A stretch of DNA of 64,000 nucleotides from a virus. The notes under the pieces are model-generated. The model worked only from the letters and a program-made list of their open reading frames with translations. It ran no database searches and had not been told where the DNA came from. The stretch is from IMG/VR virus record IMGVR_UViG_3300030012_005163, positions 62,001 to 126,000 of that record, one strand, 5' to 3'. Position 1 is the stretch's first letter. Each line of letters opens with the position of its first letter. Of this stretch, positions 1-64,000 are shown one piece after another. Position numbers and translations under genes: made by a program.

Positions 1-1
1 A

Positions 2-775
2 GGTAATACTATTAAATCTAAAAAATTACCTACATATATTGCAGAATTTATAGATAAAGGAATTCATATGTTATTAAAAGGTAAAGGATATGAATTTGTT
101 AATGAATATTATGATACACTAGAAAAAATTTATAATCAAGAAATTCCACTTTCAAAAATAGCTAACAAATCAAGAGTTAGAATGTCTGTAAAAGATTATG
201 AAAAAAGATCATTACAATTAAATAAGGCGGGCAACCCTTTACCTAAACAAGCACATATGGAACTTATTATAAAAGAAGGTTTAAATGTAGATTTAGGTGA
301 TACTATATATTATGTGAATACTGGTACTAAAAAATCTCACGGTGATATTCAAACTAAAACAGATAGAAAAACTAAAGAAAAAATAGTTCATATTAATTGT
401 CAATATATTTCACCAGATATTATAGAAAATCATCCCGATACTACGGGTAGTTATAATATAGAAAGATATATTGACGCATTTAATAAAAGGATTAAACCTT
501 TATTAGTATGTTTTAGTCCAGAAGTGAGAGAAGATATTATAATTACTTCACCATTACATAGACAATATTTTACACAAAAACAATTAACACTAACTTCAGG
601 ACAACCAATGAAGGAAGGTGATCAAGATACTTTAGAAGATTTATTAACAGTAACTGAAGAAGAAATGTTATTTTGGGATTTAATTAATTTATCACCTACT
701 TATATGTTTGAGGAATATAATATAGTAGATGAGTTTTGTTTAAATCACAAACAATCCGAGAGGTCTATATTGTAA
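2..775 (+). CDS. Family B DNA polymerase, C-terminal part (5'-truncated by window edge)
   Basis: The frame is open from base 2, so this is the 3' end of a longer gene; the ATG at 68 is internal. The visible 257 residues look like the thumb/C-terminal region of a family B polymerase. A stretch containing NKAGNPLPKQAHMELIIKEG is followed by LGDTIYYVNTG, which matches the usual pattern of a helix plus a 'GD.I.Y' strand in PolB thumbs. Before the ATG the frame reads on with KSKKLPTYIAEFIDKG, as expected inside a protein. In T4-like phages this is the replicative polymerase gp43, which would work with the gp32-, UvsX- and gp41-like proteins encoded 33-39 kb downstream. The exonuclease domain and the palm motifs are outside the window. 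The 3' end overlaps the convergent gp13-like gene by 36 bp. Confidence 0.72.
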   Translation, partial: GNTIKSKKLPTYIAEFIDKGIHMLLKGKGYEFVNEYYDTLEKIYNQEIPLSKIANKSRVRMSVKDYEKRSLQLNKAGNPLPKQAHMELIIKEGLNVDLGDTIYYVNTGTKKSHGDIQTKTDRKTKEKIVHINCQYISPDIIENHPDTTGSYNIERYIDAFNKRIKPLLVCFSPEVREDIIITSPLHRQYFTQKQLTLTSGQPMKEGDQDTLEDLLTVTEEEMLFWDLINLSPTYMFEEYNIVDEFCLNHKQSERSIL

Positions 776-1894
776 AGATTTATTAAGATTTTCCGCTTCA
801 CCTGCTTTTAGTTCTAATTGTTTAGCATTACTTAGTCTTTCCAATCTAGCGTCTAAATCTTCTAACAATTTACCTTGTTCTTCTTTACCTTCACTTAATA
901 AACTATCATAATCCATAGTTAATTCAGAGTCAGGAACTTTTATTGCCCCACTAAATTTACCTCTTACTCTTCCTAAGGCTTCTTTAAACAATGCCGTAAG
1001 ATATCTTCTTACCCATACTCTAGTTGGTTCGTTTAAATCAGAGTACATTAGTTTTGAAAGGGGTACATCATTAGGTAATTTTATAATATCTTTATTTTCA
1101 TTTAAACATAAATTTATTTCATCTTCGGACATTCCATTAGTATCATAATAATAATACCATACTTTAGTACCTGCTAACCCTACTTGGCTACCAACTAAAC
1201 CACCAGCACTAAAAGATAGTCTACTTCCTGGTATCGGCATTAAATGTAATAATCTAGTACCATTCGGTCCTGCGGTAACTTTATATGTTAATTGACTTCT
1301 AAGTAATTTGGATTTTAAACTAAAATCAGATGCTCTTAATAATACATCAAAAGCGGGTGCAACATAAAAACCACCATTACCTAATCCTCCACCTTGTCCC
1401 CAACCTGCGTAAGGTACTTGTCCAAATCCTCCACCAAATCCGTAGTCTCCAAAACCAGCAAATGAATAGAGTGCATGATCTGTACTATTAGGTGTAATCC
1501 ATAAAATTTCATTTACTTCTCTACCACCTGGTATTTGATAAACTTGTTTACCTGCTTCAATGGTTACGTAATCTTTTTTTAATTCCCAAGGTCCTCTATC
1601 TTGTAACCCTACTTGTTTAGAATATGCATAGGTAAATCTACTTTCAAAATCTAATGAACGTGTAGTAAGTGCAAATGCAATATCTATTTTACTTGCATCA
1701 TTACCTAATAAAGATGACCACTGATTTTCTATTAACCAATCTTGTACTCTTTGTGCATAATCTTCAATTGCAGTTTCTAATAACGAACACATTTGATCGT
1801 TATCTAACTCAATTTTTCTAATCGGTGCACCTAATCGATGTTTTATTAATGTAAATAATTCATCTTTTAATTTATCATTTAATGCATTTCCCAT
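740..1894 (-). CDS. Neck / head-completion protein, T4 gp13-like
   Basis: 384 residues. The N-terminal 60 residues (an LGAPIRKIELDNDQM segment, then a helix leading to an acidic-aromatic stretch) follow the pattern of gp13-type neck proteins, where 'LG.P...I.v.DDQ' opens the fold. Such proteins close the filled head and connect it to the tail. A glycine/aromatic-rich insert at about residues 145-178 (GFGDYGFGGGFGQ and GQGGGLGNGGF) looks like a flexible loop. T4 gp13 is 309 residues, so this one is longer. It lies on the minus strand while the gp14/gp15-like genes are on the plus strand 2.5 kb away, so the usual 13-14-15 order has been broken by an inversion or insertion. Its start lies 17 nt from the ATATTTATA motif on its own strand. 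The family assignment is by motif only; it could be another connector. Confidence 0.5.
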   Translation of the reverse strand: MGNALNDKLKDELFTLIKHRLGAPIRKIELDNDQMCSLLETAIEDYAQRVQDWLIENQWSSLLGNDASKIDIAFALTTRSLDFESRFTYAYSKQVGLQDRGPWELKKDYVTIEAGKQVYQIPGGREVNEILWITPNSTDHALYSFAGFGDYGFGGGFGQVPYAGWGQGGGLGNGGFYVAPAFDVLLRASDFSLKSKLLRSQLTYKVTAGPNGTRLLHLMPIPGSRLSFSAGGLVGSQVGLAGTKVWYYYYDTNGMSEDEINLCLNENKDIIKLPNDVPLSKLMYSDLNEPTRVWVRRYLTALFKEALGRVRGKFSGAIKVPDSELTMDYDSLLSEGKEEQGKLLEDLDARLERLSNAKQLELKAGEAENLNKSLQYRPLGLFVI

Positions 1895-1911
1895 AATTTA
1901 TACTATTTATT

Positions 1912-1935
1912 TATAAATATTAAGATATTTATTAA
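1912..1935. promoter_or_regulatory. Divergent promoter-like region with ATATTTAT motifs
   Basis: Two opposed copies of the recurring motif sit in the 41 bp between divergent genes. ATATTTATA reads on the minus strand at 1920-1912, 17 nt before the gp13-like start. ATATTTATT reads on the plus strand at 1925-1933, with its trailing AA directly abutting the ATG at 1936. TATAAATA, the T4 late -10 consensus, is present on the plus strand at 1912-1919. Confidence 0.45.
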
Positions 1936-2346
1936 ATGATGAAAAGAAACCTAATAAAAAAAATTTTAAGAGAAGAAACTACTTATGAAGTAGAAAAAAA
2001 TCTTTTTCCTTATACCAAAACAGATACACACACTTCTACTGATATCTCAGTTGGGTTAATGCATAAAGCAATGAATCATTTGGCATCTGCCCTTAGAGAT
2101 ATAGAGGCAGCAATACAATTCGCATATGAAGCAGATACAAATAATGAAGATTTAATTGAAGGTTTAGAAGATATAAGGAAATCATTATTACATGGAAGTG
2201 GACAAGGTGCAGGATGGGACGGTACAGAGGAACACGATAATATAATTAATGAGTTAGGTTCATTAATTGATAAATATAGTGATAGTAATGATAATTTTAA
2301 TATTAATGGTTATCACGATCAGAAAGCTCCCGAAGGTACTCCCTAA
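1936..2346 (+). CDS. Unknown protein with leader-type N-terminus ending ILRE
   Basis: 136 residues, not recognised. It begins MMKRNLIKKILREE, a short basic amphipathic leader with an L-R-E/E site, like the leaders of several virion-region proteins in this window. The body (about residues 40-90) is helical and acidic, with GLMHKAMNHLASALRDIEAA; it ends in a GSGQGAGWDG glycine stretch and an acidic C-terminus. It is the only plus-strand gene between two minus-strand blocks, and its 3' end overlaps the convergent glutaredoxin gene by 44 bp (2303-2346). The ATATTTATTAA motif immediately before the ATG favours this start and late expression. A small internal head or structural protein is a guess from the leader. 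Confidence 0.55.
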   Translation: MMKRNLIKKILREETTYEVEKNLFPYTKTDTHTSTDISVGLMHKAMNHLASALRDIEAAIQFAYEADTNNEDLIEGLEDIRKSLLHGSGQGAGWDGTEEHDNIINELGSLIDKYSDSNDNFNINGYHDQKAPEGTP

Positions 2347-2590
2347 TTAAAATTACTGCATCATCAATCTTTTTAAATGTTCTTTCTGGAAGAAATGCTT
2401 TTTTACCTATAACGATTGCAGGTAAGTAATCACTTTCTACTTTTTTTGAGAATGATTCATATAAAACCTCATTTTCAGATTGGTCTACATCTATTTCTTT
2501 AAATTCAATATTAGATTCCTTAAGTTGTGATTTTAAATTATCACAATGAGGACATCCTTTCATACTAAATACTATTGGTGTTACTTTCAT
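2303..2590 (-). CDS. Glutaredoxin-like protein (CPHC active site)
   Basis: 95 residues with a thioredoxin fold: beta strand TPIVFSMKG, active site CPHC at residues 13-16, the EFKEIDVD strand and a cis-proline loop YLPAIVIGKKAF. Glutaredoxins reduce disulfides and supply electrons to ribonucleotide reductase; T4 encodes NrdC for this. The class II reductase encoded at 38.8 kb, whose C-terminus ends in a CxxxxxC redox tail, is a plausible partner. CPHC is more typical of DsbA than of glutaredoxin (usually CPYC) and tends to raise the redox potential. The start overlaps the end of the upstream SNF2 gene by 26 bp, indicating translational coupling on one minus-strand transcript. Confidence 0.8.
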   Translation of the reverse strand: MKVTPIVFSMKGCPHCDNLKSQLKESNIEFKEIDVDQSENEVLYESFSKKVESDYLPAIVIGKKAFLPERTFKKIDDAVILIREYLRELSDRDNH

Positions 2591-4391
2591 TTTCTATTTT
2601 TTTTATAAATTCTGTTATTATATCTTCTTCACCCATTATTGTTCCTATTATTTTCTTTTTTTCGTTTAAAATATCCCATACTAATGTATCTATAGTATCA
2701 TCTATTAACATATAATAAATATTAACAGTTTTGTTTTGCCCAATTCTATATGCTCTATCTTCTGCTTGTTCATGATTACCAGGAACCCAGTCTAACGAAT
2801 TCATAATAACTATTTCTGCAGCAGTTAAAGTTAATCCTACACCCGCAGCCTTTATTTGTCCTACAAAAACTTTACAGTTATCATCTTCTTGAAATCTATC
2901 AACCGCTAATTGTTTTTGTTTTTCGGACATTCCTCCTCTGATACAAACACATTTGTCTCCAAAGTGTCTAATAAAAGCATCCATCTCATCATTAAAATTA
3001 CAAAATATTATAGTTTTTTTATCTAACTCTAAAGCTTCTTCAACCTTTTCTATTGTATAAGGTACAGTTTCCATTGCGATAAAAGTTCTTAACAAAGTAG
3101 CTTCTACTAAATCTCTTGCTGGATTACCTTTTTTACCGTCTATTTTTCTTTGTGCTAAATATTCTTCCCATACATTTTTATAACCATCTACATTTTGTAA
3201 TTCTAAATAAATTGGTGTTATAAGTTTATCTGGTAAATCTAATACTTCTTCTTTTTTACGTCTCAAAATAGTTCTTTTTGTTTTCTGTGCTAATTCTTCT
3301 AAATTAGACGCACCTTTAGTAACCCAAACAAATCTACCACCTTTTTTAAATCTAACACCTTCACAATATGTTCTAGCATAATGAACCCAATTATTAGCAA
3401 CACTACACTCTATTATTGATAATAAGTTATAATAATCCATAGGACGATTAGCTATAGGTGTACCTGTTAATAACCAACATCTTTTAGGTGAAAATCTTTT
3501 GGATATATCTTTTAAAATTTTACCTCTAATACTTTTATGGTTTTTAACAAAGTGAGCTTCATCTAAAATAATTAAATCAGGATTAAATTCAACTATTTCT
3601 CTTCTTAATTCCCATTCTTCATATTTTTTACCCCTTTCTTCTATTGTGTGGAAATTTTTAAGTATGTCATAATTTATAATAGTAAATCTATTTGGATCCC
3701 AATGTTTACCTTTTATTATAGAAACATCTTCACAGAAATTTTGTACTTCTCTCATCCAATTAATCTTCAAAGATGCAGGACAAACAATTAAAACTCTTTC
3801 TGCACCACATTCTAATGCGGCAACAATAGATTGGTAAGTTTTACCTAATCCCATATCATCCGCTAAAATACATTTTTTATTTTTTAATAAAAATTCTATC
3901 CCTTCTTCTTGATGTTTAAACGCCCTCCATCCTCTTTTATCTAAATCAATATATTTTTCAAAATCTACTTCTACATCTATTTCTTCATAATGTATATCCT
4001 CAATTAATTGAGTTTTAGGAATCCATATTAATTTAACTTCTTTTTGATTTTTATAAAATTTACATATTGCATGTATTGCTTTATCACTTTCTGCCAAAAT
4101 AGTTTCTACTAATATTTTTGAAATAGGTACTTTTAATTTATATTCTTCTTGCAGTTGATTGGAATAGTATTCTGTTAATTTTACAACTTTATTGATTGTT
4201 TTAGGAATATAATTAAAGTAATTAGTAATATATTTTGTTTGACTATTAGTTAAGAAATAAGACTTTTCCGTTTGGTATTTTTTCTTTATATAATTAATAT
4301 AAGGATTTTTACCTTCATATGTCACTAACAGTTCTTCTATTTTTAATCCCTTTATGTCTTTTATGTCTAACATATTTCTAATTATAATCAT
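2565..4391 (-). CDS. SNF2-family DEAH-box DNA helicase/translocase
   Basis: 608 residues. The N-terminal 160 residues are unrecognised. They are followed by a full SNF2 ATPase core: Walker A in LADDMGLGKT (about 176-185), DEAH (about 276-279), LTGTPIANRP (about 307-316) and motif VI AYRIGQ (about 545-550). The layout is that of SMARCAL1/HepA-like proteins. Phage members are thought to remodel stalled forks or promote branch migration, much as UvsW does in T4, but that role is inferred. It is the first gene of a minus-strand pair with glutaredoxin. The ORF opens at 4391; the Met at residue 7 (MLDIKDIKG) is an alternative start. No Shine-Dalgarno is seen; the ATATTTATA motif on this strand lies 12 nt before the ATG. 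Confidence 0.88.
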   Translation of the reverse strand: MIIIRNMLDIKDIKGLKIEELLVTYEGKNPYINYIKKKYQTEKSYFLTNSQTKYITNYFNYIPKTINKVVKLTEYYSNQLQEEYKLKVPISKILVETILAESDKAIHAICKFYKNQKEVKLIWIPKTQLIEDIHYEEIDVEVDFEKYIDLDKRGWRAFKHQEEGIEFLLKNKKCILADDMGLGKTYQSIVAALECGAERVLIVCPASLKINWMREVQNFCEDVSIIKGKHWDPNRFTIINYDILKNFHTIEERGKKYEEWELRREIVEFNPDLIILDEAHFVKNHKSIRGKILKDISKRFSPKRCWLLTGTPIANRPMDYYNLLSIIECSVANNWVHYARTYCEGVRFKKGGRFVWVTKGASNLEELAQKTKRTILRRKKEEVLDLPDKLITPIYLELQNVDGYKNVWEEYLAQRKIDGKKGNPARDLVEATLLRTFIAMETVPYTIEKVEEALELDKKTIIFCNFNDEMDAFIRHFGDKCVCIRGGMSEKQKQLAVDRFQEDDNCKVFVGQIKAAGVGLTLTAAEIVIMNSLDWVPGNHEQAEDRAYRIGQNKTVNIYYMLIDDTIDTLVWDILNEKKKIIGTIMGEEDIITEFIKKIENESNTNSI

Positions 4392-4403
4392 TTTTTTGCA
4401 AAG

Positions 4404-4417
4404 TATAAATATTTATA
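4404..4417. promoter_or_regulatory. Palindromic bidirectional promoter-like element TATAAATATTTATA
   Basis: A perfect 14-bp palindrome in the 38-bp gap between the divergent SNF2 and gp14-like genes. Each strand shows TATAAATA, identical to the T4 late promoter -10, running into the recurrent ATATTTATA. It ends 12 nt before both ATGs (4391 on the minus strand, 4430 on the plus strand). Confidence 0.5.
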
Positions 4418-4429
4418 GAAAAAAGATAC

Positions 4430-4951
4430 ATGAAATATAACAGAAAAGTACCAATTACGAGAGTAAATAAGTTTTTTTCACAAGAAGATTTTAATTTAGA
4501 GGTAAATTTTGGTAGAGAATGGCTTGAAGGAGATATTAATATTAAAGTTGTTCTTTTTCAAGTTGATCAAGGTAAATCATTAACGGATGATATATACGGA
4601 GAAGCAGCACCTAATGAAATAAGATTTAAAACGCCTGTGGAAATAACTGTTAATTTTCAAATGGAATCTCCTAAAAATGAAGCTTGGAATCCTAATGGTA
4701 GTTTAAGACATTTAGAACACGGTAATCTAACTTTGGGTGTCTATCAATCACATTTAGATGAATTGGGGGTTGAAATAAATTACGGTGATTATATAGGGTA
4801 TCCAGAAACTGAGGATAAAATGACTTATTGGACAGTATCTAATAATGGTATAATAACATCAGACAACGCACACACTATAGCAGGATATAAAGGATTTTAC
4901 AGAACTGTGACATGTGTACCGACTCCTGAAGATGAATTTAAAGGTATTTAA
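4430..4951 (+). CDS. Putative neck protein, T4 gp14-like
   Basis: 173 residues. It is placed immediately before a gp15-like gene and two genes before the sheath, the position of gp14. Features that fit include DDIYGEAAPNEIRFKTPVEI (a 'YGE....F..P' segment near residue 55) and INYGDYIGYPETEDKMTYWTV near residue 117, where gp14-type proteins have a 'GD.i.Y......yev' pattern. gp14 joins gp13 and gp15 at the head-tail neck. T4 gp14 is 256 residues, so this would be a compact version. No catalytic motifs, membrane segment or coiled coil are seen. The call rests on context and weak patterns; another virion structural protein is possible. Confidence 0.4.
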   Translation: MKYNRKVPITRVNKFFSQEDFNLEVNFGREWLEGDINIKVVLFQVDQGKSLTDDIYGEAAPNEIRFKTPVEITVNFQMESPKNEAWNPNGSLRHLEHGNLTLGVYQSHLDELGVEINYGDYIGYPETEDKMTYWTVSNNGIITSDNAHTIAGYKGFYRTVTCVPTPEDEFKGI

Positions 4952-4956
4952 TATAA

Positions 4957-5988
4957 ATGGGACTTCCTAAAAATTATAGAAAAAATTTAAAATTTACGCC
5001 TACACCACAAGGTTTTGAAGCCCGACAAGGAATTTTGAATGATATTGCGAATCCGGGAACGTATCTTCCTAAAGGTATTCTACATGAAGATATGGACAGA
5101 GAATTTGTTCAATATATGGAAGACGATATAACTTTAGTATTGAATGGTGAAAAAGTACCAGTTATTTTCTTAAGTATACAAAGATGGGCAGAGTTTGCAA
5201 AAACTTGGCAATTTTCGGATGAATACAAAAATATAACAATGCCTTTTATTACTATAATAAGAAAACCAGACGCACAAACAGGAACTAATTATGCAGGAAA
5301 ATTTAATGTGCCTGGTAAACCTACTTTTACATATATGAAAATACCTACATGGGATGGTAACATAAAAAGTTTTGACATTTATAAAATACCACAACCTGTT
5401 TCAGTAGATTTAAATTATGAAGTGAGATTATTTTGTACTAGAATGAGGGATTTAAATATATTAAATAGATTGATGTTAGATTCATTTTCTGCGGGTGAAA
5501 AATATATAAGAGTAAATGGACACCCAATTCCTCTTATGATGGACAATATTGGTGATGAGAGTTCCATACAAAATTTAGATGAAAAAAGATATTACGTACA
5601 ATTATTTAGTATTAAAATGTTAGGTTATTTATTAGATCCTAAACAATTTGAGGTTACACCTGCAATTAGTAGAGCAATTAACTTCTTTGAGGTTAGTGAA
5701 AATGTACATTATGCGGCATTTCAGATTAAACCGAGGGAAGAAGATACCTCAATTGAAATCAACATACAATATGCACCAGGAATTAATGTTTTCCAATTGG
5801 TAGTTGAAAATGATACAGAATATAACAATATTTCTCAACAAAATATTAGTTCTTTTACTATAACTGTAGATGGAGAAGTGAAAAACTTACCTTTTGAAGT
5901 GACATATGGACAAACATTAGAAATAAACATAACAAAATTAGATGTGGCAAATACCGCATTTCTTACATTAATAGGTAATACAAAATGA
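4957..5988 (+). CDS. Putative tail-completion / sheath-terminator protein, T4 gp15-like
   Basis: 343 residues. The central part (about residues 115-220) has the pattern of gp15-type terminators. A proline-led segment IPQPVSVDLNYEVRLFCTR is followed by a helix LNILNRLMLDSF, then NGHPIPLMMDNIGDES and a strand-rich RRYYVQLFSIKMLGYL-like region. gp15 caps the tail tube and sheath at the head end. The last 90 residues (from about 255) look like an added beta-sandwich (INIQYAPGINVFQLVVEN, FTITVDGEVKNLPFEVTYG) absent from T4 gp15 (272 residues). It starts 5 nt after the preceding gene and overlaps the next by ATGA, so this is an operon of three. Confidence 0.48.
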   Translation: MGLPKNYRKNLKFTPTPQGFEARQGILNDIANPGTYLPKGILHEDMDREFVQYMEDDITLVLNGEKVPVIFLSIQRWAEFAKTWQFSDEYKNITMPFITIIRKPDAQTGTNYAGKFNVPGKPTFTYMKIPTWDGNIKSFDIYKIPQPVSVDLNYEVRLFCTRMRDLNILNRLMLDSFSAGEKYIRVNGHPIPLMMDNIGDESSIQNLDEKRYYVQLFSIKMLGYLLDPKQFEVTPAISRAINFFEVSENVHYAAFQIKPREEDTSIEINIQYAPGINVFQLVVENDTEYNNISQQNISSFTITVDGEVKNLPFEVTYGQTLEINITKLDVANTAFLTLIGNTK

Positions 5989-6284
5989 AAAGGATTATAA
6001 GAAATTATGTTGTTAGAGACCCAAAACCTATTTTGGATACACTTATAGGTGGTGGTGTAATCAATAATTATCAAGCATTAACTTTTAACCCTTCTGTTGA
6101 TGGGCAAATTATATTTGAAGAAATAATTGATTTAGATATAAGTGATGTAAATAAAACTGAATTATACATAAACGGTATAAGATATCATATAGGGAAGGAT
6201 TACCAAATAGAAAATAGAAAATTGAAGTGGGAAGGTAGTTTTAATTTAGAAACTTCTTATAATTTAGTTTTTATTGCGAGATAA
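5985..6284 (+). CDS. Small virion-associated protein of unknown function
   Basis: 99 residues, coupled to the gp15-like gene by a 4-bp ATGA overlap. The C-terminal half (TELYINGIRYHIGKDYQIEN, then KLKWEGSFNLETSYNLVFIAR) looks like a small beta-sandwich of the kind seen in tail adhesin modules ('LYINGIRY..G.DY.i....l.w'). It could be a decoration or connector component. There is no close recognition; it converges with the 52-codon regulator gene that stops 2 nt away. Confidence 0.55.
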   Translation: MKRIIRNYVVRDPKPILDTLIGGGVINNYQALTFNPSVDGQIIFEEIIDLDISDVNKTELYINGIRYHIGKDYQIENRKLKWEGSFNLETSYNLVFIAR

Positions 6285-6285
6285 A

Positions 6286-6444
6286 CTATTTAAGTATTTC
6301 TCCATATAAATCTTTTTTGGGTATACATTTCTCTTTAATTATTTTTTCCACAAATGCAAACATTTTCAATCCATTTTCCTCACAATAAGTTTTTAATAAT
6401 AAATGAGTTTTAGGGGTTATTTTTAGATTTTTAGTCCTTTTCAT
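6286..6444 (-). CDS. Ribbon-helix-helix (Arc/MetJ-type) DNA-binding regulator
   Basis: A 52-codon minus-strand gene, ATG at 6444 and TAG at 6288-6286. The protein is basic and reads MKRTKNLKITPKTHLLLKTY, then CEENGLKMFAFVEKIIKEKC, then IPKKDLYGEILK. This is the RHH layout: a short strand KNLKI that inserts into the major groove, helix A (PKTHLLLKTYCEEN), a GL turn and helix B (KMFAFVEKIIKEKC). RHH proteins of this size (Arc is 53 residues) act as dimers or tetramers on tandem half-sites. The 5' flank holds three copies of AGTATGA at 6461-6491, the obvious operator, so autoregulation is likely. It may also affect the sheath gene, whose start is 98 bp beyond the repeats. It converges with the preceding plus-strand gene. 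Confidence 0.72.
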   Translation of the reverse strand: MKRTKNLKITPKTHLLLKTYCEENGLKMFAFVEKIIKEKCIPKKDLYGEILK

Positions 6445-6460
6445 AGTTGTTTTTTATATA

Positions 6461-6491
6461 AGTATGATAAAAGTATGAAAAATATCATACT
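6461..6491. promoter_or_regulatory. Operator-like repeat: three AGTATGA half-sites
   Basis: AGTATGA occurs at 6461-6467, again at 6472-6478 (start-to-start 11 bp, one helical turn) and inverted as TCATACT at 6485-6491. The outer pair forms a perfect 9-bp inverted repeat (AGTATGATA at 6461-6469, TATCATACT at 6483-6491). It lies 17 bp upstream of the RHH regulator start and in the intergenic space before the sheath gene. Confidence 0.6.
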
Positions 6492-6538
6492 AAATATCTT
6501 AATATTAAAATAAATCACTTACTTTCAAAAATAATTGC

Positions 6539-6547
6539 ATATTTATA
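6539..6547 (+). promoter_or_regulatory. ATATTTATA late-type motif before sheath gene
   Basis: A copy of the recurrent 9-mer, 41 nt before the sheath ATG (6589). The leader between them is nearly all A and T with no Shine-Dalgarno. Confidence 0.45.
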
Positions 6548-6588
6548 ATAAAAACAAAATAATAAAAAAGATTAAAATAAAAAATTAA

Positions 6589-9411
6589 ATGGCTTCAACA
6601 AATAGAATTTTCGTTAGTCCAGGTGTTTTTACATCAGAAAAGGATTTAACATTCGTAACAAGACAAGTGGGGGTAACTACTTTAGGGTTACTAGGGGAAA
6701 CTCCTAAAGGACCAGCATTTGAACCAGTATTCATCTCAAATTATGATGAATTTACTTCTTATTTTGGTGGTTTAGATCCTGCTAAATATAAGGGCAACGG
6801 ATACCCAAAATTTGAACTTAATTATATTGCGAGATCATTTTTAACTCAGACTAACCAACTTTATGTAAGTAGAGTATTAGGTTTATCTGGTTATAAAGCA
6901 GGAAATGCGTGGTGTATCACTTTAGACGCAGCTGCAGACCCTTCAACGGCAGCATCGGCAAGTACATCTACTTTTACTATGACATACAGTGCTAGTACAG
7001 GAGGTTCACCACTAACATTAGACTTTGATAGTGCAATTCTACAAGAATTATATGATGAAGGTGAAATTAGTAGTAGTTTTAGTGATTTAGGTTTAAAAGG
7101 AACTGGTGATACTATATCTATTTCTACACCGGCATATATAAAAGTAGGTACAACATTTTCAGGTGCTACTTTTGACTTAACTATAAACTCCACAGGATCT
7201 GGTAGTACTACTTCATTTGTAACTGGTAGTACAACAGGTACAGTAGTTACTTATACGGCATCTTCATATGGTATTGATGGTAGTGTAGTGGCAACTTTAA
7301 GATCTAGAGGTAATTATGGTGGAGACCAAATATTAGATTACACAGTATCAGGTATAACAGATGCTAGTATGACAAATACCTCCGCTATTGTAACTAATCC
7401 ATTTGGTAACTTTACTATAAGTGGTACGACAAGTAGTGGTAATGATTTTGATTATAATGTTTCATTAGATAGAACTAAAAAGAATTATTTACCTAACGTA
7501 TTTGGTGTTTATGCACAAGATAAAGAGACTGAACTTTTCGTAGAGGAATTATTCATTAATAGTTTAGATGATTTAAACACCGCAGGAAAAGTTAGAGGTT
7601 TAGATATTACGTTCCTTAGAATTAGTGGAGATTCAACTAATAACCTAAGTAACTATGAAGAAAAATATCAATCAGCCGCTTCACCATATGTTTTATCAGA
7701 ATTAAGAGGTAATAAATTACAAAGATTATTTAGGTTTATTACAATTTCTGACGGTGATGCAGCAAACAGAGATATTAAATTCTCAATTATTAATATTAAA
7801 CCAGATGATAAGACATTTGATTTAATAGTTAGAAGGTATAATGATACAGACGCTAATTTAAGTGTTATTGAGAAATTTTCTAAATTATCATTAGATCCGA
7901 GAGATAATGGATTTATTGGTAGAAAGATAGGTACTTCAGATGGAGAGTTTCCATTAAGAAGTAATTACATAATGGTAGAGATGGCAACAGATTACCCAAC
8001 TAACGGTATTCCAGCAGGTTTTGAAGGTGTACAAGTTAGAGATTACATAGGTGATAGAACGGCATTACCACCACAAATAGAATATGGAACAGAGTATCCA
8101 TCACTAAATAATTCACAATTAAGAAGATATTATTTAGGTCTTAACACAACTATTGGTGTGGATCAAGATTTCTTCGATTATAAAGGTTTAGATGCAGTTA
8201 CTAACTTAGCATATACAGGTAAATCAGATGGTTTCCATTTAGACGTAAATGCAGAAGGTGCTGAAATATCAGCGGGTGACGATAGTTACTTCCCATCATT
8301 ACAAGTGGGGATTTCAGCGTTTACTACTGAAGCTTCACTAGTAGGTGGACCATATGAAAAAGTAAGTGCTAGAAAATTCACATTTGCACCTTATGGTGGT
8401 TATGATGGATGGGATGTTTATCGTTTAGATAGAACAAATACTGACGCATACACTAAAACTGGAAGTAAAGGTAGTGAAGGATTAACTAATGGTACGTTTA
8501 CTACTTATACAACATCAGAAGGTGATGACGGTATTACTTCTGACTACTACGCATACTTAGAAGGTATTTACACTTATAATAATCCTGAAGCAGTTAACAT
8601 CAACGTATTTGCAACTCCAGGTTTAGACTTAAGAGATCAACCTTCATTAATTGATGCGGCAGTAGATATGGTTGAAAATGATAGAGCAGATTCATTATAT
8701 GTAATTACTACTCCTGATACGGATAGTTCTGGTGAAACTGTTTTAACTACGGATGAAGCGGTTGATATATTAGACGATTCCGGAATTGATAGTAACTATT
8801 CTGCAACTTACTTCCCTTGGTTACAAATGAATGATACAGAAAACAATCAGTACATTTGGTTACCACCAACTTTAGAAGTTGTTAGAAACATTGCTTTAAC
8901 GGATAACGTAGCATTCCCTTGGTTCGCAGCAGCTGGTTTAAACAGAGGTACAACAAACGCAATTAAAGCTAGAACAAAATTAACCTTAGATCAAAGAGAT
9001 GATTTATATGAAGGAAGAATTAATCCAATGGCAACATTCTCAGATGTAGGTGTTTGTATTTGGGGTAATAAAACCTTACAATCTAAAGATACGGCACTTA
9101 ACAGAATTAATGTTAGAAGATTGTTATTACAAGCTAGAAAACTTATTTCGGCAGTATCTATTAGATTATTATTCGAACAGAATGATGATGTTGTAAGAAA
9201 TCAATTCCTTTCATTAGTTAATCCAATATTGGATAATATTAGAAAAGAAAGAGGTTTAACTGACTTTAGAGTTGTATTAGATGATACACCAGAATCTATC
9301 GACAGAAATGAATTAAATGGTAGAATATTCATTAAACCGACAAGATCTTTAGAGTACATTAGTATTGAATTTAATATTACTAATACTGGAGCATCTTTTG
9401 ATGATATCTAA
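6589..9411 (+). CDS. Tail sheath protein, T4 gp18-like
   Basis: 940 residues. The N-terminus (VSPGVFTSEKDLTF, then TTLGLLGETPKGPAFEPVFI and a DEFTSYFGG segment) is the standard start of contractile sheath proteins. The C-terminal third contains RINPMATFSDVGVCIWGNKT and a final NGRIFIKPTRSLEYISIEF strand, also standard. Sheath subunits stack as hexameric rings around the tube and contract to drive injection. T4 gp18 is 659 residues; much of the excess is a Ser/Thr/Gly-rich beta region at about residues 115-290, probably surface domains. It has its own start motif and a strong terminator 20 nt after the stop, so it can be expressed as a single-gene unit at high level. Confidence 0.93.
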   Translation: MASTNRIFVSPGVFTSEKDLTFVTRQVGVTTLGLLGETPKGPAFEPVFISNYDEFTSYFGGLDPAKYKGNGYPKFELNYIARSFLTQTNQLYVSRVLGLSGYKAGNAWCITLDAAADPSTAASASTSTFTMTYSASTGGSPLTLDFDSAILQELYDEGEISSSFSDLGLKGTGDTISISTPAYIKVGTTFSGATFDLTINSTGSGSTTSFVTGSTTGTVVTYTASSYGIDGSVVATLRSRGNYGGDQILDYTVSGITDASMTNTSAIVTNPFGNFTISGTTSSGNDFDYNVSLDRTKKNYLPNVFGVYAQDKETELFVEELFINSLDDLNTAGKVRGLDITFLRISGDSTNNLSNYEEKYQSAASPYVLSELRGNKLQRLFRFITISDGDAANRDIKFSIINIKPDDKTFDLIVRRYNDTDANLSVIEKFSKLSLDPRDNGFIGRKIGTSDGEFPLRSNYIMVEMATDYPTNGIPAGFEGVQVRDYIGDRTALPPQIEYGTEYPSLNNSQLRRYYLGLNTTIGVDQDFFDYKGLDAVTNLAYTGKSDGFHLDVNAEGAEISAGDDSYFPSLQVGISAFTTEASLVGGPYEKVSARKFTFAPYGGYDGWDVYRLDRTNTDAYTKTGSKGSEGLTNGTFTTYTTSEGDDGITSDYYAYLEGIYTYNNPEAVNINVFATPGLDLRDQPSLIDAAVDMVENDRADSLYVITTPDTDSSGETVLTTDEAVDILDDSGIDSNYSATYFPWLQMNDTENNQYIWLPPTLEVVRNIALTDNVAFPWFAAAGLNRGTTNAIKARTKLTLDQRDDLYEGRINPMATFSDVGVCIWGNKTLQSKDTALNRINVRRLLLQARKLISAVSIRLLFEQNDDVVRNQFLSLVNPILDNIRKERGLTDFRVVLDDTPESIDRNELNGRIFIKPTRSLEYISIEFNITNTGASFDDI

Positions 9412-9431
9412 AATAAATAAAATATAATTAT

Positions 9432-9459
9432 AAGGTGGGATTATTCCCACCTTTTTTTT
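9432..9459 (+). terminator. Intrinsic terminator after sheath gene
   Basis: A 9-bp perfect stem, AAGGTGGGA (9432-9440) with TCCCACCTT (9445-9453), a TTAT loop and an 8-T run. The next gene's ATG follows only 4 nt later. Confidence 0.9.
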
Positions 9460-9463
9460 GTCT

Positions 9464-10282
9464 ATGAAAATAAAATTAAGTCAATATCAAAAAAGTCTAC
9501 TTTTGGAATTTAAAAAAAGAGCATATTCATTTGATTGGGACGATAATATTTTATTTATGCCCACTAAAATTTATTTAGAGAAAAAGGTAGGTGATGGATG
9601 GATACCTGTTTTAGTAGGTACTGAAGAATTTAGAGAAATTAGGAATAGAGTTGGTAAAGATTATAGATACGAAAAAGATGACTTATATTATGCGTTTAAA
9701 GATTTCAGAGATTATGACGCATTTATAAGAGACACAAAAGAAGCATTAAGAAAAAAATCTTTCGGACCAAGTTTTAATAAATTTATTGAAGCGTTATTAT
9801 ATGGTAATGACTTTTCTATTATAACTGCTAGGGGAAATCCACCTAAAGCAATTAAAGATGGGATAAAAGTAATAATTGACACTATTTTTACTGAAGAACA
9901 AAAAGAAAAGATGTTATCTAACTTACATGGTACAACTATAGAACAATATCTAAACCTACAGGACTACTATCCTGTGACTTCTGACGAATTTGTAGAAGAA
10001 TTTGATACTGATGTAAGTGTAACTAAACCAGAAGTCGGTAAAATGATTGCATTAAAGACTTTTGTAAACAGAGTAGTTAACGCAGTTAAAGAAATGAAAG
10101 ATAATCCAGAATATAATGGTATGAGTATAGGTTTTAGTGATGATGATTTAGGTAATATAGAAAGTGCGGAGAAGTATATTGAAGAGGAATTAAAAAGATT
10201 ATATCCTGATGTTAGGTTTTTAGTGTATGATACATCTGAACCCGATAACCCTAAAAAGAAAAGAATAATAATTAAAAAATAA
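9464..10282 (+). CDS. HAD-fold phosphatase-like protein with leader-type N-terminus
   Basis: 272 residues from ATG 9464; an in-frame TTG at 9458 is less likely because it sits in the terminator T-run. After a short leader (MKIKLSQYQKSLLLEFKKRA) comes HAD motif I as FDWDDNIL, with D24 and D26 as nucleophile and acid/base. Motif II is IITARGNPP (T121), and the metal-binding motif is GFSDDDLGN (D226-D228). HAD enzymes hydrolyse phosphates via an aspartyl-phosphate. The substrate is unknown: a nucleotide, a nucleic-acid end or a phosphoprotein are all possible. The gene lies between sheath and tube genes, and the leader ends in L-L-E, a prohead-protease-like site, which suggests a protein packaged in the virion. 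No promoter fits between the terminator and the ATG, so expression should depend on read-through. Confidence 0.68.
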   Translation: MKIKLSQYQKSLLLEFKKRAYSFDWDDNILFMPTKIYLEKKVGDGWIPVLVGTEEFREIRNRVGKDYRYEKDDLYYAFKDFRDYDAFIRDTKEALRKKSFGPSFNKFIEALLYGNDFSIITARGNPPKAIKDGIKVIIDTIFTEEQKEKMLSNLHGTTIEQYLNLQDYYPVTSDEFVEEFDTDVSVTKPEVGKMIALKTFVNRVVNAVKEMKDNPEYNGMSIGFSDDDLGNIESAEKYIEEELKRLYPDVRFLVYDTSEPDNPKKKRIIIKK

Positions 10283-10301
10283 GATTTTATTTAAATATAT
10301 A

Positions 10302-10310
10302 ATATTTATT
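10302..10310 (+). promoter_or_regulatory. ATATTTATT motif before 147-residue leader protein
   Basis: Recurrent 9-mer, 13 nt before the ATG at 10324. Confidence 0.42.
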
Positions 10311-10323
10311 AAAAAAGACTGAA

Positions 10324-10767
10324 ATGGAAAAGAATATAAATAACGAAATTAAAAGAATGAAATCATTGTTTAATGAGGAAAGACTTTACGGTAATATAGA
10401 AAATGATAAAGAAAATTTAAATGAAGGTTTAAAGTCTACATTAAAAGGTATTGGTGGAATGTTTAGAGGTACTGGGTATAGTTATACTAAATATGCTTAT
10501 GAATTATCTGGGGCATTGAAAGAACTTAATGAAGAATTAGAAGAAACAATTAAAGAAGTTAATAAGATAATTGATAAATCTAATAAATCTAAAATGAGTA
10601 ATGTAGCATTTGATAGATTAACTGTTCATGTGGCAGATGCAATAGATACCTATAAAATGGCTATAGATACTAATGATATTATTATTAAAGACTTAGATTT
10701 CTCTGTTAGTTCTAATAGGGGGGATGAAAGAGTAGATGATACTCCACAATCACAATTACAAAGATAA
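10324..10767 (+). CDS. Small leader-bearing protein, candidate internal head protein
   Basis: 147 residues. The first 24 share 17 identical positions with the N-terminus of the 285-residue protein encoded at 14498: both have MEKNI, EIKR, LF and EERLYGN in the same register. A T4-type cleavage site L-N-E/G (ENLNEG) follows at about residue 37. The body is a Gly-rich segment (LKGIGGMFRGTGYS) then a long helix ALKELNEELEETIKEVNKII and an acidic tail. In T4, internal proteins carry a short N-terminal capsid-targeting sequence removed by the gp21 protease after L/I-x-E; this gene fits that model. No enzymatic motif is seen. It has its own start motif and sits between the HAD and tube genes. Confidence 0.6.
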   Translation: MEKNINNEIKRMKSLFNEERLYGNIENDKENLNEGLKSTLKGIGGMFRGTGYSYTKYAYELSGALKELNEELEETIKEVNKIIDKSNKSKMSNVAFDRLTVHVADAIDTYKMAIDTNDIIIKDLDFSVSSNRGDERVDDTPQSQLQR

Positions 10768-10805
10768 TAAAAAACATTAAAGATTTATATTTTTTTAAAA
10801 TTCAG

Positions 10806-10814
10806 ATATTTATT
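10806..10814 (+). promoter_or_regulatory. ATATTTATT motif before tail tube gene
   Basis: Recurrent 9-mer, 38 nt before the ATG at 10853, followed by an A-rich leader. Confidence 0.42.
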
Positions 10815-10852
10815 AATAAAGAATAAAAAAACAACAGTAAAAAAAAGAAATT

Positions 10853-11341
10853 ATGGCAGATTTATTAATGAGAATGCCGGTTCCTTATGAACCATTAAGA
10901 AAGAATAGATGGATTCTTAGATTTCCAGATGATTTAGGAATTCAAGAATGGTGGATTTCTACTGCAAGTAGACCTAAATACACTAGTGATGAAGTATCAA
11001 TACCTTTTCTAAACACTGAAACTTATGTTATTGGTAGATTTAGATGGGAAACTATTTCTGTAACATTTAGAGACCCTATTGGACCATCTGCGACACAAGC
11101 ATTGATGGAGTGGGTAAGATTACATTCTGAGTCTGTAACTGGTAGACAAGGATATGCGGCAGGATACAAAAAGAATGTAGAGTTAGAAATGTTAGATCCT
11201 ACAGGTGTTGTAGTACAAAAATGGATTTTAGAGGGAACTCAATTAAATGATGCTGACTTTGGTGGTTTAGATTATAGTTCTTCCGACTTAGCAGACATTA
11301 CATGTACATTAAGATTTGATAGAGCGATTAACGTATTCTAA
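10853..11341 (+). CDS. Tail tube protein, T4 gp19-like
   Basis: 162 residues, the same size as T4 gp19 (163). Typical features are the opening PYEPLRKNRWILRFPDD, the RPKYTSDEVSIPFLNT segment, the WETISVTFRDP strand and the closing strand LADITCTLRFDRA. Hexameric rings of this protein form the inner tube through which DNA passes. The gene is monocistronic: it has its own ATATTTATT start motif upstream and an intrinsic terminator 24 nt after the stop, consistent with the need for many copies. Confidence 0.93.
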   Translation: MADLLMRMPVPYEPLRKNRWILRFPDDLGIQEWWISTASRPKYTSDEVSIPFLNTETYVIGRFRWETISVTFRDPIGPSATQALMEWVRLHSESVTGRQGYAAGYKKNVELEMLDPTGVVVQKWILEGTQLNDADFGGLDYSSSDLADITCTLRFDRAINVF

Positions 11342-11364
11342 ATCAAACTAACATATATAATATT

Positions 11365-11388
11365 AAAAGTCGCTTTATGCGACTTTTT
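11365..11388 (+). terminator. Intrinsic terminator after tail tube gene
   Basis: 9-bp stem AAAAGTCGC (11365-11373) with GCGACTTTT (11379-11387), loop TTTAT, short T-run. Confidence 0.88.
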
Positions 11389-11400
11389 CTATGCTTTTAA

Positions 11401-11409
11401 ATATTTATT
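11401..11409 (+). promoter_or_regulatory. ATATTTATT motif before 1011-residue protein
   Basis: Recurrent 9-mer, 15 nt before the ATG at 11425 and just after the tube terminator, so it probably restarts transcription. Confidence 0.45.
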
Positions 11410-11424
11410 TATAAACCTATTAGG

Positions 11425-14400
11425 ATGAAAATTATAATTTCCGAAACACAGTATAAAAAAGTTTTTGATAATGATTTTTTAATTGTTAGTGAACAAGTAG
11501 ACGGAATATCTGGTGTCGCAATTTCTGCTGCACCAAAATTAAATATGGGTTACCAACCTGTAAAACCTAATCAATTTAAATTAAATTCAGTACCACCCAA
11601 TTTAAGTCTTAATTTAACTGAAAAATTATTAAAATTTGGGCCTAAAGGAGAAGAGATACCTGAAATACCATTACCAGAACCAGCAAAATGTGCGCCAATG
11701 GGTATGGAATTTTACCCTACACCTGAAGGTTGGGACTGGTGTAACTCTTATCAAAAAAGTGACTCTTATATGGGTAATACTGTTACCACCTATTATTCTA
11801 ATAATAAAAAAATAGTTGTAAATGACTCAATTCCAGTTTTTGATTTTAAAAAAATATATTCTGATTATACAGTTAGGGACTCATCTACATATGGTTGGTT
11901 AAATGATGCGATTAGATCATGGAATGATGTTAATGGTAAATGGGGTGGGATGCAAAGAGATGCTAATTGGATTAAAAATATTTATAATTTAAGTGTAGAA
12001 AATATACAAAAATTAGGTGGTGATAAATTATTAGAATTATTTAGTGGGTGTAATGATAGGGAAGATGGTGTCTGTAATACAGATTTATTATATCCGGGAG
12101 TTTTAATAGAAGAATATATTGAAAGGAATATTGATACACAAAAAGACTTTTTTGTACAACTACAGAGAGAAATATTTAAAAAAGAACAGGCAAAGAAAGT
12201 TGAGGAATATAATAAAATATTAGAAAAATTTATAGAAGAAGAGAAGGAGTGGGATAAAATGTATGGTAAGGCATATGCAGATTTAGTAAATGCACAAAAA
12301 GAATTTAACACCAAATATCAAAATCCAAATGATATTCATAGAAGAAATTTTGCAGACAATACTAGAGTAGATAATAGTTACCTTAATTTTGACCCTATAA
12401 TTAAAACTACTGACACAAAAAAAGAGGAGAAAAAATACATTGAAGGTGTTGGAGATGCATTAGGTTTAGATCTTTCGGATTTACCTTTAAAAATTACTAG
12501 TAATGATTTAAAGAAAAAATTCGTTGACTATCTGCGAAAATATTATCCTGAATTTCCTAACTTAATTAAGGGTAAACCTAATGATATATCTGATATAAAA
12601 TGGTTAGAAACTAATAACACATTACAAAGATTATGGGGAAAATTTAGAGTTTATTACGCATATTTTAAGTTAGAAAAAGTTCCACCACCACCTGTAGCAC
12701 CAGATCCTGTTTCCGCCAGATCATTTTCTTCTAGAGAAGGTGATGAACTTTCTCAAAAAGAACAACAATTAGAAACATTAAAATCAATAATTACTTCTAT
12801 TACAAAATATAATCAAAAATTTATTGATCAATATAAATATTCTAAGTATTATAATTCTAACGATAAAGGTGGGTGTAAAAGAACAAGGGGTTATAAACTA
12901 GTTCGATATAACGAACCTTGTAAATCTGCGTTCCATCGAGTTTGGGAAGGTACTGGTAGTGATAGATATAGTTTTTGCCAAGAGAATGTTGAGTTAAGTA
13001 ATTGGAAAAGTTATTGTAGTAATGATAGAAATGGTGGTGTTTGGTGGTATAAAAGTAGTAAATCAACTGGTGGTTGTGGATGTGTAACTAATAGTATGAA
13101 TCAATTTTTGGATCAATATGGACAAACTTATACAGAAATTGATTATTTAACTAAAAATATTAAAACAGATGTAAGGACTATTGGTGAAAAATGGGATGAT
13201 TGTATAGGAGATTGGCATTGTGTTGCAGATATTGCATCAATCGCTGCATTAGTTGTTTTTGCACCATTAAATACAGTTGTTCCAGGTATTAGTTATGCAA
13301 TTTCTGCAGGTATTGATGCCATTAGTGCTGGTGGATACATTGTGGAAGGAGATCCTGGTTGGCAGATAAATGCAGGTTTAACACTTTTAGGTGGATTATT
13401 TAGTGGAGCAGATGCATTTAAATTGGCAAAAGCAGGTTCAAAAGCAGGTAAATTAACTAAGTGGAGTAAAGCTTTAACCGACACAGTTGAGGATATGGGT
13501 AAATTAGAATCCAAATTAAAAAAGATGAGTAAAGTAGAAGCTGATAATTTTTGGGTATCACAGTTAAGAACTAATTTAGGTGACTTATCTGCTACAGAAT
13601 TAAAATATATTGATGATTTATTAAATTCTGTCAAAAACATAAAAGGAGACTTAAAAGATAAGTTTAGTAAAATTTTAGAAGCTTTAAAACCATTAAGTAA
13701 AGGACAAAAAGCAGAATTATCTTTTTTATTGAAAAACCCTAAGACAACTAAGAATTTTATTAAGTTAGTTGAAAAAAATGGTTGGGATTTGGCAAAAACA
13801 TTAGAAAAATATCAGTTTGTAAGATTAGGTAGAGAAGGATTAATACAAGCAAGTTTATTTGGATTACTTACTAATTTTAGTGAAGAAATTGGAGAAAAAA
13901 TACTTTCTAGTATAGATATGCTTAAAGAGTTAACAGGCATAAATCTTAGACCTATGTTGGGCGTACCAGACAAAGACCCAAAGGATGGAGATAGTGAAAA
14001 GGTTAAAAAGATATTAAAAGATTTTAAAGATTATAGATTTTTTGCGAAATCTATAGATATTACATTACGTTCTTCATCTTGGAGAGAAATGCAAGAAAAA
14101 TATGATTTAAAAGTCGAAAAAGATTTATATGATGAAATTTTTAATAGTGAAGATCCGATTGTGGATACAACGGCTTTAACCAATATTTTAGCGAAATTAG
14201 ATTTAATGTATGAAATTTCAAAAGAAATGGAAAAACAAAATAAGTCTAAAGAAGAAATTAAAAATAAATTACAACAATTATTAGATGAAGCACTTAAAAT
14301 TGCGGTAGAAACTACTGGATTTAGAGATAATCTCAATACATTAGAAGATATAAGAAAAAGAACAGGATATTCTGAAGAAGATATAGAAATTTTTAAACAA

Positions 14401-14460
14401 AATAATATGGACTTAGAGTTTAATGATACTCAAGAACAAATGATGAATATCTTGTATTAA
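11425..14460 (+). CDS. Large leader-bearing virion protein with pretoxin-like hydrophobic region
   Basis: 1011 residues, not recognised overall. The N-terminus MKIIISETQYKKVF ending FLIVSEQVDG resembles the other leaders. Residues about 265-300 are a charged coiled coil. Residues about 485-565 carry a cysteine cluster (GGCKRTRGY through STGGCGCVTN), suggesting disulfides or metal. Residues about 600-680 are hydrophobic and Ala/Gly-rich (DIASIAALVVFAPLNTVVPG, then ISYAISAGIDAISAGGYIV and NAGLTLLGGLFSGADAFKLA), like the pretoxin regions that precede C-terminal toxins in Rhs-type proteins. The last 330 residues are helical and basic/acidic. A DNA-ejection or internal head protein that inserts into the host membrane is a reasonable inference from the leader, its place next to the tube gene and the hydrophobic segment. 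No toxin active site is identified. Confidence 0.6.
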   Translation: MKIIISETQYKKVFDNDFLIVSEQVDGISGVAISAAPKLNMGYQPVKPNQFKLNSVPPNLSLNLTEKLLKFGPKGEEIPEIPLPEPAKCAPMGMEFYPTPEGWDWCNSYQKSDSYMGNTVTTYYSNNKKIVVNDSIPVFDFKKIYSDYTVRDSSTYGWLNDAIRSWNDVNGKWGGMQRDANWIKNIYNLSVENIQKLGGDKLLELFSGCNDREDGVCNTDLLYPGVLIEEYIERNIDTQKDFFVQLQREIFKKEQAKKVEEYNKILEKFIEEEKEWDKMYGKAYADLVNAQKEFNTKYQNPNDIHRRNFADNTRVDNSYLNFDPIIKTTDTKKEEKKYIEGVGDALGLDLSDLPLKITSNDLKKKFVDYLRKYYPEFPNLIKGKPNDISDIKWLETNNTLQRLWGKFRVYYAYFKLEKVPPPPVAPDPVSARSFSSREGDELSQKEQQLETLKSIITSITKYNQKFIDQYKYSKYYNSNDKGGCKRTRGYKLVRYNEPCKSAFHRVWEGTGSDRYSFCQENVELSNWKSYCSNDRNGGVWWYKSSKSTGGCGCVTNSMNQFLDQYGQTYTEIDYLTKNIKTDVRTIGEKWDDCIGDWHCVADIASIAALVVFAPLNTVVPGISYAISAGIDAISAGGYIVEGDPGWQINAGLTLLGGLFSGADAFKLAKAGSKAGKLTKWSKALTDTVEDMGKLESKLKKMSKVEADNFWVSQLRTNLGDLSATELKYIDDLLNSVKNIKGDLKDKFSKILEALKPLSKGQKAELSFLLKNPKTTKNFIKLVEKNGWDLAKTLEKYQFVRLGREGLIQASLFGLLTNFSEEIGEKILSSIDMLKELTGINLRPMLGVPDKDPKDGDSEKVKKILKDFKDYRFFAKSIDITLRSSSWREMQEKYDLKVEKDLYDEIFNSEDPIVDTTALTNILAKLDLMYEISKEMEKQNKSKEEIKNKLQQLLDEALKIAVETTGFRDNLNTLEDIRKRTGYSEEDIEIFKQNNMDLEFNDTQEQMMNILY

Positions 14461-14485
14461 TTTACTATTTTTTTAAAAAAACTTA

Positions 14486-14494
14486 ATATTTATA
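14486..14494 (+). promoter_or_regulatory. ATATTTATA motif before 285-residue leader protein
   Basis: Recurrent 9-mer, only 3 nt before the ATG at 14498. If this is a -10 element the transcript would be leaderless, so it may instead act at the RNA level. Confidence 0.4.
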
Positions 14495-14497
14495 ATT

Positions 14498-15355
14498 ATG
14501 GAGAAAAACATTAGTGAAGAAATTAAAAGAATTAAAACTTTATTTACCGAAGAAAGGTTATATGGTAACTTAGTAGAAGCAACTAATCCAGATACTAATA
14601 ATGATAATGTTATAGACGCAACTGAGTTTACTGCTTCTGGTAATGAAATAGATAGGGTTGAAGCAGAATTATTTTTAACTTCAAATAGTAAACCTAAAGA
14701 AAATTTAGTAGATTATTGTTTAAGATCAGGATCAACATTAACATTACCAAAAGAAGTAATTGAAAGTAAGGTTCCTGTGTCATCAAAATTTGTAACAAAA
14801 ATTAATTCGTCAGGTACAAACTGTTTTTGGGAAATGAGAAATCCATCATCTGCAATTATTACTGCACCACAAGTTTCGATGGTATATATTTTAGAAGGTT
14901 ATAAAATGGGATTTTTTGTTAGATTAAGTCCCGTTATTAATTTGAGTACGTTAGCAGATGCTGCTAAAACTTTGGAATATAGAGATCCTCTTCTTACATC
15001 ACTAATCACAACTAATGCGGTTAGAAATAAAGAAGAAAAAATTGAGTATCTTAAATTTGTTGGTAAGTTAAATCCATCTCAATTTTCATCAACACCTAGT
15101 TACTCAGACATTGAATACGTAGATTTAAAGTTTACTGGTTTTTATGATACTAAATTTAGGCAAGCAGAAAACAGATTAGAACAACCATTATTTAAATCAT
15201 TAGAGCATTTACCAAATGGTGGGTACAGACCATTAGATGGCGGCGGAACTAGAATTGACAATTACGCCCCAAAAGTTGATGGAATTATTGAAGAATTAGG
15301 TATTTCACCTGGTAGTGGTAAGATAGAGAGTATAATTGATAATTTACAAAGTTAA
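14498..15355 (+). CDS. Leader-bearing protein with EF-hand-like calcium loop
   Basis: 285 residues. The leader MEKNISEEIKRIKTLFTEER, then LYGNLVEA, is nearly the same as that of the 147-residue protein at 10324 and ends in L-V-E/A, a prohead-protease-type site at residues 25-28. Directly after it, residues 32-43 (DTNNDNVIDATE) match a dockerin/EF-hand calcium loop: ligands at D32, N34, D36, D40 and E43 with Ile at position 8. The rest is mixed alpha/beta without recognised motifs and ends in a helical tail. It is followed at 3 nt by the 831-residue leader protein, so the two are co-expressed. An internal head or ejected protein is the favoured inference. Confidence 0.6.
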   Translation: MEKNISEEIKRIKTLFTEERLYGNLVEATNPDTNNDNVIDATEFTASGNEIDRVEAELFLTSNSKPKENLVDYCLRSGSTLTLPKEVIESKVPVSSKFVTKINSSGTNCFWEMRNPSSAIITAPQVSMVYILEGYKMGFFVRLSPVINLSTLADAAKTLEYRDPLLTSLITTNAVRNKEEKIEYLKFVGKLNPSQFSSTPSYSDIEYVDLKFTGFYDTKFRQAENRLEQPLFKSLEHLPNGGYRPLDGGGTRIDNYAPKVDGIIEELGISPGSGKIESIIDNLQS

Positions 15356-15358
15356 GAT

Positions 15359-17854
15359 ATGAAAAAGAATTTATTAATAGAGTCTGATAAAATTAAATCC
15401 TTAATAAATAGAATGGATAAAAAACTATCCTATGATGAATATGTAATATATGAATCTAAACAACTATTAACAGAAATAAGAGTTCCTTTAAAAAATCGTA
15501 TAAGTGGATCTCTTAACAATATAAGGTTGGGTCGCGTAACAAAGAAAATTAGTAAAGACATCGTAAATGACTTAACAAATATAAATAAATTTTTAGATGG
15601 TGATGTGAATGTAGTACTTAAAGGTAACACAGATGAAATTATAGAAGCATTAGTAGACAGTAATGTTTTGGGGTCTACTGAGAAACTCATAGTTAAAAAA
15701 TATCTAGAAACTATAGATGGATTATCTAGATTAGGTAAGGGTGGACAAAAATCAGATATTTTAGATGTTTTAGTAAAAGATGGGACACCCTTAAATGAAG
15801 CTACAGAATACATGATAGATGTTTTAATTGAGAATCAGGAAGTCGCTTTAAAAAAGTTGAAGGGTTATGAAGCTAATAAGTTAAGAAAAATAATAGATGA
15901 CCCTAATAATGTCTCTTTAAGACAAGATTTTATTAGTTCTTTTTTTAGTGATGTATGGAAAAATTGGGATAATATGAGTGAAAGTTTTAAAGCTAAAGTC
16001 ATTAGAAAAGTAAAAGATTTAACCACTAAACAAGTACAAGAAATAGCAGCATTAGATGAAATAGCTGAGGATATGATAGGTACTAAAGTATTATATAAAA
16101 CGGTAGATGGTAAGACTAGAATTATTGTAGTCAATGGAGATGGTTTAAGTGATATTGTTGAAAAAGCACTAAAAGAAAATGGTTGGGCTATAGAGAATTG
16201 GAAAACATTTACTCAAAATGCAGGAATGAAAGGGAGTGGTACAAAGCAGGTATTGATGTATCTTAAAGCAAAAACTAATCCGATATTTAAGTGGTATAAA
16301 AAAAATTGGAAATATATGGCGGGTACTGCTTTAGCCTCAAGAGTCTTAGAATGTTTTTTATTAAGTGATAAATGGGAGAAAATGGAAGAAACGGATAAAA
16401 CAACAAATGAAAAATTTGTTATAGACTATGATTTCTTAGATTGTTTAAAGCCCCAATGGGTGGGTGAACAAGATTATTACGTACCTGATGATTGGAAACC
16501 TAAATATTTTACTTGGGAAGGTATTCTTTTACCATTAGGTGGTCAACTAATAGATTTAATTTATTTTGGTGTAAAAAATACTAAATTAATAAGTTTTAAA
16601 AAAATGTTACAATATATTAAAATGAAAGTGGGTAATGAATATGTAGATGCAAAAGAAGCGTTTTTTGATGGTTTTAATTTGATTCAAATTATTAGGAACA
16701 AGTGTAGTGTTAATCCTGAAGATGTAAGAATAATGAGAGATGGTATTAAAAATAAGTTAAAAAGAGATTTAGGTGACGATGTACCAGATGATGAATTTGG
16801 TATAGGTATAGATGAAATGTTAGGTTTAGGTATGGATAAATACGAAACTAAATTAGACGATTTTATTGATAAATATCAAAATAAAGTAGCAGATCTAGAT
16901 AAACTAAGAGATGATATTAAAGACCAATATGAAAAGAATAAAAAGTATAAGTTAAAGGTTAACGTTGATGAATACCCAGAATTAGATTTCACTCCAGACG
17001 TAGAGGGTAAACTTAAAGAATCTTGTATTGTCGCACAAACTAATGCAGCGATAAAGAGCTATAACGCACACAACGAAATCGCAAAAAGTAGTGAAAAAGA
17101 AGGGGCATCTATGGAAGATGTATATGAAAATACTAAATGGAATTTAGAGTGGTATACTACAACAGGTAAACTTAATAATGAATCAACACCAAATAATGTT
17201 TCCGTAGAAGCTTGTGAATACAATAAAGACAAGTTTAAAAATATGTTACAAATATTTGAAAACAAAGGTATGAATGTAAAAATAGAAAATTTAGATTCAC
17301 AAATAGTTTGTAGTAAAGAAAATATGGATAAACTTAAGATGGATTTAGAAAATAGTTATCTTCTTAAAACTAAAGGAGAAGAAATTATAAATGACTTAGA
17401 AAACGATGAAGATGGAGAACGATTATTAGAGTTAGTAAAAAATGAAGAGTCGATTGATGTTAAAAAATTAGCTCTAAGGTCACTATTTTGTTGGGAGATG
17501 AAAACAAATCAGTATTATCCTATAAATTCTTATATTGATATGTTGTTAAACCTAAAATTAAAAGAAGGTGGAGAAGGCGGAAATTACCTTAAAAATATTG
17601 TACTTAACTTACGTGAAAATACTGATTGGAAAAAAGGTAGTGGGGGTTATAATTTTAAATTAAAAGGTGAGGTTATTGATACTGTAGGAGAACGAATTTG
17701 TAATTGTAGTGATGGTAAAACTAAAAATATTAAATACAATGTTAATGGTACTGAAGTAAATGCTTATGATTATTGTATGAAAGCTTTTAAGCAGAAACTT
17801 AAAGACGAAGGTATTTTTAATAAGTTTAGTGACGGAAGTAGTGGAAGTCAATAA
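15359..17854 (+). CDS. Large leader-bearing virion protein, unknown function
   Basis: 831 residues, not recognised. The N-terminus MKKNLLIESDKIKSLINRMD followed by YESKQLLTEIRVP gives a longer leader ending in L-T-E/I at residue 41. The body is mainly helical and highly charged. A modestly hydrophobic part at about residues 315-335 (WKYMAGTALASRVLECFLL) and 385-400 (GILLPLGGQLIDLIYFG) could touch a membrane. An acidic coiled coil at about 465-530 follows. The Cys-containing C-terminal domain (NGTEVNAYDYCMKAFKQKL) resembles the end of a folded binding domain. Like its neighbours it probably belongs to a set of processed internal or ejection proteins, on leader and position alone. Confidence 0.55.
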   Translation: MKKNLLIESDKIKSLINRMDKKLSYDEYVIYESKQLLTEIRVPLKNRISGSLNNIRLGRVTKKISKDIVNDLTNINKFLDGDVNVVLKGNTDEIIEALVDSNVLGSTEKLIVKKYLETIDGLSRLGKGGQKSDILDVLVKDGTPLNEATEYMIDVLIENQEVALKKLKGYEANKLRKIIDDPNNVSLRQDFISSFFSDVWKNWDNMSESFKAKVIRKVKDLTTKQVQEIAALDEIAEDMIGTKVLYKTVDGKTRIIVVNGDGLSDIVEKALKENGWAIENWKTFTQNAGMKGSGTKQVLMYLKAKTNPIFKWYKKNWKYMAGTALASRVLECFLLSDKWEKMEETDKTTNEKFVIDYDFLDCLKPQWVGEQDYYVPDDWKPKYFTWEGILLPLGGQLIDLIYFGVKNTKLISFKKMLQYIKMKVGNEYVDAKEAFFDGFNLIQIIRNKCSVNPEDVRIMRDGIKNKLKRDLGDDVPDDEFGIGIDEMLGLGMDKYETKLDDFIDKYQNKVADLDKLRDDIKDQYEKNKKYKLKVNVDEYPELDFTPDVEGKLKESCIVAQTNAAIKSYNAHNEIAKSSEKEGASMEDVYENTKWNLEWYTTTGKLNNESTPNNVSVEACEYNKDKFKNMLQIFENKGMNVKIENLDSQIVCSKENMDKLKMDLENSYLLKTKGEEIINDLENDEDGERLLELVKNEESIDVKKLALRSLFCWEMKTNQYYPINSYIDMLLNLKLKEGGEGGNYLKNIVLNLRENTDWKKGSGGYNFKLKGEVIDTVGERICNCSDGKTKNIKYNVNGTEVNAYDYCMKAFKQKLKDEGIFNKFSDGSSGSQ

Positions 17855-17933
17855 TAAGACTAATACATAAAAAAAAATAAGTTTCATACTATTTATTTTA
17901 TATAATAAATAATTAAATTTTAAAAAAAGTTTT

Positions 17934-18719
17934 ATGGAAAATGTACACAATAATATATTGGATCCTAATTATATTCCTGAAGAATTAAAAACACCTTATG
18001 ATGTTATTGAATTACCTTCACAAGGATTATTATATAAGGATAAATTATCTAAAGTAAAAATAGAATTTTTAACTGCAATGGATGAGAATATTTTAAGTTC
18101 TCCTAACTTAAGTTCTAATCCTAATGAAATGATTAATTTATTAATTAAAAATAAAGTTAAAGATTTAAATATGTCTCCTGAAGATTTATTAGATGGTGAT
18201 AGAATGGCGATTTTAATATTTTTAAGAGCAACTGCATTTGGGCATATGTATCAACAAATGGTTTACGATCCTTCAGAAGAGGACTTTGTTGAAGTGGAAA
18301 TAGATTTAACTCAATTAGAACATAAAAAATTATTAATTAAACCAGATAATAATGACGAATTTGATTTTATTTTACCTTCGTCAAAAAAGTTGATTAAATT
18401 TAAATTTCTTACTGCAGGTGATGAAGAGTCTATAGATAATTACGATAAAGAGTTAATGAAAAGGAGAGGTGACAATTTATCACAAAAAATTACTTTAAGA
18501 TTAGAAAAATGTGTTACAGAAATTGATGGGGAAAGGGATAAAATTAAAATATCTAATATTTTAAAGAAATTACCTATTATGGATTCTAGAACTTTAAGAA
18601 AGTATATAGAAAAAAATGAACCAGGAATAAATATGGAAACAAAAGGTCGGACTCAGGGGGGAGGGTCCGTTAGTTGCTTTCTTACACTCGGAGCAAATTT
18701 TTTCTGGCCTCAACTCTAA
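17934..18719 (+). CDS. Baseplate/tail-assembly protein, T4 gp26-like (zero-frame product)
   Basis: 261 residues. The pattern DVIELPSQGLLYKDKLSKVK, IEFLTAMDENIL, LLDGDRMAILIFLRATAFG is that of the T4 baseplate family containing gp26-like proteins. It is placed between tube and tape-measure genes, as genes 26/51 are in T4 and as the lambda G/GT chaperones are in other tails. The C-terminus FLTLGANFFWPQL looks natural for the family. Just before it the RNA has a GC-rich hairpin with a G6A run (18648-18669). In the +1 frame an ORF without a start codon continues to 18855. Ribosomes that shift would make a 306-307-residue form (243 zero-frame residues plus 64). Similar two-product arrangements are used by tail assembly chaperones. 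An indel in the G-run is the main alternative. Confidence 0.75.
   Translation: MENVHNNILDPNYIPEELKTPYDVIELPSQGLLYKDKLSKVKIEFLTAMDENILSSPNLSSNPNEMINLLIKNKVKDLNMSPEDLLDGDRMAILIFLRATAFGHMYQQMVYDPSEEDFVEVEIDLTQLEHKKLLIKPDNNDEFDFILPSSKKLIKFKFLTAGDEESIDNYDKELMKRRGDNLSQKITLRLEKCVTEIDGERDKIKISNILKKLPIMDSRTLRKYIEKNEPGINMETKGRTQGGGSVSCFLTLGANFFWPQL
18648..18669 (+). promoter_or_regulatory. Candidate frameshift element: GC-rich hairpin enclosing G6A run
   Basis: CGGACTC (18648-18654) can pair with GGGTCCG (18663-18669), 7 bp including one G-U, leaving an 8-nt loop that contains GGGGGGA (18656-18662). Zero-frame codons are CAG GGG GGA GGG. A +1 slip of GGG, or a -2 slip of GGA onto GGG, both lead to GAG at 18661-18663 and the downstream frame. 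It is the most G-rich stretch in the area. Confidence 0.55.
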
Positions 18720-18855
18720 TTTTTTACAACATTTACATAAAGAAATTTCTTTTTTAGTTAAGAAAGGTGGGTTTACTTATTCCGATATTATGGTAATGCC
18801 TACATATTCTAGAAGAATTTTTATAGAAAACCTTAAACCAAAAGACAATAAATAA
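18661..18855 (+). CDS. Frameshift-accessible C-terminal extension of gp26-like protein (gp51-position ORF)
   Basis: The frame is open from 18631 (after TAA at 18628-18630) to TAA at 18853-18855. It has no ATG, GTG or TTG before an ATG near the end, so independent initiation cannot make the full segment. From the slip site it reads EGPLVAFLHSEQIFSGLN, then NFLQHLHKEISFLVKKGGF, then TYSDIMVMPTYSRRIFIENL. This looks like a real folded domain: a helix, a GGFTYSDI turn, then MP and an R-R-x-F-I helix. It resembles short conserved segments that follow gp26-like genes in other phages. It covers the 18720-18855 space that would otherwise be empty. Translation probably depends on the recoding element at 18648-18669. 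Confidence 0.6.
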   Translation, partial: EGPLVAFLHSEQIFSGLNSNFLQHLHKEISFLVKKGGFTYSDIMVMPTYSRRIFIENLKPKDNK

Positions 18856-18865
18856 TTTTTTATAG

Positions 18866-18874
18866 ATATTTATT
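18866..18874 (+). promoter_or_regulatory. ATATTTATT motif before 399-residue protein
   Basis: Recurrent 9-mer, 18 nt before the ATG at 18893. Confidence 0.43.
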
Positions 18875-18892
18875 AATAAAAAAACTTCAATA

Positions 18893-20092
18893 ATGAAAGA
18901 TTTAGAATATTTTAATAGATTAATAGAGGATGTTGTTGTACATGTTGATGGATTAATAGTAGAACAAAGTGAAAAGGAAGATTACGAACAAGAAAAGACA
19001 GATGCTGAATTAATACAAGATATAATAGATGCTTCCGAAAGTAATCCAAATGAGGATGTAGATGTCCAACAATTATTTGATGATTTAGAAGAAGGAGAAT
19101 TTAGAAAAGCTTTTGGTGTAGAAGAAGCTGATATTGATAGGTGGTTTAGAGAACATCCAAATGTAGATTATGTTATAGAAGGTGGAAAACAAGTGGGTAA
19201 AACAATAAGTAAAACAACATATACTGCAATTAGAACATTTAGAGCACAAGCTCAAGCGCGTAAATTTGCTAGTCAAAATACATTAAAAAAATTAATATCT
19301 AAAGAAGGTACTAAATCTTATTGTCATTGTTTAAAATTAGTGAGAACTTTTATTGATATGGACGATCCATCTGATGAAGCAACTAAATGTCCAGAAATAA
19401 ATAGAGCTATGTGTAGAAGTAATTTTGAAACCTCTTTTAATGCAGAAATTGCTACTTTAAATTCTTATGATCGAGAAATACAAGAAAAACATTATGATGA
19501 TTGTTTAGAAAAATATGGGGGTTTTCGGAATATAGGTAAAAAATTATGGAGTCTTAACTATAGACAACAAGTGGATAAAAACCAACAATGTAAAAAATGG
19601 GATAAAAATATTAAACAAACCGTATCAGATATTATGAGTAAACTTACTTCAATGGCAAGTGAATGGTTTGTGACGACTCAAGATTTTAAAAAGAAAATGT
19701 CAACAGAAGGTGATAGTATTGCGGCTAAACTTATAGTATTTGATAAAATTCGTATAAAGTTTGATGACGATGTGTTTGACCCAAATAACAGTAGTCCACC
19801 TCCTCCTGCATGTCCTTCTGGTGGTTCAACTTTTCCTAATTGTGTACCTAATAGTGAAAAACTTGATGCTGGTGAATATACATTTGAACCTTTAAGTGCT
19901 AGTCCTTTTAGTAAAGGTAATACAGTAATGTTTGCACACGGTTCTTACAGAATGTTAATGACGTTTAAAAATTCTACTAGATTAGCGCCAAATAGTGGTA
20001 GTTTAACTTTTTACACAAAAAGTACGGCAACTTCGGCTGAAAGTCCTAAAGTTAAATGGAAAGGAACAATAACTAGAATGGATGCTTTATAA
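18893..20092 (+). CDS. Leader-bearing virion protein with proline hinge and C-terminal beta domain
   Basis: 399 residues, not recognised. The N-terminus MKDLEYFNRLIEDVVVHVDG ends in L-I-V-E/Q (residues 21-24), another leader-type site. An acidic helical part follows to about residue 75, then a central helical domain with cysteines (SYCHCLKL, ATKCPEINRAMC, HYDDCLEKYGGF). A proline hinge SSPPPPACPSGG lies at about residues 302-313, and a small beta domain closes the protein (YTFEPLSASPFSKGN, FAHGSYRMLMTFKNS, KVKWKGTITRM). It sits between the gp26-like and tape-measure genes. It could be packaged in the head like the other leader proteins, or be part of the tail. Confidence 0.55.
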   Translation: MKDLEYFNRLIEDVVVHVDGLIVEQSEKEDYEQEKTDAELIQDIIDASESNPNEDVDVQQLFDDLEEGEFRKAFGVEEADIDRWFREHPNVDYVIEGGKQVGKTISKTTYTAIRTFRAQAQARKFASQNTLKKLISKEGTKSYCHCLKLVRTFIDMDDPSDEATKCPEINRAMCRSNFETSFNAEIATLNSYDREIQEKHYDDCLEKYGGFRNIGKKLWSLNYRQQVDKNQQCKKWDKNIKQTVSDIMSKLTSMASEWFVTTQDFKKKMSTEGDSIAAKLIVFDKIRIKFDDDVFDPNNSSPPPPACPSGGSTFPNCVPNSEKLDAGEYTFEPLSASPFSKGNTVMFAHGSYRMLMTFKNSTRLAPNSGSLTFYTKSTATSAESPKVKWKGTITRMDAL

Positions 20093-20118
20093 TAAAAAAT
20101 TTTAAAAGTTAATAAATT

Positions 20119-22008
20119 ATGGCAGAGTTCGATGATGATTGGTATAAAGAACAATCAGGTAATCTTAAAAAATTATTAGATGAAACTAAGACTTTTTATA
20201 GTCAGGTTGATGGTTTAAGTAGGAAAACACGTCAAAGGGAAAAACAAGAAGTAGAAGATTTACTTAAAAAATTAAAATCTCAAGTCGAATTAGGTGGTGA
20301 AGAAGCTAAAAATGCCAAAGAATTAATTAAATTAGCACAAAAAAGATTAAAAGTTATTACTTCTCAATACGAAGTAACAGGAAGAATTAGACAAGAAACA
20401 CAACAAACTTTACAAGATTTTAAAAAGTTTATTGAGACGAGTGCTGCTCAATACAACTACGCACAAAAAATTGCTAAAGAATACTTAACAGTAAGTAGAA
20501 ATATAGGTGTTAGTGGTGCACATCAAGAAAGATTAACTAAAAACTTTAAAATGTCGTTACCTGAAGTAGAACAATTAGGTGGTAGTTTAGAAGATGTTAC
20601 AGATATTATGCAAACAATGGCGGAAGAATCAGGTAGAGCTAGAATTTTAGATCCTAGTGATGTAACAAATATTGAAGAAATTGCTAGAGCATTAAATATG
20701 AGTGCTAGTGAAACTACAAAGATGTCAGAAACGTTTGATCTTATGGGAATATCTACTGAAAGTATGAAAAATAGTTTACAAGATGTTTATAAAGAATCAA
20801 GTAAATTAGGATTGAACGCTAATAAGGTAGTAAAACAATTAAGTAATAATATGAAGTCTATACAGTCTTATTCATTTTCAAGTGGAGTAAGAGGTATGAC
20901 TGAAATGGCTAAACAAGCAGTAAGAATGAGGATAGATGTATCTGATGTTTTACAAATGGCTGATAAATTTTATCAACCCGAAGCTGCAATTGAAGCAGCA
21001 GCTAATTTACAAATGTTAGGTGGGGATATAGCTAAAGCGTTTGGTGATCCATTTGAAACTATGTATATGGCTCGTAATAAACCTGAAGAATTGGCTAAAA
21101 AATTAGGTGACATGACTGAAAACATGTTACAATTTAATGAAGAAAGTGGTAGATACGAACTTCCAGCAGAAGCTAGAATGCAATTGAAAGCTGCAGGTGA
21201 TCAGTTAGGAATTAATACTGAAAAAATGGTTGAGATGGCTAGACAATCTAGTAAAATCAAAGACTTAAAGATGAAATTCACTGCAATTGGTGACAACGAT
21301 ATGAAAGAGAATTTAGCATCATTAGCTAAATTTTCGGAAGAGAAGGGTGAATTTGTTATACAACATAATGGGGAAGAATTAGGATTAAATGAAATTTCTG
21401 ATGGAATGGCTGAAGAAATAATGGACGCCAATGCTAATGAAGGGAAAACAGATAGTGATTTATTTAAAAATATTGCCATTAACACTCAAACTATGAGTGA
21501 ACAATTAGCTAGTTTAAAAGAGAGTAGTATGGCAACTATTGCAGGAACAACAGATTTATATGAAATTACTGCAGAACAAATGAAAAAATCTTTAGTTACA
21601 CCATTAAAAAAGAGTATGGAAACGGCACAACAATCTTTTATTGAAAATTTCAGTCCTAAAAGTTTATTTGAAGGTGATACATGGAAAAATACGTTAATGG
21701 GGTTTGAAGAAATAAAACAAGAATCTTTAGATTCATTAGAAGAGTATTATAGGGACGTATTAAATATCCCATTACCTGAAGATAATGTAACACCAGGTCC
21801 CGATAATGAAAATAACAATGACAATGTTAATCCCGCTCCTATGGCAAGCACACAAAATATTAATTTAGATGTTGCAATAAATGGAGATGGAACGTTTACA
21901 CCTGCACAAATGGATATGATTTCTAATAAAATTACACAAAAAATTGTAAATGGGATTGAAGTAAAATCAGATGGACAAGATATTGAGGTAGTACTTAATA
22001 TAACTTAA
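20119..22008 (+). CDS. Tape measure protein
   Basis: 629 residues, almost entirely alpha-helical with coiled coils in residues 1-110 and heptad-rich stretches throughout. The segment FIETSAAQYNYAQKIAKEYL followed by TVSRNIGVSG, and a central GVRGMTEMAKQAVRMRI region, are typical of tape measure proteins. These fill the tail tube, set its length and are ejected with the DNA. The gene lies after the tube and gp26-like genes and before the hub genes, as gene 29 does in T4. At about 0.15 nm per residue, 629 residues predict a tail of about 95 nm, close to T4 (590 residues, about 100 nm). A Pro/Asn-rich linker (about 555-575) and a small C-terminal beta domain end the protein. Confidence 0.72.
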   Translation: MAEFDDDWYKEQSGNLKKLLDETKTFYSQVDGLSRKTRQREKQEVEDLLKKLKSQVELGGEEAKNAKELIKLAQKRLKVITSQYEVTGRIRQETQQTLQDFKKFIETSAAQYNYAQKIAKEYLTVSRNIGVSGAHQERLTKNFKMSLPEVEQLGGSLEDVTDIMQTMAEESGRARILDPSDVTNIEEIARALNMSASETTKMSETFDLMGISTESMKNSLQDVYKESSKLGLNANKVVKQLSNNMKSIQSYSFSSGVRGMTEMAKQAVRMRIDVSDVLQMADKFYQPEAAIEAAANLQMLGGDIAKAFGDPFETMYMARNKPEELAKKLGDMTENMLQFNEESGRYELPAEARMQLKAAGDQLGINTEKMVEMARQSSKIKDLKMKFTAIGDNDMKENLASLAKFSEEKGEFVIQHNGEELGLNEISDGMAEEIMDANANEGKTDSDLFKNIAINTQTMSEQLASLKESSMATIAGTTDLYEITAEQMKKSLVTPLKKSMETAQQSFIENFSPKSLFEGDTWKNTLMGFEEIKQESLDSLEEYYRDVLNIPLPEDNVTPGPDNENNNDNVNPAPMASTQNINLDVAINGDGTFTPAQMDMISNKITQKIVNGIEVKSDGQDIEVVLNIT

Positions 22009-22027
22009 AAAAAAATCATTTACACTA

Positions 22028-22058
22028 TTGACTTTTTGAAAAATATTTTCTATATTTG
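22028..22058 (+). promoter_or_regulatory. Bacteroidota-type promoter TTGAC...TATATTTG
   Basis: TTG at 22028-22030 and TATATTTG at 22051-22058 with exactly 20 nt between, matching the Bacteroidota -33 TTG / -7 TAnnTTTG consensus. A start near 22065 would give a leader of about 140 nt before the hub gene at 22207. The rest of the 198-bp gap is A/T-rich and holds a late-type motif at 22184. Confidence 0.65.
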
Positions 22059-22183
22059 ACCAGAAATAGACCTTAAAAATTATAAATAATTATTAAAACT
22101 AGAATAAATATAATAAAAAAACTAGTAATAATCTATTAATTATATATAATATATAATTTTATCTCCTGAAATTTCTGATTTAA

Positions 22184-22192
22184 ATATTTATA
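22184..22192 (+). promoter_or_regulatory. ATATTTATA motif before 1154-residue baseplate gene
   Basis: Recurrent 9-mer, 14 nt before the ATG at 22207. This gene therefore has both promoter classes. Confidence 0.43.
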
Positions 22193-22206
22193 TAGAAAGA
22201 ATATTT

Positions 22207-25200
22207 ATGCCAGGAATTTTAAATCAAACATTATACACAAGTAATTTTGGTGTTTTAACAACTGAGGATTTAAGAGAAAACTTGCTTAGTCGTAATTTAC
22301 CGCCACCAACTAACCGAACATTGGTAGAAGGAGGGTTAACATCTAAACTTGATGATATTGGTAGAGTTATTAATGTACCCATAGGTGGTTCTCAAAACGA
22401 AAATACTGTTGTTTCATATAATGAAGAAGGTAATATTATTACTGAAGGAGAGACATTTAGAGATACCCAAAACGTTAATAATAATAGATATATTCCTAAA
22501 TTAGATGAATATAATGAATATGGTGTTAATATTCCTGCAGAACCTTATCCTAATTCAGGAAATAAAGAAAGAATGCCTTACCCAACTGATTCTAATATAG
22601 AAAATTTTAGTTTATTGAGTAGTGGAGATGATTCTTATGTTTCTTTTCCTTTTGATGTTATAGATAAAATGTCCACTCTAACTTTTGAAAATGAAACGTC
22701 TTTAGGTATGTTAGGTGCTAAAAGTTTAGAAACAAACGTAGTTAATAAAGTTGCTCAGATACAAAATAAAATGAGTAGTGACTTAGTAAAATTTGCTATA
22801 ACTTATTTCCAACCACCTGAAGACGAAGCCAATGAGTTTGAGAATAGAATGAGAGGAGAAAGTGTAGGACAACAAACTTTACCACCAGAATCAGTAGGTT
22901 GGCAAGAATATAATACTCAATTAAGAAATAATAAATTAGGTAACCAATTAAATAATAATCAAACCAATCCTGTTATAACTACCGAACAAAGAAACAATAC
23001 ATTAATAAGTAACACAGGTATAAACCAAACTACTTTTTTATTTAACGCTTTAGGTTTAAACTTATATGTACCTAATTATAGTGATAGAAGATTATCATCT
23101 ACCTCAAATGCGGGTACTAATAGTAGGTATTATATTGGTAGTGAAAGAAGTACTAATAGAGGTAGTAAAATAATGACTACTTTTACCTCTGATGAATTTA
23201 ATGGTGCTGATGGTATAAATTCAGAACAAATAGGACAAACTACAGTAGATGAAAATTATTATTGGGAATTTAGAGATAATAATAATTTTAATAATAAAAC
23301 TATTTTATCTGAGACACAACAATTAGTAAATAATTTTCCTGATGATGTTTTTATAGATCAAACAAAAAAGTTTTTTAAGGATAGAGTTAAAGGAAGATTA
23401 ATAAGTAGAGGTAATGCTATTAGTAGTGAATCTTTTGAGTCTGCTATTAAAAACGGTAAGTTTTGTAGAGTATGGACACCTAATGATCCTTATAAATATC
23501 AAAATGCGATTAGAAAAAGTGGTTTATTTAGTTCTGATAGTAAAAGTAAACCAGGTTTTTCTGTTACATCTGATAATGCATCTTTAAGTGTATTACAGAG
23601 TAATGGTTTTCCTAAAACACATCCTACGGAAATAGATAGGACAACATCATTTAAAAAATATATGTTATCTATTGAAAATTTAGCGTGGGCAGATAATTTA
23701 GCGGATTTAACATTAGATGAAATTGGACCGGGTGATCCTTTAAGTAGAAATAAAGGTAGAATTATGTGGTTTCCCCCATATGATTTAGGTTTTGATGAAA
23801 ATATGAGTGCAAACTGGACAAAAACAGATTTTATTGGTAGAGGTGAACCTGTTTATACTTATAATAATTCTACAAGAAGTGGACAATTAAAATTTAAAGT
23901 ATTAGTAGATCATCCAAAAGTAATCAATGCATATAGAGGAAGGAGAACTAATGAAATAGAAAGATTTTTCGCTGGTTGTATTTCACCACAAGAATTTTTA
24001 GATTTATTAGATAATAGTCAAGGTGTAAGTCCAAATACTAAAAAAGAAATAGAAAAGAAATTAAATTTACAACAACAACAATCTACTGCGACTAATTATA
24101 GTGCTAGTGAAAAATATACTCTTTTATTCCCTAAAGATGTTTCTTCGGGAGTAACTATTGATAGTAGTAGTATTACTAATTTTTTAAATGTACAAAAAAA
24201 TAGTGATAAAACAGTTAAAATATTAATCAATGGTTACGCTTCTAAAGATGAGACTAACGCAAAAACATTGGCAACTGCACGTAGCACTGATATAAAATCA
24301 CAAGTTGAAGCAGTGGTTAACTCCATAAGTAACATTAATTCATCAACTGTTATTAAATCACAAGTAATAGATATAAACGGTGATGTTAATAGTAGGAGAG
24401 TAGATATAAAAATTTCTTACGATGCAGTAAATGATTCTACTGCACAACACCAACAAACTAATGTAGATAGTAATTTAGTCACCTTACCTTTAGATTCCCA
24501 AATTATAGATAATTTAAGAATCGATGAAACAAGATATTTTGATTTTGTAGGTGAAGAATATCCTGAATATTTTGAATCTATATCCGAAAAAATAAAATAC
24601 TTTCATCCTGGTTTTCACTCTACAACTCCAGAAGGTTTAAATACGAGATTAACTTTTCTACAACAATGTTTAAGACAAGGGCCTAGTATATATGATAAAA
24701 AAGATTCTAACGGTATCAAACCTCAGAATTTAGCGTTTGGTAGACCGCCTATTTGTATTTTAAGAATAGGTGATTACATAAATACAAAAATTACAATTAA
24801 TAGTTTAAGTATAACATATGCTACGGGTAATTCACCACAATGGGATTTAAATCCTGAAGGTATTGGTGTACAACCAATGATGGCAGACGTTACTTTATCT
24901 ATAGATATAATAGGTGGACAATCATTGCAAGGCCCGATTAGTCGTTTACAAAATGCTTTATCATTTAATTACTATGCCAATACTGAAATGTATGAAAGAA
25001 GAAGTGATAAGTTAGAAGTAGACGCATTTATAGGGGCACGAATTGTGAATGGAAGAAATAGTTTATTTAGTGAATTATTACCTGGTGTTGCTAATGTTGC
25101 ACAAAAAATATCTTTATTGGGCGATTCACCTAAAAATACATTAAAACAAGAAGTGCCGATAAATCAAACTAGTCAAAATAATAATCCTAGTGAACCTGCA

Positions 25201-25671
25201 ATACCTACTGATACAGTTACTATTAATATTAATTCTAACCAACAAAATGTAATTGTAGAAACATTAGTAAACGGTATTTTAAAACCTTTAGATACACCTA
25301 TTAGAGTAATAATTACCGATAATAAAACTAACATTGTACACGTTGATGAAGCATATACTTCTGGAACTAATATAATAAGTTTAAGTTCTAATAGTACATT
25401 AGCAGTTGCATTTTCTCAATCTCAACAAATTGTAACAAAACAAAATCAAATAGTAGATTTACAATTGGAATATAATAGTTTATCTAATACTACGGCATAT
25501 AACTTAAATAGAAAAAGTCAGATAACTAATGAAATTCAGATATTAAATAATCAAATCATTGATTTAGAAAATAAAATAATGAATGTAAATGTTAACGTAA
25601 TTTATGAATTAGTGGGTGCAGAATTAAATAGGACACAAACATTTACTATTTCTGATAATAAATTAATTTAA
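22207..25671 (+). CDS. Baseplate/tail protein with inserted OmpA-like domain
   Basis: 1154 residues. The conserved phage part lies on both sides of an insert. Before it are GRGEPVYTYNNSTRSGQLKF and KVLVDHPKVINAYRGRRTNE. After it is a long segment with GRPPICILRIGDYINTKITI and a DVTLSIDIIGGQSLQGPISR region, typical of T4-like baseplate or tube-initiator proteins. The insert, about residues 632-742, looks like an OmpA-C domain: strand KTVKILINGYASKDETNAK, helix TLATARSTDIKSQVEAVV and the closing NSRRVDIKIS. OmpA-C domains bind peptidoglycan peptides, so the baseplate could dock to the cell wall. The C-terminal 200 residues have a beta segment and a coiled coil (KNQIVDLQLEYNSLSN, EIQILNNQIIDLENKI). 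It is followed 5 nt later by the gp53-like gene. Confidence 0.62.
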   Translation: MPGILNQTLYTSNFGVLTTEDLRENLLSRNLPPPTNRTLVEGGLTSKLDDIGRVINVPIGGSQNENTVVSYNEEGNIITEGETFRDTQNVNNNRYIPKLDEYNEYGVNIPAEPYPNSGNKERMPYPTDSNIENFSLLSSGDDSYVSFPFDVIDKMSTLTFENETSLGMLGAKSLETNVVNKVAQIQNKMSSDLVKFAITYFQPPEDEANEFENRMRGESVGQQTLPPESVGWQEYNTQLRNNKLGNQLNNNQTNPVITTEQRNNTLISNTGINQTTFLFNALGLNLYVPNYSDRRLSSTSNAGTNSRYYIGSERSTNRGSKIMTTFTSDEFNGADGINSEQIGQTTVDENYYWEFRDNNNFNNKTILSETQQLVNNFPDDVFIDQTKKFFKDRVKGRLISRGNAISSESFESAIKNGKFCRVWTPNDPYKYQNAIRKSGLFSSDSKSKPGFSVTSDNASLSVLQSNGFPKTHPTEIDRTTSFKKYMLSIENLAWADNLADLTLDEIGPGDPLSRNKGRIMWFPPYDLGFDENMSANWTKTDFIGRGEPVYTYNNSTRSGQLKFKVLVDHPKVINAYRGRRTNEIERFFAGCISPQEFLDLLDNSQGVSPNTKKEIEKKLNLQQQQSTATNYSASEKYTLLFPKDVSSGVTIDSSSITNFLNVQKNSDKTVKILINGYASKDETNAKTLATARSTDIKSQVEAVVNSISNINSSTVIKSQVIDINGDVNSRRVDIKISYDAVNDSTAQHQQTNVDSNLVTLPLDSQIIDNLRIDETRYFDFVGEEYPEYFESISEKIKYFHPGFHSTTPEGLNTRLTFLQQCLRQGPSIYDKKDSNGIKPQNLAFGRPPICILRIGDYINTKITINSLSITYATGNSPQWDLNPEGIGVQPMMADVTLSIDIIGGQSLQGPISRLQNALSFNYYANTEMYERRSDKLEVDAFIGARIVNGRNSLFSELLPGVANVAQKISLLGDSPKNTLKQEVPINQTSQNNNPSEPAIPTDTVTININSNQQNVIVETLVNGILKPLDTPIRVIITDNKTNIVHVDEAYTSGTNIISLSSNSTLAVAFSQSQQIVTKQNQIVDLQLEYNSLSNTTAYNLNRKSQITNEIQILNNQIIDLENKIMNVNVNVIYELVGAELNRTQTFTISDNKLI

Positions 25672-25676
25672 ATATT

Positions 25677-26003
25677 ATGAGTACAGAATACTATAATCGA
25701 TATCAAAAATTTAATTTTAATGGAAAATATACACCATTACCATTTATTAAGATTGAGCCTAAATCTTCAGATAAAACTGTTTTATATAGACAAACTCAAA
25801 GTAGAATGGATAAATTAAGTCAAGAATATTATGGTAACCCATATCATGGTTGGTTAATTATGTTAGCTAATCCCCAATACGGTGGTGTAGAAGAATCTAT
25901 ACCTAACAATGAAATAATAAGAATACCATTTCCTTTTAAAGATAGTTTACAACAATATATTTCTGAAGTTCAAAAGTATCAGAGATTAAATGGTACAGGA
26001 TAA
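25677..26003 (+). CDS. Baseplate wedge protein, T4 gp53-like
   Basis: 108 residues. The pattern LSQEYYGNPYHGWLIMLANP, then GGVEESIPNNEIIRIPFPF, is the LysM-like core of gp53 and related baseplate proteins ('YYG.p.y.w.I...N....... ip.g..i.IP'). gp53 in T4 (196 residues) joins the wedge in the last assembly steps; this is a short form. It is tightly packed between the OmpA-insert protein (5 nt) and the 1859-residue hub (10 nt), so all three are probably co-translated. Confidence 0.65.
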   Translation: MSTEYYNRYQKFNFNGKYTPLPFIKIEPKSSDKTVLYRQTQSRMDKLSQEYYGNPYHGWLIMLANPQYGGVEESIPNNEIIRIPFPFKDSLQQYISEVQKYQRLNGTG

Positions 26004-26013
26004 ATCTTAATCA

Positions 26014-29000
26014 ATGGCAGAAGAAGAAAAAGATGTGAATGTTGAACAAGTAGGTGCGGGTTTGATGTTAGTTGATCCTAATCCATCAGGTAGAAATGTT
26101 TTACCTGCAGAAGATATGTTCATATATGTAAGTTTAACTGCACAAGAACGAAATAGAGGAGTAGTAACTATAGGAGAAAATGAAAATGAGTTTGATGAAA
26201 GTAGATTTGGTGAAATTGAGTTTGTAGCTACCGAAGTAAAATATAATCAAGCAGGTGAACCTATGAAAGATATTATGGGGGATGTTACATCTTATGCGAC
26301 TACCAATTACACTAATATAGGAGGTATACAAAACACATTTGGTAGTGGGTTATTAGAAGGGTTTGGTATTACATCCATCAATGTAAAATATAATACAAGT
26401 TTAATACCACAGGTTGATATAGATTTTACTGACATTAGGGGTAGTGGTTTATTTGATGTTATAGAACAAGACAATAGAAAATCTCCATACAGTGTATTTT
26501 TTAAAATGCCGTACCCAATATTTAATTTAACTTTAAAAGGATATTTTGGTAAACCTGTTGAGTATTGTTTAAATTTAGTAAACTGGACTTCTAAATTCGA
26601 TCCTGGTACAGGTAATTTTAATATAAGTGCTAATTTTGTAGGATTCCAACAAGCATTTTTGGCGGATATAACTATAGGAGATATAATTGGTACTGTTAAT
26701 ACAGAGGCAGGGTTAAAAAATTTATTAGATTTACCCTTAACTGTGGGAACAGTAAAAGAAGGTGGTGAGACAGGTTCTGGACAAATTGCAACACCACAGT
26801 TAGATGAGTTTGTAAAGGATTTGAGTAAATTACAAATTGATTTAGAAGAACTTAAAATTGAAAATACAATTTATAAAGAATTACAAATTTTAAATACACA
26901 ACAAAAAAAATTAGAAGATATAAGAGGGTTTATTGGTAGACCGTTAGGTAAAGCTAATATAGACACGTATAAAAATAATGAAAGTGCACCCCCTTATTTA
27001 TCACAGTTAAATTCCCCATTACAGATTAGTAGTTCGAGTATTAAATCTCAAAATCTAACAAATTTCAAATCATACTTATCTATTAGAGATTTATTATTTG
27101 TTAAAACCACAGTAAATAGTTCGGTGGATAATTATATGAATGATTTATACGATAAAGTTAATGACTATGTTAAATTCTATGGTGACAATTCTACTGTATT
27201 AAATGCTAACGACAATATAGCAAAAAAATCGGTTAACGGTGCACAAATAAATAGTGAGTATTGGAAATTTAGTGAAAACAATAATGGAGAGAGTGTTGAC
27301 TATGAACAATTTAAATTAACTTTTGCAGGTGGTGGAAATACTACAACATTAACTTTAGAATCCTTTATAGATGAATTAAAAAAACCAAATAGTATTTTAA
27401 AAAGTAATAACCCTAAAGAATATGCAGAATGTAACCAAAACTTTGATGTTTCTGGTATTACTATAAATAATTACTCTAAAGATTTAAATGATAATAAACC
27501 TGGTAATAAAAATAGTGATTTTAATAATTCTGATGTAGGATTTGTTTTAGACTTTAGGGCAATAAGAATGATGGTTAATGATATGTTAATAACTTTAAAC
27601 AAAGAAAAAAAGAAGAAAGAAGAAAAGTTATTAAAAGAATTAAATGATGCATTATCAGTTAGATTAGGATATAAACCAACCATAGGAACAGTATTTCAAA
27701 TCATATGTAACAATGCACAGGCATTTTTGGCGACAATATATGATATAGGTAGAAGTGCGGAACTACAAAATAAAGCAAGACAAAAAGCGTTACAAAGGGT
27801 AGCGGTAAATAGTGATATACAACTAAAAGAAGAATTCGATTTCAAAAGTCAAACTATTTATGCTTTCCCTTCAGTATTTGTTAAAAAAGATGGTGGATTT
27901 GTAGAAAAATATATTGGTTCAGAAGATATATTTCCACCCGATGATCAGGAATCTAGAAATGCATTTCCTGAAATAGGTTTTATAGAAAATTTAATTAAGT
28001 CATTATTGGTAGAAGAAAAGAAACTATTAAATATAACTAAACAAGTAAATAAAGCAAAAAGAAGTAGTAGTGGTGACGATACAGATAACTGGATACCCAA
28101 CAACCCAATAGATTATAAAAACAATCCATTTTATTTATTGAATAGTTCTCAATCTAAAAGTGCTGAAGGAGCAGAAAAGTTATATGAAAAATTTATTAGT
28201 ATATTAGTAGACAGATATATAATTTTAACACAATATAGTAATTCTATTAAACCTAGTACTTATGGTGGTTTCGATGGATTATTAGCGAATTTATCTTTTG
28301 TTGATGATAGAGTTAAAAATATTTTGTATACTTTTTTAAATGATTCAAATAATGATGATAAAATAAAAGAACTACGAGACAAAAGATTAAAAGAATTAAA
28401 TAGTGCAAAATATCAAGATGAAACAGGAGATGATAAAATTTATCACGTATCCAATCCAAAAGGAAATTTTATTATAATTGGTGGGAGTAATAAAGGTAAA
28501 GAAATTTTAAGTAATAATGTTACGTTAACTGAAGAACAAAAAGACGATGATTATAATAGAATTTATGTTGATAAAAAAGTAATAGATGAATCGAAAGAAA
28601 ATTATACTGAATGGAACAGTAGAAATTTATATTTAACTACTAATCAATCGTATAATGTTTTTGATGCATTTACAAAAATGAGTTTAGTTTCTAAATTAGA
28701 TAAAGGAAAAATTAATTTTACTATACCTAACAATGATATAACGTTATTAGATGGTGGTATAAATCCAAAAAATAATCCTGCACCCAATACACCTACAGAA
28801 ACTGAAACTATTAATCTTTACCTTAACTCTAAGTTTCCACTGAATAATATTGATACAACCCAAAAAGCAGAACTACTCACTAATTCAAAACTTTATCAGA
28901 ACAATACTTCTGAATTATCAAAAGCATTATTGTTATTATCTACTTTACCTTTTTCTGTTTTTGATAAAATACAATTTCCTCAAACAAATGTACCAAATTT

Positions 29001-31593
29001 TATCTCACCCGCTTGTGTAGTAACATTACCTAAATATTTTTTATTATATATAGGTGGTACATTATGGAGACAAAATTTAAGTACTGACCCTATAATATGG
29101 GATGATTCTATTTATACGGGATCAACTATTCCTACACAACAACAATATATTACTCCTTTATGGTCACGTGAACAAAGAGGTGATATTGAATCTAAATTAA
29201 TAAACTTACCAACCCAAACAAAATCTAATTTTATTAATTATTTTACTAATTGGGTTAATAGTGGAGAGTTTAGTAATTTTGCAAATGCAGTAATAGAGTA
29301 TTCAGATGATGATTTATTAACTACTAGTGAGAAATTTGATAAGGGTACATCCGTAGTTTCATTTCTTAAAGAAGAAGAGAAAATGATAGTAGTTTCTACA
29401 GGAGTTCTTAATATAACACCTTCCTCTTCTACATTTTCACTTGATGGTATAACTAATTTTGATGACTACTTAAAATTATTCAAAACGAAGTTCAAAGGTT
29501 CATTAGTTGGTACTGAAAAAATTTCACCTACTAATAGTGAAAAAGAAGATGTTACGAAAAATATGGACGCATTAAAACAAAGTGTGTTTAATAGTATAAA
29601 AAACGTATACGATAGATGGGTGGCGGGTAATACGTCTAAATCTAAATTAACTTTTAACGCTTGTGCTAATGAGGGGACACCCTTATTTGATTATTTTAGA
29701 TTTGTAGATAGAGGTTTTAATGATATTGGTGATAAAGCTATAATTAATTTAGAAAGTGTTATAACTTTAAGTGAAAATTTAACGACTAATGTATATTTCT
29801 TTATGTCTAAATTATTGAGAGATAGTAATTTTTTATTTCAAATACTACCAAATTATATTAATTATAAAGATCCTGAAGAAGTATCTACTATGTTTAAACC
29901 AATAACTAACATTTCAGATAGAAATAATAGTAGTGGTCCAACTTATTTATGTATTTATGCTGGTGGTGCTTCACAAGTTTTAAATATTGAAGAACAAAAT
30001 CGTTATACCTTTAAAAATGATGGGTTTAATTTAGATTTTCCTCCGTCTGATATTTCTGCTAAAAAAGTTTCTGATAAAAGAGCAGAAAGACAAAAAAATA
30101 GAAAAGAAAAAAATTTAGAAAAAAGAAATAAGAGTAGGGAAAAACGTGGTAAAGCACCAATAGTTCGTCCTTCAGGTGAAGGAATTAATTTAGTAGGTTT
30201 TAGAGTGTCTTTTGGTACAGAAAACCAAACAGTATTTAAAAGTGTATCTTTAAATCAACAAGAACACAAAGATACTGCGGAATATCATAAAACTTTAACA
30301 GACTTAATTGATAAAAGAGGTGGTACGAGTAGAAGTTATCAAGGTACAGATTTATATAAAATGTTTAGAGCACGTTCCTATACCTGTAGTGTTGAAGCAT
30401 TAGGTTGTATGAATATTCAACCAATGATGTATTTTCAATTAGATAATGTACCGTTTTTTGAGGGAGCATATATGATACTTAATGTTACACATAATATTTC
30501 TCCTAACCATATGACAACTTCATTTACTGGTGTAAGACAAAGTAAATATTTAACTCCTGTGGTGGATAAAATGACTACCTTTTTAAATATTAGTTTAGAT
30601 GATACATTAGATACTGAACCTATTTTTGAAAGGAGTTCAGTGGCTAGAGAAATCGATTACAATACAGGAATACCTAAAGATAAAGAACCAGATGAACAAT
30701 TTAATTTTGATTCTTTAAATGAAGGTAGTTTAATTACTATGGGTGTTAATAATGTTTCATTAAACTTAGTTAATAGTTTAAAAACTGAATTGATTGGTAA
30801 TGGTATAACTAGTAATTCTCAAGTTACTATGTTCTTAGCCAATGCACTTACAAAATCAAATAATTTCTCTACTTCTGTAGACGTATGGAACGATAAAAAC
30901 AGTGATGCGGGTAAAACACTTTATGGTTCTGTGGGTAATAGGTTTGGTAATAGAGTAAATACCGATGATGCATATATATATAGACCTAAAGGATATATCC
31001 CAATAATAGGTAGAGATCAGTACCAAAGATTTTCTAAAGATACTGATACACCATTATCTACATTAACAGGTAATACAATAAATGTGGCAACTGCTTGTAA
31101 AATTTCTGCTTGGAGATGGATTAATTATCCTTATAGTAATAGTTATCACAATGACGAAAAATTACAAGAAATAGATATAAGAATAAAAGCTTTAGAAGAA
31201 CTTAAAAAAGATAATCAAGAAATTATTGATAACCCTAATACTACACCAACTGTAAAAGAACAATTATTTATGGCTAACACCAAAATAGACATAGAAGGAC
31301 AAAAACTTATAGAAAAGTTTACAGTACTTCAAGAAGAAAAAGACGAAAGATTAAAAACAGAGGAAAATTACCCACCTGGTGGATGGGCTAATGGCGGACA
31401 AGCTAGTAACTTTTCACGTATAGTAGAAAGTTTAAATTTTTCAGGTGGTAAAGATATAGAAGATGCGTTTGAAAATTTTGCAAAAGTACTAAATGCTTTA
31501 CCGACTACAGATGGAGACGATAATTTATTGGGGCAAACAGTAGATGGAACTAAGTTTAAAAAGAAAGGCGTTAATTTATATAAGGAAACTTAA
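26014..31593 (+). CDS. Giant baseplate hub protein with degenerate GH19 lysozyme-like C-terminal domain
   Basis: 1859 residues. Residues about 90-230 form a conserved hub-like beta domain (SGLLEGFGITSINVKYNTSL, IDFTDIRGSGLFDVIEQDN, FNLTLKGYFGKPVEYCLNL). Residues about 1385-1525 end a gp27/gpD-type hub fold (ARSYTCSVEALGCMNIQPMM, ILNVTHNISPNHMTTSFTGV). A basic, helical KR-rich linker lies at about 1350-1385. Residues about 1590-1710 match the GH19 chitinase/endolysin fold (QVTMFLANALTKSNNF, then YRPKGYIPIIGRDQYQRF and ACKISAWRWINYP). The catalytic HE of GH19 is replaced by T1613-K1614, so this domain is probably binding-only. In T4 the lysozyme is in gp5, part of the same hub. It is the last gene of the tail cluster that starts at 22.2 kb. 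Confidence 0.7.
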   Translation: MAEEEKDVNVEQVGAGLMLVDPNPSGRNVLPAEDMFIYVSLTAQERNRGVVTIGENENEFDESRFGEIEFVATEVKYNQAGEPMKDIMGDVTSYATTNYTNIGGIQNTFGSGLLEGFGITSINVKYNTSLIPQVDIDFTDIRGSGLFDVIEQDNRKSPYSVFFKMPYPIFNLTLKGYFGKPVEYCLNLVNWTSKFDPGTGNFNISANFVGFQQAFLADITIGDIIGTVNTEAGLKNLLDLPLTVGTVKEGGETGSGQIATPQLDEFVKDLSKLQIDLEELKIENTIYKELQILNTQQKKLEDIRGFIGRPLGKANIDTYKNNESAPPYLSQLNSPLQISSSSIKSQNLTNFKSYLSIRDLLFVKTTVNSSVDNYMNDLYDKVNDYVKFYGDNSTVLNANDNIAKKSVNGAQINSEYWKFSENNNGESVDYEQFKLTFAGGGNTTTLTLESFIDELKKPNSILKSNNPKEYAECNQNFDVSGITINNYSKDLNDNKPGNKNSDFNNSDVGFVLDFRAIRMMVNDMLITLNKEKKKKEEKLLKELNDALSVRLGYKPTIGTVFQIICNNAQAFLATIYDIGRSAELQNKARQKALQRVAVNSDIQLKEEFDFKSQTIYAFPSVFVKKDGGFVEKYIGSEDIFPPDDQESRNAFPEIGFIENLIKSLLVEEKKLLNITKQVNKAKRSSSGDDTDNWIPNNPIDYKNNPFYLLNSSQSKSAEGAEKLYEKFISILVDRYIILTQYSNSIKPSTYGGFDGLLANLSFVDDRVKNILYTFLNDSNNDDKIKELRDKRLKELNSAKYQDETGDDKIYHVSNPKGNFIIIGGSNKGKEILSNNVTLTEEQKDDDYNRIYVDKKVIDESKENYTEWNSRNLYLTTNQSYNVFDAFTKMSLVSKLDKGKINFTIPNNDITLLDGGINPKNNPAPNTPTETETINLYLNSKFPLNNIDTTQKAELLTNSKLYQNNTSELSKALLLLSTLPFSVFDKIQFPQTNVPNFISPACVVTLPKYFLLYIGGTLWRQNLSTDPIIWDDSIYTGSTIPTQQQYITPLWSREQRGDIESKLINLPTQTKSNFINYFTNWVNSGEFSNFANAVIEYSDDDLLTTSEKFDKGTSVVSFLKEEEKMIVVSTGVLNITPSSSTFSLDGITNFDDYLKLFKTKFKGSLVGTEKISPTNSEKEDVTKNMDALKQSVFNSIKNVYDRWVAGNTSKSKLTFNACANEGTPLFDYFRFVDRGFNDIGDKAIINLESVITLSENLTTNVYFFMSKLLRDSNFLFQILPNYINYKDPEEVSTMFKPITNISDRNNSSGPTYLCIYAGGASQVLNIEEQNRYTFKNDGFNLDFPPSDISAKKVSDKRAERQKNRKEKNLEKRNKSREKRGKAPIVRPSGEGINLVGFRVSFGTENQTVFKSVSLNQQEHKDTAEYHKTLTDLIDKRGGTSRSYQGTDLYKMFRARSYTCSVEALGCMNIQPMMYFQLDNVPFFEGAYMILNVTHNISPNHMTTSFTGVRQSKYLTPVVDKMTTFLNISLDDTLDTEPIFERSSVAREIDYNTGIPKDKEPDEQFNFDSLNEGSLITMGVNNVSLNLVNSLKTELIGNGITSNSQVTMFLANALTKSNNFSTSVDVWNDKNSDAGKTLYGSVGNRFGNRVNTDDAYIYRPKGYIPIIGRDQYQRFSKDTDTPLSTLTGNTINVATACKISAWRWINYPYSNSYHNDEKLQEIDIRIKALEELKKDNQEIIDNPNTTPTVKEQLFMANTKIDIEGQKLIEKFTVLQEEKDERLKTEENYPPGGWANGGQASNFSRIVESLNFSGGKDIEDAFENFAKVLNALPTTDGDDNLLGQTVDGTKFKKKGVNLYKET

Positions 31594-31630
31594 AATTCTA
31601 ATTTAACTATAGCACCGCCCACTTCATAGT

Positions 31631-31661
31631 TTGTTTTTTACATAAAAAAATAGTATATTTG
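31631..31661 (+). promoter_or_regulatory. Bacteroidota-type promoter TTG...TATATTTG, start-codon proximal
   Basis: TTG at 31631-31633 and TATATTTG at 31654-31661, spacer 20 nt. The ATG of the next gene begins 5 nt after the G, so the transcript would be leaderless. It opens the replication cluster. Confidence 0.65.
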
Positions 31662-31665
31662 TAAT

Positions 31666-32289
31666 ATGTATATTGGAAATATAGTAACTAAAGATAAAAT
31701 TTTAGATGAAAAATATAATATTTGTGAAGACATTACACAAATAAATGAGAATTTTATTACCCTTATTATTGGTTGGGGTGTAGTTAAAGAAATATATGGA
31801 GAAGAAAATGTTTCTATTTTAAATAAAAAAATAGATGATAAAACCTATTGGACTTTTGATAGTAAAGAAAGAAAAGTAGACTTAGAAATTGATTTAGAAA
31901 ATTTCCCTAAAAAATGTTTAGACTATATTAACCATAATTTAAATTATGTATTCATTGATATTTTACATGATAAACCATCAAAAATAAAAAAAATAATAAA
32001 AAAAATATATTCATTAGAAACTGTTATTTCATTTTTTAATGAGAAAATGGTTTATATTTTCGATGAAAATTTAATCTTTGGTTTGGATTTAAATATATTA
32101 GAATTTGTAGGTTTAGATATTAATAAAATTAAACATAAAATTATTAATATTTCTGAGGTAACTTTAAGAGAAAATGAAATATTTAATAAATGTATAAGGT
32201 GTGTAGAAAATAACAACGAAAAAACCATACCTTACATTTATAGATATGGAACAACGAACAAAGATAATCACATTAGCATCGTTTGTTGA
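31666..32289 (+). CDS. Unknown protein, first gene of replication-side cluster
   Basis: 207 residues, not recognised. It is rich in Ile, Lys and Asn, with mixed beta strands (ENFITLIIGWGVVKEIYG, KTYWTFDSKERKVDLEIDLE) and helices (KPSKIKKIIKKIYSLETVIS). No catalytic motif, signal peptide or membrane segment is seen. It is driven by a strong host-type promoter that is nearly fused to its start codon. Its 3' end overlaps the next gene by 44 bp in another frame, so the two are co-expressed. The promoter type and the genes downstream suggest early or middle expression, possibly in DNA metabolism or takeover, but this is context only. Confidence 0.6.
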   Translation: MYIGNIVTKDKILDEKYNICEDITQINENFITLIIGWGVVKEIYGEENVSILNKKIDDKTYWTFDSKERKVDLEIDLENFPKKCLDYINHNLNYVFIDILHDKPSKIKKIIKKIYSLETVISFFNEKMVYIFDENLIFGLDLNILEFVGLDINKIKHKIINISEVTLRENEIFNKCIRCVENNNEKTIPYIYRYGTTNKDNHISIVC

Positions 32290-32659
32290 TGAGGATAAAG
32301 TAGAGGGTTTTAGTGATTATATTAATAAAAGATTTAAAATACCTAAAGATAAATTATTTATATATACTTCACCACAAGAAGAAGGTAAAAAAATTATAAC
32401 GTTTCGGTTATATTTAAGGGATGGTAAAAAAATAAATACTAAATCGTTTTTCCCCACCACTATAATTACACATAAAAAAGGAGAATGTTTTTATACAATT
32501 AATGCATTAAATAAACTTATAGAAAGTAAAAGTGAAGGTGAAACAGGAAACATTAATCATAAAGAACATAAGATAGAATGGGATGAATACCAAAATAAAA
32601 TGTTAATAACTAAAAAAAATGAATTAACTATTATCGATATCAAACGTAATTTTTCTTAA
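32246..32659 (+). CDS. Unknown small protein overlapping upstream gene
   Basis: 137 residues, basic, not recognised. It begins MEQRTKIITLASFVDEDKVE and contains strands (DKLFIYTSPQEEGKKIITFR) and a helix GECFYTINALNKLIESKSEG. Its first 44 nt overlap the end of the preceding gene in a different frame, which suggests translational coupling. It is followed by a gap of 31 nt with an ATATTTATA motif before the next small gene. Function unknown; likely an accessory early protein. Confidence 0.55.
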   Translation: MEQRTKIITLASFVDEDKVEGFSDYINKRFKIPKDKLFIYTSPQEEGKKIITFRLYLRDGKKINTKSFFPTTIITHKKGECFYTINALNKLIESKSEGETGNINHKEHKIEWDEYQNKMLITKKNELTIIDIKRNFS

Positions 32660-32666
32660 AATTCTT

Positions 32667-32675
32667 ATATTTATA
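32667..32675 (+). promoter_or_regulatory. ATATTTATA motif before small acidic gene
   Basis: Recurrent 9-mer, 15 nt before the ATG at 32691. Confidence 0.42.
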
Positions 32676-32690
32676 ATAAAAGACATTAAT

Positions 32691-32873
32691 ATGAACGAAA
32701 ATACAGATAATAAAAAAACTAAAGATTTGGAAGATTCACTTAACGAATTTCTTAAAGTTAATGAAGAAAAAGAGTGTGAGGGAGAAGAATGTTTAATTAA
32801 TGACGGAAAAGAAATTGTAGAAAGAGTTAATAAAGTTTATAAAACAACTGATGGAAGACAATTATTAATATAA
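32691..32873 (+). CDS. Small acidic protein, possibly prohead core-related
   Basis: 60 residues, acidic: a Lys/Asn-rich start, DLEDSLNEFLKVNEEKECEG with an L-N-E/F site, and a C-terminal ERVNKVYKTTDGRQLLI. It is not recognised. The acidic, helical composition and an L-x-E site are seen in small prohead core proteins such as T4 gp67 and gp68. The next gene, only 4 nt away, also encodes an acidic protein with such sites. The pair is set off from its neighbours by a late-type motif upstream and a terminator after the second gene. Confidence 0.5.
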   Translation: MNENTDNKKTKDLEDSLNEFLKVNEEKECEGEECLINDGKEIVERVNKVYKTTDGRQLLI

Positions 32874-32877
32874 AAAA

Positions 32878-33609
32878 ATGGATAAGAAAAAATTAATATC
32901 AGAAGAATTAAAAAGACATATGGAACTGTTAGAATATACGTTCTATATGGAAGATAAACCTGCGGAAGATGAGGTAGACAATCTTTTGTTAGGGGCAGAA
33001 AAACTTTATGAACAAGATCCTGTACCCGCTGAAGATGCAGAAGAAGAAACTACTGAAGATCCATTTGGTGGTGGTTCAGAAGATACAGAAGGTGGTGAAG
33101 AAGAAACTTTAGATTTAGATACTGAAGAAGGAACTAGTGAAACTGACCCATTTGGTGGTGAAGAAGGTATGGAAGTTGAGGATGAATTTGCAACTGAGGA
33201 AGGTGGAGAAGAGACTGTCGAAGTAGACGTTACTGATATAGTAGATAAGGCAGAACAAACTAGAACAGAAATAGAAGGTATGACTGCTAAAATGGATGAA
33301 TTATTAGGTAAACTTGGTGATTTAGAAGGTAAGGTAGGCGATATGGATCAAGTTATTGATAAAATAGATGGTTTAGAAAAAGAAATTGCAGACAGAAACC
33401 CAACACCAGTAGAAAGATTAGAAATGAGATCAATGGATTCTTTTCCATATAGTGTTTCCTTAACTGATTATTGGACAGATAAAGAGGGTTATGATGTAGG
33501 AGGTGAAGAAAAAGAAGAGTTTGTTATCACTCAAAAAGATGTAGATGATTATAGTGCAACTGAAATTAAAGATTCATTTGACTATAATAAAAATGATGAA
33601 AATTCATAA
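32878..33609 (+). CDS. Highly acidic leader-bearing protein, candidate scaffold or internal protein
   Basis: 243 residues. The N-terminus MDKKKLISEELKRHMELLEY is leader-like (I-S-E/E at 7-9), and KLYEQ at about residue 45 gives another L-x-E site. Residues 45-120 are almost purely Glu/Asp/Gly/Thr with two DPFGG repeats (TEDPFGGG, ETDPFGGE). A coiled coil follows at about 120-175 (MTAKMDELLGKLGDLEGKV, DQVIDKIDGLEKEI), then a conserved-looking NPTPVERLEMRSMDSFPYSV and an acidic tail. Acidic coiled-coil proteins with protease sites are typical of prohead scaffolds (gp22), but no clear homology is seen. It shares a transcript with the 60-residue gene and ends before a strong terminator. Confidence 0.55.
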   Translation: MDKKKLISEELKRHMELLEYTFYMEDKPAEDEVDNLLLGAEKLYEQDPVPAEDAEEETTEDPFGGGSEDTEGGEEETLDLDTEEGTSETDPFGGEEGMEVEDEFATEEGGEETVEVDVTDIVDKAEQTRTEIEGMTAKMDELLGKLGDLEGKVGDMDQVIDKIDGLEKEIADRNPTPVERLEMRSMDSFPYSVSLTDYWTDKEGYDVGGEEKEEFVITQKDVDDYSATEIKDSFDYNKNDENS

Positions 33610-33623
33610 AACAAAAATTTAAT

Positions 33624-33654
33624 TTGACATATTAACCAATAATGACTATATTTG
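33624..33654 (+). promoter_or_regulatory. Bacteroidota-type promoter P1 upstream of SSB, -7 element in terminator loop
   Basis: TTGAC (TTG at 33624-33626), 20-nt spacer, TATATTTG at 33647-33654. The -7 element lies in the loop of the hairpin 33634-33667, so promoter and terminator share DNA. Confidence 0.62.
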
Positions 33655-33670
33655 TTCATTATTGGTTTTT
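33634..33670 (+). terminator. Intrinsic terminator after acidic protein gene
   Basis: Perfect 12-bp inverted repeat, AACCAATAATGA (33634-33645) with TCATTATTGGTT (33656-33667), a 10-nt loop and a T-run to 33670. Confidence 0.78.
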
Positions 33671-33677
33671 TCTTGTA

Positions 33678-33708
33678 TTGACTTTTACGAAAAAACTTAT
33701 TATATTTA
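33678..33708 (+). promoter_or_regulatory. Bacteroidota-type promoter P2 upstream of SSB
   Basis: TTGAC (TTG at 33678-33680), 20-nt spacer, TATATTTA at 33701-33708, which differs from consensus only in the last base. It lies 34 nt before the ATG at 33742. In tandem with P1 it would give strong expression of the SSB gene. Confidence 0.55.
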
Positions 33709-33741
33709 GAAATAATTATTAACATTTAAAAAAAATTAAAA

Positions 33742-34644
33742 ATGAGTAACAGTTTAGACGCAATTTTGTCTCAGTATGAAAGTAATACTGAAAACAGTTC
33801 AAAAAAACCTAAGTTATCTAATGAAGATAGACTTAAGAAGTATTTCACTGAAAAACTTCAACAAGGAGTAAAAAGTGCAACTCGAAGATTTAGAATTTTA
33901 CCAGCAAAAGATGGTAAGTCTCCATTCGAAGAAGTATATTTTTACGAAAGACAAGTTAACGGTAAATATGAAAAAATTTATTGTAATAAATTAAATGATG
34001 GTGAATATTGCCCAATGTATGAAGCAAAAGAAGCTTTATTAATGGAAGGTAGTAAGAAAGCCAAAGAAATGGCGAGAGAGTATACTCCTCGTAAATTTTA
34101 TGTGGTAAAAGGTATCGACAGAGATAACGAAGATCACGGTGTTAAATTTTGGAGATTTAAACACAATTATACAGGTAACGGTGTTATGGATAAGTTAATG
34201 CCACTTTTTAAATTAAAAGGTGATATTACAGATGCTAGAGAAGGTAGAGATATTATTATCACTACTAACCGTAATGAAAAAGGGTGGAGTGTAGTAACTT
34301 CTATTATGTGTGATGATGTAAGTATGTTAACTGAAGATACGGTTAAAGCTAACGATTGGTTTAACAACGAAGAAACATTTAGAGATGTTTACGCTAAAAA
34401 ATCACCAGAATATTTAGAGATAGTATCAAAAAATATGACTCCTGTTTGGGATTCAGAACAAAGTAAATACGTAGCAGAAGAAGAAAGAGAAGAATCAGAA
34501 ACTGCTTCATTAGAAGAAGAAATAACTTACTTAAGAGAAGAAAGTAATACTACTTCTACTACCACCATAACTTCAAATGAAGATGAAGATGAGGTAACTG
34601 TAACTAATCTAGAGAGTGGTGATAGTGATGATTTACCATTTTAA
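33742..34644 (+). CDS. Single-stranded DNA-binding protein, T4 gp32-like
   Basis: 300 residues, the same size as T4 gp32 (301). A basic N-terminal arm is followed by the OB-fold core with ATRRFRILPAKDGKSPFEEV and IYCNKLNDGEYCPMYEAKEA (C81 and C90), then YTPRKFYVVKGIDRDNEDHG and KFWRFKHNYTGNGVM. The C-terminal 70 residues are strongly acidic and end DSDDLPF, like the protein-interaction tip of bacterial SSBs. It coats single-stranded DNA and organises polymerase, helicase and UvsX. T4 gp32 binds zinc with His and three Cys; only two Cys are visible here, so zinc binding is doubtful. It has two host-type promoters and its own terminator, hence high monocistronic expression. Confidence 0.85.
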   Translation: MSNSLDAILSQYESNTENSSKKPKLSNEDRLKKYFTEKLQQGVKSATRRFRILPAKDGKSPFEEVYFYERQVNGKYEKIYCNKLNDGEYCPMYEAKEALLMEGSKKAKEMAREYTPRKFYVVKGIDRDNEDHGVKFWRFKHNYTGNGVMDKLMPLFKLKGDITDAREGRDIIITTNRNEKGWSVVTSIMCDDVSMLTEDTVKANDWFNNEETFRDVYAKKSPEYLEIVSKNMTPVWDSEQSKYVAEEEREESETASLEEEITYLREESNTTSTTTITSNEDEDEVTVTNLESGDSDDLPF

Positions 34645-34662
34645 TTAATTGTAAATGTGAAG

Positions 34663-34696
34663 AATAGGTCATCTTTTATGGGTGACCTATTTTTTT
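34663..34696 (+). terminator. Intrinsic terminator after SSB gene
   Basis: 11-bp stem (34663-34673 with 34681-34691, one G-U pair), loop TTTTATG, T-run 34690-34696. Confidence 0.88.
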
Positions 34697-34712
34697 AAAA
34701 AAAAATATAGAT

Positions 34713-35762
34713 ATGGCAAAAAAACCAATTAAGAAAAAAACAACTGATTTTTCTAGTATTAGGAAAAAATTTTCATCTAGTGATAAATACAAAGAACAAA
34801 AATATTTTGATTTAGGAGAATCATTTCAAAAAGCAACAGGTATTCCTGGCCCAGCTATTGGACAAATTAATATGTTGTTAGGACATTCAGATACAGGAAA
34901 AACGACTGCATTAATTCAAACTGCAGTAGATGCTCAGAAAAAAGGTATATTACCTATTTTTATTATAACTGAACAAAAATTTAGTTTTGAACACGCTAAA
35001 CAAATGGGATTAGAAACTAATTATATTGAAGAGGTTGATGAAAGTACAGGAGAAATTGAGGCATATTGGGATGGATTTTTATTATACAAATTAGGTTTTG
35101 AATATATAGAGCAAGCATTTGAATATGTAACTGAAATTTTAGATGCACAATCAAAAGGAGATATTCCACACGATATTGTATTCTTATGGGACTCCATAGG
35201 GACAATACCCTGTAAAATGAGTTTTGAAGGAAAGGGTGGAAACCAACATACTGCAAGAGTAATATCAGAAAAATGGGGTATGGGTATGGCTCAGAGAATA
35301 ACCTCATCTCGTAAAGAGAGTTCGCCATATACCAATACTATGGTATTTGTTAACCAACCATGGGTAGAGTTACCAGATAATCCGTTTAGTCAACCTAGAA
35401 TTCAACCTAAAGGTGGACAATCAATTTATTTATCTTGTGCACTAGTATTCCTATTTGGGAATCAAAAGAGTGCTGGAGTTTCTAAATTAAATGCCACCAA
35501 CAAAGGTCGTAAAGTAAATTTTGCAGTCAGAACTAAAGTGGGTATCCATAAAAATCATATGAATGGTTTAGGGTATGCTGATTGTAGAATATTGGCTACT
35601 ACACATGGTTTTATTGAAGATGAAAAGAAAGCTATAGATACTTATAAATCTGATTATAAAGAATACTGGTCGACAGTATTTGATAGTGTGGGTGAAGAAG
35701 TAGACTTTACTATAGAAGAAGGGGAACATATTGATGCACCCGTAGAATATGCGGATCAATAA
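34713..35762 (+). CDS. uvsX: RecA-like recombinase UvsX
   Basis: 349 residues (T4 UvsX 391). Walker A is GHSDTGKT (residues about 56-63) after INMLLG. The segment FIITEQKFSFEHAKQ follows, then Walker B DIVFLWDSIGTIP and the DNA-binding loop region FVNQPWVELPDNPFSQPRIQ, then PKGGQSIYLSCALVFLF. It forms filaments on single-stranded DNA for strand exchange and recombination-dependent replication, with the gp32-like protein encoded just upstream as a partner. A UvsY mediator was not recognised in the window. It lies 21 nt after the SSB terminator with no obvious own promoter, so partial read-through is likely. Confidence 0.88.
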   Translation: MAKKPIKKKTTDFSSIRKKFSSSDKYKEQKYFDLGESFQKATGIPGPAIGQINMLLGHSDTGKTTALIQTAVDAQKKGILPIFIITEQKFSFEHAKQMGLETNYIEEVDESTGEIEAYWDGFLLYKLGFEYIEQAFEYVTEILDAQSKGDIPHDIVFLWDSIGTIPCKMSFEGKGGNQHTARVISEKWGMGMAQRITSSRKESSPYTNTMVFVNQPWVELPDNPFSQPRIQPKGGQSIYLSCALVFLFGNQKSAGVSKLNATNKGRKVNFAVRTKVGIHKNHMNGLGYADCRILATTHGFIEDEKKAIDTYKSDYKEYWSTVFDSVGEEVDFTIEEGEHIDAPVEYADQ

Positions 35763-35791
35763 TTTTGTTAAATTTGTAATCAATATGATAA

Positions 35792-36835
35792 GTGTCCAGA
35801 CCAAATAAAAGAAAAAAATTTACACAGACTCTATTAGTAGATGGTGATTCATTATTGAAAACCGCATATCATGGGGCTAAAAATCTTTATTATAAAGAAA
35901 CTCATATAGGTGGAATTTACCAATTCCTTACCATGTTAAGGAAATCACTTAATGAATATAAATACGATAGAGTTTTTGTATTTTGGGATGGGCAATTTAG
36001 TGGTAGACTAAGGTATGATTTATATAAAGAATATAAATCAAATAGAGATAAAGATTTCTATAATGAAACCCCTCCTTCTGAACCAGAACTTTTTATTCAA
36101 AAAGAAAGAGTAAAACAATATTTAGAAGAATTATTTGTTAGACAATTTGAAGATTTAGTAATTGAAGCAGATGACGCAATTGCATATTATTGTAGTAAAA
36201 TTAAAGAAGATGAAAAAATTGTTATAGTAACTAATGACAGAGATATTTTACAACTAATAAACGATAGAATAGGTGTTTATATTATAAATAAAAAAAGAAT
36301 CATTACAACTACTAATTATAGTGACTATTTTAATCATCACTATACTAATCTTAAGTTACTAAAAATATTATCTGGCGATAATAGTGATAATATAAAAGGT
36401 ATTAAAGGTGTAAGTGAAAAAACTATTATTAAATATTTTCCTGAATTTGTTAAAAAAACTTTGACATTGGAAGAAATTTTTAGTAAAATTGAAGATATAC
36501 AAAGTGAAAGAAAAAATAGATTGAAAACATTAGATAATATAATTAATAAAGTTACAGTTGGAGTACAAGGTGAAAGTATTTTTGATGTAAATGAAAAAAT
36601 TATAAATCTAAAAAAACCTTTGTTAACAGAAAATTCTATAAACGTTTTAAATGACTTGTTTAGTTCACCTATCGACCCTGAAGATAGGACTATTAAAAAC
36701 GTTATTAAAATGATGTTGGAAGACGGTTTAACAATGGCAATACCTGGGGGTAGAGATGGTTATATTAACTTTTTACAACCGTTTCTAAGAATAATTAAAA
36801 AAGAAAAAAGTTATTTTAGTAAAATTAAAAATTAA
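35792..36835 (+). CDS. 5'-3' flap exonuclease (T4 RNase H / FEN family)
   Basis: 347 residues. Start is GTG at 35792: two stop codons lie directly upstream in frame, no ATG is available, and the ATG at 35784 is out of frame and closes at once. Metal-binding residues appear in order: TLLVDGDSLL (about 13-22), VFWDGQFSGRLR, LVIEADDAIAYY, VTNDRDILQLI and the H3TH motif GDNSDNIKGIKGVSEKTI (about 195-212). The family removes RNA primers and 5' flaps during lagging-strand maturation; T4 RNase H (305 residues) does this with gp32. A C-terminal helical extension from about 250 is longer than in T4. Confidence 0.88.
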   Translation: MSRPNKRKKFTQTLLVDGDSLLKTAYHGAKNLYYKETHIGGIYQFLTMLRKSLNEYKYDRVFVFWDGQFSGRLRYDLYKEYKSNRDKDFYNETPPSEPELFIQKERVKQYLEELFVRQFEDLVIEADDAIAYYCSKIKEDEKIVIVTNDRDILQLINDRIGVYIINKKRIITTTNYSDYFNHHYTNLKLLKILSGDNSDNIKGIKGVSEKTIIKYFPEFVKKTLTLEEIFSKIEDIQSERKNRLKTLDNIINKVTVGVQGESIFDVNEKIINLKKPLLTENSINVLNDLFSSPIDPEDRTIKNVIKMMLEDGLTMAIPGGRDGYINFLQPFLRIIKKEKSYFSKIKN

Positions 36836-36840
36836 AAATT

Positions 36841-37302
36841 ATGAAAAAAAGTTATGACAATCTTCCTTATGAATTTTTGTTGAAAATTAACGGAAAACCA
36901 ATTGTGGGGAGAAATTTTCACATTAAAGGGTATAATGCCGATAGTTTAAAGTCTATAGAACTTAAAGAAACTATTGATGACGCAACTAGAGTTATTGAAG
37001 AACAATTTAAATTAAAAAGTAATTTTTATTTGTGGAGATATTATAACCCTTACGCCACCCAAACTACGGAAGAGGTAGAAGAGTTAAAAAAAGATTTATA
37101 TGAAAATGAAGATGTTTTTATTTTCCAAATAAAAGTAAAAGGTAGAGTAGTTGCTCAGAAGATTTTTAGTGGAAATGACTACCCACCAAAGGTAAGATAT
37201 GATGTAGATATAAGATCAATTATTCCCGAAATCATCTCTATTATACAAAATGGGTTAAGTTTAAAAAAATATACTCACGAATACTGTGGTTACACGCTTT
37301 AG
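36841..37302 (+). CDS. Unknown protein between exonuclease and helicase genes
   Basis: 153 residues, not recognised. It begins MKKSYDNLPYEFLLKINGKP. Strand and helix content is mixed, with EDVFIFQIKVKGRVVAQKIF and a C-terminal RYDVDIRSIIPEIISIIQNG. It starts 5 nt after the exonuclease stop, so the two are co-translated. It sits just before the replicative helicase, where T4-like genomes carry small replication or loader genes, but no gp59-like or gp61-like motif can be seen. Confidence 0.55.
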   Translation: MKKSYDNLPYEFLLKINGKPIVGRNFHIKGYNADSLKSIELKETIDDATRVIEEQFKLKSNFYLWRYYNPYATQTTEEVEELKKDLYENEDVFIFQIKVKGRVVAQKIFSGNDYPPKVRYDVDIRSIIPEIISIIQNGLSLKKYTHEYCGYTL

Positions 37303-37305
37303 TGT

Positions 37306-37314
37306 ATATTTATT
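37306..37314 (+). promoter_or_regulatory. ATATTTATT motif before helicase gene
   Basis: Recurrent 9-mer, 23 nt before the ATG at 37338. This is one of few copies before a replication gene. Confidence 0.4.
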
Positions 37315-37337
37315 AATATATCAAAAATGATAATAGA

Positions 37338-38729
37338 ATGACTAAAGAAAAAGAAAAAAATTTAGGTTATTTAGGATGGAGTTTTCAAGTTAAGTTAGTC
37401 AAACAATTAATTGAAGATAGTAAATTTTGTGAAGAGATTATTGATATAATCGATCCAAAATATTTTGACAATGAGTATTTGAGAATAATTATTGCTAGTT
37501 TAAAAAATTACTATGATAGTTATGAGACAATACCTACATATGAAACACTATTTCAAATAATAAGGGTAGAGATAAAAAGAGAAATCGCTAGAGACTCTGC
37601 TATTGAAATGGTTAAAGAAGTCAAAAACTCTGATAATAAAGATTGTTTACATACTCAAGAAGTTGCAACTAAATTCTGTAAACAACAAGAACTTAAAAAA
37701 GCAACTAATAAAATTCAAAATATTTTAGAAGCAGGTGATTTTGATAGATATGATGAGTGTGAAGATATTCTTAAAGAAGCTTTGTCTGTTGGTGGTGAAA
37801 AAGATAATGGTATTGATGTTTTTCATGCAATAGACGAAGTATTAAGTGATGATTTTAGAAATCCTGTTCCTACAGGTTTAGTTGGTATAGACAACTTAAT
37901 GGATGGAGGATTATCTAAAGGAGAATTAGGTGTAATTTTAGCACCTTTTGGTGTCGGTAAAACCACTTTAATAACTCGTATGGCAAATACTGCATATAAT
38001 TTAGGTTATAACGTAGTACAAATATTTTTTGAGGATAACCCCAAAGTTATTCAAAGAAAGCATATGACATGTTGGAGTGAAATACCTTTAAATGAATTAA
38101 CTGAGAGAAAAGAAGAGGTTAAAGCTTTATTACCTCAGTTTAGGGAAAAAGAAGGAAACCTAATTTTAAAGAAAATGCCGAGCGATGGCACAACAATTAA
38201 TCATATAAAACAATACTTAAGAAAACTAACATCAAATGGTACAAAACCTGATGTAGTTTTTGTTGATTATATGGATTGTGTTGTACCCACTAAACAATTT
38301 AAAGATGAATATGCGGGTGAAGGAAACGTTATGAGACAGTTTGAAACTATGATTTCAGAATTAGATGTTGTTGGGTGGACTGCAGTACAAGGTAATAGAA
38401 GTTCTATAGGTGCGGATGTAGTGAAAGCAGATATGATAGGTGGTTCAATTAAAAAAGGACAAATTGGACACTTTATTATCTCAGTAGCTAAAACATTAGA
38501 ACAAAAAGAAGAAGGAACGGCTACTATGGCTATTTTAAAATCTAGATTTGGTAAAGACGGTATAATTTTCGAAGACATATTGTTTGATAACGGATCTTTA
38601 AAAATTGATACTAGTATATCTAGTGACGTTTCATTCTTAGAACACCAAAATGGTGAAGAAAAAAGAAAATCTCAATTGGTTATAGATGCTATGAAAAAGA
38701 AAAGAGAGATTGGACTGGGGGAAAATTAA
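37338..38729 (+). CDS. Replicative DNA helicase, DnaB/T4 gp41-like
   Basis: 463 residues (T4 gp41 475). A helical N-terminal domain (about 1-150) is followed by a RecA-type motor. This has GLSKGELGVILAPFGVGKTT with Walker A APFGVGKTT at 202-210, VVQIFFEDNPKVIQRKHMT, Walker B DVVFVDYMD, AVQGNRSSIGADVVKADMIG and an R-finger-like region near GQIGHFIISVAKTLEQKEE. Hexamers unwind the fork 5'-3' and recruit primase. A primase (gp61-like) is not visible in this window. An in-frame short alternative ATG at 37327 closes after four codons and is not used. Confidence 0.88.
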   Translation: MTKEKEKNLGYLGWSFQVKLVKQLIEDSKFCEEIIDIIDPKYFDNEYLRIIIASLKNYYDSYETIPTYETLFQIIRVEIKREIARDSAIEMVKEVKNSDNKDCLHTQEVATKFCKQQELKKATNKIQNILEAGDFDRYDECEDILKEALSVGGEKDNGIDVFHAIDEVLSDDFRNPVPTGLVGIDNLMDGGLSKGELGVILAPFGVGKTTLITRMANTAYNLGYNVVQIFFEDNPKVIQRKHMTCWSEIPLNELTERKEEVKALLPQFREKEGNLILKKMPSDGTTINHIKQYLRKLTSNGTKPDVVFVDYMDCVVPTKQFKDEYAGEGNVMRQFETMISELDVVGWTAVQGNRSSIGADVVKADMIGGSIKKGQIGHFIISVAKTLEQKEEGTATMAILKSRFGKDGIIFEDILFDNGSLKIDTSISSDVSFLEHQNGEEKRKSQLVIDAMKKKREIGLGEN

Positions 38730-38759
38730 TAATAAGATTTAAATTAAGTATTAAAAAAA

Positions 38760-40619
38760 ATGGAGTTATCAAGCAAAATTTTATCAGATATTACTGTATA
38801 TATGAAATATGCAAAATATCTACCTGAATTAAACAGAAGAGAAACATGGGAAGAATTAGTTACACGTAATAAAGAAATGCACCAAAAGAGATATCCTCAC
38901 ATTGCAGACAAAATAGATGAAGCATATCAATATGTGTATGATAAAAAAGTATTACCTTCGATGAGAAGTATGCAATTCGGTGGAAAACCGATAGAAATTT
39001 CCCCTAACAGAATTTATAATTGTGCATATATGCCTATAGATCATATAGATTCATTTAGTGAATGTATGTTTTTATTATTAGGTGGTACAGGTGTGGGTTA
39101 TTCTGTACAAAAACATCACGTAGAAAAATTACCACCAGTTAATAAACCATATCCTAAAAGAACAAAAAGATTTTTAATTAGTGATTCGATAGAAGGTTGG
39201 GCAGATGCAATAAAACTTTTAATGAAATCATATTTAAATGGTAAAAGTTCAAGAATAGAATTTGATTACTCCGATATTAGACCTAAAGGTGCTAGATTAG
39301 TAACTTCAGGTGGTAAAGCACCAGGACCTCAACCACTTAAAGAGTGTATTGTTAAAATAAGAGGTATTCTAAGTGAAAAAGAAGATGGTGAACAATTAAC
39401 TACTTTGGAAGTACATGATATAGTTTGTCATATTGCAGATGCAGTATTAGCAGGTGGGATAAGAAGAGCGGCATTAATATCATTATTTAGTGCAGACGAT
39501 CAAGCAATGATTGGTTGTAAGTCTGGTAGTTGGTGGGAAACAAATCCACAAAGAGGTAGGGCTAATAACTCAGCTTGTTTAATGAGGCATAAGATTACTA
39601 AGGAATTCTTTTTAGATTTATGGAAAAGGGTAGAGTTAAGTGGTTCAGGTGAACCAGGAATCTATTTCAATAATGACAAAGATTGGGGTACAAATCCTTG
39701 TTGTGAGATTGCTTTAAGACCTTACCAATTCTGTAACCTATGTGAAGTAAATGTATCAAATATTGAATCACAAGAAGACTTAAATAATAGAGTTAAAGCA
39801 GCAGCATTTATTGGTACATTACAGGCAGGATATACACATTTCCATTATCTAAGAGATATTTGGCAAGAAACTACTGAGAAAGAAGCATTAATTGGTGTTA
39901 GTATGACAGGTATCGGTTCTGGTAGAGTATTAGGATATGATATGGAAGAAGCAGCTAAAGTAGTTAAAAAAGAAAACAGTAGAGTAGCTAAATTGATTGG
40001 AATAAATAAATCCGCAAGAACAACTACTGTAAAACCTGCTGGTACAACATCACTTACATTAGGAACATCTTCTGGAATTCATGCATGGCATAACGATTAC
40101 TACATTAGAAGAGTTAGAGTTGGTAAAAATGAGTCTATGTATACATATTTACTTAATAATCATCCAGAACTTGTAGAAGATGATTATTTTAGAGGACACG
40201 ATACTGCAGTTATCTCTATTCCACAAAAAGCACCTAAAGGTTCTATATTAAGAACTGAATCACCTTTTGATTTATTAGAAAGAGTTAAAAAAGTGGCTAC
40301 AGAATGGGTAAAAAATGGACATAATAGTGGTTCTAATTCACATAATGTTTCTGCAACTATCTCTTTAAAAGATGAAGACTGGGAGTTAGCAGGTGAATGG
40401 ATGTGGAAAAATAGAAAACATTATAATGGTTTATCGGTATTACCATATAACGGAGGAACATATGTTCAGGCACCATTTGAAGACTGTACTAAAGAAGAAT
40501 ATGAAAAAATGATGAAGACTTTAAATGAGATAGATTTATCAAATGTTATAGAAGAACAAGATGAAACAAATTTAAGTGGAGAGTTAGCTTGTGCCGGTGG
40601 TGCGTGTGAAATCACTTAA
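38760..40619 (+). CDS. nrdJ: Class II (B12-dependent) ribonucleotide reductase, monomeric type
   Basis: 619 residues. Catalytic features are those of adenosylcobalamin-dependent ribonucleotide reductases. An N-terminal redox Cys lies in RIYNCAYMPID (C88). The radical-site signature NPCCEIALRPYQFC has N312, C314, E316 and C325 in the spacing of RTPR N406/C408/E410/C419. The loop GTTSLTLGTSSGIHAWHNDY and a C-terminal redox tail LACAGGACEIT are also present. It makes deoxynucleotides for phage DNA without oxygen or a small subunit but needs host B12. About 120 residues shorter than the Lactobacillus enzyme, so the allosteric part may be trimmed. It ends in a strong terminator; the glutaredoxin at 2.4 kb could reduce it. 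Confidence 0.85.
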   Translation: MELSSKILSDITVYMKYAKYLPELNRRETWEELVTRNKEMHQKRYPHIADKIDEAYQYVYDKKVLPSMRSMQFGGKPIEISPNRIYNCAYMPIDHIDSFSECMFLLLGGTGVGYSVQKHHVEKLPPVNKPYPKRTKRFLISDSIEGWADAIKLLMKSYLNGKSSRIEFDYSDIRPKGARLVTSGGKAPGPQPLKECIVKIRGILSEKEDGEQLTTLEVHDIVCHIADAVLAGGIRRAALISLFSADDQAMIGCKSGSWWETNPQRGRANNSACLMRHKITKEFFLDLWKRVELSGSGEPGIYFNNDKDWGTNPCCEIALRPYQFCNLCEVNVSNIESQEDLNNRVKAAAFIGTLQAGYTHFHYLRDIWQETTEKEALIGVSMTGIGSGRVLGYDMEEAAKVVKKENSRVAKLIGINKSARTTTVKPAGTTSLTLGTSSGIHAWHNDYYIRRVRVGKNESMYTYLLNNHPELVEDDYFRGHDTAVISIPQKAPKGSILRTESPFDLLERVKKVATEWVKNGHNSGSNSHNVSATISLKDEDWELAGEWMWKNRKHYNGLSVLPYNGGTYVQAPFEDCTKEEYEKMMKTLNEIDLSNVIEEQDETNLSGELACAGGACEIT

Positions 40620-40642
40620 TAGTTAATAAAATTTAATTTTTT

Positions 40643-40673
40643 AAAAGGTATCTTTTCGATACCTTTTTTTTTT
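40643..40673 (+). terminator. Intrinsic terminator after reductase gene
   Basis: 10-bp perfect stem AAAAGGTATC (40643-40652) with GATACCTTTT (40658-40667), loop TTTTC, 10-T run to 40673. Confidence 0.92.
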
Positions 40674-40707
40674 ATATAACCTTTTCTTTTAAAAAATTTA
40701 TTGTAGA

Positions 40708-40716
40708 ATATTTATA
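40708..40716 (+). promoter_or_regulatory. ATATTTATA motif before gp25-like gene
   Basis: Recurrent 9-mer, 5 nt before the ATG at 40722, and the first element after the reductase terminator. It probably opens the baseplate wedge operon. Confidence 0.45.
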
Positions 40717-40721
40717 TACAT

Positions 40722-41105
40722 ATGGCAGATGTAAGATATATAAATATTGATTTCCCTTTTAGAAATAGTGAAAAGGGTTTTTATTTTAAATTAAACCAAA
40801 CTGATAAAGATGCAATTAAAGCAGATTTATTACATCTTTTATTAACTAATAAAGGCGAAAGACTATATATGCCTGATTTCGGTAGTGATTTGAAGAAGTT
40901 TATATTTCAACCTAACGATAATATTACACATAGTGAAATTAAAGATAACTTAAATGAAACAATAAAAAGATACATTCCCAATTTAGTGGTGGATAGTATA
41001 GATTTTAAGAAAAATGAAATAGAAGAATTAATAATAGTAGAATTAAAATATACGGTAATTGATGGTACTTTCGCATCTTCCGATATTTTAGAGATAACAC
41101 TTTAA
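40722..41105 (+). CDS. Baseplate wedge protein, T4 gp25-like
   Basis: 127 residues (T4 gp25 132). The segment KADLLHLLLTNKGERLYMPD, then FGSDLKKFIFQP, matches the gp25/gpW lysozyme-like baseplate family ('l..LL.T..GeR...P.fGs.l...iF.p'). gp25 nucleates sheath polymerisation at the wedge core with gp6 and gp53. Two nt separate it from the gp6-like gene, as in many contractile tails. Confidence 0.88.
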   Translation: MADVRYINIDFPFRNSEKGFYFKLNQTDKDAIKADLLHLLLTNKGERLYMPDFGSDLKKFIFQPNDNITHSEIKDNLNETIKRYIPNLVVDSIDFKKNEIEELIIVELKYTVIDGTFASSDILEITL

Positions 41106-41107
41106 TT

Positions 41108-42931
41108 ATGAAAAAGAAAGTAAATTATAATAGTAGAAATTTTGCTGAAGTAAGGGCAGAATTAATTGGTTTCATCCAACAATATTATCCTGAAGTGTTT
41201 TCAGATTTTAATGATGCATCAGTTGGTATGATGTTATTAGAACTAAATGCTGCAGTGGGAGATATGTTATCTTTCCATACGGATAGAATGTTCAATGAAA
41301 CACAAATAAACTACGCACAAGAAAGATCTTCTTTATTAGAATTAGCAAGAACTTTTGGTTTAAAAATACCTGGAAACAGACCTAGTATAACTATTGCTAA
41401 TTTATCTGTTACAGTACCAGTAGATGAACAAGATGGTGATAGACCTGATTATAATTATGCACCTATTCTTTTAAAAGGTACACAAGTTACCGGAGCGGGT
41501 AAAGTATTTGAATTACCTATGGATTTAGACTTTTCATCTCCATTTAGTAGTAGTGGTATACCTAATAGAACGGTAATACCAAAGTTTAATGAATCAGGAG
41601 GTGTAGATAATTATGAATTAACTAAACAAGCATTAGTTATCAACGGAATTACTAAAGAATATAAAAGAGTTATTTCTAGACCCGATTATAAACCTTTCTT
41701 TGAGGTAATATTACCTGAAGATAACGTTCTTTCTATTGAAAATATTATTACATTAGAAGGTACTAATTTAACTACACCACCAACACTTAAAGAATATAGT
41801 GACTTTAATAATAATTATTATGAAGTAAGTGCACTGGCGGAAGCCGAAAAGTTTATAGAAGATCCTAATACACCAACTACAACCGAAGGTATTTTACCGG
41901 GAAGATGGAAAAATATACCTCAAAGATTTATAACGGAATATACTGATAATGGATTTTGTAAAATAACTTTTGGTGGTGGTGAAATAGATACGTCAGAATT
42001 AAATGATTTTATTGGTTGTAGAGGACAAATAAATGAAATAGGTAATTTTGTTAATAATGATTCATTAGGTGTAATACCAGTACCTGGTAGGACTATGTAC
42101 ATTAAATATAGAATTGGTGGGGGCGCTGATAGTAATATCGGACCCAATGTATTAAAAGGATTGGGTGATGTTTTTATGATTACACCCGGAGAGGATGCAA
42201 CAATTAATTTAAACGTAAGAAATAGTTTAACATCTAATAACCCAATACCTGCAATTGGTGGAAAAGAACAACCTTCGTTAAACGAAATAAGACAATTAGT
42301 TAAATACAATTTTGCGGCACAAAATAGGTGTGTCACAATAAAAGATTATTTATCAAGAATAAGTTTAATGCCAGGTAAATTTGGTATTCCATTTAGAACT
42401 GGAGTATGGGAACAAAGAAATAAAGTCAATGTAACTATATTAGCATTAAATGAAAATAGTCAATTAACTAACCAATCTACTGACACATTAAAAGAAAATA
42501 TTGCGGAATACCTATCAAATTATAGAATGTTAAATGACTATGTTACAATCAAAGATGGTAGAATTATAAATCTTTCTTTTGAAATATCTTTATTTACTGA
42601 TAAAACTACTTCTAAAGGTGAAATTATGTCTGACGTAATAGAATCGGTAGAAGAATATTTTGATATTAATAATTGGGAAATGGGACAGAACGTTTATTTA
42701 GCACAATTAATAGAAAATATTAATAATGTTGGTGGAGTACTTAATGTTACTGACATTAAAATATTTAATAAAGTAGGTGGGGAGTATTCGTTAAATGAAA
42801 TATCCCAACCTTATTCTGATGATGCAAGTAAACAAATAGATATTTCAGATGATTATACATTATTTGGTGAACCTGATGCAATGTTTGAGATTAAATTCCC
42901 AAATAGAGATATAAAAGTAAGGTTTAAATAG
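41108..42931 (+). CDS. Baseplate wedge protein, T4 gp6/gpJ-like
   Basis: 607 residues (T4 gp6 660). The N-terminal FAEVRAELIGFIQQYYPEVF, then LLELNAAVGDMLSFHTDRM and SLLELARTFGLKIPG, is the classic opening of gp6/gpJ wedge proteins. The middle holds a beta domain and the C-terminal part has LNEIRQLVKYNFAAQNRCVT and IKDYLSRI, the conserved J-type segment. gp6 dimers form the iris-like ring that triggers contraction. It is directly coupled to gp25 upstream. Confidence 0.88.
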   Translation: MKKKVNYNSRNFAEVRAELIGFIQQYYPEVFSDFNDASVGMMLLELNAAVGDMLSFHTDRMFNETQINYAQERSSLLELARTFGLKIPGNRPSITIANLSVTVPVDEQDGDRPDYNYAPILLKGTQVTGAGKVFELPMDLDFSSPFSSSGIPNRTVIPKFNESGGVDNYELTKQALVINGITKEYKRVISRPDYKPFFEVILPEDNVLSIENIITLEGTNLTTPPTLKEYSDFNNNYYEVSALAEAEKFIEDPNTPTTTEGILPGRWKNIPQRFITEYTDNGFCKITFGGGEIDTSELNDFIGCRGQINEIGNFVNNDSLGVIPVPGRTMYIKYRIGGGADSNIGPNVLKGLGDVFMITPGEDATINLNVRNSLTSNNPIPAIGGKEQPSLNEIRQLVKYNFAAQNRCVTIKDYLSRISLMPGKFGIPFRTGVWEQRNKVNVTILALNENSQLTNQSTDTLKENIAEYLSNYRMLNDYVTIKDGRIINLSFEISLFTDKTTSKGEIMSDVIESVEEYFDINNWEMGQNVYLAQLIENINNVGGVLNVTDIKIFNKVGGEYSLNEISQPYSDDASKQIDISDDYTLFGEPDAMFEIKFPNRDIKVRFK

Positions 42932-42976
42932 TTACTTTTTTACTATTATGAATTAGTTTTAAAAAAAATAGAAATT

Positions 42977-43384
42977 ATGGGATGTAACACATGTAAACAA
43001 AAAAACGAAGCTTATGATAATTCAAACGGAACTGAAATAAAATTAGTTCCTGATAAAGTTGCTAATGGACAATTCAATGAGATGAATATACTTTTAAAAT
43101 TAACTACTGTTGTAGTTATAATTGCCGCTTTACCATTTATCCTTTGTGCACTCAGTTTACAATTAATTTTTACTATGTTTACTCCAGTATGGTTTGACAG
43201 AATGAGAAGTAAATGGTCAACTTATTGGAGAAGTAAGATGAAAAAAACACAAGAAAATATTAATGTAAAGAAAAGTAACGCACAAAAGAAAAAAAGAGAA
43301 AAAGAGTTTGAAAATACACCCACTTATACTGCAGAAATGTTTGAGGGAGTAGGTGTTGTAGAAAATAACGAAGAAAATGAATAA
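42977..43384 (+). CDS. Small membrane protein with N-terminal cysteine motif
   Basis: 135 residues, not recognised. It opens MGCNTCKQK, a CxxC pair that could bind metal or be acylated. One or two membrane segments lie at about residues 38-68 (LLKLTTVVVIIAALPFILCA, then LSLQLIFTMF), followed by a strongly basic helix (MRSKWSTYWRSKMKKTQ, AQKKKREKEFE) and an acidic end. By the positive-inside rule the basic tail would face the cytoplasm. It lies between gp6 and a giant tail gene with small gaps, so it is late-expressed. It may be a virion or host-membrane component; function unknown. Confidence 0.6.
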   Translation: MGCNTCKQKNEAYDNSNGTEIKLVPDKVANGQFNEMNILLKLTTVVVIIAALPFILCALSLQLIFTMFTPVWFDRMRSKWSTYWRSKMKKTQENINVKKSNAQKKKREKEFENTPTYTAEMFEGVGVVENNEENE

Positions 43385-43392
43385 AAATAATT

Positions 43393-46300
43393 ATGTCGAA
43401 ATCTGTTCGTATAAGAACAACACCAAATGGAGAGGATAAATATGTTAAAGTCGAACTTAAACAAGATTTTGACTTATTAGAGATTCTAAGTTTAAAAATA
43501 AAACAATCTGATGTTTATGGAAACTTCTGTTCTAATCATGGAGTTGTTGCGGGTAGAGTAATTATTAATAATGGTTTTGGTGTACCAAACGTAAAAGTAT
43601 CTATATTTATACCAAGAAATTCAGATAACCCTATTGTAGAACAATTATACCCTTACGATAGTCCTACACCGGATAAAAAAAATGTTAATGGAATAAGATA
43701 TAATTTATTACCTGATACACAACAAAAATTAAGTCACACACCAGTAGGAACTTTTCCTGATAAAATTAGTATTTTAGATGATAAAACTAATTTAGAGATT
43801 TATGAGAGGTATTATAAATATACTACCACTACTAATGAATCTGGTGATTTTATATTATTTGGTGTTCCCACAGGAAATCAAATACTTCATTATGATATGG
43901 ATGTCAGTGATATTGGTTTTATTTCTGCGAGACCTTATGAATTAATCGAACAAGGTATACCTAAAGAACAATTTCAATCCCCTTTTAAATATAAAAGTAG
44001 TAGAAATTTAGATAGTTTAACTCAAATAGTTAGTGCAAATATAAACATTCAAGTAGAACCTTTTTGGTGTGATAGTTTAAGTACGGGAAGAGTATTAGGT
44101 ATTACAAGAAAAGATATAAGTATTGATTCTTTAGAATTGATACCTACCGCAATGTTTTTTGGTAGTGTTATATCTGATGATGAAAAAGATTCGGTAAATA
44201 AAAATTGTCGCCCTCGTAAGAAAATGGGTCAGATGGATGAAATGATTACGGGTGAAGGGCAAGTAGAGGCAGTATATAGAACAATTGACGGTGACATAGA
44301 AAAGTATGATGTTCCAGAAGATGCTATAGATGAAAATGGTACTTTTGCAATGCAATTACCGATGAATTTAAGAAAAGTAGTAACCGATGAGTTTGGTAAT
44401 TTAGTTCCTAGTCCTGATGGTATAAAAGGTATTGCAACTGAAGCAGATTTTAGATTTAGAATTAGTATGGATGCCACTAGTCAAGATAAGAGACTAAGAC
44501 AACGAGCGAATTATTTAGTCCCTAATTTAACTGGTAACTATAAATTTGACAATTATGATTTAGAAGAGATGCAAGAAGAACAACCTTATCAAATCAATCA
44601 ACAATTATCTACATTTACTCAAAACACACCATATTCTGCGGACACTACTAATCAATATAATTATCTTGAGGATTTTTATACTTTAAGATGGAAAAAAGTA
44701 TATACAGTTAAACAATATATTGGTAGATATCAATCAAACAAAAAAGATAGAAATAGAAATTTCATAGGAATAAAGAGGATACTAGATGGGGTTGGTGTTA
44801 ATAAATTTCCAATTAATAGGTTATTTACTAAAATAAACCCAATATATACTATTTTATGTGTATTATTACAATTTATTGGTATTGTAGTTGCTTTTATCAA
44901 TGGGATATTAAATATTATTAATGGTTTAGTTACGGCAATCTGTAATGTTACACTAATTTGTGGTATTAAATTCGCCTTTTCCGATACTAATTGTAACTTT
45001 TCTAACCCATGTATTCCGGATGCGCAATTTATAGTACTTCAATGGTCACCTTCACTATTTGGTTATACGTTATTTAATTTATGTTTAAAGGGTAAGATAT
45101 GTTTTAAACGTAAATGTATTTTTGCCGGATTTTTATGTAAAAGATGTGATAATGTATGTGCACCTAATAATCCTTCACAACAACATAGTTGTATGAAAGA
45201 TGATAACGGTAATAACATTAATCCTCAAAGTTGTAATTTTTTAAGTAATAAACTATGTAGAAAATTAAATAAATGTACGGAAATGGTTCCTGCAGCAGGT
45301 GAATCAGATCCCGTTACCGGAGAAGAAATATTTTGTTGTAGTAAATGTTGTGGTAAAGTTAATCTCATTTCTTTAAAATGTCCTGAAGAGACAGGTACCG
45401 GTCCTTTTAGACCATCTTGTATAAGAAGTCCTTTTGCGTCCTCTCAATGTAATGACACATATGTTGATTTATTTTCTTGTAAAGAATGTTCGGGGTGGAC
45501 TACACCACAAATTAGAGATTGGGTGGCTTGTAAGTTAGAGGGTGTGGCTACTTTTTTAAATATGTTACAATTTGAGTTTTATAATGATTGGGTTAGTGGT
45601 ACATTATATTTCCCATTGATAAAGAGAAAGTATAAGGTAAGAAAAAGAAAAAAAGGTAGAGGTGATGTTAGAAAAGATAAATTTTGTGACTATGATTGTG
45701 CACCAGATTACCAACAACCACCAACCTATACTCGTTATAGAATTATAGTTAAAAACAATACAGTTAGTAAAGAAGCGGAAATTGAAGTGGGTGGTTGTAA
45801 AGCTAAATTAAGAGGAAGTTATAGATATGTAACTAAATGGTATGGGGAATATGTGGCGGGACAAAATGCTTCTGCCGCACAAGCATTAGCATTAGCGTCG
45901 GCTAAAGAAGAATTGAAATTTGCTGGAAGATTTGTTGATACAGGATATGGATGTACATTAAGATTTAGTGAACCTGCAGTAGAACAAGCATTACAAAATA
46001 ATAGTAGAATAACTATTAGAATGAATGATAATAAAACCACTAAAGATTTTCCTGGACCACATGGTAAACCTAAATATATTAAAGTAGAAGATCCAATTAC
46101 TGGAATAAATGGGTGGGAAAATGTTGGTGGTCATGCACACCATAAGAATAAATGTAATACTGTATATAAGGTAGAAAAAGAAGAATATTTTAGGGATAAT
46201 ATAGGATGCTTACCAACCGATGTCAATGATCCATTTAATAATCCAGATGGTAACCCTTTTGAAAGTCAAGACGGTCCACCTGAAGAAGGTCCATATACAA

Positions 46301-47994
46301 TTAACCCTAATAGTGCTTGCCCACCAAATGGATGTACTTCTCCTTGTAGTTCAGGTGTGCAAGGTTGTACCAATCAATGTAAATGTTATGGACATGAACC
46401 ATATAACGATAGAAATATAAAACATGGTATAGTAAAATATCAAGATGGTAATATATATTATGCATCAATAATTAAAAAAGGTGATCCAGCATTTAATGAA
46501 ACAACCAATGGAGAATTTTATAAAGCAAACTTAATGTTCCCAACAGATTTAGTTGAAATGGGTAGTTCAGTTAATTGTGATATAGATGATGTACCTTTTA
46601 TTATTGGAGAATTAGAACCTACCACATCTAAAGTTAGTGAAGAAGGTATGAAATATAAAATGACTGGTACAAATCCTAAAACAGTAACAGAAGTAGAAGA
46701 TAAAGATGGTGTAGTTAATCTTAGAGCATATGTTTCTTTTGGTTGTGCAAAAATTAATTGTTTAAATACCACTGCGGGTGTTGTACAATCACAAATAGGT
46801 GTTGATTTAATTGATGATAATGATTTAGGGATGGAAATACAACCTTGTTTCACATATTATGATCATGACGATCAAATTAGAGACTATTTCTGTAGAAGAT
46901 TTAGTACTTATAGAGATAATGATTTAAATGTAAATTATATGAGACCTGGTTCTAATGAATTTGATAATTTATATGAAACATACCCAACAGTCACATTAGC
47001 TAGTAATACACAATTTATTATAGATAATATAATTTATCCCGAAACTATTAATGATGGTGATGAATTTATTACAGGTGATAGGTGTGGTTTAAAAAATAAT
47101 GGACAATATTTTTATGGGGCAGGGTGGAATGGTAATACACCGGATACTTTACTTAAATTCCCTACAGAATCAGACATTGATAATAAAAATATACCTAATA
47201 AATTTGGGGTTATGTATAGTACATCTCAAACACCATATTATCATTATTTTGGTTTAGTACCAGGAAAAACTGCATTACACCGCTTAGTTTCATTATTTTT
47301 CGCAGATATTATAAGTGAAGTAACTTTACAAGGTTTAGGTAATAATGAAGACGCAGCACAAAACACATATAACCAACCTAATTTTAGGAATATAGAACAA
47401 AATAAATTTACTGTATTAAGAAGTTGTTTGGGAGAGGCACAAATTGCAAGTGCTACTGAAACAAGTGCAGCTAATGATGTTGCTATTGTGGTTGGTAATA
47501 CAATAGTAAATAAAGGTATTGGTGCAGGTGGGGGGGTAAGTACACCTGCACCCCCAATAACTGACTATACTGTAAATGGTATTACTACTGTAGGTAATAC
47601 AAATGTCTATTCTACTAACCAAACTAATAATGTAGGACAAATAAGTCCTACTACTATTACTGTTACTTCTGTACCTGCCCAATTAAAAATAGAAATATTT
47701 GGTGGATCAACTCCATCTTCTGGACCGTCAATGGGTGGTGGGACATTTAATATTTATGATAATGGAACAACTAATCCTGTGTCTACTAGTGTTATTTCAC
47801 AGTATGGAGAAACTTCTTCATTAGGTGCAGGAGGTCAAGCTATTACTAATGACGGAACTAATCAATCGGTAGTTGCAAATGAAAATGAAACAATAACTTA
47901 TTCTTTTAGTATTTTACAAATAGGTACGTATAATGTTTATATGGCTTATTCTTCTTTAGGAAATAATAATGATGGTTTTATGAAAATAAGTTAG
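43393..47994 (+). CDS. Large cysteine-rich tail/baseplate protein with membrane-like segment
   Basis: 1533 residues. Residues about 45-175 look like a carboxypeptidase-regulatory-like beta sandwich (GVVAGRVIINNGFGVPNVKV, then SGDFILFGVPTGNQILHYDM). Residues about 486-528 are very hydrophobic (TILCVLLQFIGIVVAFINGI, LNIINGLVTAICNVTLICG), long enough for two membrane passes. Residues about 530-705 hold many Cys (KRCDNVCAPNN, CCSKCCGKVN, CKECSGW), and another Cys cluster is near 965-1000. The C-terminus after residue 1375 is a Gly/Thr-rich beta module joined by a GAGGGVSTPAPP linker whose DNA forms a GC-rich hairpin (47517-47559). It sits in the wedge region; a tail component that inserts into the outer membrane is inferred, not shown. 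Confidence 0.6.
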   Translation: MSKSVRIRTTPNGEDKYVKVELKQDFDLLEILSLKIKQSDVYGNFCSNHGVVAGRVIINNGFGVPNVKVSIFIPRNSDNPIVEQLYPYDSPTPDKKNVNGIRYNLLPDTQQKLSHTPVGTFPDKISILDDKTNLEIYERYYKYTTTTNESGDFILFGVPTGNQILHYDMDVSDIGFISARPYELIEQGIPKEQFQSPFKYKSSRNLDSLTQIVSANINIQVEPFWCDSLSTGRVLGITRKDISIDSLELIPTAMFFGSVISDDEKDSVNKNCRPRKKMGQMDEMITGEGQVEAVYRTIDGDIEKYDVPEDAIDENGTFAMQLPMNLRKVVTDEFGNLVPSPDGIKGIATEADFRFRISMDATSQDKRLRQRANYLVPNLTGNYKFDNYDLEEMQEEQPYQINQQLSTFTQNTPYSADTTNQYNYLEDFYTLRWKKVYTVKQYIGRYQSNKKDRNRNFIGIKRILDGVGVNKFPINRLFTKINPIYTILCVLLQFIGIVVAFINGILNIINGLVTAICNVTLICGIKFAFSDTNCNFSNPCIPDAQFIVLQWSPSLFGYTLFNLCLKGKICFKRKCIFAGFLCKRCDNVCAPNNPSQQHSCMKDDNGNNINPQSCNFLSNKLCRKLNKCTEMVPAAGESDPVTGEEIFCCSKCCGKVNLISLKCPEETGTGPFRPSCIRSPFASSQCNDTYVDLFSCKECSGWTTPQIRDWVACKLEGVATFLNMLQFEFYNDWVSGTLYFPLIKRKYKVRKRKKGRGDVRKDKFCDYDCAPDYQQPPTYTRYRIIVKNNTVSKEAEIEVGGCKAKLRGSYRYVTKWYGEYVAGQNASAAQALALASAKEELKFAGRFVDTGYGCTLRFSEPAVEQALQNNSRITIRMNDNKTTKDFPGPHGKPKYIKVEDPITGINGWENVGGHAHHKNKCNTVYKVEKEEYFRDNIGCLPTDVNDPFNNPDGNPFESQDGPPEEGPYTINPNSACPPNGCTSPCSSGVQGCTNQCKCYGHEPYNDRNIKHGIVKYQDGNIYYASIIKKGDPAFNETTNGEFYKANLMFPTDLVEMGSSVNCDIDDVPFIIGELEPTTSKVSEEGMKYKMTGTNPKTVTEVEDKDGVVNLRAYVSFGCAKINCLNTTAGVVQSQIGVDLIDDNDLGMEIQPCFTYYDHDDQIRDYFCRRFSTYRDNDLNVNYMRPGSNEFDNLYETYPTVTLASNTQFIIDNIIYPETINDGDEFITGDRCGLKNNGQYFYGAGWNGNTPDTLLKFPTESDIDNKNIPNKFGVMYSTSQTPYYHYFGLVPGKTALHRLVSLFFADIISEVTLQGLGNNEDAAQNTYNQPNFRNIEQNKFTVLRSCLGEAQIASATETSAANDVAIVVGNTIVNKGIGAGGGVSTPAPPITDYTVNGITTVGNTNVYSTNQTNNVGQISPTTITVTSVPAQLKIEIFGGSTPSSGPSMGGGTFNIYDNGTTNPVSTSVISQYGETSSLGAGGQAITNDGTNQSVVANENETITYSFSILQIGTYNVYMAYSSLGNNNDGFMKIS
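47517..47559. repeat. GC-rich inverted repeat with G7 run inside tail gene
   Basis: GGTGCAGGTG (47521-47530) and CACCTGCACC (47543-47552) are perfect inverted copies. An alternative fold extends the stem with TATTGG (47517-47522) and CCAATA (47554-47559) and a C bulge. A run of seven G spans 47530-47536. In the +1 frame the run is followed at once by TAA (47537-47539). Confidence 0.7.
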
Positions 47995-47997
47995 AAA

Positions 47998-48006
47998 ATA
48001 TTTATA
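47998..48006 (+). promoter_or_regulatory. ATATTTATA motif before 667-residue tail gene
   Basis: Recurrent 9-mer, 4 nt before the ATG at 48011 and 3 nt after the preceding stop codon. Confidence 0.4.
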
Positions 48007-48010
48007 AGTA

Positions 48011-50014
48011 ATGGATGAAAAATTTAAAATATTATTAAATAAAGAAAAATCAGTTAGATCGGTAAATGTAACTTCACATGTTCCTTTAAATTTAGAGAAT
48101 AGTAATAAAATTATACCACTAAGTAATGAAGAAACAATAGTTAATAGTTACGAACAATTCGAAAAAGAAAGAAGAGAGTGTAATAAATATAGATTTTATG
48201 GTACATTAAATACTATGGCTAGTAATAGTTTATATAATGAAAATGTAAGGTTAGTTGATGAAACTCTACCAAATAGTATTACACCTAATATATCTAGTAA
48301 AATAATACCTGCCAACAGTATCTTTGTTAATGATGGGTGGTATGGTTATTATGAACCACCTGACACTGATGAAGCACAAATTCAAAATGACAATGAATCT
48401 TCCACGTGTCAGTTTAAAACTTTTGATCCTGGTTACAATAGATTATTAATGATTGATGATGATGGTAAACAAAACTATTTATTAAAAATTACTTATCCAT
48501 TTGATACAAGAGATATTAATTTAGTAGAAAATAATAATGGTATTTCTTTAAAAGATGGAATTCAAATTATTGAAAAAGGAACTGTTAAAATTAATAATAG
48601 AAGTTATGTTTATTTTAAGACACCAATTAATCATGGATTAAATGCTGAAGACGAAATTAAACTATATAATTTTGTAGATAATACTAATAATGGTTTATAT
48701 TTAGATGAAAGAAATTTTATTGTAACTAAGTTAGGGGATCAACAAAATAGTAATTTAAATAGAATATTTGTGATAGATATTAATCCTGCAGATATAGACT
48801 TTAATTTAGGTACATCTACGATAAAAAGAGTGGTAGATGACATAGAATCTGAATACTATGTAAGAAGATTAAAATCGTTAACAGAAGTGGAAAAAGATTA
48901 CGATATATATCCTGCAGCATATGGAGTTAATTATTTTGATGATAGAAAAGCAGGTTTTTATTTTAAAAAAGATATAGATGTTGAAGGGTTGAGAGATAAT
49001 TTAGGTAGACCATTAAGTGAGTTATTTTTTACTATTGTTAAAAATGATAATGACAGTGATTATTCTTCTATTAATAATGTTTATTGGAGAGACAAACAAA
49101 AAAATTTACCAGATGACATAAAAAATAGATTTTGGATGCCTATTGCTGCCGGATATGAAACCGAACAAAATGTTAACGTTAATTACAATATAAGGGCATT
49201 TAGTTCTAATTATCCAAATGGGGATCCTAATTACCCACAAGTTTATTTTACTAATATAGATGAAAGTAATGAGATATTTGATAACGATATTGTAGAATAT
49301 AATGAAAGTCTATTGAAAGAAATTTCATTAGAAAATATATTTCACCGAATAAATACGGTTTATAGACAAAATTTAAACTTAATAGATTCTGAAAAAGTAG
49401 ATAAAAGAGAAGGTTATATTTATAATCCTCATACTCCTATAATAATTAGGGAATTTTCCGATTATATTGAGGAGGGTGATACACAAAATACTTTAAATAT
49501 TCCAGATTATTCACACTTAAAATTTTCTGCACATACTGAGAGTTTACCTACAGGTATTTTAAAAACACGACCTTTAACAAAAGAATCTAAAGTTTATAGA
49601 TGGAGAGATTTTTTAGAAATTGGATTTATAGATGGTAATGGTAGGGGTGTGGACTATCCTTTTGAAAGTGGTGCACATTATTTATATTTAGAAAATACTT
49701 TTTACTTATATAGACAAGATCCTCCCTGTATAGTTAACTTTACTCTACAAGAGGTAAACTTACCTTCAGAAAAAGATAAATTTTTATCTTTAGTTGGTGA
49801 ACCCACTTTCTTTGATTATAAAGTAGAAGATTTAATAAGTATTTTACCGGGCGGTGCACCAGTTAATTTATTAGACCCTAATCTTTCACCTACTACAGTA
49901 GATATAAGATTTATAACCTACTCTGGAGAATATGAGTTAGGTGAGAGAGACACACCAGGAGGATGTGTAGATTATTCATCATTACAAAATCAAAACATTA
50001 CTGATGACTGTTAA
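48011..50014 (+). CDS. Tail/baseplate structural protein, unknown
   Basis: 667 residues, not recognised. Mostly beta-rich with acidic loops. Segments that look conserved are EGYIYNPHTPIIIREFSDYI, then YSHLKFSAHTESLPTGILKT and YRWRDFLEIGFIDGNGRGVD, ending in YPFESGAHYLYLENTFYLYR. No enzymatic motif or coiled coil is seen. It lies after the Cys-rich giant gene and overlaps the next gene by 11 bp, so it is part of a long late operon of appendage or wedge proteins (48-61.6 kb). Confidence 0.6.
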   Translation: MDEKFKILLNKEKSVRSVNVTSHVPLNLENSNKIIPLSNEETIVNSYEQFEKERRECNKYRFYGTLNTMASNSLYNENVRLVDETLPNSITPNISSKIIPANSIFVNDGWYGYYEPPDTDEAQIQNDNESSTCQFKTFDPGYNRLLMIDDDGKQNYLLKITYPFDTRDINLVENNNGISLKDGIQIIEKGTVKINNRSYVYFKTPINHGLNAEDEIKLYNFVDNTNNGLYLDERNFIVTKLGDQQNSNLNRIFVIDINPADIDFNLGTSTIKRVVDDIESEYYVRRLKSLTEVEKDYDIYPAAYGVNYFDDRKAGFYFKKDIDVEGLRDNLGRPLSELFFTIVKNDNDSDYSSINNVYWRDKQKNLPDDIKNRFWMPIAAGYETEQNVNVNYNIRAFSSNYPNGDPNYPQVYFTNIDESNEIFDNDIVEYNESLLKEISLENIFHRINTVYRQNLNLIDSEKVDKREGYIYNPHTPIIIREFSDYIEEGDTQNTLNIPDYSHLKFSAHTESLPTGILKTRPLTKESKVYRWRDFLEIGFIDGNGRGVDYPFESGAHYLYLENTFYLYRQDPPCIVNFTLQEVNLPSEKDKFLSLVGEPTFFDYKVEDLISILPGGAPVNLLDPNLSPTTVDIRFITYSGEYELGERDTPGGCVDYSSLQNQNITDDC

Positions 50015-50903
50015 TAAATATAAAATACCAATTAGGGATATAAGTGTATCTGGTTCTTCTATTAATTTAAACATTAATCTAGATTTTACACCTGTGGATA
50101 ATACAGAGTTAATTAAAACTAAATTAATAGACGATGAAAAAGAAAAAAGCATTAATCCTATTATTGATTATAAAAAAGTAAGATTTTTTCCGGCAGACAA
50201 TAATTGGAATCTTATAAGAAAATTTAAAATTAATATGAACTTTTTTGTAGAAAAAAGTAATGGGTATTTTTATAGTAATCCACCTAGTTACAATGGTGCT
50301 TCTCCTTATGGTGATATAGGTTTTAGATTCGATGATTTGTTTTGTAGGACAGAAAGATTAATGAGTAGTTTTGTTAGATTTAATTATTATGATTCTAAAG
50401 ATTTACCTAATAATTTAATATATTCTACTAACATATACACACAGATATTAAACGATCAAAAAAATGACTATGGATTTGTTCTACCAAAGGACGAATGTCC
50501 AGTTAGTTTTGTGTTAGGGGATGCAACTTTAGAACCTGAAACGGTACATGAAGGATTTTACTTTTATTGGTTTCAAGATTTAGTGGATAATGCACCTAAT
50601 CAAGAATATGTTGTCTACTTAGAAGTTACTTTTCAAAATGCAGGTAATGGGCAGTCTACTTTACATTATTCAAAAAAGACTGTAAATTATAATACATTGA
50701 GTTTTAATGAAATTAATGATAATAGATTTTTAAAAGTGGTATTGAAAAATGATAATGGAATTTATAAGTATAGATTTGAACCTAATTCCCAGCAAACCGC
50801 ATTTAACGGTGGACCGGGAGGAATAAACCTAAACCCACAGAGTGGGTTATCAGATTTGCCTTACTTAACTTTTTGGCAAATAGAACCAAATATAGGAAAC
50901 TAA
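50004..50903 (+). CDS. Tail structural protein, unknown
   Basis: 299 residues, beta-rich, not recognised. Recognisable pieces are NKYKIPIRDISVSGSSINLN, a GDIGFRFDDLFCRTERLMSS segment and VSFVLGDATLEPETVHEGFY, then FYWFQDLVDNAPNQEYVVYL. It overlaps its upstream neighbour by 11 bp and its stop overlaps the next start (TAATG), so the three genes are translationally coupled. Probably a component of the same tail assembly. Confidence 0.58.
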   Translation: MTVNKYKIPIRDISVSGSSINLNINLDFTPVDNTELIKTKLIDDEKEKSINPIIDYKKVRFFPADNNWNLIRKFKINMNFFVEKSNGYFYSNPPSYNGASPYGDIGFRFDDLFCRTERLMSSFVRFNYYDSKDLPNNLIYSTNIYTQILNDQKNDYGFVLPKDECPVSFVLGDATLEPETVHEGFYFYWFQDLVDNAPNQEYVVYLEVTFQNAGNGQSTLHYSKKTVNYNTLSFNEINDNRFLKVVLKNDNGIYKYRFEPNSQQTAFNGGPGGINLNPQSGLSDLPYLTFWQIEPNIGN

Positions 50904-51673
50904 TGGATATAATAAGATTAAAAAGATGTATAGAAAATTATGTTAGTAGAGAATCTAATGATACTTATGGTGATATAATTAGTGAAACTATTAACTTAAA
51001 TTTATTTTTGACTCAAAAAATGGATGATCAAGGAATATTTACTGATGCGCCATTTAAACCTTTACTACCTTATTTAACTCAAAGACCAACAGACTTAGGT
51101 AATTTTAATTCTTTTACCTATGGTAGATTTCCTGCAGCACCTTTATCCTTTTACATTAATCCTTCTATAAAAGTTAGGGGTACAAGTGATGATGGAAAAT
51201 TACCAAATGTATCTTCATACAGAGTTGATCCTGTTACAGGTAATCCCATATATGTAAATAATTTAGATATGACAGGTAATTCTGACTTAATATTTACGGG
51301 TGTTATTAATCAAGATAATGAAAAAGTACATTATGTATTAAATGCTGATAAAAATGATGTAAATAATACGGGTGTTCATTTTATTACTTTTTTAAATCAA
51401 TATGCTAACACAATAGATGAGGAAGGTAATTTAAAAAGATATTTAAAAACAGAATTTTATAGTGATTTGGATAGTATAAACGAAAATAATGTAACATTAT
51501 CCGCATTAACAAAACAAGAAGAATATTTAGGTTTAGTTTTTAAACCAGAAGTTGATAGTGAAGTATTTATTAATAGAGGTGTGGCGGACATTTTTGAAAG
51601 ACATGCTCTATTATGTGAAATAAAAACAACTAATGATATAGACACAAATAGGGGAGGATTTATAAGAACATAA
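50903..51673 (+). CDS. Tail structural protein, unknown
   Basis: 256 residues from ATG 50903, which shares its A with the preceding TAA. A TTG at 50873 would add ten residues but lies inside the upstream gene and is less likely. The N-terminus MDIIRLKRCIENYVSRESND is helical; a beta-rich body follows with FGRFPAAPLSFYINPSIKVR-like strands and LVFKPEVDSEVFINRGVADI near the end. Not recognised. It is coupled to the genes on both sides (12 nt to the next). Confidence 0.58.
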   Translation: MDIIRLKRCIENYVSRESNDTYGDIISETINLNLFLTQKMDDQGIFTDAPFKPLLPYLTQRPTDLGNFNSFTYGRFPAAPLSFYINPSIKVRGTSDDGKLPNVSSYRVDPVTGNPIYVNNLDMTGNSDLIFTGVINQDNEKVHYVLNADKNDVNNTGVHFITFLNQYANTIDEEGNLKRYLKTEFYSDLDSINENNVTLSALTKQEEYLGLVFKPEVDSEVFINRGVADIFERHALLCEIKTTNDIDTNRGGFIRT

Positions 51674-51685
51674 AAAAAATTAATT

Positions 51686-52600
51686 ATGGCAACAGGAAAT
51701 TATGGAACAATAAGACCGGCAGATGTATCGGTAGAGGACGTAGAAATTTTATATTCTTTTAGTCCTACTAGAGGTAATAACAGTAGTGAAAGTACTTTAT
51801 TAAGTTTAGACCCTTCACAAGTATTAGTACCAACAAATAACCCAAATGATGGTAGTGAAATTTTAGGGGGTGCATATACACTTAAATTACCTACTAATGA
51901 GTTTACTGCAAAAGGTTTTTATAATATCATTATAAGACCTAAACAAATAAGAACCACTATACAAGCTTGTGGAGTTTTATCTAGTAGTCCTGATATTATT
52001 GGTGTGGTTTTACAAATTAACGATCCTAATATTGATGCATCAGATAAAGTTAAATTTGAAAATGGTAAATTAGTTGGATATAGAATTGAATATCTTACAA
52101 CTAACACTAATAGTTCACAAAAAAAGATGCAGAATTTATTCAGAATAATTACATCTAATAATAGAGTATTATCTGTAGCAGAAAATTTGAGTAATGCGTC
52201 AGCACAAGTCGCATCTTATTCTTTTGATGATAGTTCTGATTTAGTTTTTTGTACACTAACACCCTCATCTGCACCATCAATTAAACCCGATGTGTTACCT
52301 TATATTGGTGAACCGGGACAAGAAATTATAATTACTAATACTTTCTTCAACCCAATTATGTTAGAAGTTGAAATGGTAGAATATGATGACGAAACCTTAG
52401 CATATGCACTTTATGGTAACCAAACAAAATCTTTAGATGATGGTATTTATACTATATACAACTTTGAAGATGAAATTTATAAACAATATGTATTATTTGA
52501 AATCAAAGACCAATTTACAGGTAAACCATTGTATGAGGTTAGAGAAGAATTACAAAACCCAGATTTTAGTAAGGAATTTGGCGATATAACAGATGTATAG
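51686..52600 (+). CDS. Tail structural protein, unknown
   Basis: 304 residues, beta-rich, not recognised. It opens MATGNYGTIRPADVSVEDVE; the middle includes KGFYNIIIRPKQIRTTIQAC and a GVVLQINDPNIDASDKVKFE strand pair. The C-terminal part has NTFFNPIMLEVEMVEYDDET and a helix-poor end. It ends 11 nt before the 2752-residue gene. Likely a partner of that protein in the baseplate. Confidence 0.58.
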   Translation: MATGNYGTIRPADVSVEDVEILYSFSPTRGNNSSESTLLSLDPSQVLVPTNNPNDGSEILGGAYTLKLPTNEFTAKGFYNIIIRPKQIRTTIQACGVLSSSPDIIGVVLQINDPNIDASDKVKFENGKLVGYRIEYLTTNTNSSQKKMQNLFRIITSNNRVLSVAENLSNASAQVASYSFDDSSDLVFCTLTPSSAPSIKPDVLPYIGEPGQEIIITNTFFNPIMLEVEMVEYDDETLAYALYGNQTKSLDDGIYTIYNFEDEIYKQYVLFEIKDQFTGKPLYEVREELQNPDFSKEFGDITDV

Positions 52601-52611
52601 TATTAATATGA

Positions 52612-55600
52612 ATGCCACATAACAATCAAAATAATAATCAAACTAATAATAACTCTAATAAGGTTATTAAAGTAACTGGTTATGCCAAAAGAAAATTTTT
52701 TGATGGTGGTATAGAATATAGAGATTTTAGTGATGATTTAGTAGGTTTACAATTAACTAATGAAGGGGGTACACCTTTATTTACATTGGGTAATTTTAAA
52801 GTTACTACTAACTTAAGTCCTAAATTAAATAAAACTTATAATCAAGGAACTTATTCTGATTTTTTTAGTTTAGATGATTTAGATGATGGACAACAGATAA
52901 GTTTAAAAGTACAAAAAAATCAAAAAGCAGGGTTAAATTTAGACATTACTAACCCATTAAGTTATATACTCTATGGTTCTGCAGAAGAGAAAATAAGAGT
53001 ATCTTTAGAATATATCAATGAATATTTTCCGGCAGCCATTTATGTAGATAATGTTATAGGTACAGTTAGTGGTAATAATATTACTAACTATAGTTATGAT
53101 AGTTTAAGTGATGAATCCACATTTTATATTAACACAAATTACTTTAACAATCCTTTTAATATAAAATATACAGTGGATAGGAAAAATACTTCTGATGAAG
53201 ACACTTCTAATCCTTTGAGAAATTTAACTTTGAATCATAAAAATTATGTTGTAGAACACAATGGAATAAGTAAAAAAATTAAATTTTTAACCGGTTCTAC
53301 CACTACAACAAATGGGATAATTAGAGTAGTTGTAGACGGAAACCCATTTCCTGAAATAACAGGTATAAATTTTTCACAGTTTACTTTTTTAAATGGAGCA
53401 TCAAATGCATCTATACCATTTTTTATTAAACCTAATGAAATACAATCTGAAAATTTCTTTGCTGGATTAAATAATTTAGAAAAAAACATTTTAAATAGAA
53501 ATGTTTATCCTATTTATACGGCTACTTTCAGTACTCCTAAAGAAACTAGTCAAGGTGTAATTGTATATAGTGATGAAAAATTAACCTTTCCAATATTAAG
53601 TGATGGTTATAATTTGAATTTCTTTGATGGACTTTATGTAACTTATCTTAATAATTTAATTTCTATTGGTGAAAATTTAGATAAATTTAAAACTGATATT
53701 ATAAAAAGAAAATACACTGCAGAAGTTATTACAGGTTTTGATACTTTACCATCTGGTGACGGATCTGAAGATTTAGAATTAGATGGTGCAAAAGCAACAA
53801 AACTATTAAGAATTTATGGTATAGAATTCGATGAAATTAAAAAATATATTGATGGTATTAAATTTGCACATGTTATAACTTATGATAAGAAAAATAATAC
53901 ACCGGATAGTTTAGTTAAAGATTTAGCTAATATGTTAGGGTTTGGTGAATTTGATTTTTTAACTGATGCAAATATACTAAAAAATGTTTTACCCAGTAAT
54001 GGAGTTGGTTTAATGAGTGGTACATCCACCAATCTTAGTTTAGAAGAAATAGATATAGAATTATATAGAAGATTAATTTTAAATGTTGCATGGTTATGGA
54101 AAAGTAAAGGTGCTAGAAAAGCAATAGAATTTTTATTTAGATTTATTGGTGCACCTGAATCTTTAGTTAATTTTGATGAATATATTGTTTTAGCAGATAA
54201 ACCAGTAAACATATCACAACTTAAAAGTATGTTATATGTTTATACAGGAAGTTCTGATTTAAAAGACTTACCATTTGATAGTGATGGTTATCCATTACCT
54301 ACACCTAATGGTGAAAAAGTTTTAATTGGGTTTGATAATACAACTACACCCCCATCTCCAATATATGACACTAGTTGGTTTCAAAAAGAAGGTGGTTGGT
54401 ATAGAGAAACAGGTGGGTTAAACCCACCAATAGACATAACCGAAGGTAATAATGCACATGAAGGACCTTATGATAGAGGTTCTTTTTATATGAATCAGTT
54501 TACTACATCTATTTACCCCAATGATATAACCAGTAATTTTATTACCTTAACAGGTAACACCATATATCAAAACCAATTTTTTAATTATAATGATGGTTTT
54601 ATTAACGGTACAATAGATAATGATATTTTATATATCACCCCTATTAATCCATTAAATAATCAAATTATAACGGAAGGTCTTGAAATTGAATTTTCAATAG
54701 TACCTTCACCCCCTATCTCCGGTGGGACTACCATATTTCAAGATTTATGTATTCAAGCAAAAGAAGAATATGATGCATGGGTAGAATTAATTAAAGAAAA
54801 TTGTGAATTAGTTTATTCTCCTGAATGGTTTAGAGTACAACAAAATTATATTGTCGCAAAAAATAATTTAAACAAGGAAATTAGTAGTAGAAATGGAAAT
54901 GATAATGATGCTTTAGAAATATGTATCAATTTTGACTGTGATAGTATTGAAGTAGTTCAAAACCCATGTGAACAATATACTATGGTTGAGGACGATGGTT
55001 TAATTTATTTTGTAGACGAAAATGGAAATCAAGTGAATTTTGATTCTTTCCCACAATGTTGTGTTGCAGCAGGTGGAGAGTATTTTTCTTATATAAATCA
55101 AAGTGGACAAGAATCTTTATTTTGTGCTAAAGAACCCCCATGTATAGGTAAACCAATTAATACTACAGGTGAGGCAGTTGTGTGGGAAATAGAGGGAGTA
55201 AATGCAGTACCTGATAATATAATAGAAATTAGACCATCAACTAAACCAGTACCACAATATGAGGATAAATGTATTAGACAATCTAATAGGGTAAGATTTG
55301 ATTCTGAAGAAAGTAGAATAAAGTTTCTTCAAGATTGTACAACCAGACTACGTTTAGAAAGTGGTGTAGGTGAAAGTAATGGTATTTCTGGTTGTTATCA
55401 ATTAACAGAAGCAGGAGAATTTTATTTTGGGTTTAAATCTAAAGCAAATAACACTGAGTTTACAACTCGAATTAGTAAAAATGAAGCTCCCTATGTAGTA
55501 TATGATAAAAATAGTAAACCGGTAGGTTATATACCTAATACAACCGGTATTAGTTTAATTAGTGAAGGGGTGTCTGCAATGAATTATGTTAAAAGAAATA

Positions 55601-58600
55601 AAGGTATTATTTACCCTACTTACAAACAATCATTTAGTCAAAGTACAAGAAATAACCCTCAAAATGCATTGGATAATTATTTAGCAGAAGTGAGGGCAGG
55701 TAAGGATGTACCTAGTTTCCCTAAATATTTTAAACCTATCGATTGTGACGGTAAATCCACAACTTTAATTTCTAGTGAAGAGTGTTGTGCATACTATGGT
55801 TTTGATCATTATTATGTAAATATAACACAAGAAGATGGTAGTGTTACTAGTGTAGTTTATTGTAGAGGAAGGCAAAATGATGTGGGAGAATTACCAATTG
55901 ATGAGACTAAACCTAATGATAGTACATCTCCTAGACCTAAACCTGGAAAAGGTGGTAAAGGAGAGTTATACAATCCTACTAAAGGTATTGATAAAGAAAT
56001 TGAAACGATAAATAAAGAACAAAAAGAAGTAACTAAAAAAATAGAAAATAGTAGAACTTTAACTAACAAACAAAAATCTAATTTACGTTTAGAAAAAATA
56101 AATTTAGAACAAAGAAAAATTGATTTATCTACACAAAAACAAAAATTAAATGTAAAAAATACACGTACCATCCAACCAGCATTAGAAAAGGGTTATACTA
56201 AATACGTACCGGGTAGTAATTTAAATGCAGTAACAACTAAAGGAGATGAAATAAGTGTAATAAAAGATAGAAAAGGTGTATACAATAAAGGCATAAAAGA
56301 CAATAAAGGAGATAAAGTAACTACAGATTTTGGTTCACCCTTTGGTAATCCTGACTTACAAGATATTACTAATTGGAAACTTTCTTCTGTAGATCAATAT
56401 GGTAGAATAACATTTACACCTGTGGATAGAAACGATAGTTCAATATTGAATTGGGAATCGACTTCTGAAAGCGGTGCAGATTTATATAAAGAATGTTGTT
56501 TGAGTAAGGGTTATGCTTTTGGAGAATTTCAGATAAATCCCGCAAATAATGAACTTGTACCTTATAATGGACAACCTAACAGTTTCACTAATGGTGCTAC
56601 TTTTAATGCATGTATCGAACCTACTCATACACCATGTGATGATACAACGGATGTAAAATTAATTTTTGGAAGTAATGGATCGGATGGTTTCTTCTTACCT
56701 GAAAATACTGAAAGTAATGAAGTAACTATTAAGTTTGATTATATGATTAAGTATGACGCAGAGTCACTTATTAATTGTGCAGGAATTGAAGTTTGTCCAC
56801 TTCCCTTAGATTTATATACTAATAGTATCTATAATTTAGATTGTAGGAACTTTATAGTTTTTACACAATCAGAAGAATATAAAAATATATTACAAAAAAA
56901 TGTATTATATATAGATACTGATATTGTTCCAAATTCTGAAGAATCTTTAGATTTAACTAAACCAGATAAAGATGGAATACCTAACTTAATACCTTATTGG
57001 GATACTAATAATATACAAGTATGGCAAACACCGGGAATTCAACAGACTATTGAAGATGGTGAATGTTGTACGGCATATGGTGGAGAATATGTTAATAAAG
57101 AAAGTTGGGGTAAAGTTAATTTTGAAAACGTAAGAGCCATTAAAAATGATTTTGATAATACATTAAGAGAAGTATATAAAGTAGGTGTAACCTCAACTAA
57201 CTTTCCTTCATGGGTAGATGATGATTTTAAATCTACTGCGTCAAAACTTTTACAATATACTGAAGAAGTACAAAATATTTTAAATGATGAGTGTCTTAAC
57301 TATGAAATATTTAATGGACAAAATTATTGTGATGATTTTGATAAAATTATTACTACTGAAAAAGTATGTGCATTATTAGTACCTAAAAAATTAGGTGGAT
57401 ATAGTGAAATTTTAAAAGAATATTGGAGATTAATAAATCAGTTAACTTTAATGGAAACTCAACTTACAATATGTGTTGAAAGGAATGAAAAAATAGGTGA
57501 TTTAATTAAAGAAGTAGATAAAGAAAGAATTAAAGAAGAAGTAGATAAAGAAAAGAACAAAGAAGATAGTAGAAAAAGTGAAGAAGAACTAGAAACTGAG
57601 TACTCACTTAAAGAACGTGAATTTAGAAACATTGAAAAACAAATCAATGATATCACTGAAATAACAATTGCTATTGACTCAGTAAAAGAAGAAAATTTAC
57701 CTAAAATAAATTGTAATATATATCAAGATCAGATAAAATTAATACAAAATTATAATGTAGATGAGTTTTGTAGAACAGAAACTAATGGTGTATCTGATAA
57801 TCCTGATGTGGTGTTTACCGCATATAATAGATGTGTTGAAAGAAAAAGATTAGAATTAGGGCAAGAATTAAAAAAATATCAAGAGTTATATCAAAACTGT
57901 GTAAAAAGTAATGTTATTAGTGATGAAATAACTAAAGCAACAAGTAATAATGATTTAGTTACTAAAGATAGATTAACTACTGAATATGATTTCACATTAA
58001 GAAATATAGATGAATTACAATCTACAGTGTATTGTGAGGATATAAATGAGCAGAACGAACAATTAAGAGTTACTACTGAACAAGAAAATAATATTCAAAA
58101 GAATGTAGATATAGTCGCTAAAATATTAGATGTAGATAGTGATACAATAAGAAATGGTAATACTACCGATTTATCTACACCACAAAAAATAGAAGTTACT
58201 AGAATTCTTAATACACAAAAGAATGTAGAAAACAAATTAAAAATTAAGAAAGAAGAAATAGAAAAAGAACTTACTAAAATAAGTAATGATAAAGAAAGAA
58301 TTAAAAATGAATTAGAGGTAGAGGAAAAAGATAAAGAGGAAATTATTAAAAATATTAAAGATGTTAAAAGTAATTTAGAAAAAGAATTAGGGGATAAAAA
58401 ACAAATAAATTGTTGTAGAGAAACTTTAAGTTTAACTCAAAAACTTTTAGAAGAATTAAAAGAAGTAAGAAGTGGAGTTTATTATGAAACAGATACTTTA
58501 TATCAACAATGGTATCTACAAAGATATAATAACTATTTATCGTATGTCCAAAGTAAAATGGCTACGGCATTTGACTATATGGATGAACTTAGACTGAGTT

Positions 58601-60870
58601 TTAATTTAGAAGTAGATAATAATTCTATTGGTAGTATACCTCCAAATGATATTGTAACTAATCTTACAACATTACCAATTATGGATGATAGTAATCCAAT
58701 ATGGACATTTAATCCACAAAATTATAGTGGGGTAATTATAGGAGGTTCTCAATATTATAGTAACCTTTTAGAAGATTCAATAACAGTTGCATTGATACAA
58801 CAAGGATTTAGTGGTTTAGATGCAGTTTTTGAACCGAAGTGGCAAAATTTCGAATTAAAATTACCTCAAAGTGTTATCGAAAATTTAAATGGTGCATATC
58901 CTAATAAACAATTTTTCTTATCATTTATGTTGGAGCAATATGAATGTAATGTGTGTTTATTGTTAGATAATATACAAATTAATTATAAAACATATGATAT
59001 ATTACCTTTTAATAATACTGCAGGTGATGGTTTACCAGAATTGAGTTGTGTTATAGATAATAGAAAATCTTGGGTGTATGTGGGTGATAGTATAAAACCC
59101 GTTAGTTATTTACCAGATGGTGAATGTCAAAAAAATGAAGTAACTTGTGCAACTCCTTTACAAATAACTGCACAAAATAGATTATGGCAAAATTTAGAGT
59201 ATAGATATACTGAATATGACTTTAATCATTCAGACTTAATTATTAATTCTAAATCCGCATCATTCCAAATAGATCCTTCTAAGTCTATTGAGTGTGACGT
59301 TTATAATTTTTGGAAAAATATAGACTGTGATGAATGTCCTTCTCCGTGTACCAGTGGTGATAGTGTAACTTATGAAGGAGAATTTTTATACACTGGCGGA
59401 ACATCCCAAAGTTATAGTATCCCATTATCTGCAACGTCTACTGGTACTATGTTAAGTGATTGTGAAATTTTTAATAGTACGTTAAAAAATATTGTAGAAA
59501 ATATAAAGGAAGAGTATTATACATTAACCGCAGATTATCCTTCTTCATTAAACGCAAGTTATTACGATTTAATTGAAAAAGGTGGTAGTAGTGAAGAATT
59601 ATTAATTGTAGATAATGATTGTAACACACAAACTTTTGTAATAGGAGATAGAGAAAATCTAAATAACGATCAAAGGTTAATTGTTGAGGAAGGTGATGGT
59701 ACTATATCATTATTTGGTTTATATGTTTATAGTGGTTCAACACCATATAGTGGTGGTGAAATAACAGATATTATCAGTGGAGTTTCTGCACAAACCTTTA
59801 ATCAAACATCTGATATGACTGAAGAATGTTGTAAAAATTTAAATACAATATTGTCAAATAAAGGTAAATATGGTTTAGGTTTAGATAAAGACTATGTATG
59901 GAACGAATCACTCAGTGGTTGTACGTGGAGAGAAATAAATGATGGACAAGGGGATTGTACTCATTGTGGTAATACTACACATTCTTCATTTACAGGAACT
60001 AGTAGTGGGGTTACTTGTGAGGTGGTAAATAAAACAATATGTGTAAATCCTTTAGATTTCTTAGATCAACCACCTTCTAAAATTAAAGTAAAAGAAGTAT
60101 TTGACGAAATGGTACAAAGTAATCTTATAAATGCACAAAATAGACAAACTATTAGTGGATATCCTACTTTAAAATTATTTTACGAACTTTATTTAAAAGC
60201 TAGTAATTGTGGTGAACAATATAGTGGTAAATTAACATATAATAACCTATTCCAATTTATGGATTTAATAGGTGATTATTGGTTAGAGTTAATTGAACAA
60301 GTTATACCATCTACTACAATAATGGAAGGGTGTGATAATTCTGGTAAGGTTTATAGGAATACTATTTTTGATAATAATAAATTTGTTTATAAAAAATATG
60401 CGTTAAATTATTTAGAAGTGACAAATGATTGTACTGTTAGTGGGGTAACTGATAATTCTATAGGACAAGAAACAGTAGATGTGGCAGTAGAGGAAATTTG
60501 TTTAGGTGGTGGTTGTTTACCACAAGAAAGTAATGATTGTCAAGAAGAAATTCTACAATTACAACAACAAATAAGTGATTTACAATCTCAACTAGAGACT
60601 ACTACTAATCAAATAAGTGCAACACAATTAGCAATTAATACCATTAAAAATGATATTAAAAATTTAATCTTTGTTAATAAACCTGCTAGAGAACAAAAAG
60701 AAGTCACTCAAAAAGAAAGGGAACAAATTAAATTACAACAAAAAGAAAAAGAAAGTTTAAGAGATTTAAAAAAGATAAAACAACAACAACAGAATAAAGA
60801 AACGGAGGCTAGAGTAAAAAGAAATATAAAGGAACAATCTACCTCAATAAAAAGAAATAGTAGAAGTTAA
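52612..60870 (+). CDS. Giant tail/baseplate protein (2752 residues) with repeated CC motifs
   Basis: The largest gene in the window. The N-terminal 530 residues are phage tail-like. Residues 484-525 (LYRRLILNVAWLWKSKGARK, AIEFLFRFIGAPESLVNFDE) match a helical motif of tail proteins related to gpI/gp7-type wedge components. From residue 800 on, at least five copies of a Cys-Cys motif occur: PQCCVAAGG (816), EECCAYYGF (1058), KECCLSKGY (1295), GECCTAYGG (1485) and EECCKNLN (2406). They are separated by beta-rich blocks. Long charged coiled coils lie at about 1125-1190 and 1590-1970, the latter with a short internal duplication (KEVDKERIKEEVDKEK). The C-terminus is a coiled coil with a basic tail. 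It probably spans the baseplate periphery or a long fibre; no enzymatic motif is seen. Confidence 0.65.
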   Translation: MPHNNQNNNQTNNNSNKVIKVTGYAKRKFFDGGIEYRDFSDDLVGLQLTNEGGTPLFTLGNFKVTTNLSPKLNKTYNQGTYSDFFSLDDLDDGQQISLKVQKNQKAGLNLDITNPLSYILYGSAEEKIRVSLEYINEYFPAAIYVDNVIGTVSGNNITNYSYDSLSDESTFYINTNYFNNPFNIKYTVDRKNTSDEDTSNPLRNLTLNHKNYVVEHNGISKKIKFLTGSTTTTNGIIRVVVDGNPFPEITGINFSQFTFLNGASNASIPFFIKPNEIQSENFFAGLNNLEKNILNRNVYPIYTATFSTPKETSQGVIVYSDEKLTFPILSDGYNLNFFDGLYVTYLNNLISIGENLDKFKTDIIKRKYTAEVITGFDTLPSGDGSEDLELDGAKATKLLRIYGIEFDEIKKYIDGIKFAHVITYDKKNNTPDSLVKDLANMLGFGEFDFLTDANILKNVLPSNGVGLMSGTSTNLSLEEIDIELYRRLILNVAWLWKSKGARKAIEFLFRFIGAPESLVNFDEYIVLADKPVNISQLKSMLYVYTGSSDLKDLPFDSDGYPLPTPNGEKVLIGFDNTTTPPSPIYDTSWFQKEGGWYRETGGLNPPIDITEGNNAHEGPYDRGSFYMNQFTTSIYPNDITSNFITLTGNTIYQNQFFNYNDGFINGTIDNDILYITPINPLNNQIITEGLEIEFSIVPSPPISGGTTIFQDLCIQAKEEYDAWVELIKENCELVYSPEWFRVQQNYIVAKNNLNKEISSRNGNDNDALEICINFDCDSIEVVQNPCEQYTMVEDDGLIYFVDENGNQVNFDSFPQCCVAAGGEYFSYINQSGQESLFCAKEPPCIGKPINTTGEAVVWEIEGVNAVPDNIIEIRPSTKPVPQYEDKCIRQSNRVRFDSEESRIKFLQDCTTRLRLESGVGESNGISGCYQLTEAGEFYFGFKSKANNTEFTTRISKNEAPYVVYDKNSKPVGYIPNTTGISLISEGVSAMNYVKRNKGIIYPTYKQSFSQSTRNNPQNALDNYLAEVRAGKDVPSFPKYFKPIDCDGKSTTLISSEECCAYYGFDHYYVNITQEDGSVTSVVYCRGRQNDVGELPIDETKPNDSTSPRPKPGKGGKGELYNPTKGIDKEIETINKEQKEVTKKIENSRTLTNKQKSNLRLEKINLEQRKIDLSTQKQKLNVKNTRTIQPALEKGYTKYVPGSNLNAVTTKGDEISVIKDRKGVYNKGIKDNKGDKVTTDFGSPFGNPDLQDITNWKLSSVDQYGRITFTPVDRNDSSILNWESTSESGADLYKECCLSKGYAFGEFQINPANNELVPYNGQPNSFTNGATFNACIEPTHTPCDDTTDVKLIFGSNGSDGFFLPENTESNEVTIKFDYMIKYDAESLINCAGIEVCPLPLDLYTNSIYNLDCRNFIVFTQSEEYKNILQKNVLYIDTDIVPNSEESLDLTKPDKDGIPNLIPYWDTNNIQVWQTPGIQQTIEDGECCTAYGGEYVNKESWGKVNFENVRAIKNDFDNTLREVYKVGVTSTNFPSWVDDDFKSTASKLLQYTEEVQNILNDECLNYEIFNGQNYCDDFDKIITTEKVCALLVPKKLGGYSEILKEYWRLINQLTLMETQLTICVERNEKIGDLIKEVDKERIKEEVDKEKNKEDSRKSEEELETEYSLKEREFRNIEKQINDITEITIAIDSVKEENLPKINCNIYQDQIKLIQNYNVDEFCRTETNGVSDNPDVVFTAYNRCVERKRLELGQELKKYQELYQNCVKSNVISDEITKATSNNDLVTKDRLTTEYDFTLRNIDELQSTVYCEDINEQNEQLRVTTEQENNIQKNVDIVAKILDVDSDTIRNGNTTDLSTPQKIEVTRILNTQKNVENKLKIKKEEIEKELTKISNDKERIKNELEVEEKDKEEIIKNIKDVKSNLEKELGDKKQINCCRETLSLTQKLLEELKEVRSGVYYETDTLYQQWYLQRYNNYLSYVQSKMATAFDYMDELRLSFNLEVDNNSIGSIPPNDIVTNLTTLPIMDDSNPIWTFNPQNYSGVIIGGSQYYSNLLEDSITVALIQQGFSGLDAVFEPKWQNFELKLPQSVIENLNGAYPNKQFFLSFMLEQYECNVCLLLDNIQINYKTYDILPFNNTAGDGLPELSCVIDNRKSWVYVGDSIKPVSYLPDGECQKNEVTCATPLQITAQNRLWQNLEYRYTEYDFNHSDLIINSKSASFQIDPSKSIECDVYNFWKNIDCDECPSPCTSGDSVTYEGEFLYTGGTSQSYSIPLSATSTGTMLSDCEIFNSTLKNIVENIKEEYYTLTADYPSSLNASYYDLIEKGGSSEELLIVDNDCNTQTFVIGDRENLNNDQRLIVEEGDGTISLFGLYVYSGSTPYSGGEITDIISGVSAQTFNQTSDMTEECCKNLNTILSNKGKYGLGLDKDYVWNESLSGCTWREINDGQGDCTHCGNTTHSSFTGTSSGVTCEVVNKTICVNPLDFLDQPPSKIKVKEVFDEMVQSNLINAQNRQTISGYPTLKLFYELYLKASNCGEQYSGKLTYNNLFQFMDLIGDYWLELIEQVIPSTTIMEGCDNSGKVYRNTIFDNNKFVYKKYALNYLEVTNDCTVSGVTDNSIGQETVDVAVEEICLGGGCLPQESNDCQEEILQLQQQISDLQSQLETTTNQISATQLAINTIKNDIKNLIFVNKPAREQKEVTQKEREQIKLQQKEKESLRDLKKIKQQQQNKETEARVKRNIKEQSTSIKRNSRS

Positions 60871-60881
60871 AATAAACAAAT

Positions 60882-61625
60882 ATGATACCTAAGAATAATA
60901 TAAAAATTAATGAGAGTAAGGTTAATAAGAAAGCGGTACAACCACCCTTAGCAACTAACCCTTACAATCCGAAACCACCTACTTCACCTGCCACTGAAGG
61001 TAATAGTAAAAAACCTTTAACAGGTAGTAGTAAACTTCCTACAGTTGGTGGTGATGTTATAGGTAATACTACTGTTCCTAAACCGGGTACTAAAAAACCA
61101 CCTACCTCACCTATTACAGGTGGAAAACCTAACCTTCAATTAGAACAATTAACAACACAGTTACAATCATTGGTAAATCAATTGGATATTTTGACTCAAA
61201 CAGAAACTTCTTTAAACCAACAAATAGGTGATTTAGATGAACAATTAGTTTCATTACAAAAAGAATGTGAAGAGTTAGCCGCACAACAATTACAAGCAGA
61301 ACAAGATTTCCAAAGTACTAAAAATGATTGTTATTCTTTAAGTGTAGAAATAGAAATGGTACAACAACAACTTATAAATACACCCAATAATAGTGTAAGT
61401 GGTTGTACTTCTAATTCAGAGTATAATAGTTTGTTGGCACATTTAGAAAATTTAAGAGAAAAATATAAAAAGTGTATTGAAGGTGCGGTTGCCACTAATA
61501 TCTCAACATATAATACTGTTTTCATAACTCAAATTTATGAAACTAATGAATATGAAGGAAATGTGACGGTAATTGGTGATGATGAGTGGGATGATAATGA
61601 TCAATTAATAGTAGATTGTGTATAA
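60882..61625 (+). CDS. Proline-rich, coiled-coil tail accessory protein
   Basis: 247 residues. The first 85 are Pro/Gly/Lys/Thr-rich and contain two copies of KPPTSPxTxG (about residues 31 and 72). A long coiled coil spans about 88-150 (LEQLTTQLQSLVNQLDILTQ, LNQQIGDLDEQLVSLQKEC). A GCTSNSEYNSLLAHLENLRE helix and an acidic C-terminus follow. It starts 11 nt after the 2752-residue gene, whose C-terminus is also a Gln-rich coiled coil, so the two may form a hetero-coil. Function unknown; an adaptor between fibre parts is plausible. Confidence 0.58.
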   Translation: MIPKNNIKINESKVNKKAVQPPLATNPYNPKPPTSPATEGNSKKPLTGSSKLPTVGGDVIGNTTVPKPGTKKPPTSPITGGKPNLQLEQLTTQLQSLVNQLDILTQTETSLNQQIGDLDEQLVSLQKECEELAAQQLQAEQDFQSTKNDCYSLSVEIEMVQQQLINTPNNSVSGCTSNSEYNSLLAHLENLREKYKKCIEGAVATNISTYNTVFITQIYETNEYEGNVTVIGDDEWDDNDQLIVDCV

Positions 61626-61640
61626 AATGAAATATAAAAT

Positions 61641-61649
61641 ATATTTATA
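61641..61649 (+). promoter_or_regulatory. ATATTTATA motif before propeller-bearing gene
   Basis: Recurrent 9-mer, 4 nt before the ATG at 61654. Confidence 0.42.
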
Positions 61650-61653
61650 AATA

Positions 61654-64000
61654 ATGGCGAAAATTAAAGGAAATATTACGAATCCACTTACTGTAAATGG
61701 TAACATTATTGTAGAAAATGAAGTAAGGACAGAATTAGATATTAATTTAAATATTAATTATTTAGCAAATTCACTTTCTCCGTCTTTATTTACTGTAAAT
61801 AATGCGTATTTTTTGGATAATTTTTCTCAGATTAAAAATTTAATTTTTAAAAATGTACCCGTATCTTTAGGTAATGTAGCTTTAAATACTTCATCAGTAA
61901 ATAAATTATGTTTATTTAAATACGAAGTAGACCCAAATGGAGTATTACAGGAAATAGATATATTTGATGATATACCTATGCAATATATTGATGGTGGTAA
62001 AACTTATTTACACTACGGTGCAATAAGTGAAAAGAAAATTTATTTGGGGTGGGAGCCAGTAAGTAATGAAGATAAGTATTCACATGAAGAAAGATCTGAC
62101 GTTTATGGATTTGATTATCCACAGTTTACTCCTAGAGGTACTCGTAAAATCCCTATTTCTGGTAGTAATGATACTTTATGTGGACCTATTACTTACGAAG
62201 GAAACGAATACACATACGATAGATTAAATTATAATTGGTTATTTGGGCAACGAGCAGGAATAAATTTCCAAACTATTGAAACCGGTGCAACACCAGTAGT
62301 TATAACTGGTTCTGTAGTTTCACAAGAAGGTTGTTCTTCAATATCTAATCAAAACGGAGATTTATTATTTTATACAGATGGAAATACTATTTATACAAGT
62401 GGTAATACAGTGATGCTACAGGGTTCTAATTTAAGTAGTTCTGGCACATCTACACAATCATCTCTAATTGTTCCTCAACCCAATAGTAAAAACTATTATT
62501 TATTTACAACAGATTATGAAGGCAATCCTAATGGGTTTGAATATAGTATTGTTGATATGTTAAAACAAGATGGAGAAGGACAAGTTACTTTAAAAAATCT
62601 AAAATTGATTCCTTTTCCTATAACTGAAAAAGTTACTGCTTGTTCACATGAAAATGAAGTAGACTATTGGATAATTACACATACTAGTGGAGATTCTAAA
62701 TTTTATTCATATAGATTAAATACTCGTGGTTTAATTGGTCCTGTTATTAGTGACACAGGAGTTACACATACAACTAGTAGAGGTTATATGAAAACATCAC
62801 CTGATAGTAAAAAATTAATTTCATTATTATATGATGAAAACATAATTCAGATATTAGATTTTAATAATACTGGTGGTACATTATCTAATGAAATTTTAAT
62901 AAGTGGTGATACTAGATTTGGACAAGGACCTTATGGGTTGGAGTACTCGTCTGATTCTTCTAAATTTTATGTCAGTGATGGGGCAGCTAATTTAATTATA
63001 CAATATGATTTGTCTTATAGTTCTGCAACTCAAATGTTAGATAATAGTATTATAGTTGCGGAGTTACCGAAAGATACTAGTTTAGGTGCATTACAAATGG
63101 GCCCTGATGAAAAAATATATGCGGCAGACTATTTAAGAAATTTCTTACATGTAATTCATAGACCTAATGGTTTAGGGGTACAATGTAATTTTAGAGAAAG
63201 AGGTTTTTCACTATCTGGAATTAGTAGTGGTGTTACATCTACATGGGGGTTACCTAATGTGGTAACTAGTAAAACACTCTCTTGTGATAGATATGTGTAT
63301 ATAAGTAAAAGAGAAAGAACACCTTTTGACTTTGAATTAGTAATGAATGATGTGTCAGATGTAGTAACACCTAATAAACTTAACTTTACTGCAGAAATTT
63401 ATCCGTACAATGTGGAATCAGGTGCATTTGATAGAGAACCTGTATATGAACAATTTTATGATTATACTGAATTTAGTGCAATTACTGGAAATAGCGAAAC
63501 TAAAATAAATATACCACTTAATAGAATTGATGAAGGTGAGTTTTTAATTAAAGGTTATTATGATTACCCAATAAAAACTTTATTACAGAGACAGTTAGAA
63601 ATAAGAAGAAATACTGTTAATACATATAAAATTGGTACGGAATATAATATCTATAATCCTGAAACGGATTGGTATTTCTTAAATATATACGAAGCAGATA
63701 AACCATTTTTTGTTAATACGGATATTGCTAGTGGTAATTTAATAGGTAATTTAACAGTTAATTCATTTATTACAACATCAGGACAAACAATATTTGGGTA
63801 TCAGTCTTTATCTGATCCTATCGTAACATATAATGGTGTACAATTAGCAAAAGGGTTAGAATATAGTTCTAACACTGAAACTCAAGGGGCTTCCTTTGTT
63901 GAATTTTATACACCGACATTAGAAAATAGAATTGTTACATTGGCATTTGTTAATGATGGACAACCTGAAAATTTAAAAGTGGATACGTATGTAGTTACAT
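61654..64000 (+). CDS. Tail protein with Bacteroidota-type beta-propeller (3'-truncated by window edge)
   Basis: 782 residues are visible and the frame is open to the end. It starts MAKIKGNITNPLTVNGNIIV. Residues about 193-245 match the opening of a domain common in Bacteroidota surface and gliding-motility-associated proteins: YNWLFGQRAGINF, then EGCSSISNQNGDLLFYTDGN, then QSSLIVPQPNSKNYYLFTTD. Repeated blades continue to about residue 540 (SPDSKKLISLLYDEN, YSSDSSKFYVSDGAANLI, MGPDEKIYAADYLRNFLHVI). In host proteins this domain sits on the cell surface, so a receptor-binding or mimicry role is likely. Later residues form other beta modules. It follows the coiled-coil genes and is probably a fibre or tip protein. 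Acquisition from a host is the simplest origin. Confidence 0.75.
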   Translation, partial: MAKIKGNITNPLTVNGNIIVENEVRTELDINLNINYLANSLSPSLFTVNNAYFLDNFSQIKNLIFKNVPVSLGNVALNTSSVNKLCLFKYEVDPNGVLQEIDIFDDIPMQYIDGGKTYLHYGAISEKKIYLGWEPVSNEDKYSHEERSDVYGFDYPQFTPRGTRKIPISGSNDTLCGPITYEGNEYTYDRLNYNWLFGQRAGINFQTIETGATPVVITGSVVSQEGCSSISNQNGDLLFYTDGNTIYTSGNTVMLQGSNLSSSGTSTQSSLIVPQPNSKNYYLFTTDYEGNPNGFEYSIVDMLKQDGEGQVTLKNLKLIPFPITEKVTACSHENEVDYWIITHTSGDSKFYSYRLNTRGLIGPVISDTGVTHTTSRGYMKTSPDSKKLISLLYDENIIQILDFNNTGGTLSNEILISGDTRFGQGPYGLEYSSDSSKFYVSDGAANLIIQYDLSYSSATQMLDNSIIVAELPKDTSLGALQMGPDEKIYAADYLRNFLHVIHRPNGLGVQCNFRERGFSLSGISSGVTSTWGLPNVVTSKTLSCDRYVYISKRERTPFDFELVMNDVSDVVTPNKLNFTAEIYPYNVESGAFDREPVYEQFYDYTEFSAITGNSETKINIPLNRIDEGEFLIKGYYDYPIKTLLQRQLEIRRNTVNTYKIGTEYNIYNPETDWYFLNIYEADKPFFVNTDIASGNLIGNLTVNSFITTSGQTIFGYQSLSDPIVTYNGVQLAKGLEYSSNTETQGASFVEFYTPTLENRIVTLAFVNDGQPENLKVDTYVVT

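What the first reader, a model, noticed from the sequence alone, without database searches (positions are those of the whole stretch)
18631..18855. Likely programmed frameshift at the end of the gp26-like gene (tail-chaperone position)
The zero frame ends naturally at FFWPQL (18719). A second ORF in the +1 frame is open from 18631 to 18855, looks protein-coding, and has no ATG, GTG or TTG near its beginning. Where the frames meet is G6A (18656-18662), in the loop of a 7-bp GC-rich hairpin, in a genome that is about 70% A+T. A +1 slip on GGG or a -2 slip of GGA onto GGG both join the frames (306-307 residues). Mu is known to use a -2 shift on a G-rich run, and many tails make two chaperone forms by frameshifting from genes between tube and tape measure, exactly this position. 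T4 genes 26 and 51 occupy the same place as two separate genes.
Basis: partly seen in the sequence, partly recalled or inferred. Interest (0 to 1): 0.85.

Follow-up and report, generated by a model that had tools for sequence, protein, structure and literature searches.

The report
Frameshifted tail chaperone in uncultivated phage
This phage very probably makes two versions of a tail-building helper protein from one gene by making some ribosomes skip one letter at a fixed spot just after an RNA hairpin; the trick is known in other phages, but the signal used here looks different.

Summary
In 41 distinct rows (54 IMG/VR loci plus the window) the gp26-like gene ends at the same place and a conserved +1-frame ORF overlaps it. 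In 21 of 41 a +1-frame stop lies between the G-rich hairpin and the second ORF, so a shift at G6A would be useless there. TTTCTTA, just 3' of that stop, is present in 41 of 41; its Leu codon CTT is 106 of 1122 Leu codons elsewhere in these genes. Synonymous divergence halves from there to the zero-frame stop, as expected where two frames are read. Best reading: +1 slip on UUU_CUU_A (18678-18684), giving a 261-aa short and a 306-aa long tail assembly chaperone. The hairpin covaries and is more stable than synonymous controls in 31 of 41; it probably stimulates the shift from the 5' side. Frameshifted chaperones are already reported for T4-like phages, so this is a new variant of a known kind. 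Nothing here is shown by experiment.

The parts
17934..18719 (+). Zero-frame ORF, short tail assembly chaperone (TAC-N, T4 gp26-like), 261 aa
   Evidence: PF12322 E=5e-6, 26.8 bits against cut-off 24.5; phrog_150 'baseplate hub' E=3.8e-8; AlphaFold2 model pLDDT 90
18648..18669 (+). 5' hairpin, 7-bp stem, G-rich 8-nt loop, ending 8 nt before the slip codon TTT
   Evidence: 40 distinct rows: 25 cells changed on both sides against 8.8 in shuffles; more stable than synonymous recodings at z<-2 in 31 of 41
18656..18662 (+). G6A run in the hairpin loop (not the slip site)
   Evidence: +1-frame stops 3' of it in 21 of 41 rows
18678..18684 (+). Proposed +1 slip site TTT CTT A (UUU to UUC, or CUU to UUA)
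   Evidence: Present in 41 of 41 distinct rows; CTT is 106 of 1122 Leu codons elsewhere in these genes
18685..18716 (+). Dual-coded overlap, read in both frames
   Evidence: pS 0.28-0.32 in the last three 11-codon windows against body mean 0.60 and body minimum 0.496
18682..18855 (+). +1-frame C-terminal extension (TAC-C) with its stop; joined to 17934-18680 it gives the 306-aa long form (TAC-NC)
   Evidence: Tail pS 0.63, pN 0.35; helical model, mean pLDDT 82; no ATG/GTG/TTG from slip to +12 in 33 of 41 rows
10853..11341 (+). Tail tube protein (context)
   Evidence: phrog_4542 E=4.5e-24
6589..9411 (+). Tail sheath (context)
   Evidence: phrog_23 E=7.4e-62
20119..22008 (+). Tape-measure-like protein (context, weak)
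   Evidence: phrog_2276 E=1.9e-4 over 57 residues

Best explanation
The gene encodes a tail assembly chaperone in two forms. Most ribosomes read the zero frame to 18719 and make the 261-aa short form. A minority slip one base forward on UUU_CUU_A (18678-18684): peptidyl-tRNA-Phe moves from UUU to UUC, or peptidyl-tRNA-Leu from CUU to UUA. Both give the same 306-aa product: 250 residues shared with the short form, then a 56-residue, mostly helical extension. The hairpin 18648-18669 ends 8 nt before the slip codon, where it could re-form at the mRNA exit behind the paused ribosome. It probably favours forward slippage, doing the job that a Shine-Dalgarno/anti-Shine-Dalgarno duplex does in RF2. 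By analogy with lambda gpG/gpGT, the short form would bind the tape measure and the extension would recruit tube subunits. Shown here: the frames, their conservation, the invariant heptamer, dual coding, the covarying hairpin. Inferred: that slippage happens, its rate, the hairpin's role, the chaperone function.
For: TTTCTTA in 41 of 41 distinct rows at the same column (L036 is offset by one codon). Leu CTT there 41 of 41, against 106 of 1122 elsewhere; at the other Leu columns that are at least 95% conserved CTT reaches at most 10 of 41. A +1-frame stop whose first base is 8 nt before TTT in 21 of 41 brackets the shift between there and the zero-frame stop. pS 0.28-0.32 in the last three windows against mean 0.60, minimum 0.496, in 226 body windows. 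Third-base C 27% in the overlap against 6% in the body. The +1 tail is conserved, pS 0.63 and pN 0.35. Hairpin covariation and stability against synonymous recoding. A more distant group has another slip-like site, TTTTTTTGGCC, in 20 of 20 distinct rows, with the same +1 offset. Of 12 further phage records, 8 have a +1 ORF and 4 a -1 ORF running past the end of the same gene. T4 gp26 and gp51 both match PF12322; a T4 review lists both as hub assembly chaperones (PMC3004832, passages). Top two rows of a second look at PDB matches: YqbN (3klu, Z 6.2) and the HK97 tail assembly chaperone (2ob9, Z 6.1). Upstream hairpins stimulate +1 frameshifting on E. coli 70S ribosomes in vitro (PMC6321510, abstract and sections 2.1 and 3.1).
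Against: No protein or ribosome-profiling data. In the window itself the +1 frame is open from 18631, so G6A is excluded there only by comparison with relatives. TTTCTTA also occurs in frame at 5959, 18405 and 29362 of the window, so the heptamer alone cannot be sufficient. In 10 of 41 rows the hairpin is not more stable than controls at z<-2: the five that lost the usual register (L035, L046, L049, L050, L052) and L032, L034, L036, L048, L070. In one search two of five measures did not exceed the shuffles (pairs with a change on both sides 4 against 3.3; further pair types 10 against 8.2, 59 of 500), and the outermost pair is unpaired in 20 of 40. RNAalifold over 40 rows gives only a 3-bp helix. 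PDB Z near 6 may be only a common arrangement; Foldseek found nothing significant in PDB. The +1 domain does not match T4 gp51 significantly (E 0.12), nor the zero-frame family T4 gp26 or gp51.
Confidence: 0.9

Rival explanations
1. The shift happens at G6A, by +1 on GGG or by -2 from GGA to GGG as in Mu.
For: G-rich loop conserved (G invariant at columns 16, 17, 19 of A4); the +1 frame is open from 18631 in the window; Mu uses -2 (PMC5009743, passages).
Against: 21 of 41 rows have a +1-frame stop 3' of the G-run and 5' of the conserved second ORF. The run itself varies (for example TGGAGGT, TGGGGGT, GGGAGGA). No sign of two-frame coding between it and TTTCTTA: 11-codon pS is 0.52 or more until the windows reach the slip column.
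Confidence: 0.04
2. +1 shift at the zero-frame stop (NTC TRA), RF2-like, or at the FFWP Phe codons as in the second group.
For: The stop position is conserved; codon -3 ends in C in 37 of 40; the second group has TTTTTTTGGCC in 20 of 20 distinct rows.
Against: The biased third base at codon -30 (TTC, ATC or CTC in 30 of 40, against TTT 292: TTC 39 for Phe in the body) and the drop in pS begin 5' of both sites. The FFWP codons vary in the window family (TTT TTC, TTT TTA, TTA TTT, TTT TGG). Neither explains the invariant CTT.
Confidence: 0.03
3. The second ORF is a separate gene with its own start, as T4 genes 26 and 51 are separate.
For: Some rows have an ATG just after the zero-frame stop (at +10 in L038, L051, L056, L064, L066, L074).
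Against: 33 of 41 have no ATG/GTG/TTG from slip to +12, and 18 of 41 none from the preceding +1 stop to +12. It would not explain TTTCTTA or the conserved overlap.
Confidence: 0.02
4. Transcriptional slippage at the G-run, or an assembly indel.
For: Homopolymer G6.
Against: 41 distinct rows share the offset; slippage at G6 meets the same +1 stops; TTTCTTA has no long homopolymer.
Confidence: 0.01

Closest known systems
T4-like tail assembly chaperones TAC-N/TAC-NC (Vladimirov, Gautam and Davidson 2022, Virology 566:9-15; paper not held: title seen in reference lists, content second-hand in PMC10885494 and PMC12846349, passages; its abstract recalled only)
   Same: Short and long chaperone form in T4-like phages; poly-T signals are mentioned second-hand, as -1 signals, for T4-like TAC-N genes
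   Different: Here +1 on TTTCTTA, 7 codons 5' of the FFWP motif, with a covarying 5' hairpin, in an uncultivated family
Lambda gpG/gpGT frameshift (PMC5009743, passages)
   Same: Two chaperone forms from one gene, the long one by frameshift near the 3' end
   Different: Lambda uses -1; the review says the shift is conserved 'except T4' and names HSTV-2 as very likely +1
Phage Mu -2 frameshift
   Same: Also reaches the +1 frame
   Different: A -2 slip has no matching codon on TTTCTTA, and the G-run is not the slip site
RF2 (prfB) +1 frameshift, including Flavobacterium johnsoniae (PMC8710568, passages)
   Same: +1, a CUU codon, a purine-rich element 5' of it
   Different: No stop codon in the A site; the G-run ends 16 nt from TTT instead of 3 nt; a hairpin instead of SD pairing
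Upstream-hairpin stimulation of +1 frameshifting (PMC6321510, abstract and sections 2.1, 3.1)
   Same: Hairpin 5' of a +1 site, shown on E. coli 70S in vitro
   Different: Those are designed reporters with a 12-bp stem next to an RF2-type site; here a natural, covarying element

Membership tests
PF12322 / T4 gp26 family | Profile match above the curated cut-off | tested here: met
   26.8 bits against 24.5; T4 gp26 and gp51 match the same family
Tail assembly chaperone TAC-N/TAC-NC | Gene between tube and tape measure | tested here: inconclusive
   Tube 10853-11341 is upstream with three ORFs between; the downstream tape-measure match (20119-22008) is weak, E=1.9e-4. In Flavobacterium phage immuto the order sheath, tail completion protein, this gene, small ORF, tape measure is as deposited
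Tail assembly chaperone TAC-N/TAC-NC | Conserved out-of-frame C-terminal extension reached near the end of the short ORF | tested here: met
   41 of 41 distinct rows
Tail assembly chaperone TAC-N/TAC-NC | Chaperone fold | tested here: inconclusive
   HK97 TAC 2ob9 Z 6.1 and YqbN 3klu Z 6.2 are the top two rows but under Z 8; Foldseek gave no significant PDB match
Tail assembly chaperone TAC-N/TAC-NC | Binds tape measure and tube; fixed ratio of forms; absent from virion | not testable with these tools
   Needs experiment
Mu-type -2 frameshift on a G-run | G-run is the slip site | tested here: not met
   +1-frame stops 3' of the G-run in 21 of 41 rows
RF2-type +1 frameshift | Stop codon in the A site at the slip | tested here: not met
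   Codon after CTT is AGA, ACA, ACG, AGG or AAC
RF2-type +1 frameshift | SD-like element 3 nt 5' of the slip codon | tested here: not met
   The G-run ends 16 nt before TTT
Hairpin-stimulated +1 frameshift | Stable conserved hairpin just 5' of the slip site | tested here: met
   above synonymous controls in 31 of 41, not in 10 of 41; register shifted in 5 of 41
Hairpin-stimulated +1 frameshift | Breaking the stem lowers frameshifting, restoring it rescues | not testable with these tools
   Needs a reporter assay

The most novel reading that the evidence does not exclude
A natural +1 programmed frameshift driven mainly by a 5' mRNA hairpin, evolved because the hosts (probably Bacteroidota, whose ribosomes hide the anti-Shine-Dalgarno) make poor use of the RF2-style rRNA-mRNA duplex; the hairpin replaces that duplex at the ribosome's mRNA exit.
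Probability: 0.4. Interest if true: 0.75.

Novelty: new variant of a known kind. Interest (0 to 1): 0.5.

Why it matters
A 2016 review (PMC5009743, passage) still listed T4 as the exception to the conserved tail-chaperone frameshift. Here one gp26-type family shows the shift with a clear signal in 41 distinct rows, and 12 further records of the wider family show +1 or -1 ORFs at the same place, which suggests that the split T4 genes 26/51 are the derived state. The 5' hairpin offers a natural, testable case of how a structure behind the ribosome may promote forward slippage, perhaps in hosts whose ribosomes rarely use Shine-Dalgarno pairing. For annotation: the 45 codons past 18719 belong to a long chaperone, not to an intergenic gap or a separate small gene.

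Tried and rejected
Shift at G6A (+1 or -2), shift at the zero-frame stop, shift at FFWP, independent start, transcriptional slippage and assembly indel were considered and rejected (see rivals). A Shine-Dalgarno role for the G-run was judged unlikely: 16 nt spacing, and 2 of 36 window starts with an SD-like tetramer; it is not excluded. A conserved 3' structure was sought from -33 to +40 over 40 rows and none was predicted. A genome-contig scan found no relative, so the host is not known directly. Profile comparison of the +1 domain and of the zero-frame family with T4 gp51/gp26 gave nothing significant. PDB sequence search gave no row for the zero-frame family and three weak, unrelated rows for the +1 domain. 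Foldseek of the +1 domain against viral models had no hit under E 0.3, although gp51-like and tail or tape-measure chaperone entries appear among the weak rows. The +1 ORFs had no Pfam family at E<=1 (window only) and in PHROGs only one weak hit (E 0.061) among the five tried. Two further papers that cite Vladimirov 2022 were looked at (PMC11131426, PMC9603447, passages) and added nothing.

Counts: one search kept 80 of 218 relatives. I used L021-L074 (54) plus the window, 55 rows, 41 distinct; L075 was dropped because it ends before the region; L076-L100 (25) gave 20 distinct rows. L036, one codon out of step, was left out of the per-codon table (n = 40), the overlap rates and the folds, and used with its offset elsewhere. 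Related sequences are counted as separate, so the counts are not independent events.

Full report
What is there. The zero frame 17934-18719 encodes 261 aa ending NFFWPQL. It matches Pfam PF12322 (the family of T4 gp26 and gp51) at 26.8 bits against a cut-off of 24.5 and phrog_150 'baseplate hub'. The +1 frame is open from 18631 with its stop codon at 18853-18855 and has no ATG, GTG or TTG before 18790. G6A (18656-18662) sits in the loop of a 7-bp hairpin, 18648-18669. The window is part of a virus record of 198,361 bases.

Relatives. Scans of IMG/VR gave close relatives; 54 loci plus the window reduce to 41 distinct rows. All 41 keep the zero-frame end and the +1 ORF, so the arrangement is not an indel. 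In 21 of 41 the +1 frame has a stop 47 nt before the zero-frame stop (44 in L036, which is one codon out of step), that is between the hairpin and the second ORF. A shift on the G-run cannot produce the fusion there. TTTCTTA begins 8 nt after the first base of that stop and is present in 41 of 41. CTT is 106 of 1122 Leu codons in the gene bodies; at this column it is 41 of 41, and at the other Leu columns at least 95% conserved it reaches at most 10 of 41.

Two-frame coding. The last three 11-codon windows, from the slip to the zero-frame stop, have pS of 0.28-0.32, against a mean of 0.60 and a minimum of 0.496 in 226 body windows. Third-base C rises from 6% to 27%, for example at codon -30 (TTC, ATC or CTC in 30 of 40), where it falls on the middle base of a +1-frame codon that is mostly Ser. 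The +1 tail past the stop has pS 0.63 and pN 0.35. ATG, GTG and TTG are missing from slip to +12 in 33 of 41. The fusion is 249 + 57 = 306 residues.

Direction. On TTTCTTA a +1 slip re-pairs UUU to UUC or CUU to UUA; a -2 slip has no matching codon. Both +1 routes give the same protein and I cannot tell them apart. The codon 5' of TTT ends in C in 34 of 40, which is unexplained. The heptamer is not sufficient by itself, since it also occurs in frame at 5959, 18405 and 29362.

Hairpin. Over 40 distinct rows 83.6% of cells pair (72.8% in shuffles), 25 cells are changed on both sides (8.8) and the covariation score is 0.261 (0.123), each reached by 0 of 500 shuffles; the number of pairs with a change on both sides (4 against 3.3) and of further pair types (10 against 8.2) are not unusual. 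Slid registers score lower on percent paired, doubly changed cells and covariation score. Shuffles do not allow for relatedness. In 31 of 41 rows the hairpin is more stable than synonymous recodings at z<-2, the window included; 10 are not. RNAalifold on the 36 rows that keep the register gives a 6-bp helix at -9.5 against -0.3 for column shuffles; over 40 rows with the five others included it gives only 3 bp. Those five (L035, L046, L049, L050, L052) fold a shifted hairpin, no better than controls; in four of them the run reads AGGAGG. CGG, used in the window's stem, is 2 of 622 Arg codons in 32 window ORFs. No 3' structure was predicted. Upstream hairpins stimulate +1 frameshifting on 70S ribosomes in vitro, less than SD pairing does and only without RF2 at that site (PMC6321510, section 2.1), so a stimulating role is plausible, not shown.

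Host. Only 2 of 36 window starts carry an SD-like tetramer and the upstream region is A-rich. This resembles Bacteroidota, whose ribosomes are reported not to recognise SD sequences (PMC9976891, start of abstract in the listing). The ten phage records matched by tblastn include four Flavobacterium phages, but also phages of Microcystis, Streptomyces and Streptococcus. The host is an inference. F. johnsoniae keeps an SD-type prfB frameshift (PMC8710568, passages), reported as inefficient (PMC12421855, passages); so SD-driven shifts are not impossible in such hosts.

Wider family. A second group (20 distinct rows, 30-35% identity) has TTTTTTTGGCC in 20 of 20, 21 or 24 nt before the zero-frame stop, and in the tightest rows the +1 frame opens only 23 nt before that stop. 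Of 12 further phage records read, 8 have a +1 ORF of 66-89 aa past the stop (immuto, Mel-JY01, LR756508, GXN1, BRock, SP-15, LIS04, RM378) and 4 a -1 ORF of 52-75 aa (Atu_ph07, PA5oct, RAS14, LR756511). In most of these I did not pin down the slip site. Frame and slip site seem to move while the architecture stays. T4 gp26 and gp51 both match PF12322; profile matches of the window families to them were not significant.

Structure. The short form is predicted at pLDDT 90 and has 57 matches at E<=0.001 among viral models, several named baseplate hub proteins. In a second look at PDB matches the top two rows are YqbN (3klu, Z 6.2; that YqbN belongs to an XkdN-like chaperone family is recalled) and the HK97 tail assembly chaperone (2ob9, Z 6.1), ahead of the third at 4.7. 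Z under 8 is suggestive only, and Foldseek itself ranked nothing significant. The extension is mostly helical.

Known or new. [quoted passage not shown] not read; second-hand). In my ten paper searches none of the listed titles and abstract starts, nor the passages I read, described this slip site or a natural 5' hairpin for a phage tail chaperone. The library lacks most subscription papers, including the key one. I therefore call it a new variant of a known kind, with the reservation that the 2022 paper may already show it.

Noticed in passing
10324-10767 and 14498-15355: The two proteins share an N-terminal motif (MEKNI..EIKR.K.LF.EERLYGN); ORFs at 1936, 11425, 15359 and 32878 begin with loosely similar charged stretches, possibly a head-targeting signal.
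   Followed up: no
window ORF starts (36 examined): Only 2 of 36 starts have an SD-like tetramer in the 20 bases before them; A-rich around -14 to -10 and 75% A at -4.
   Followed up: partly
L076-L100, end of the gp26-like gene: A second group has TTTTTTTGGCC as the likely slip site in 20 of 20 distinct rows.
   Followed up: partly
L102, L104, L105, L018: Atu_ph07, PA5oct, RAS14 and LR756511 appear to use -1 instead of +1 for the same gene.
   Followed up: no
L035, L049, L050, L052, hairpin region: Where the usual hairpin register is lost, the G-run reads AGGAGG, a good Shine-Dalgarno sequence, though it ends 16 nt before the slip codon.
   Followed up: no
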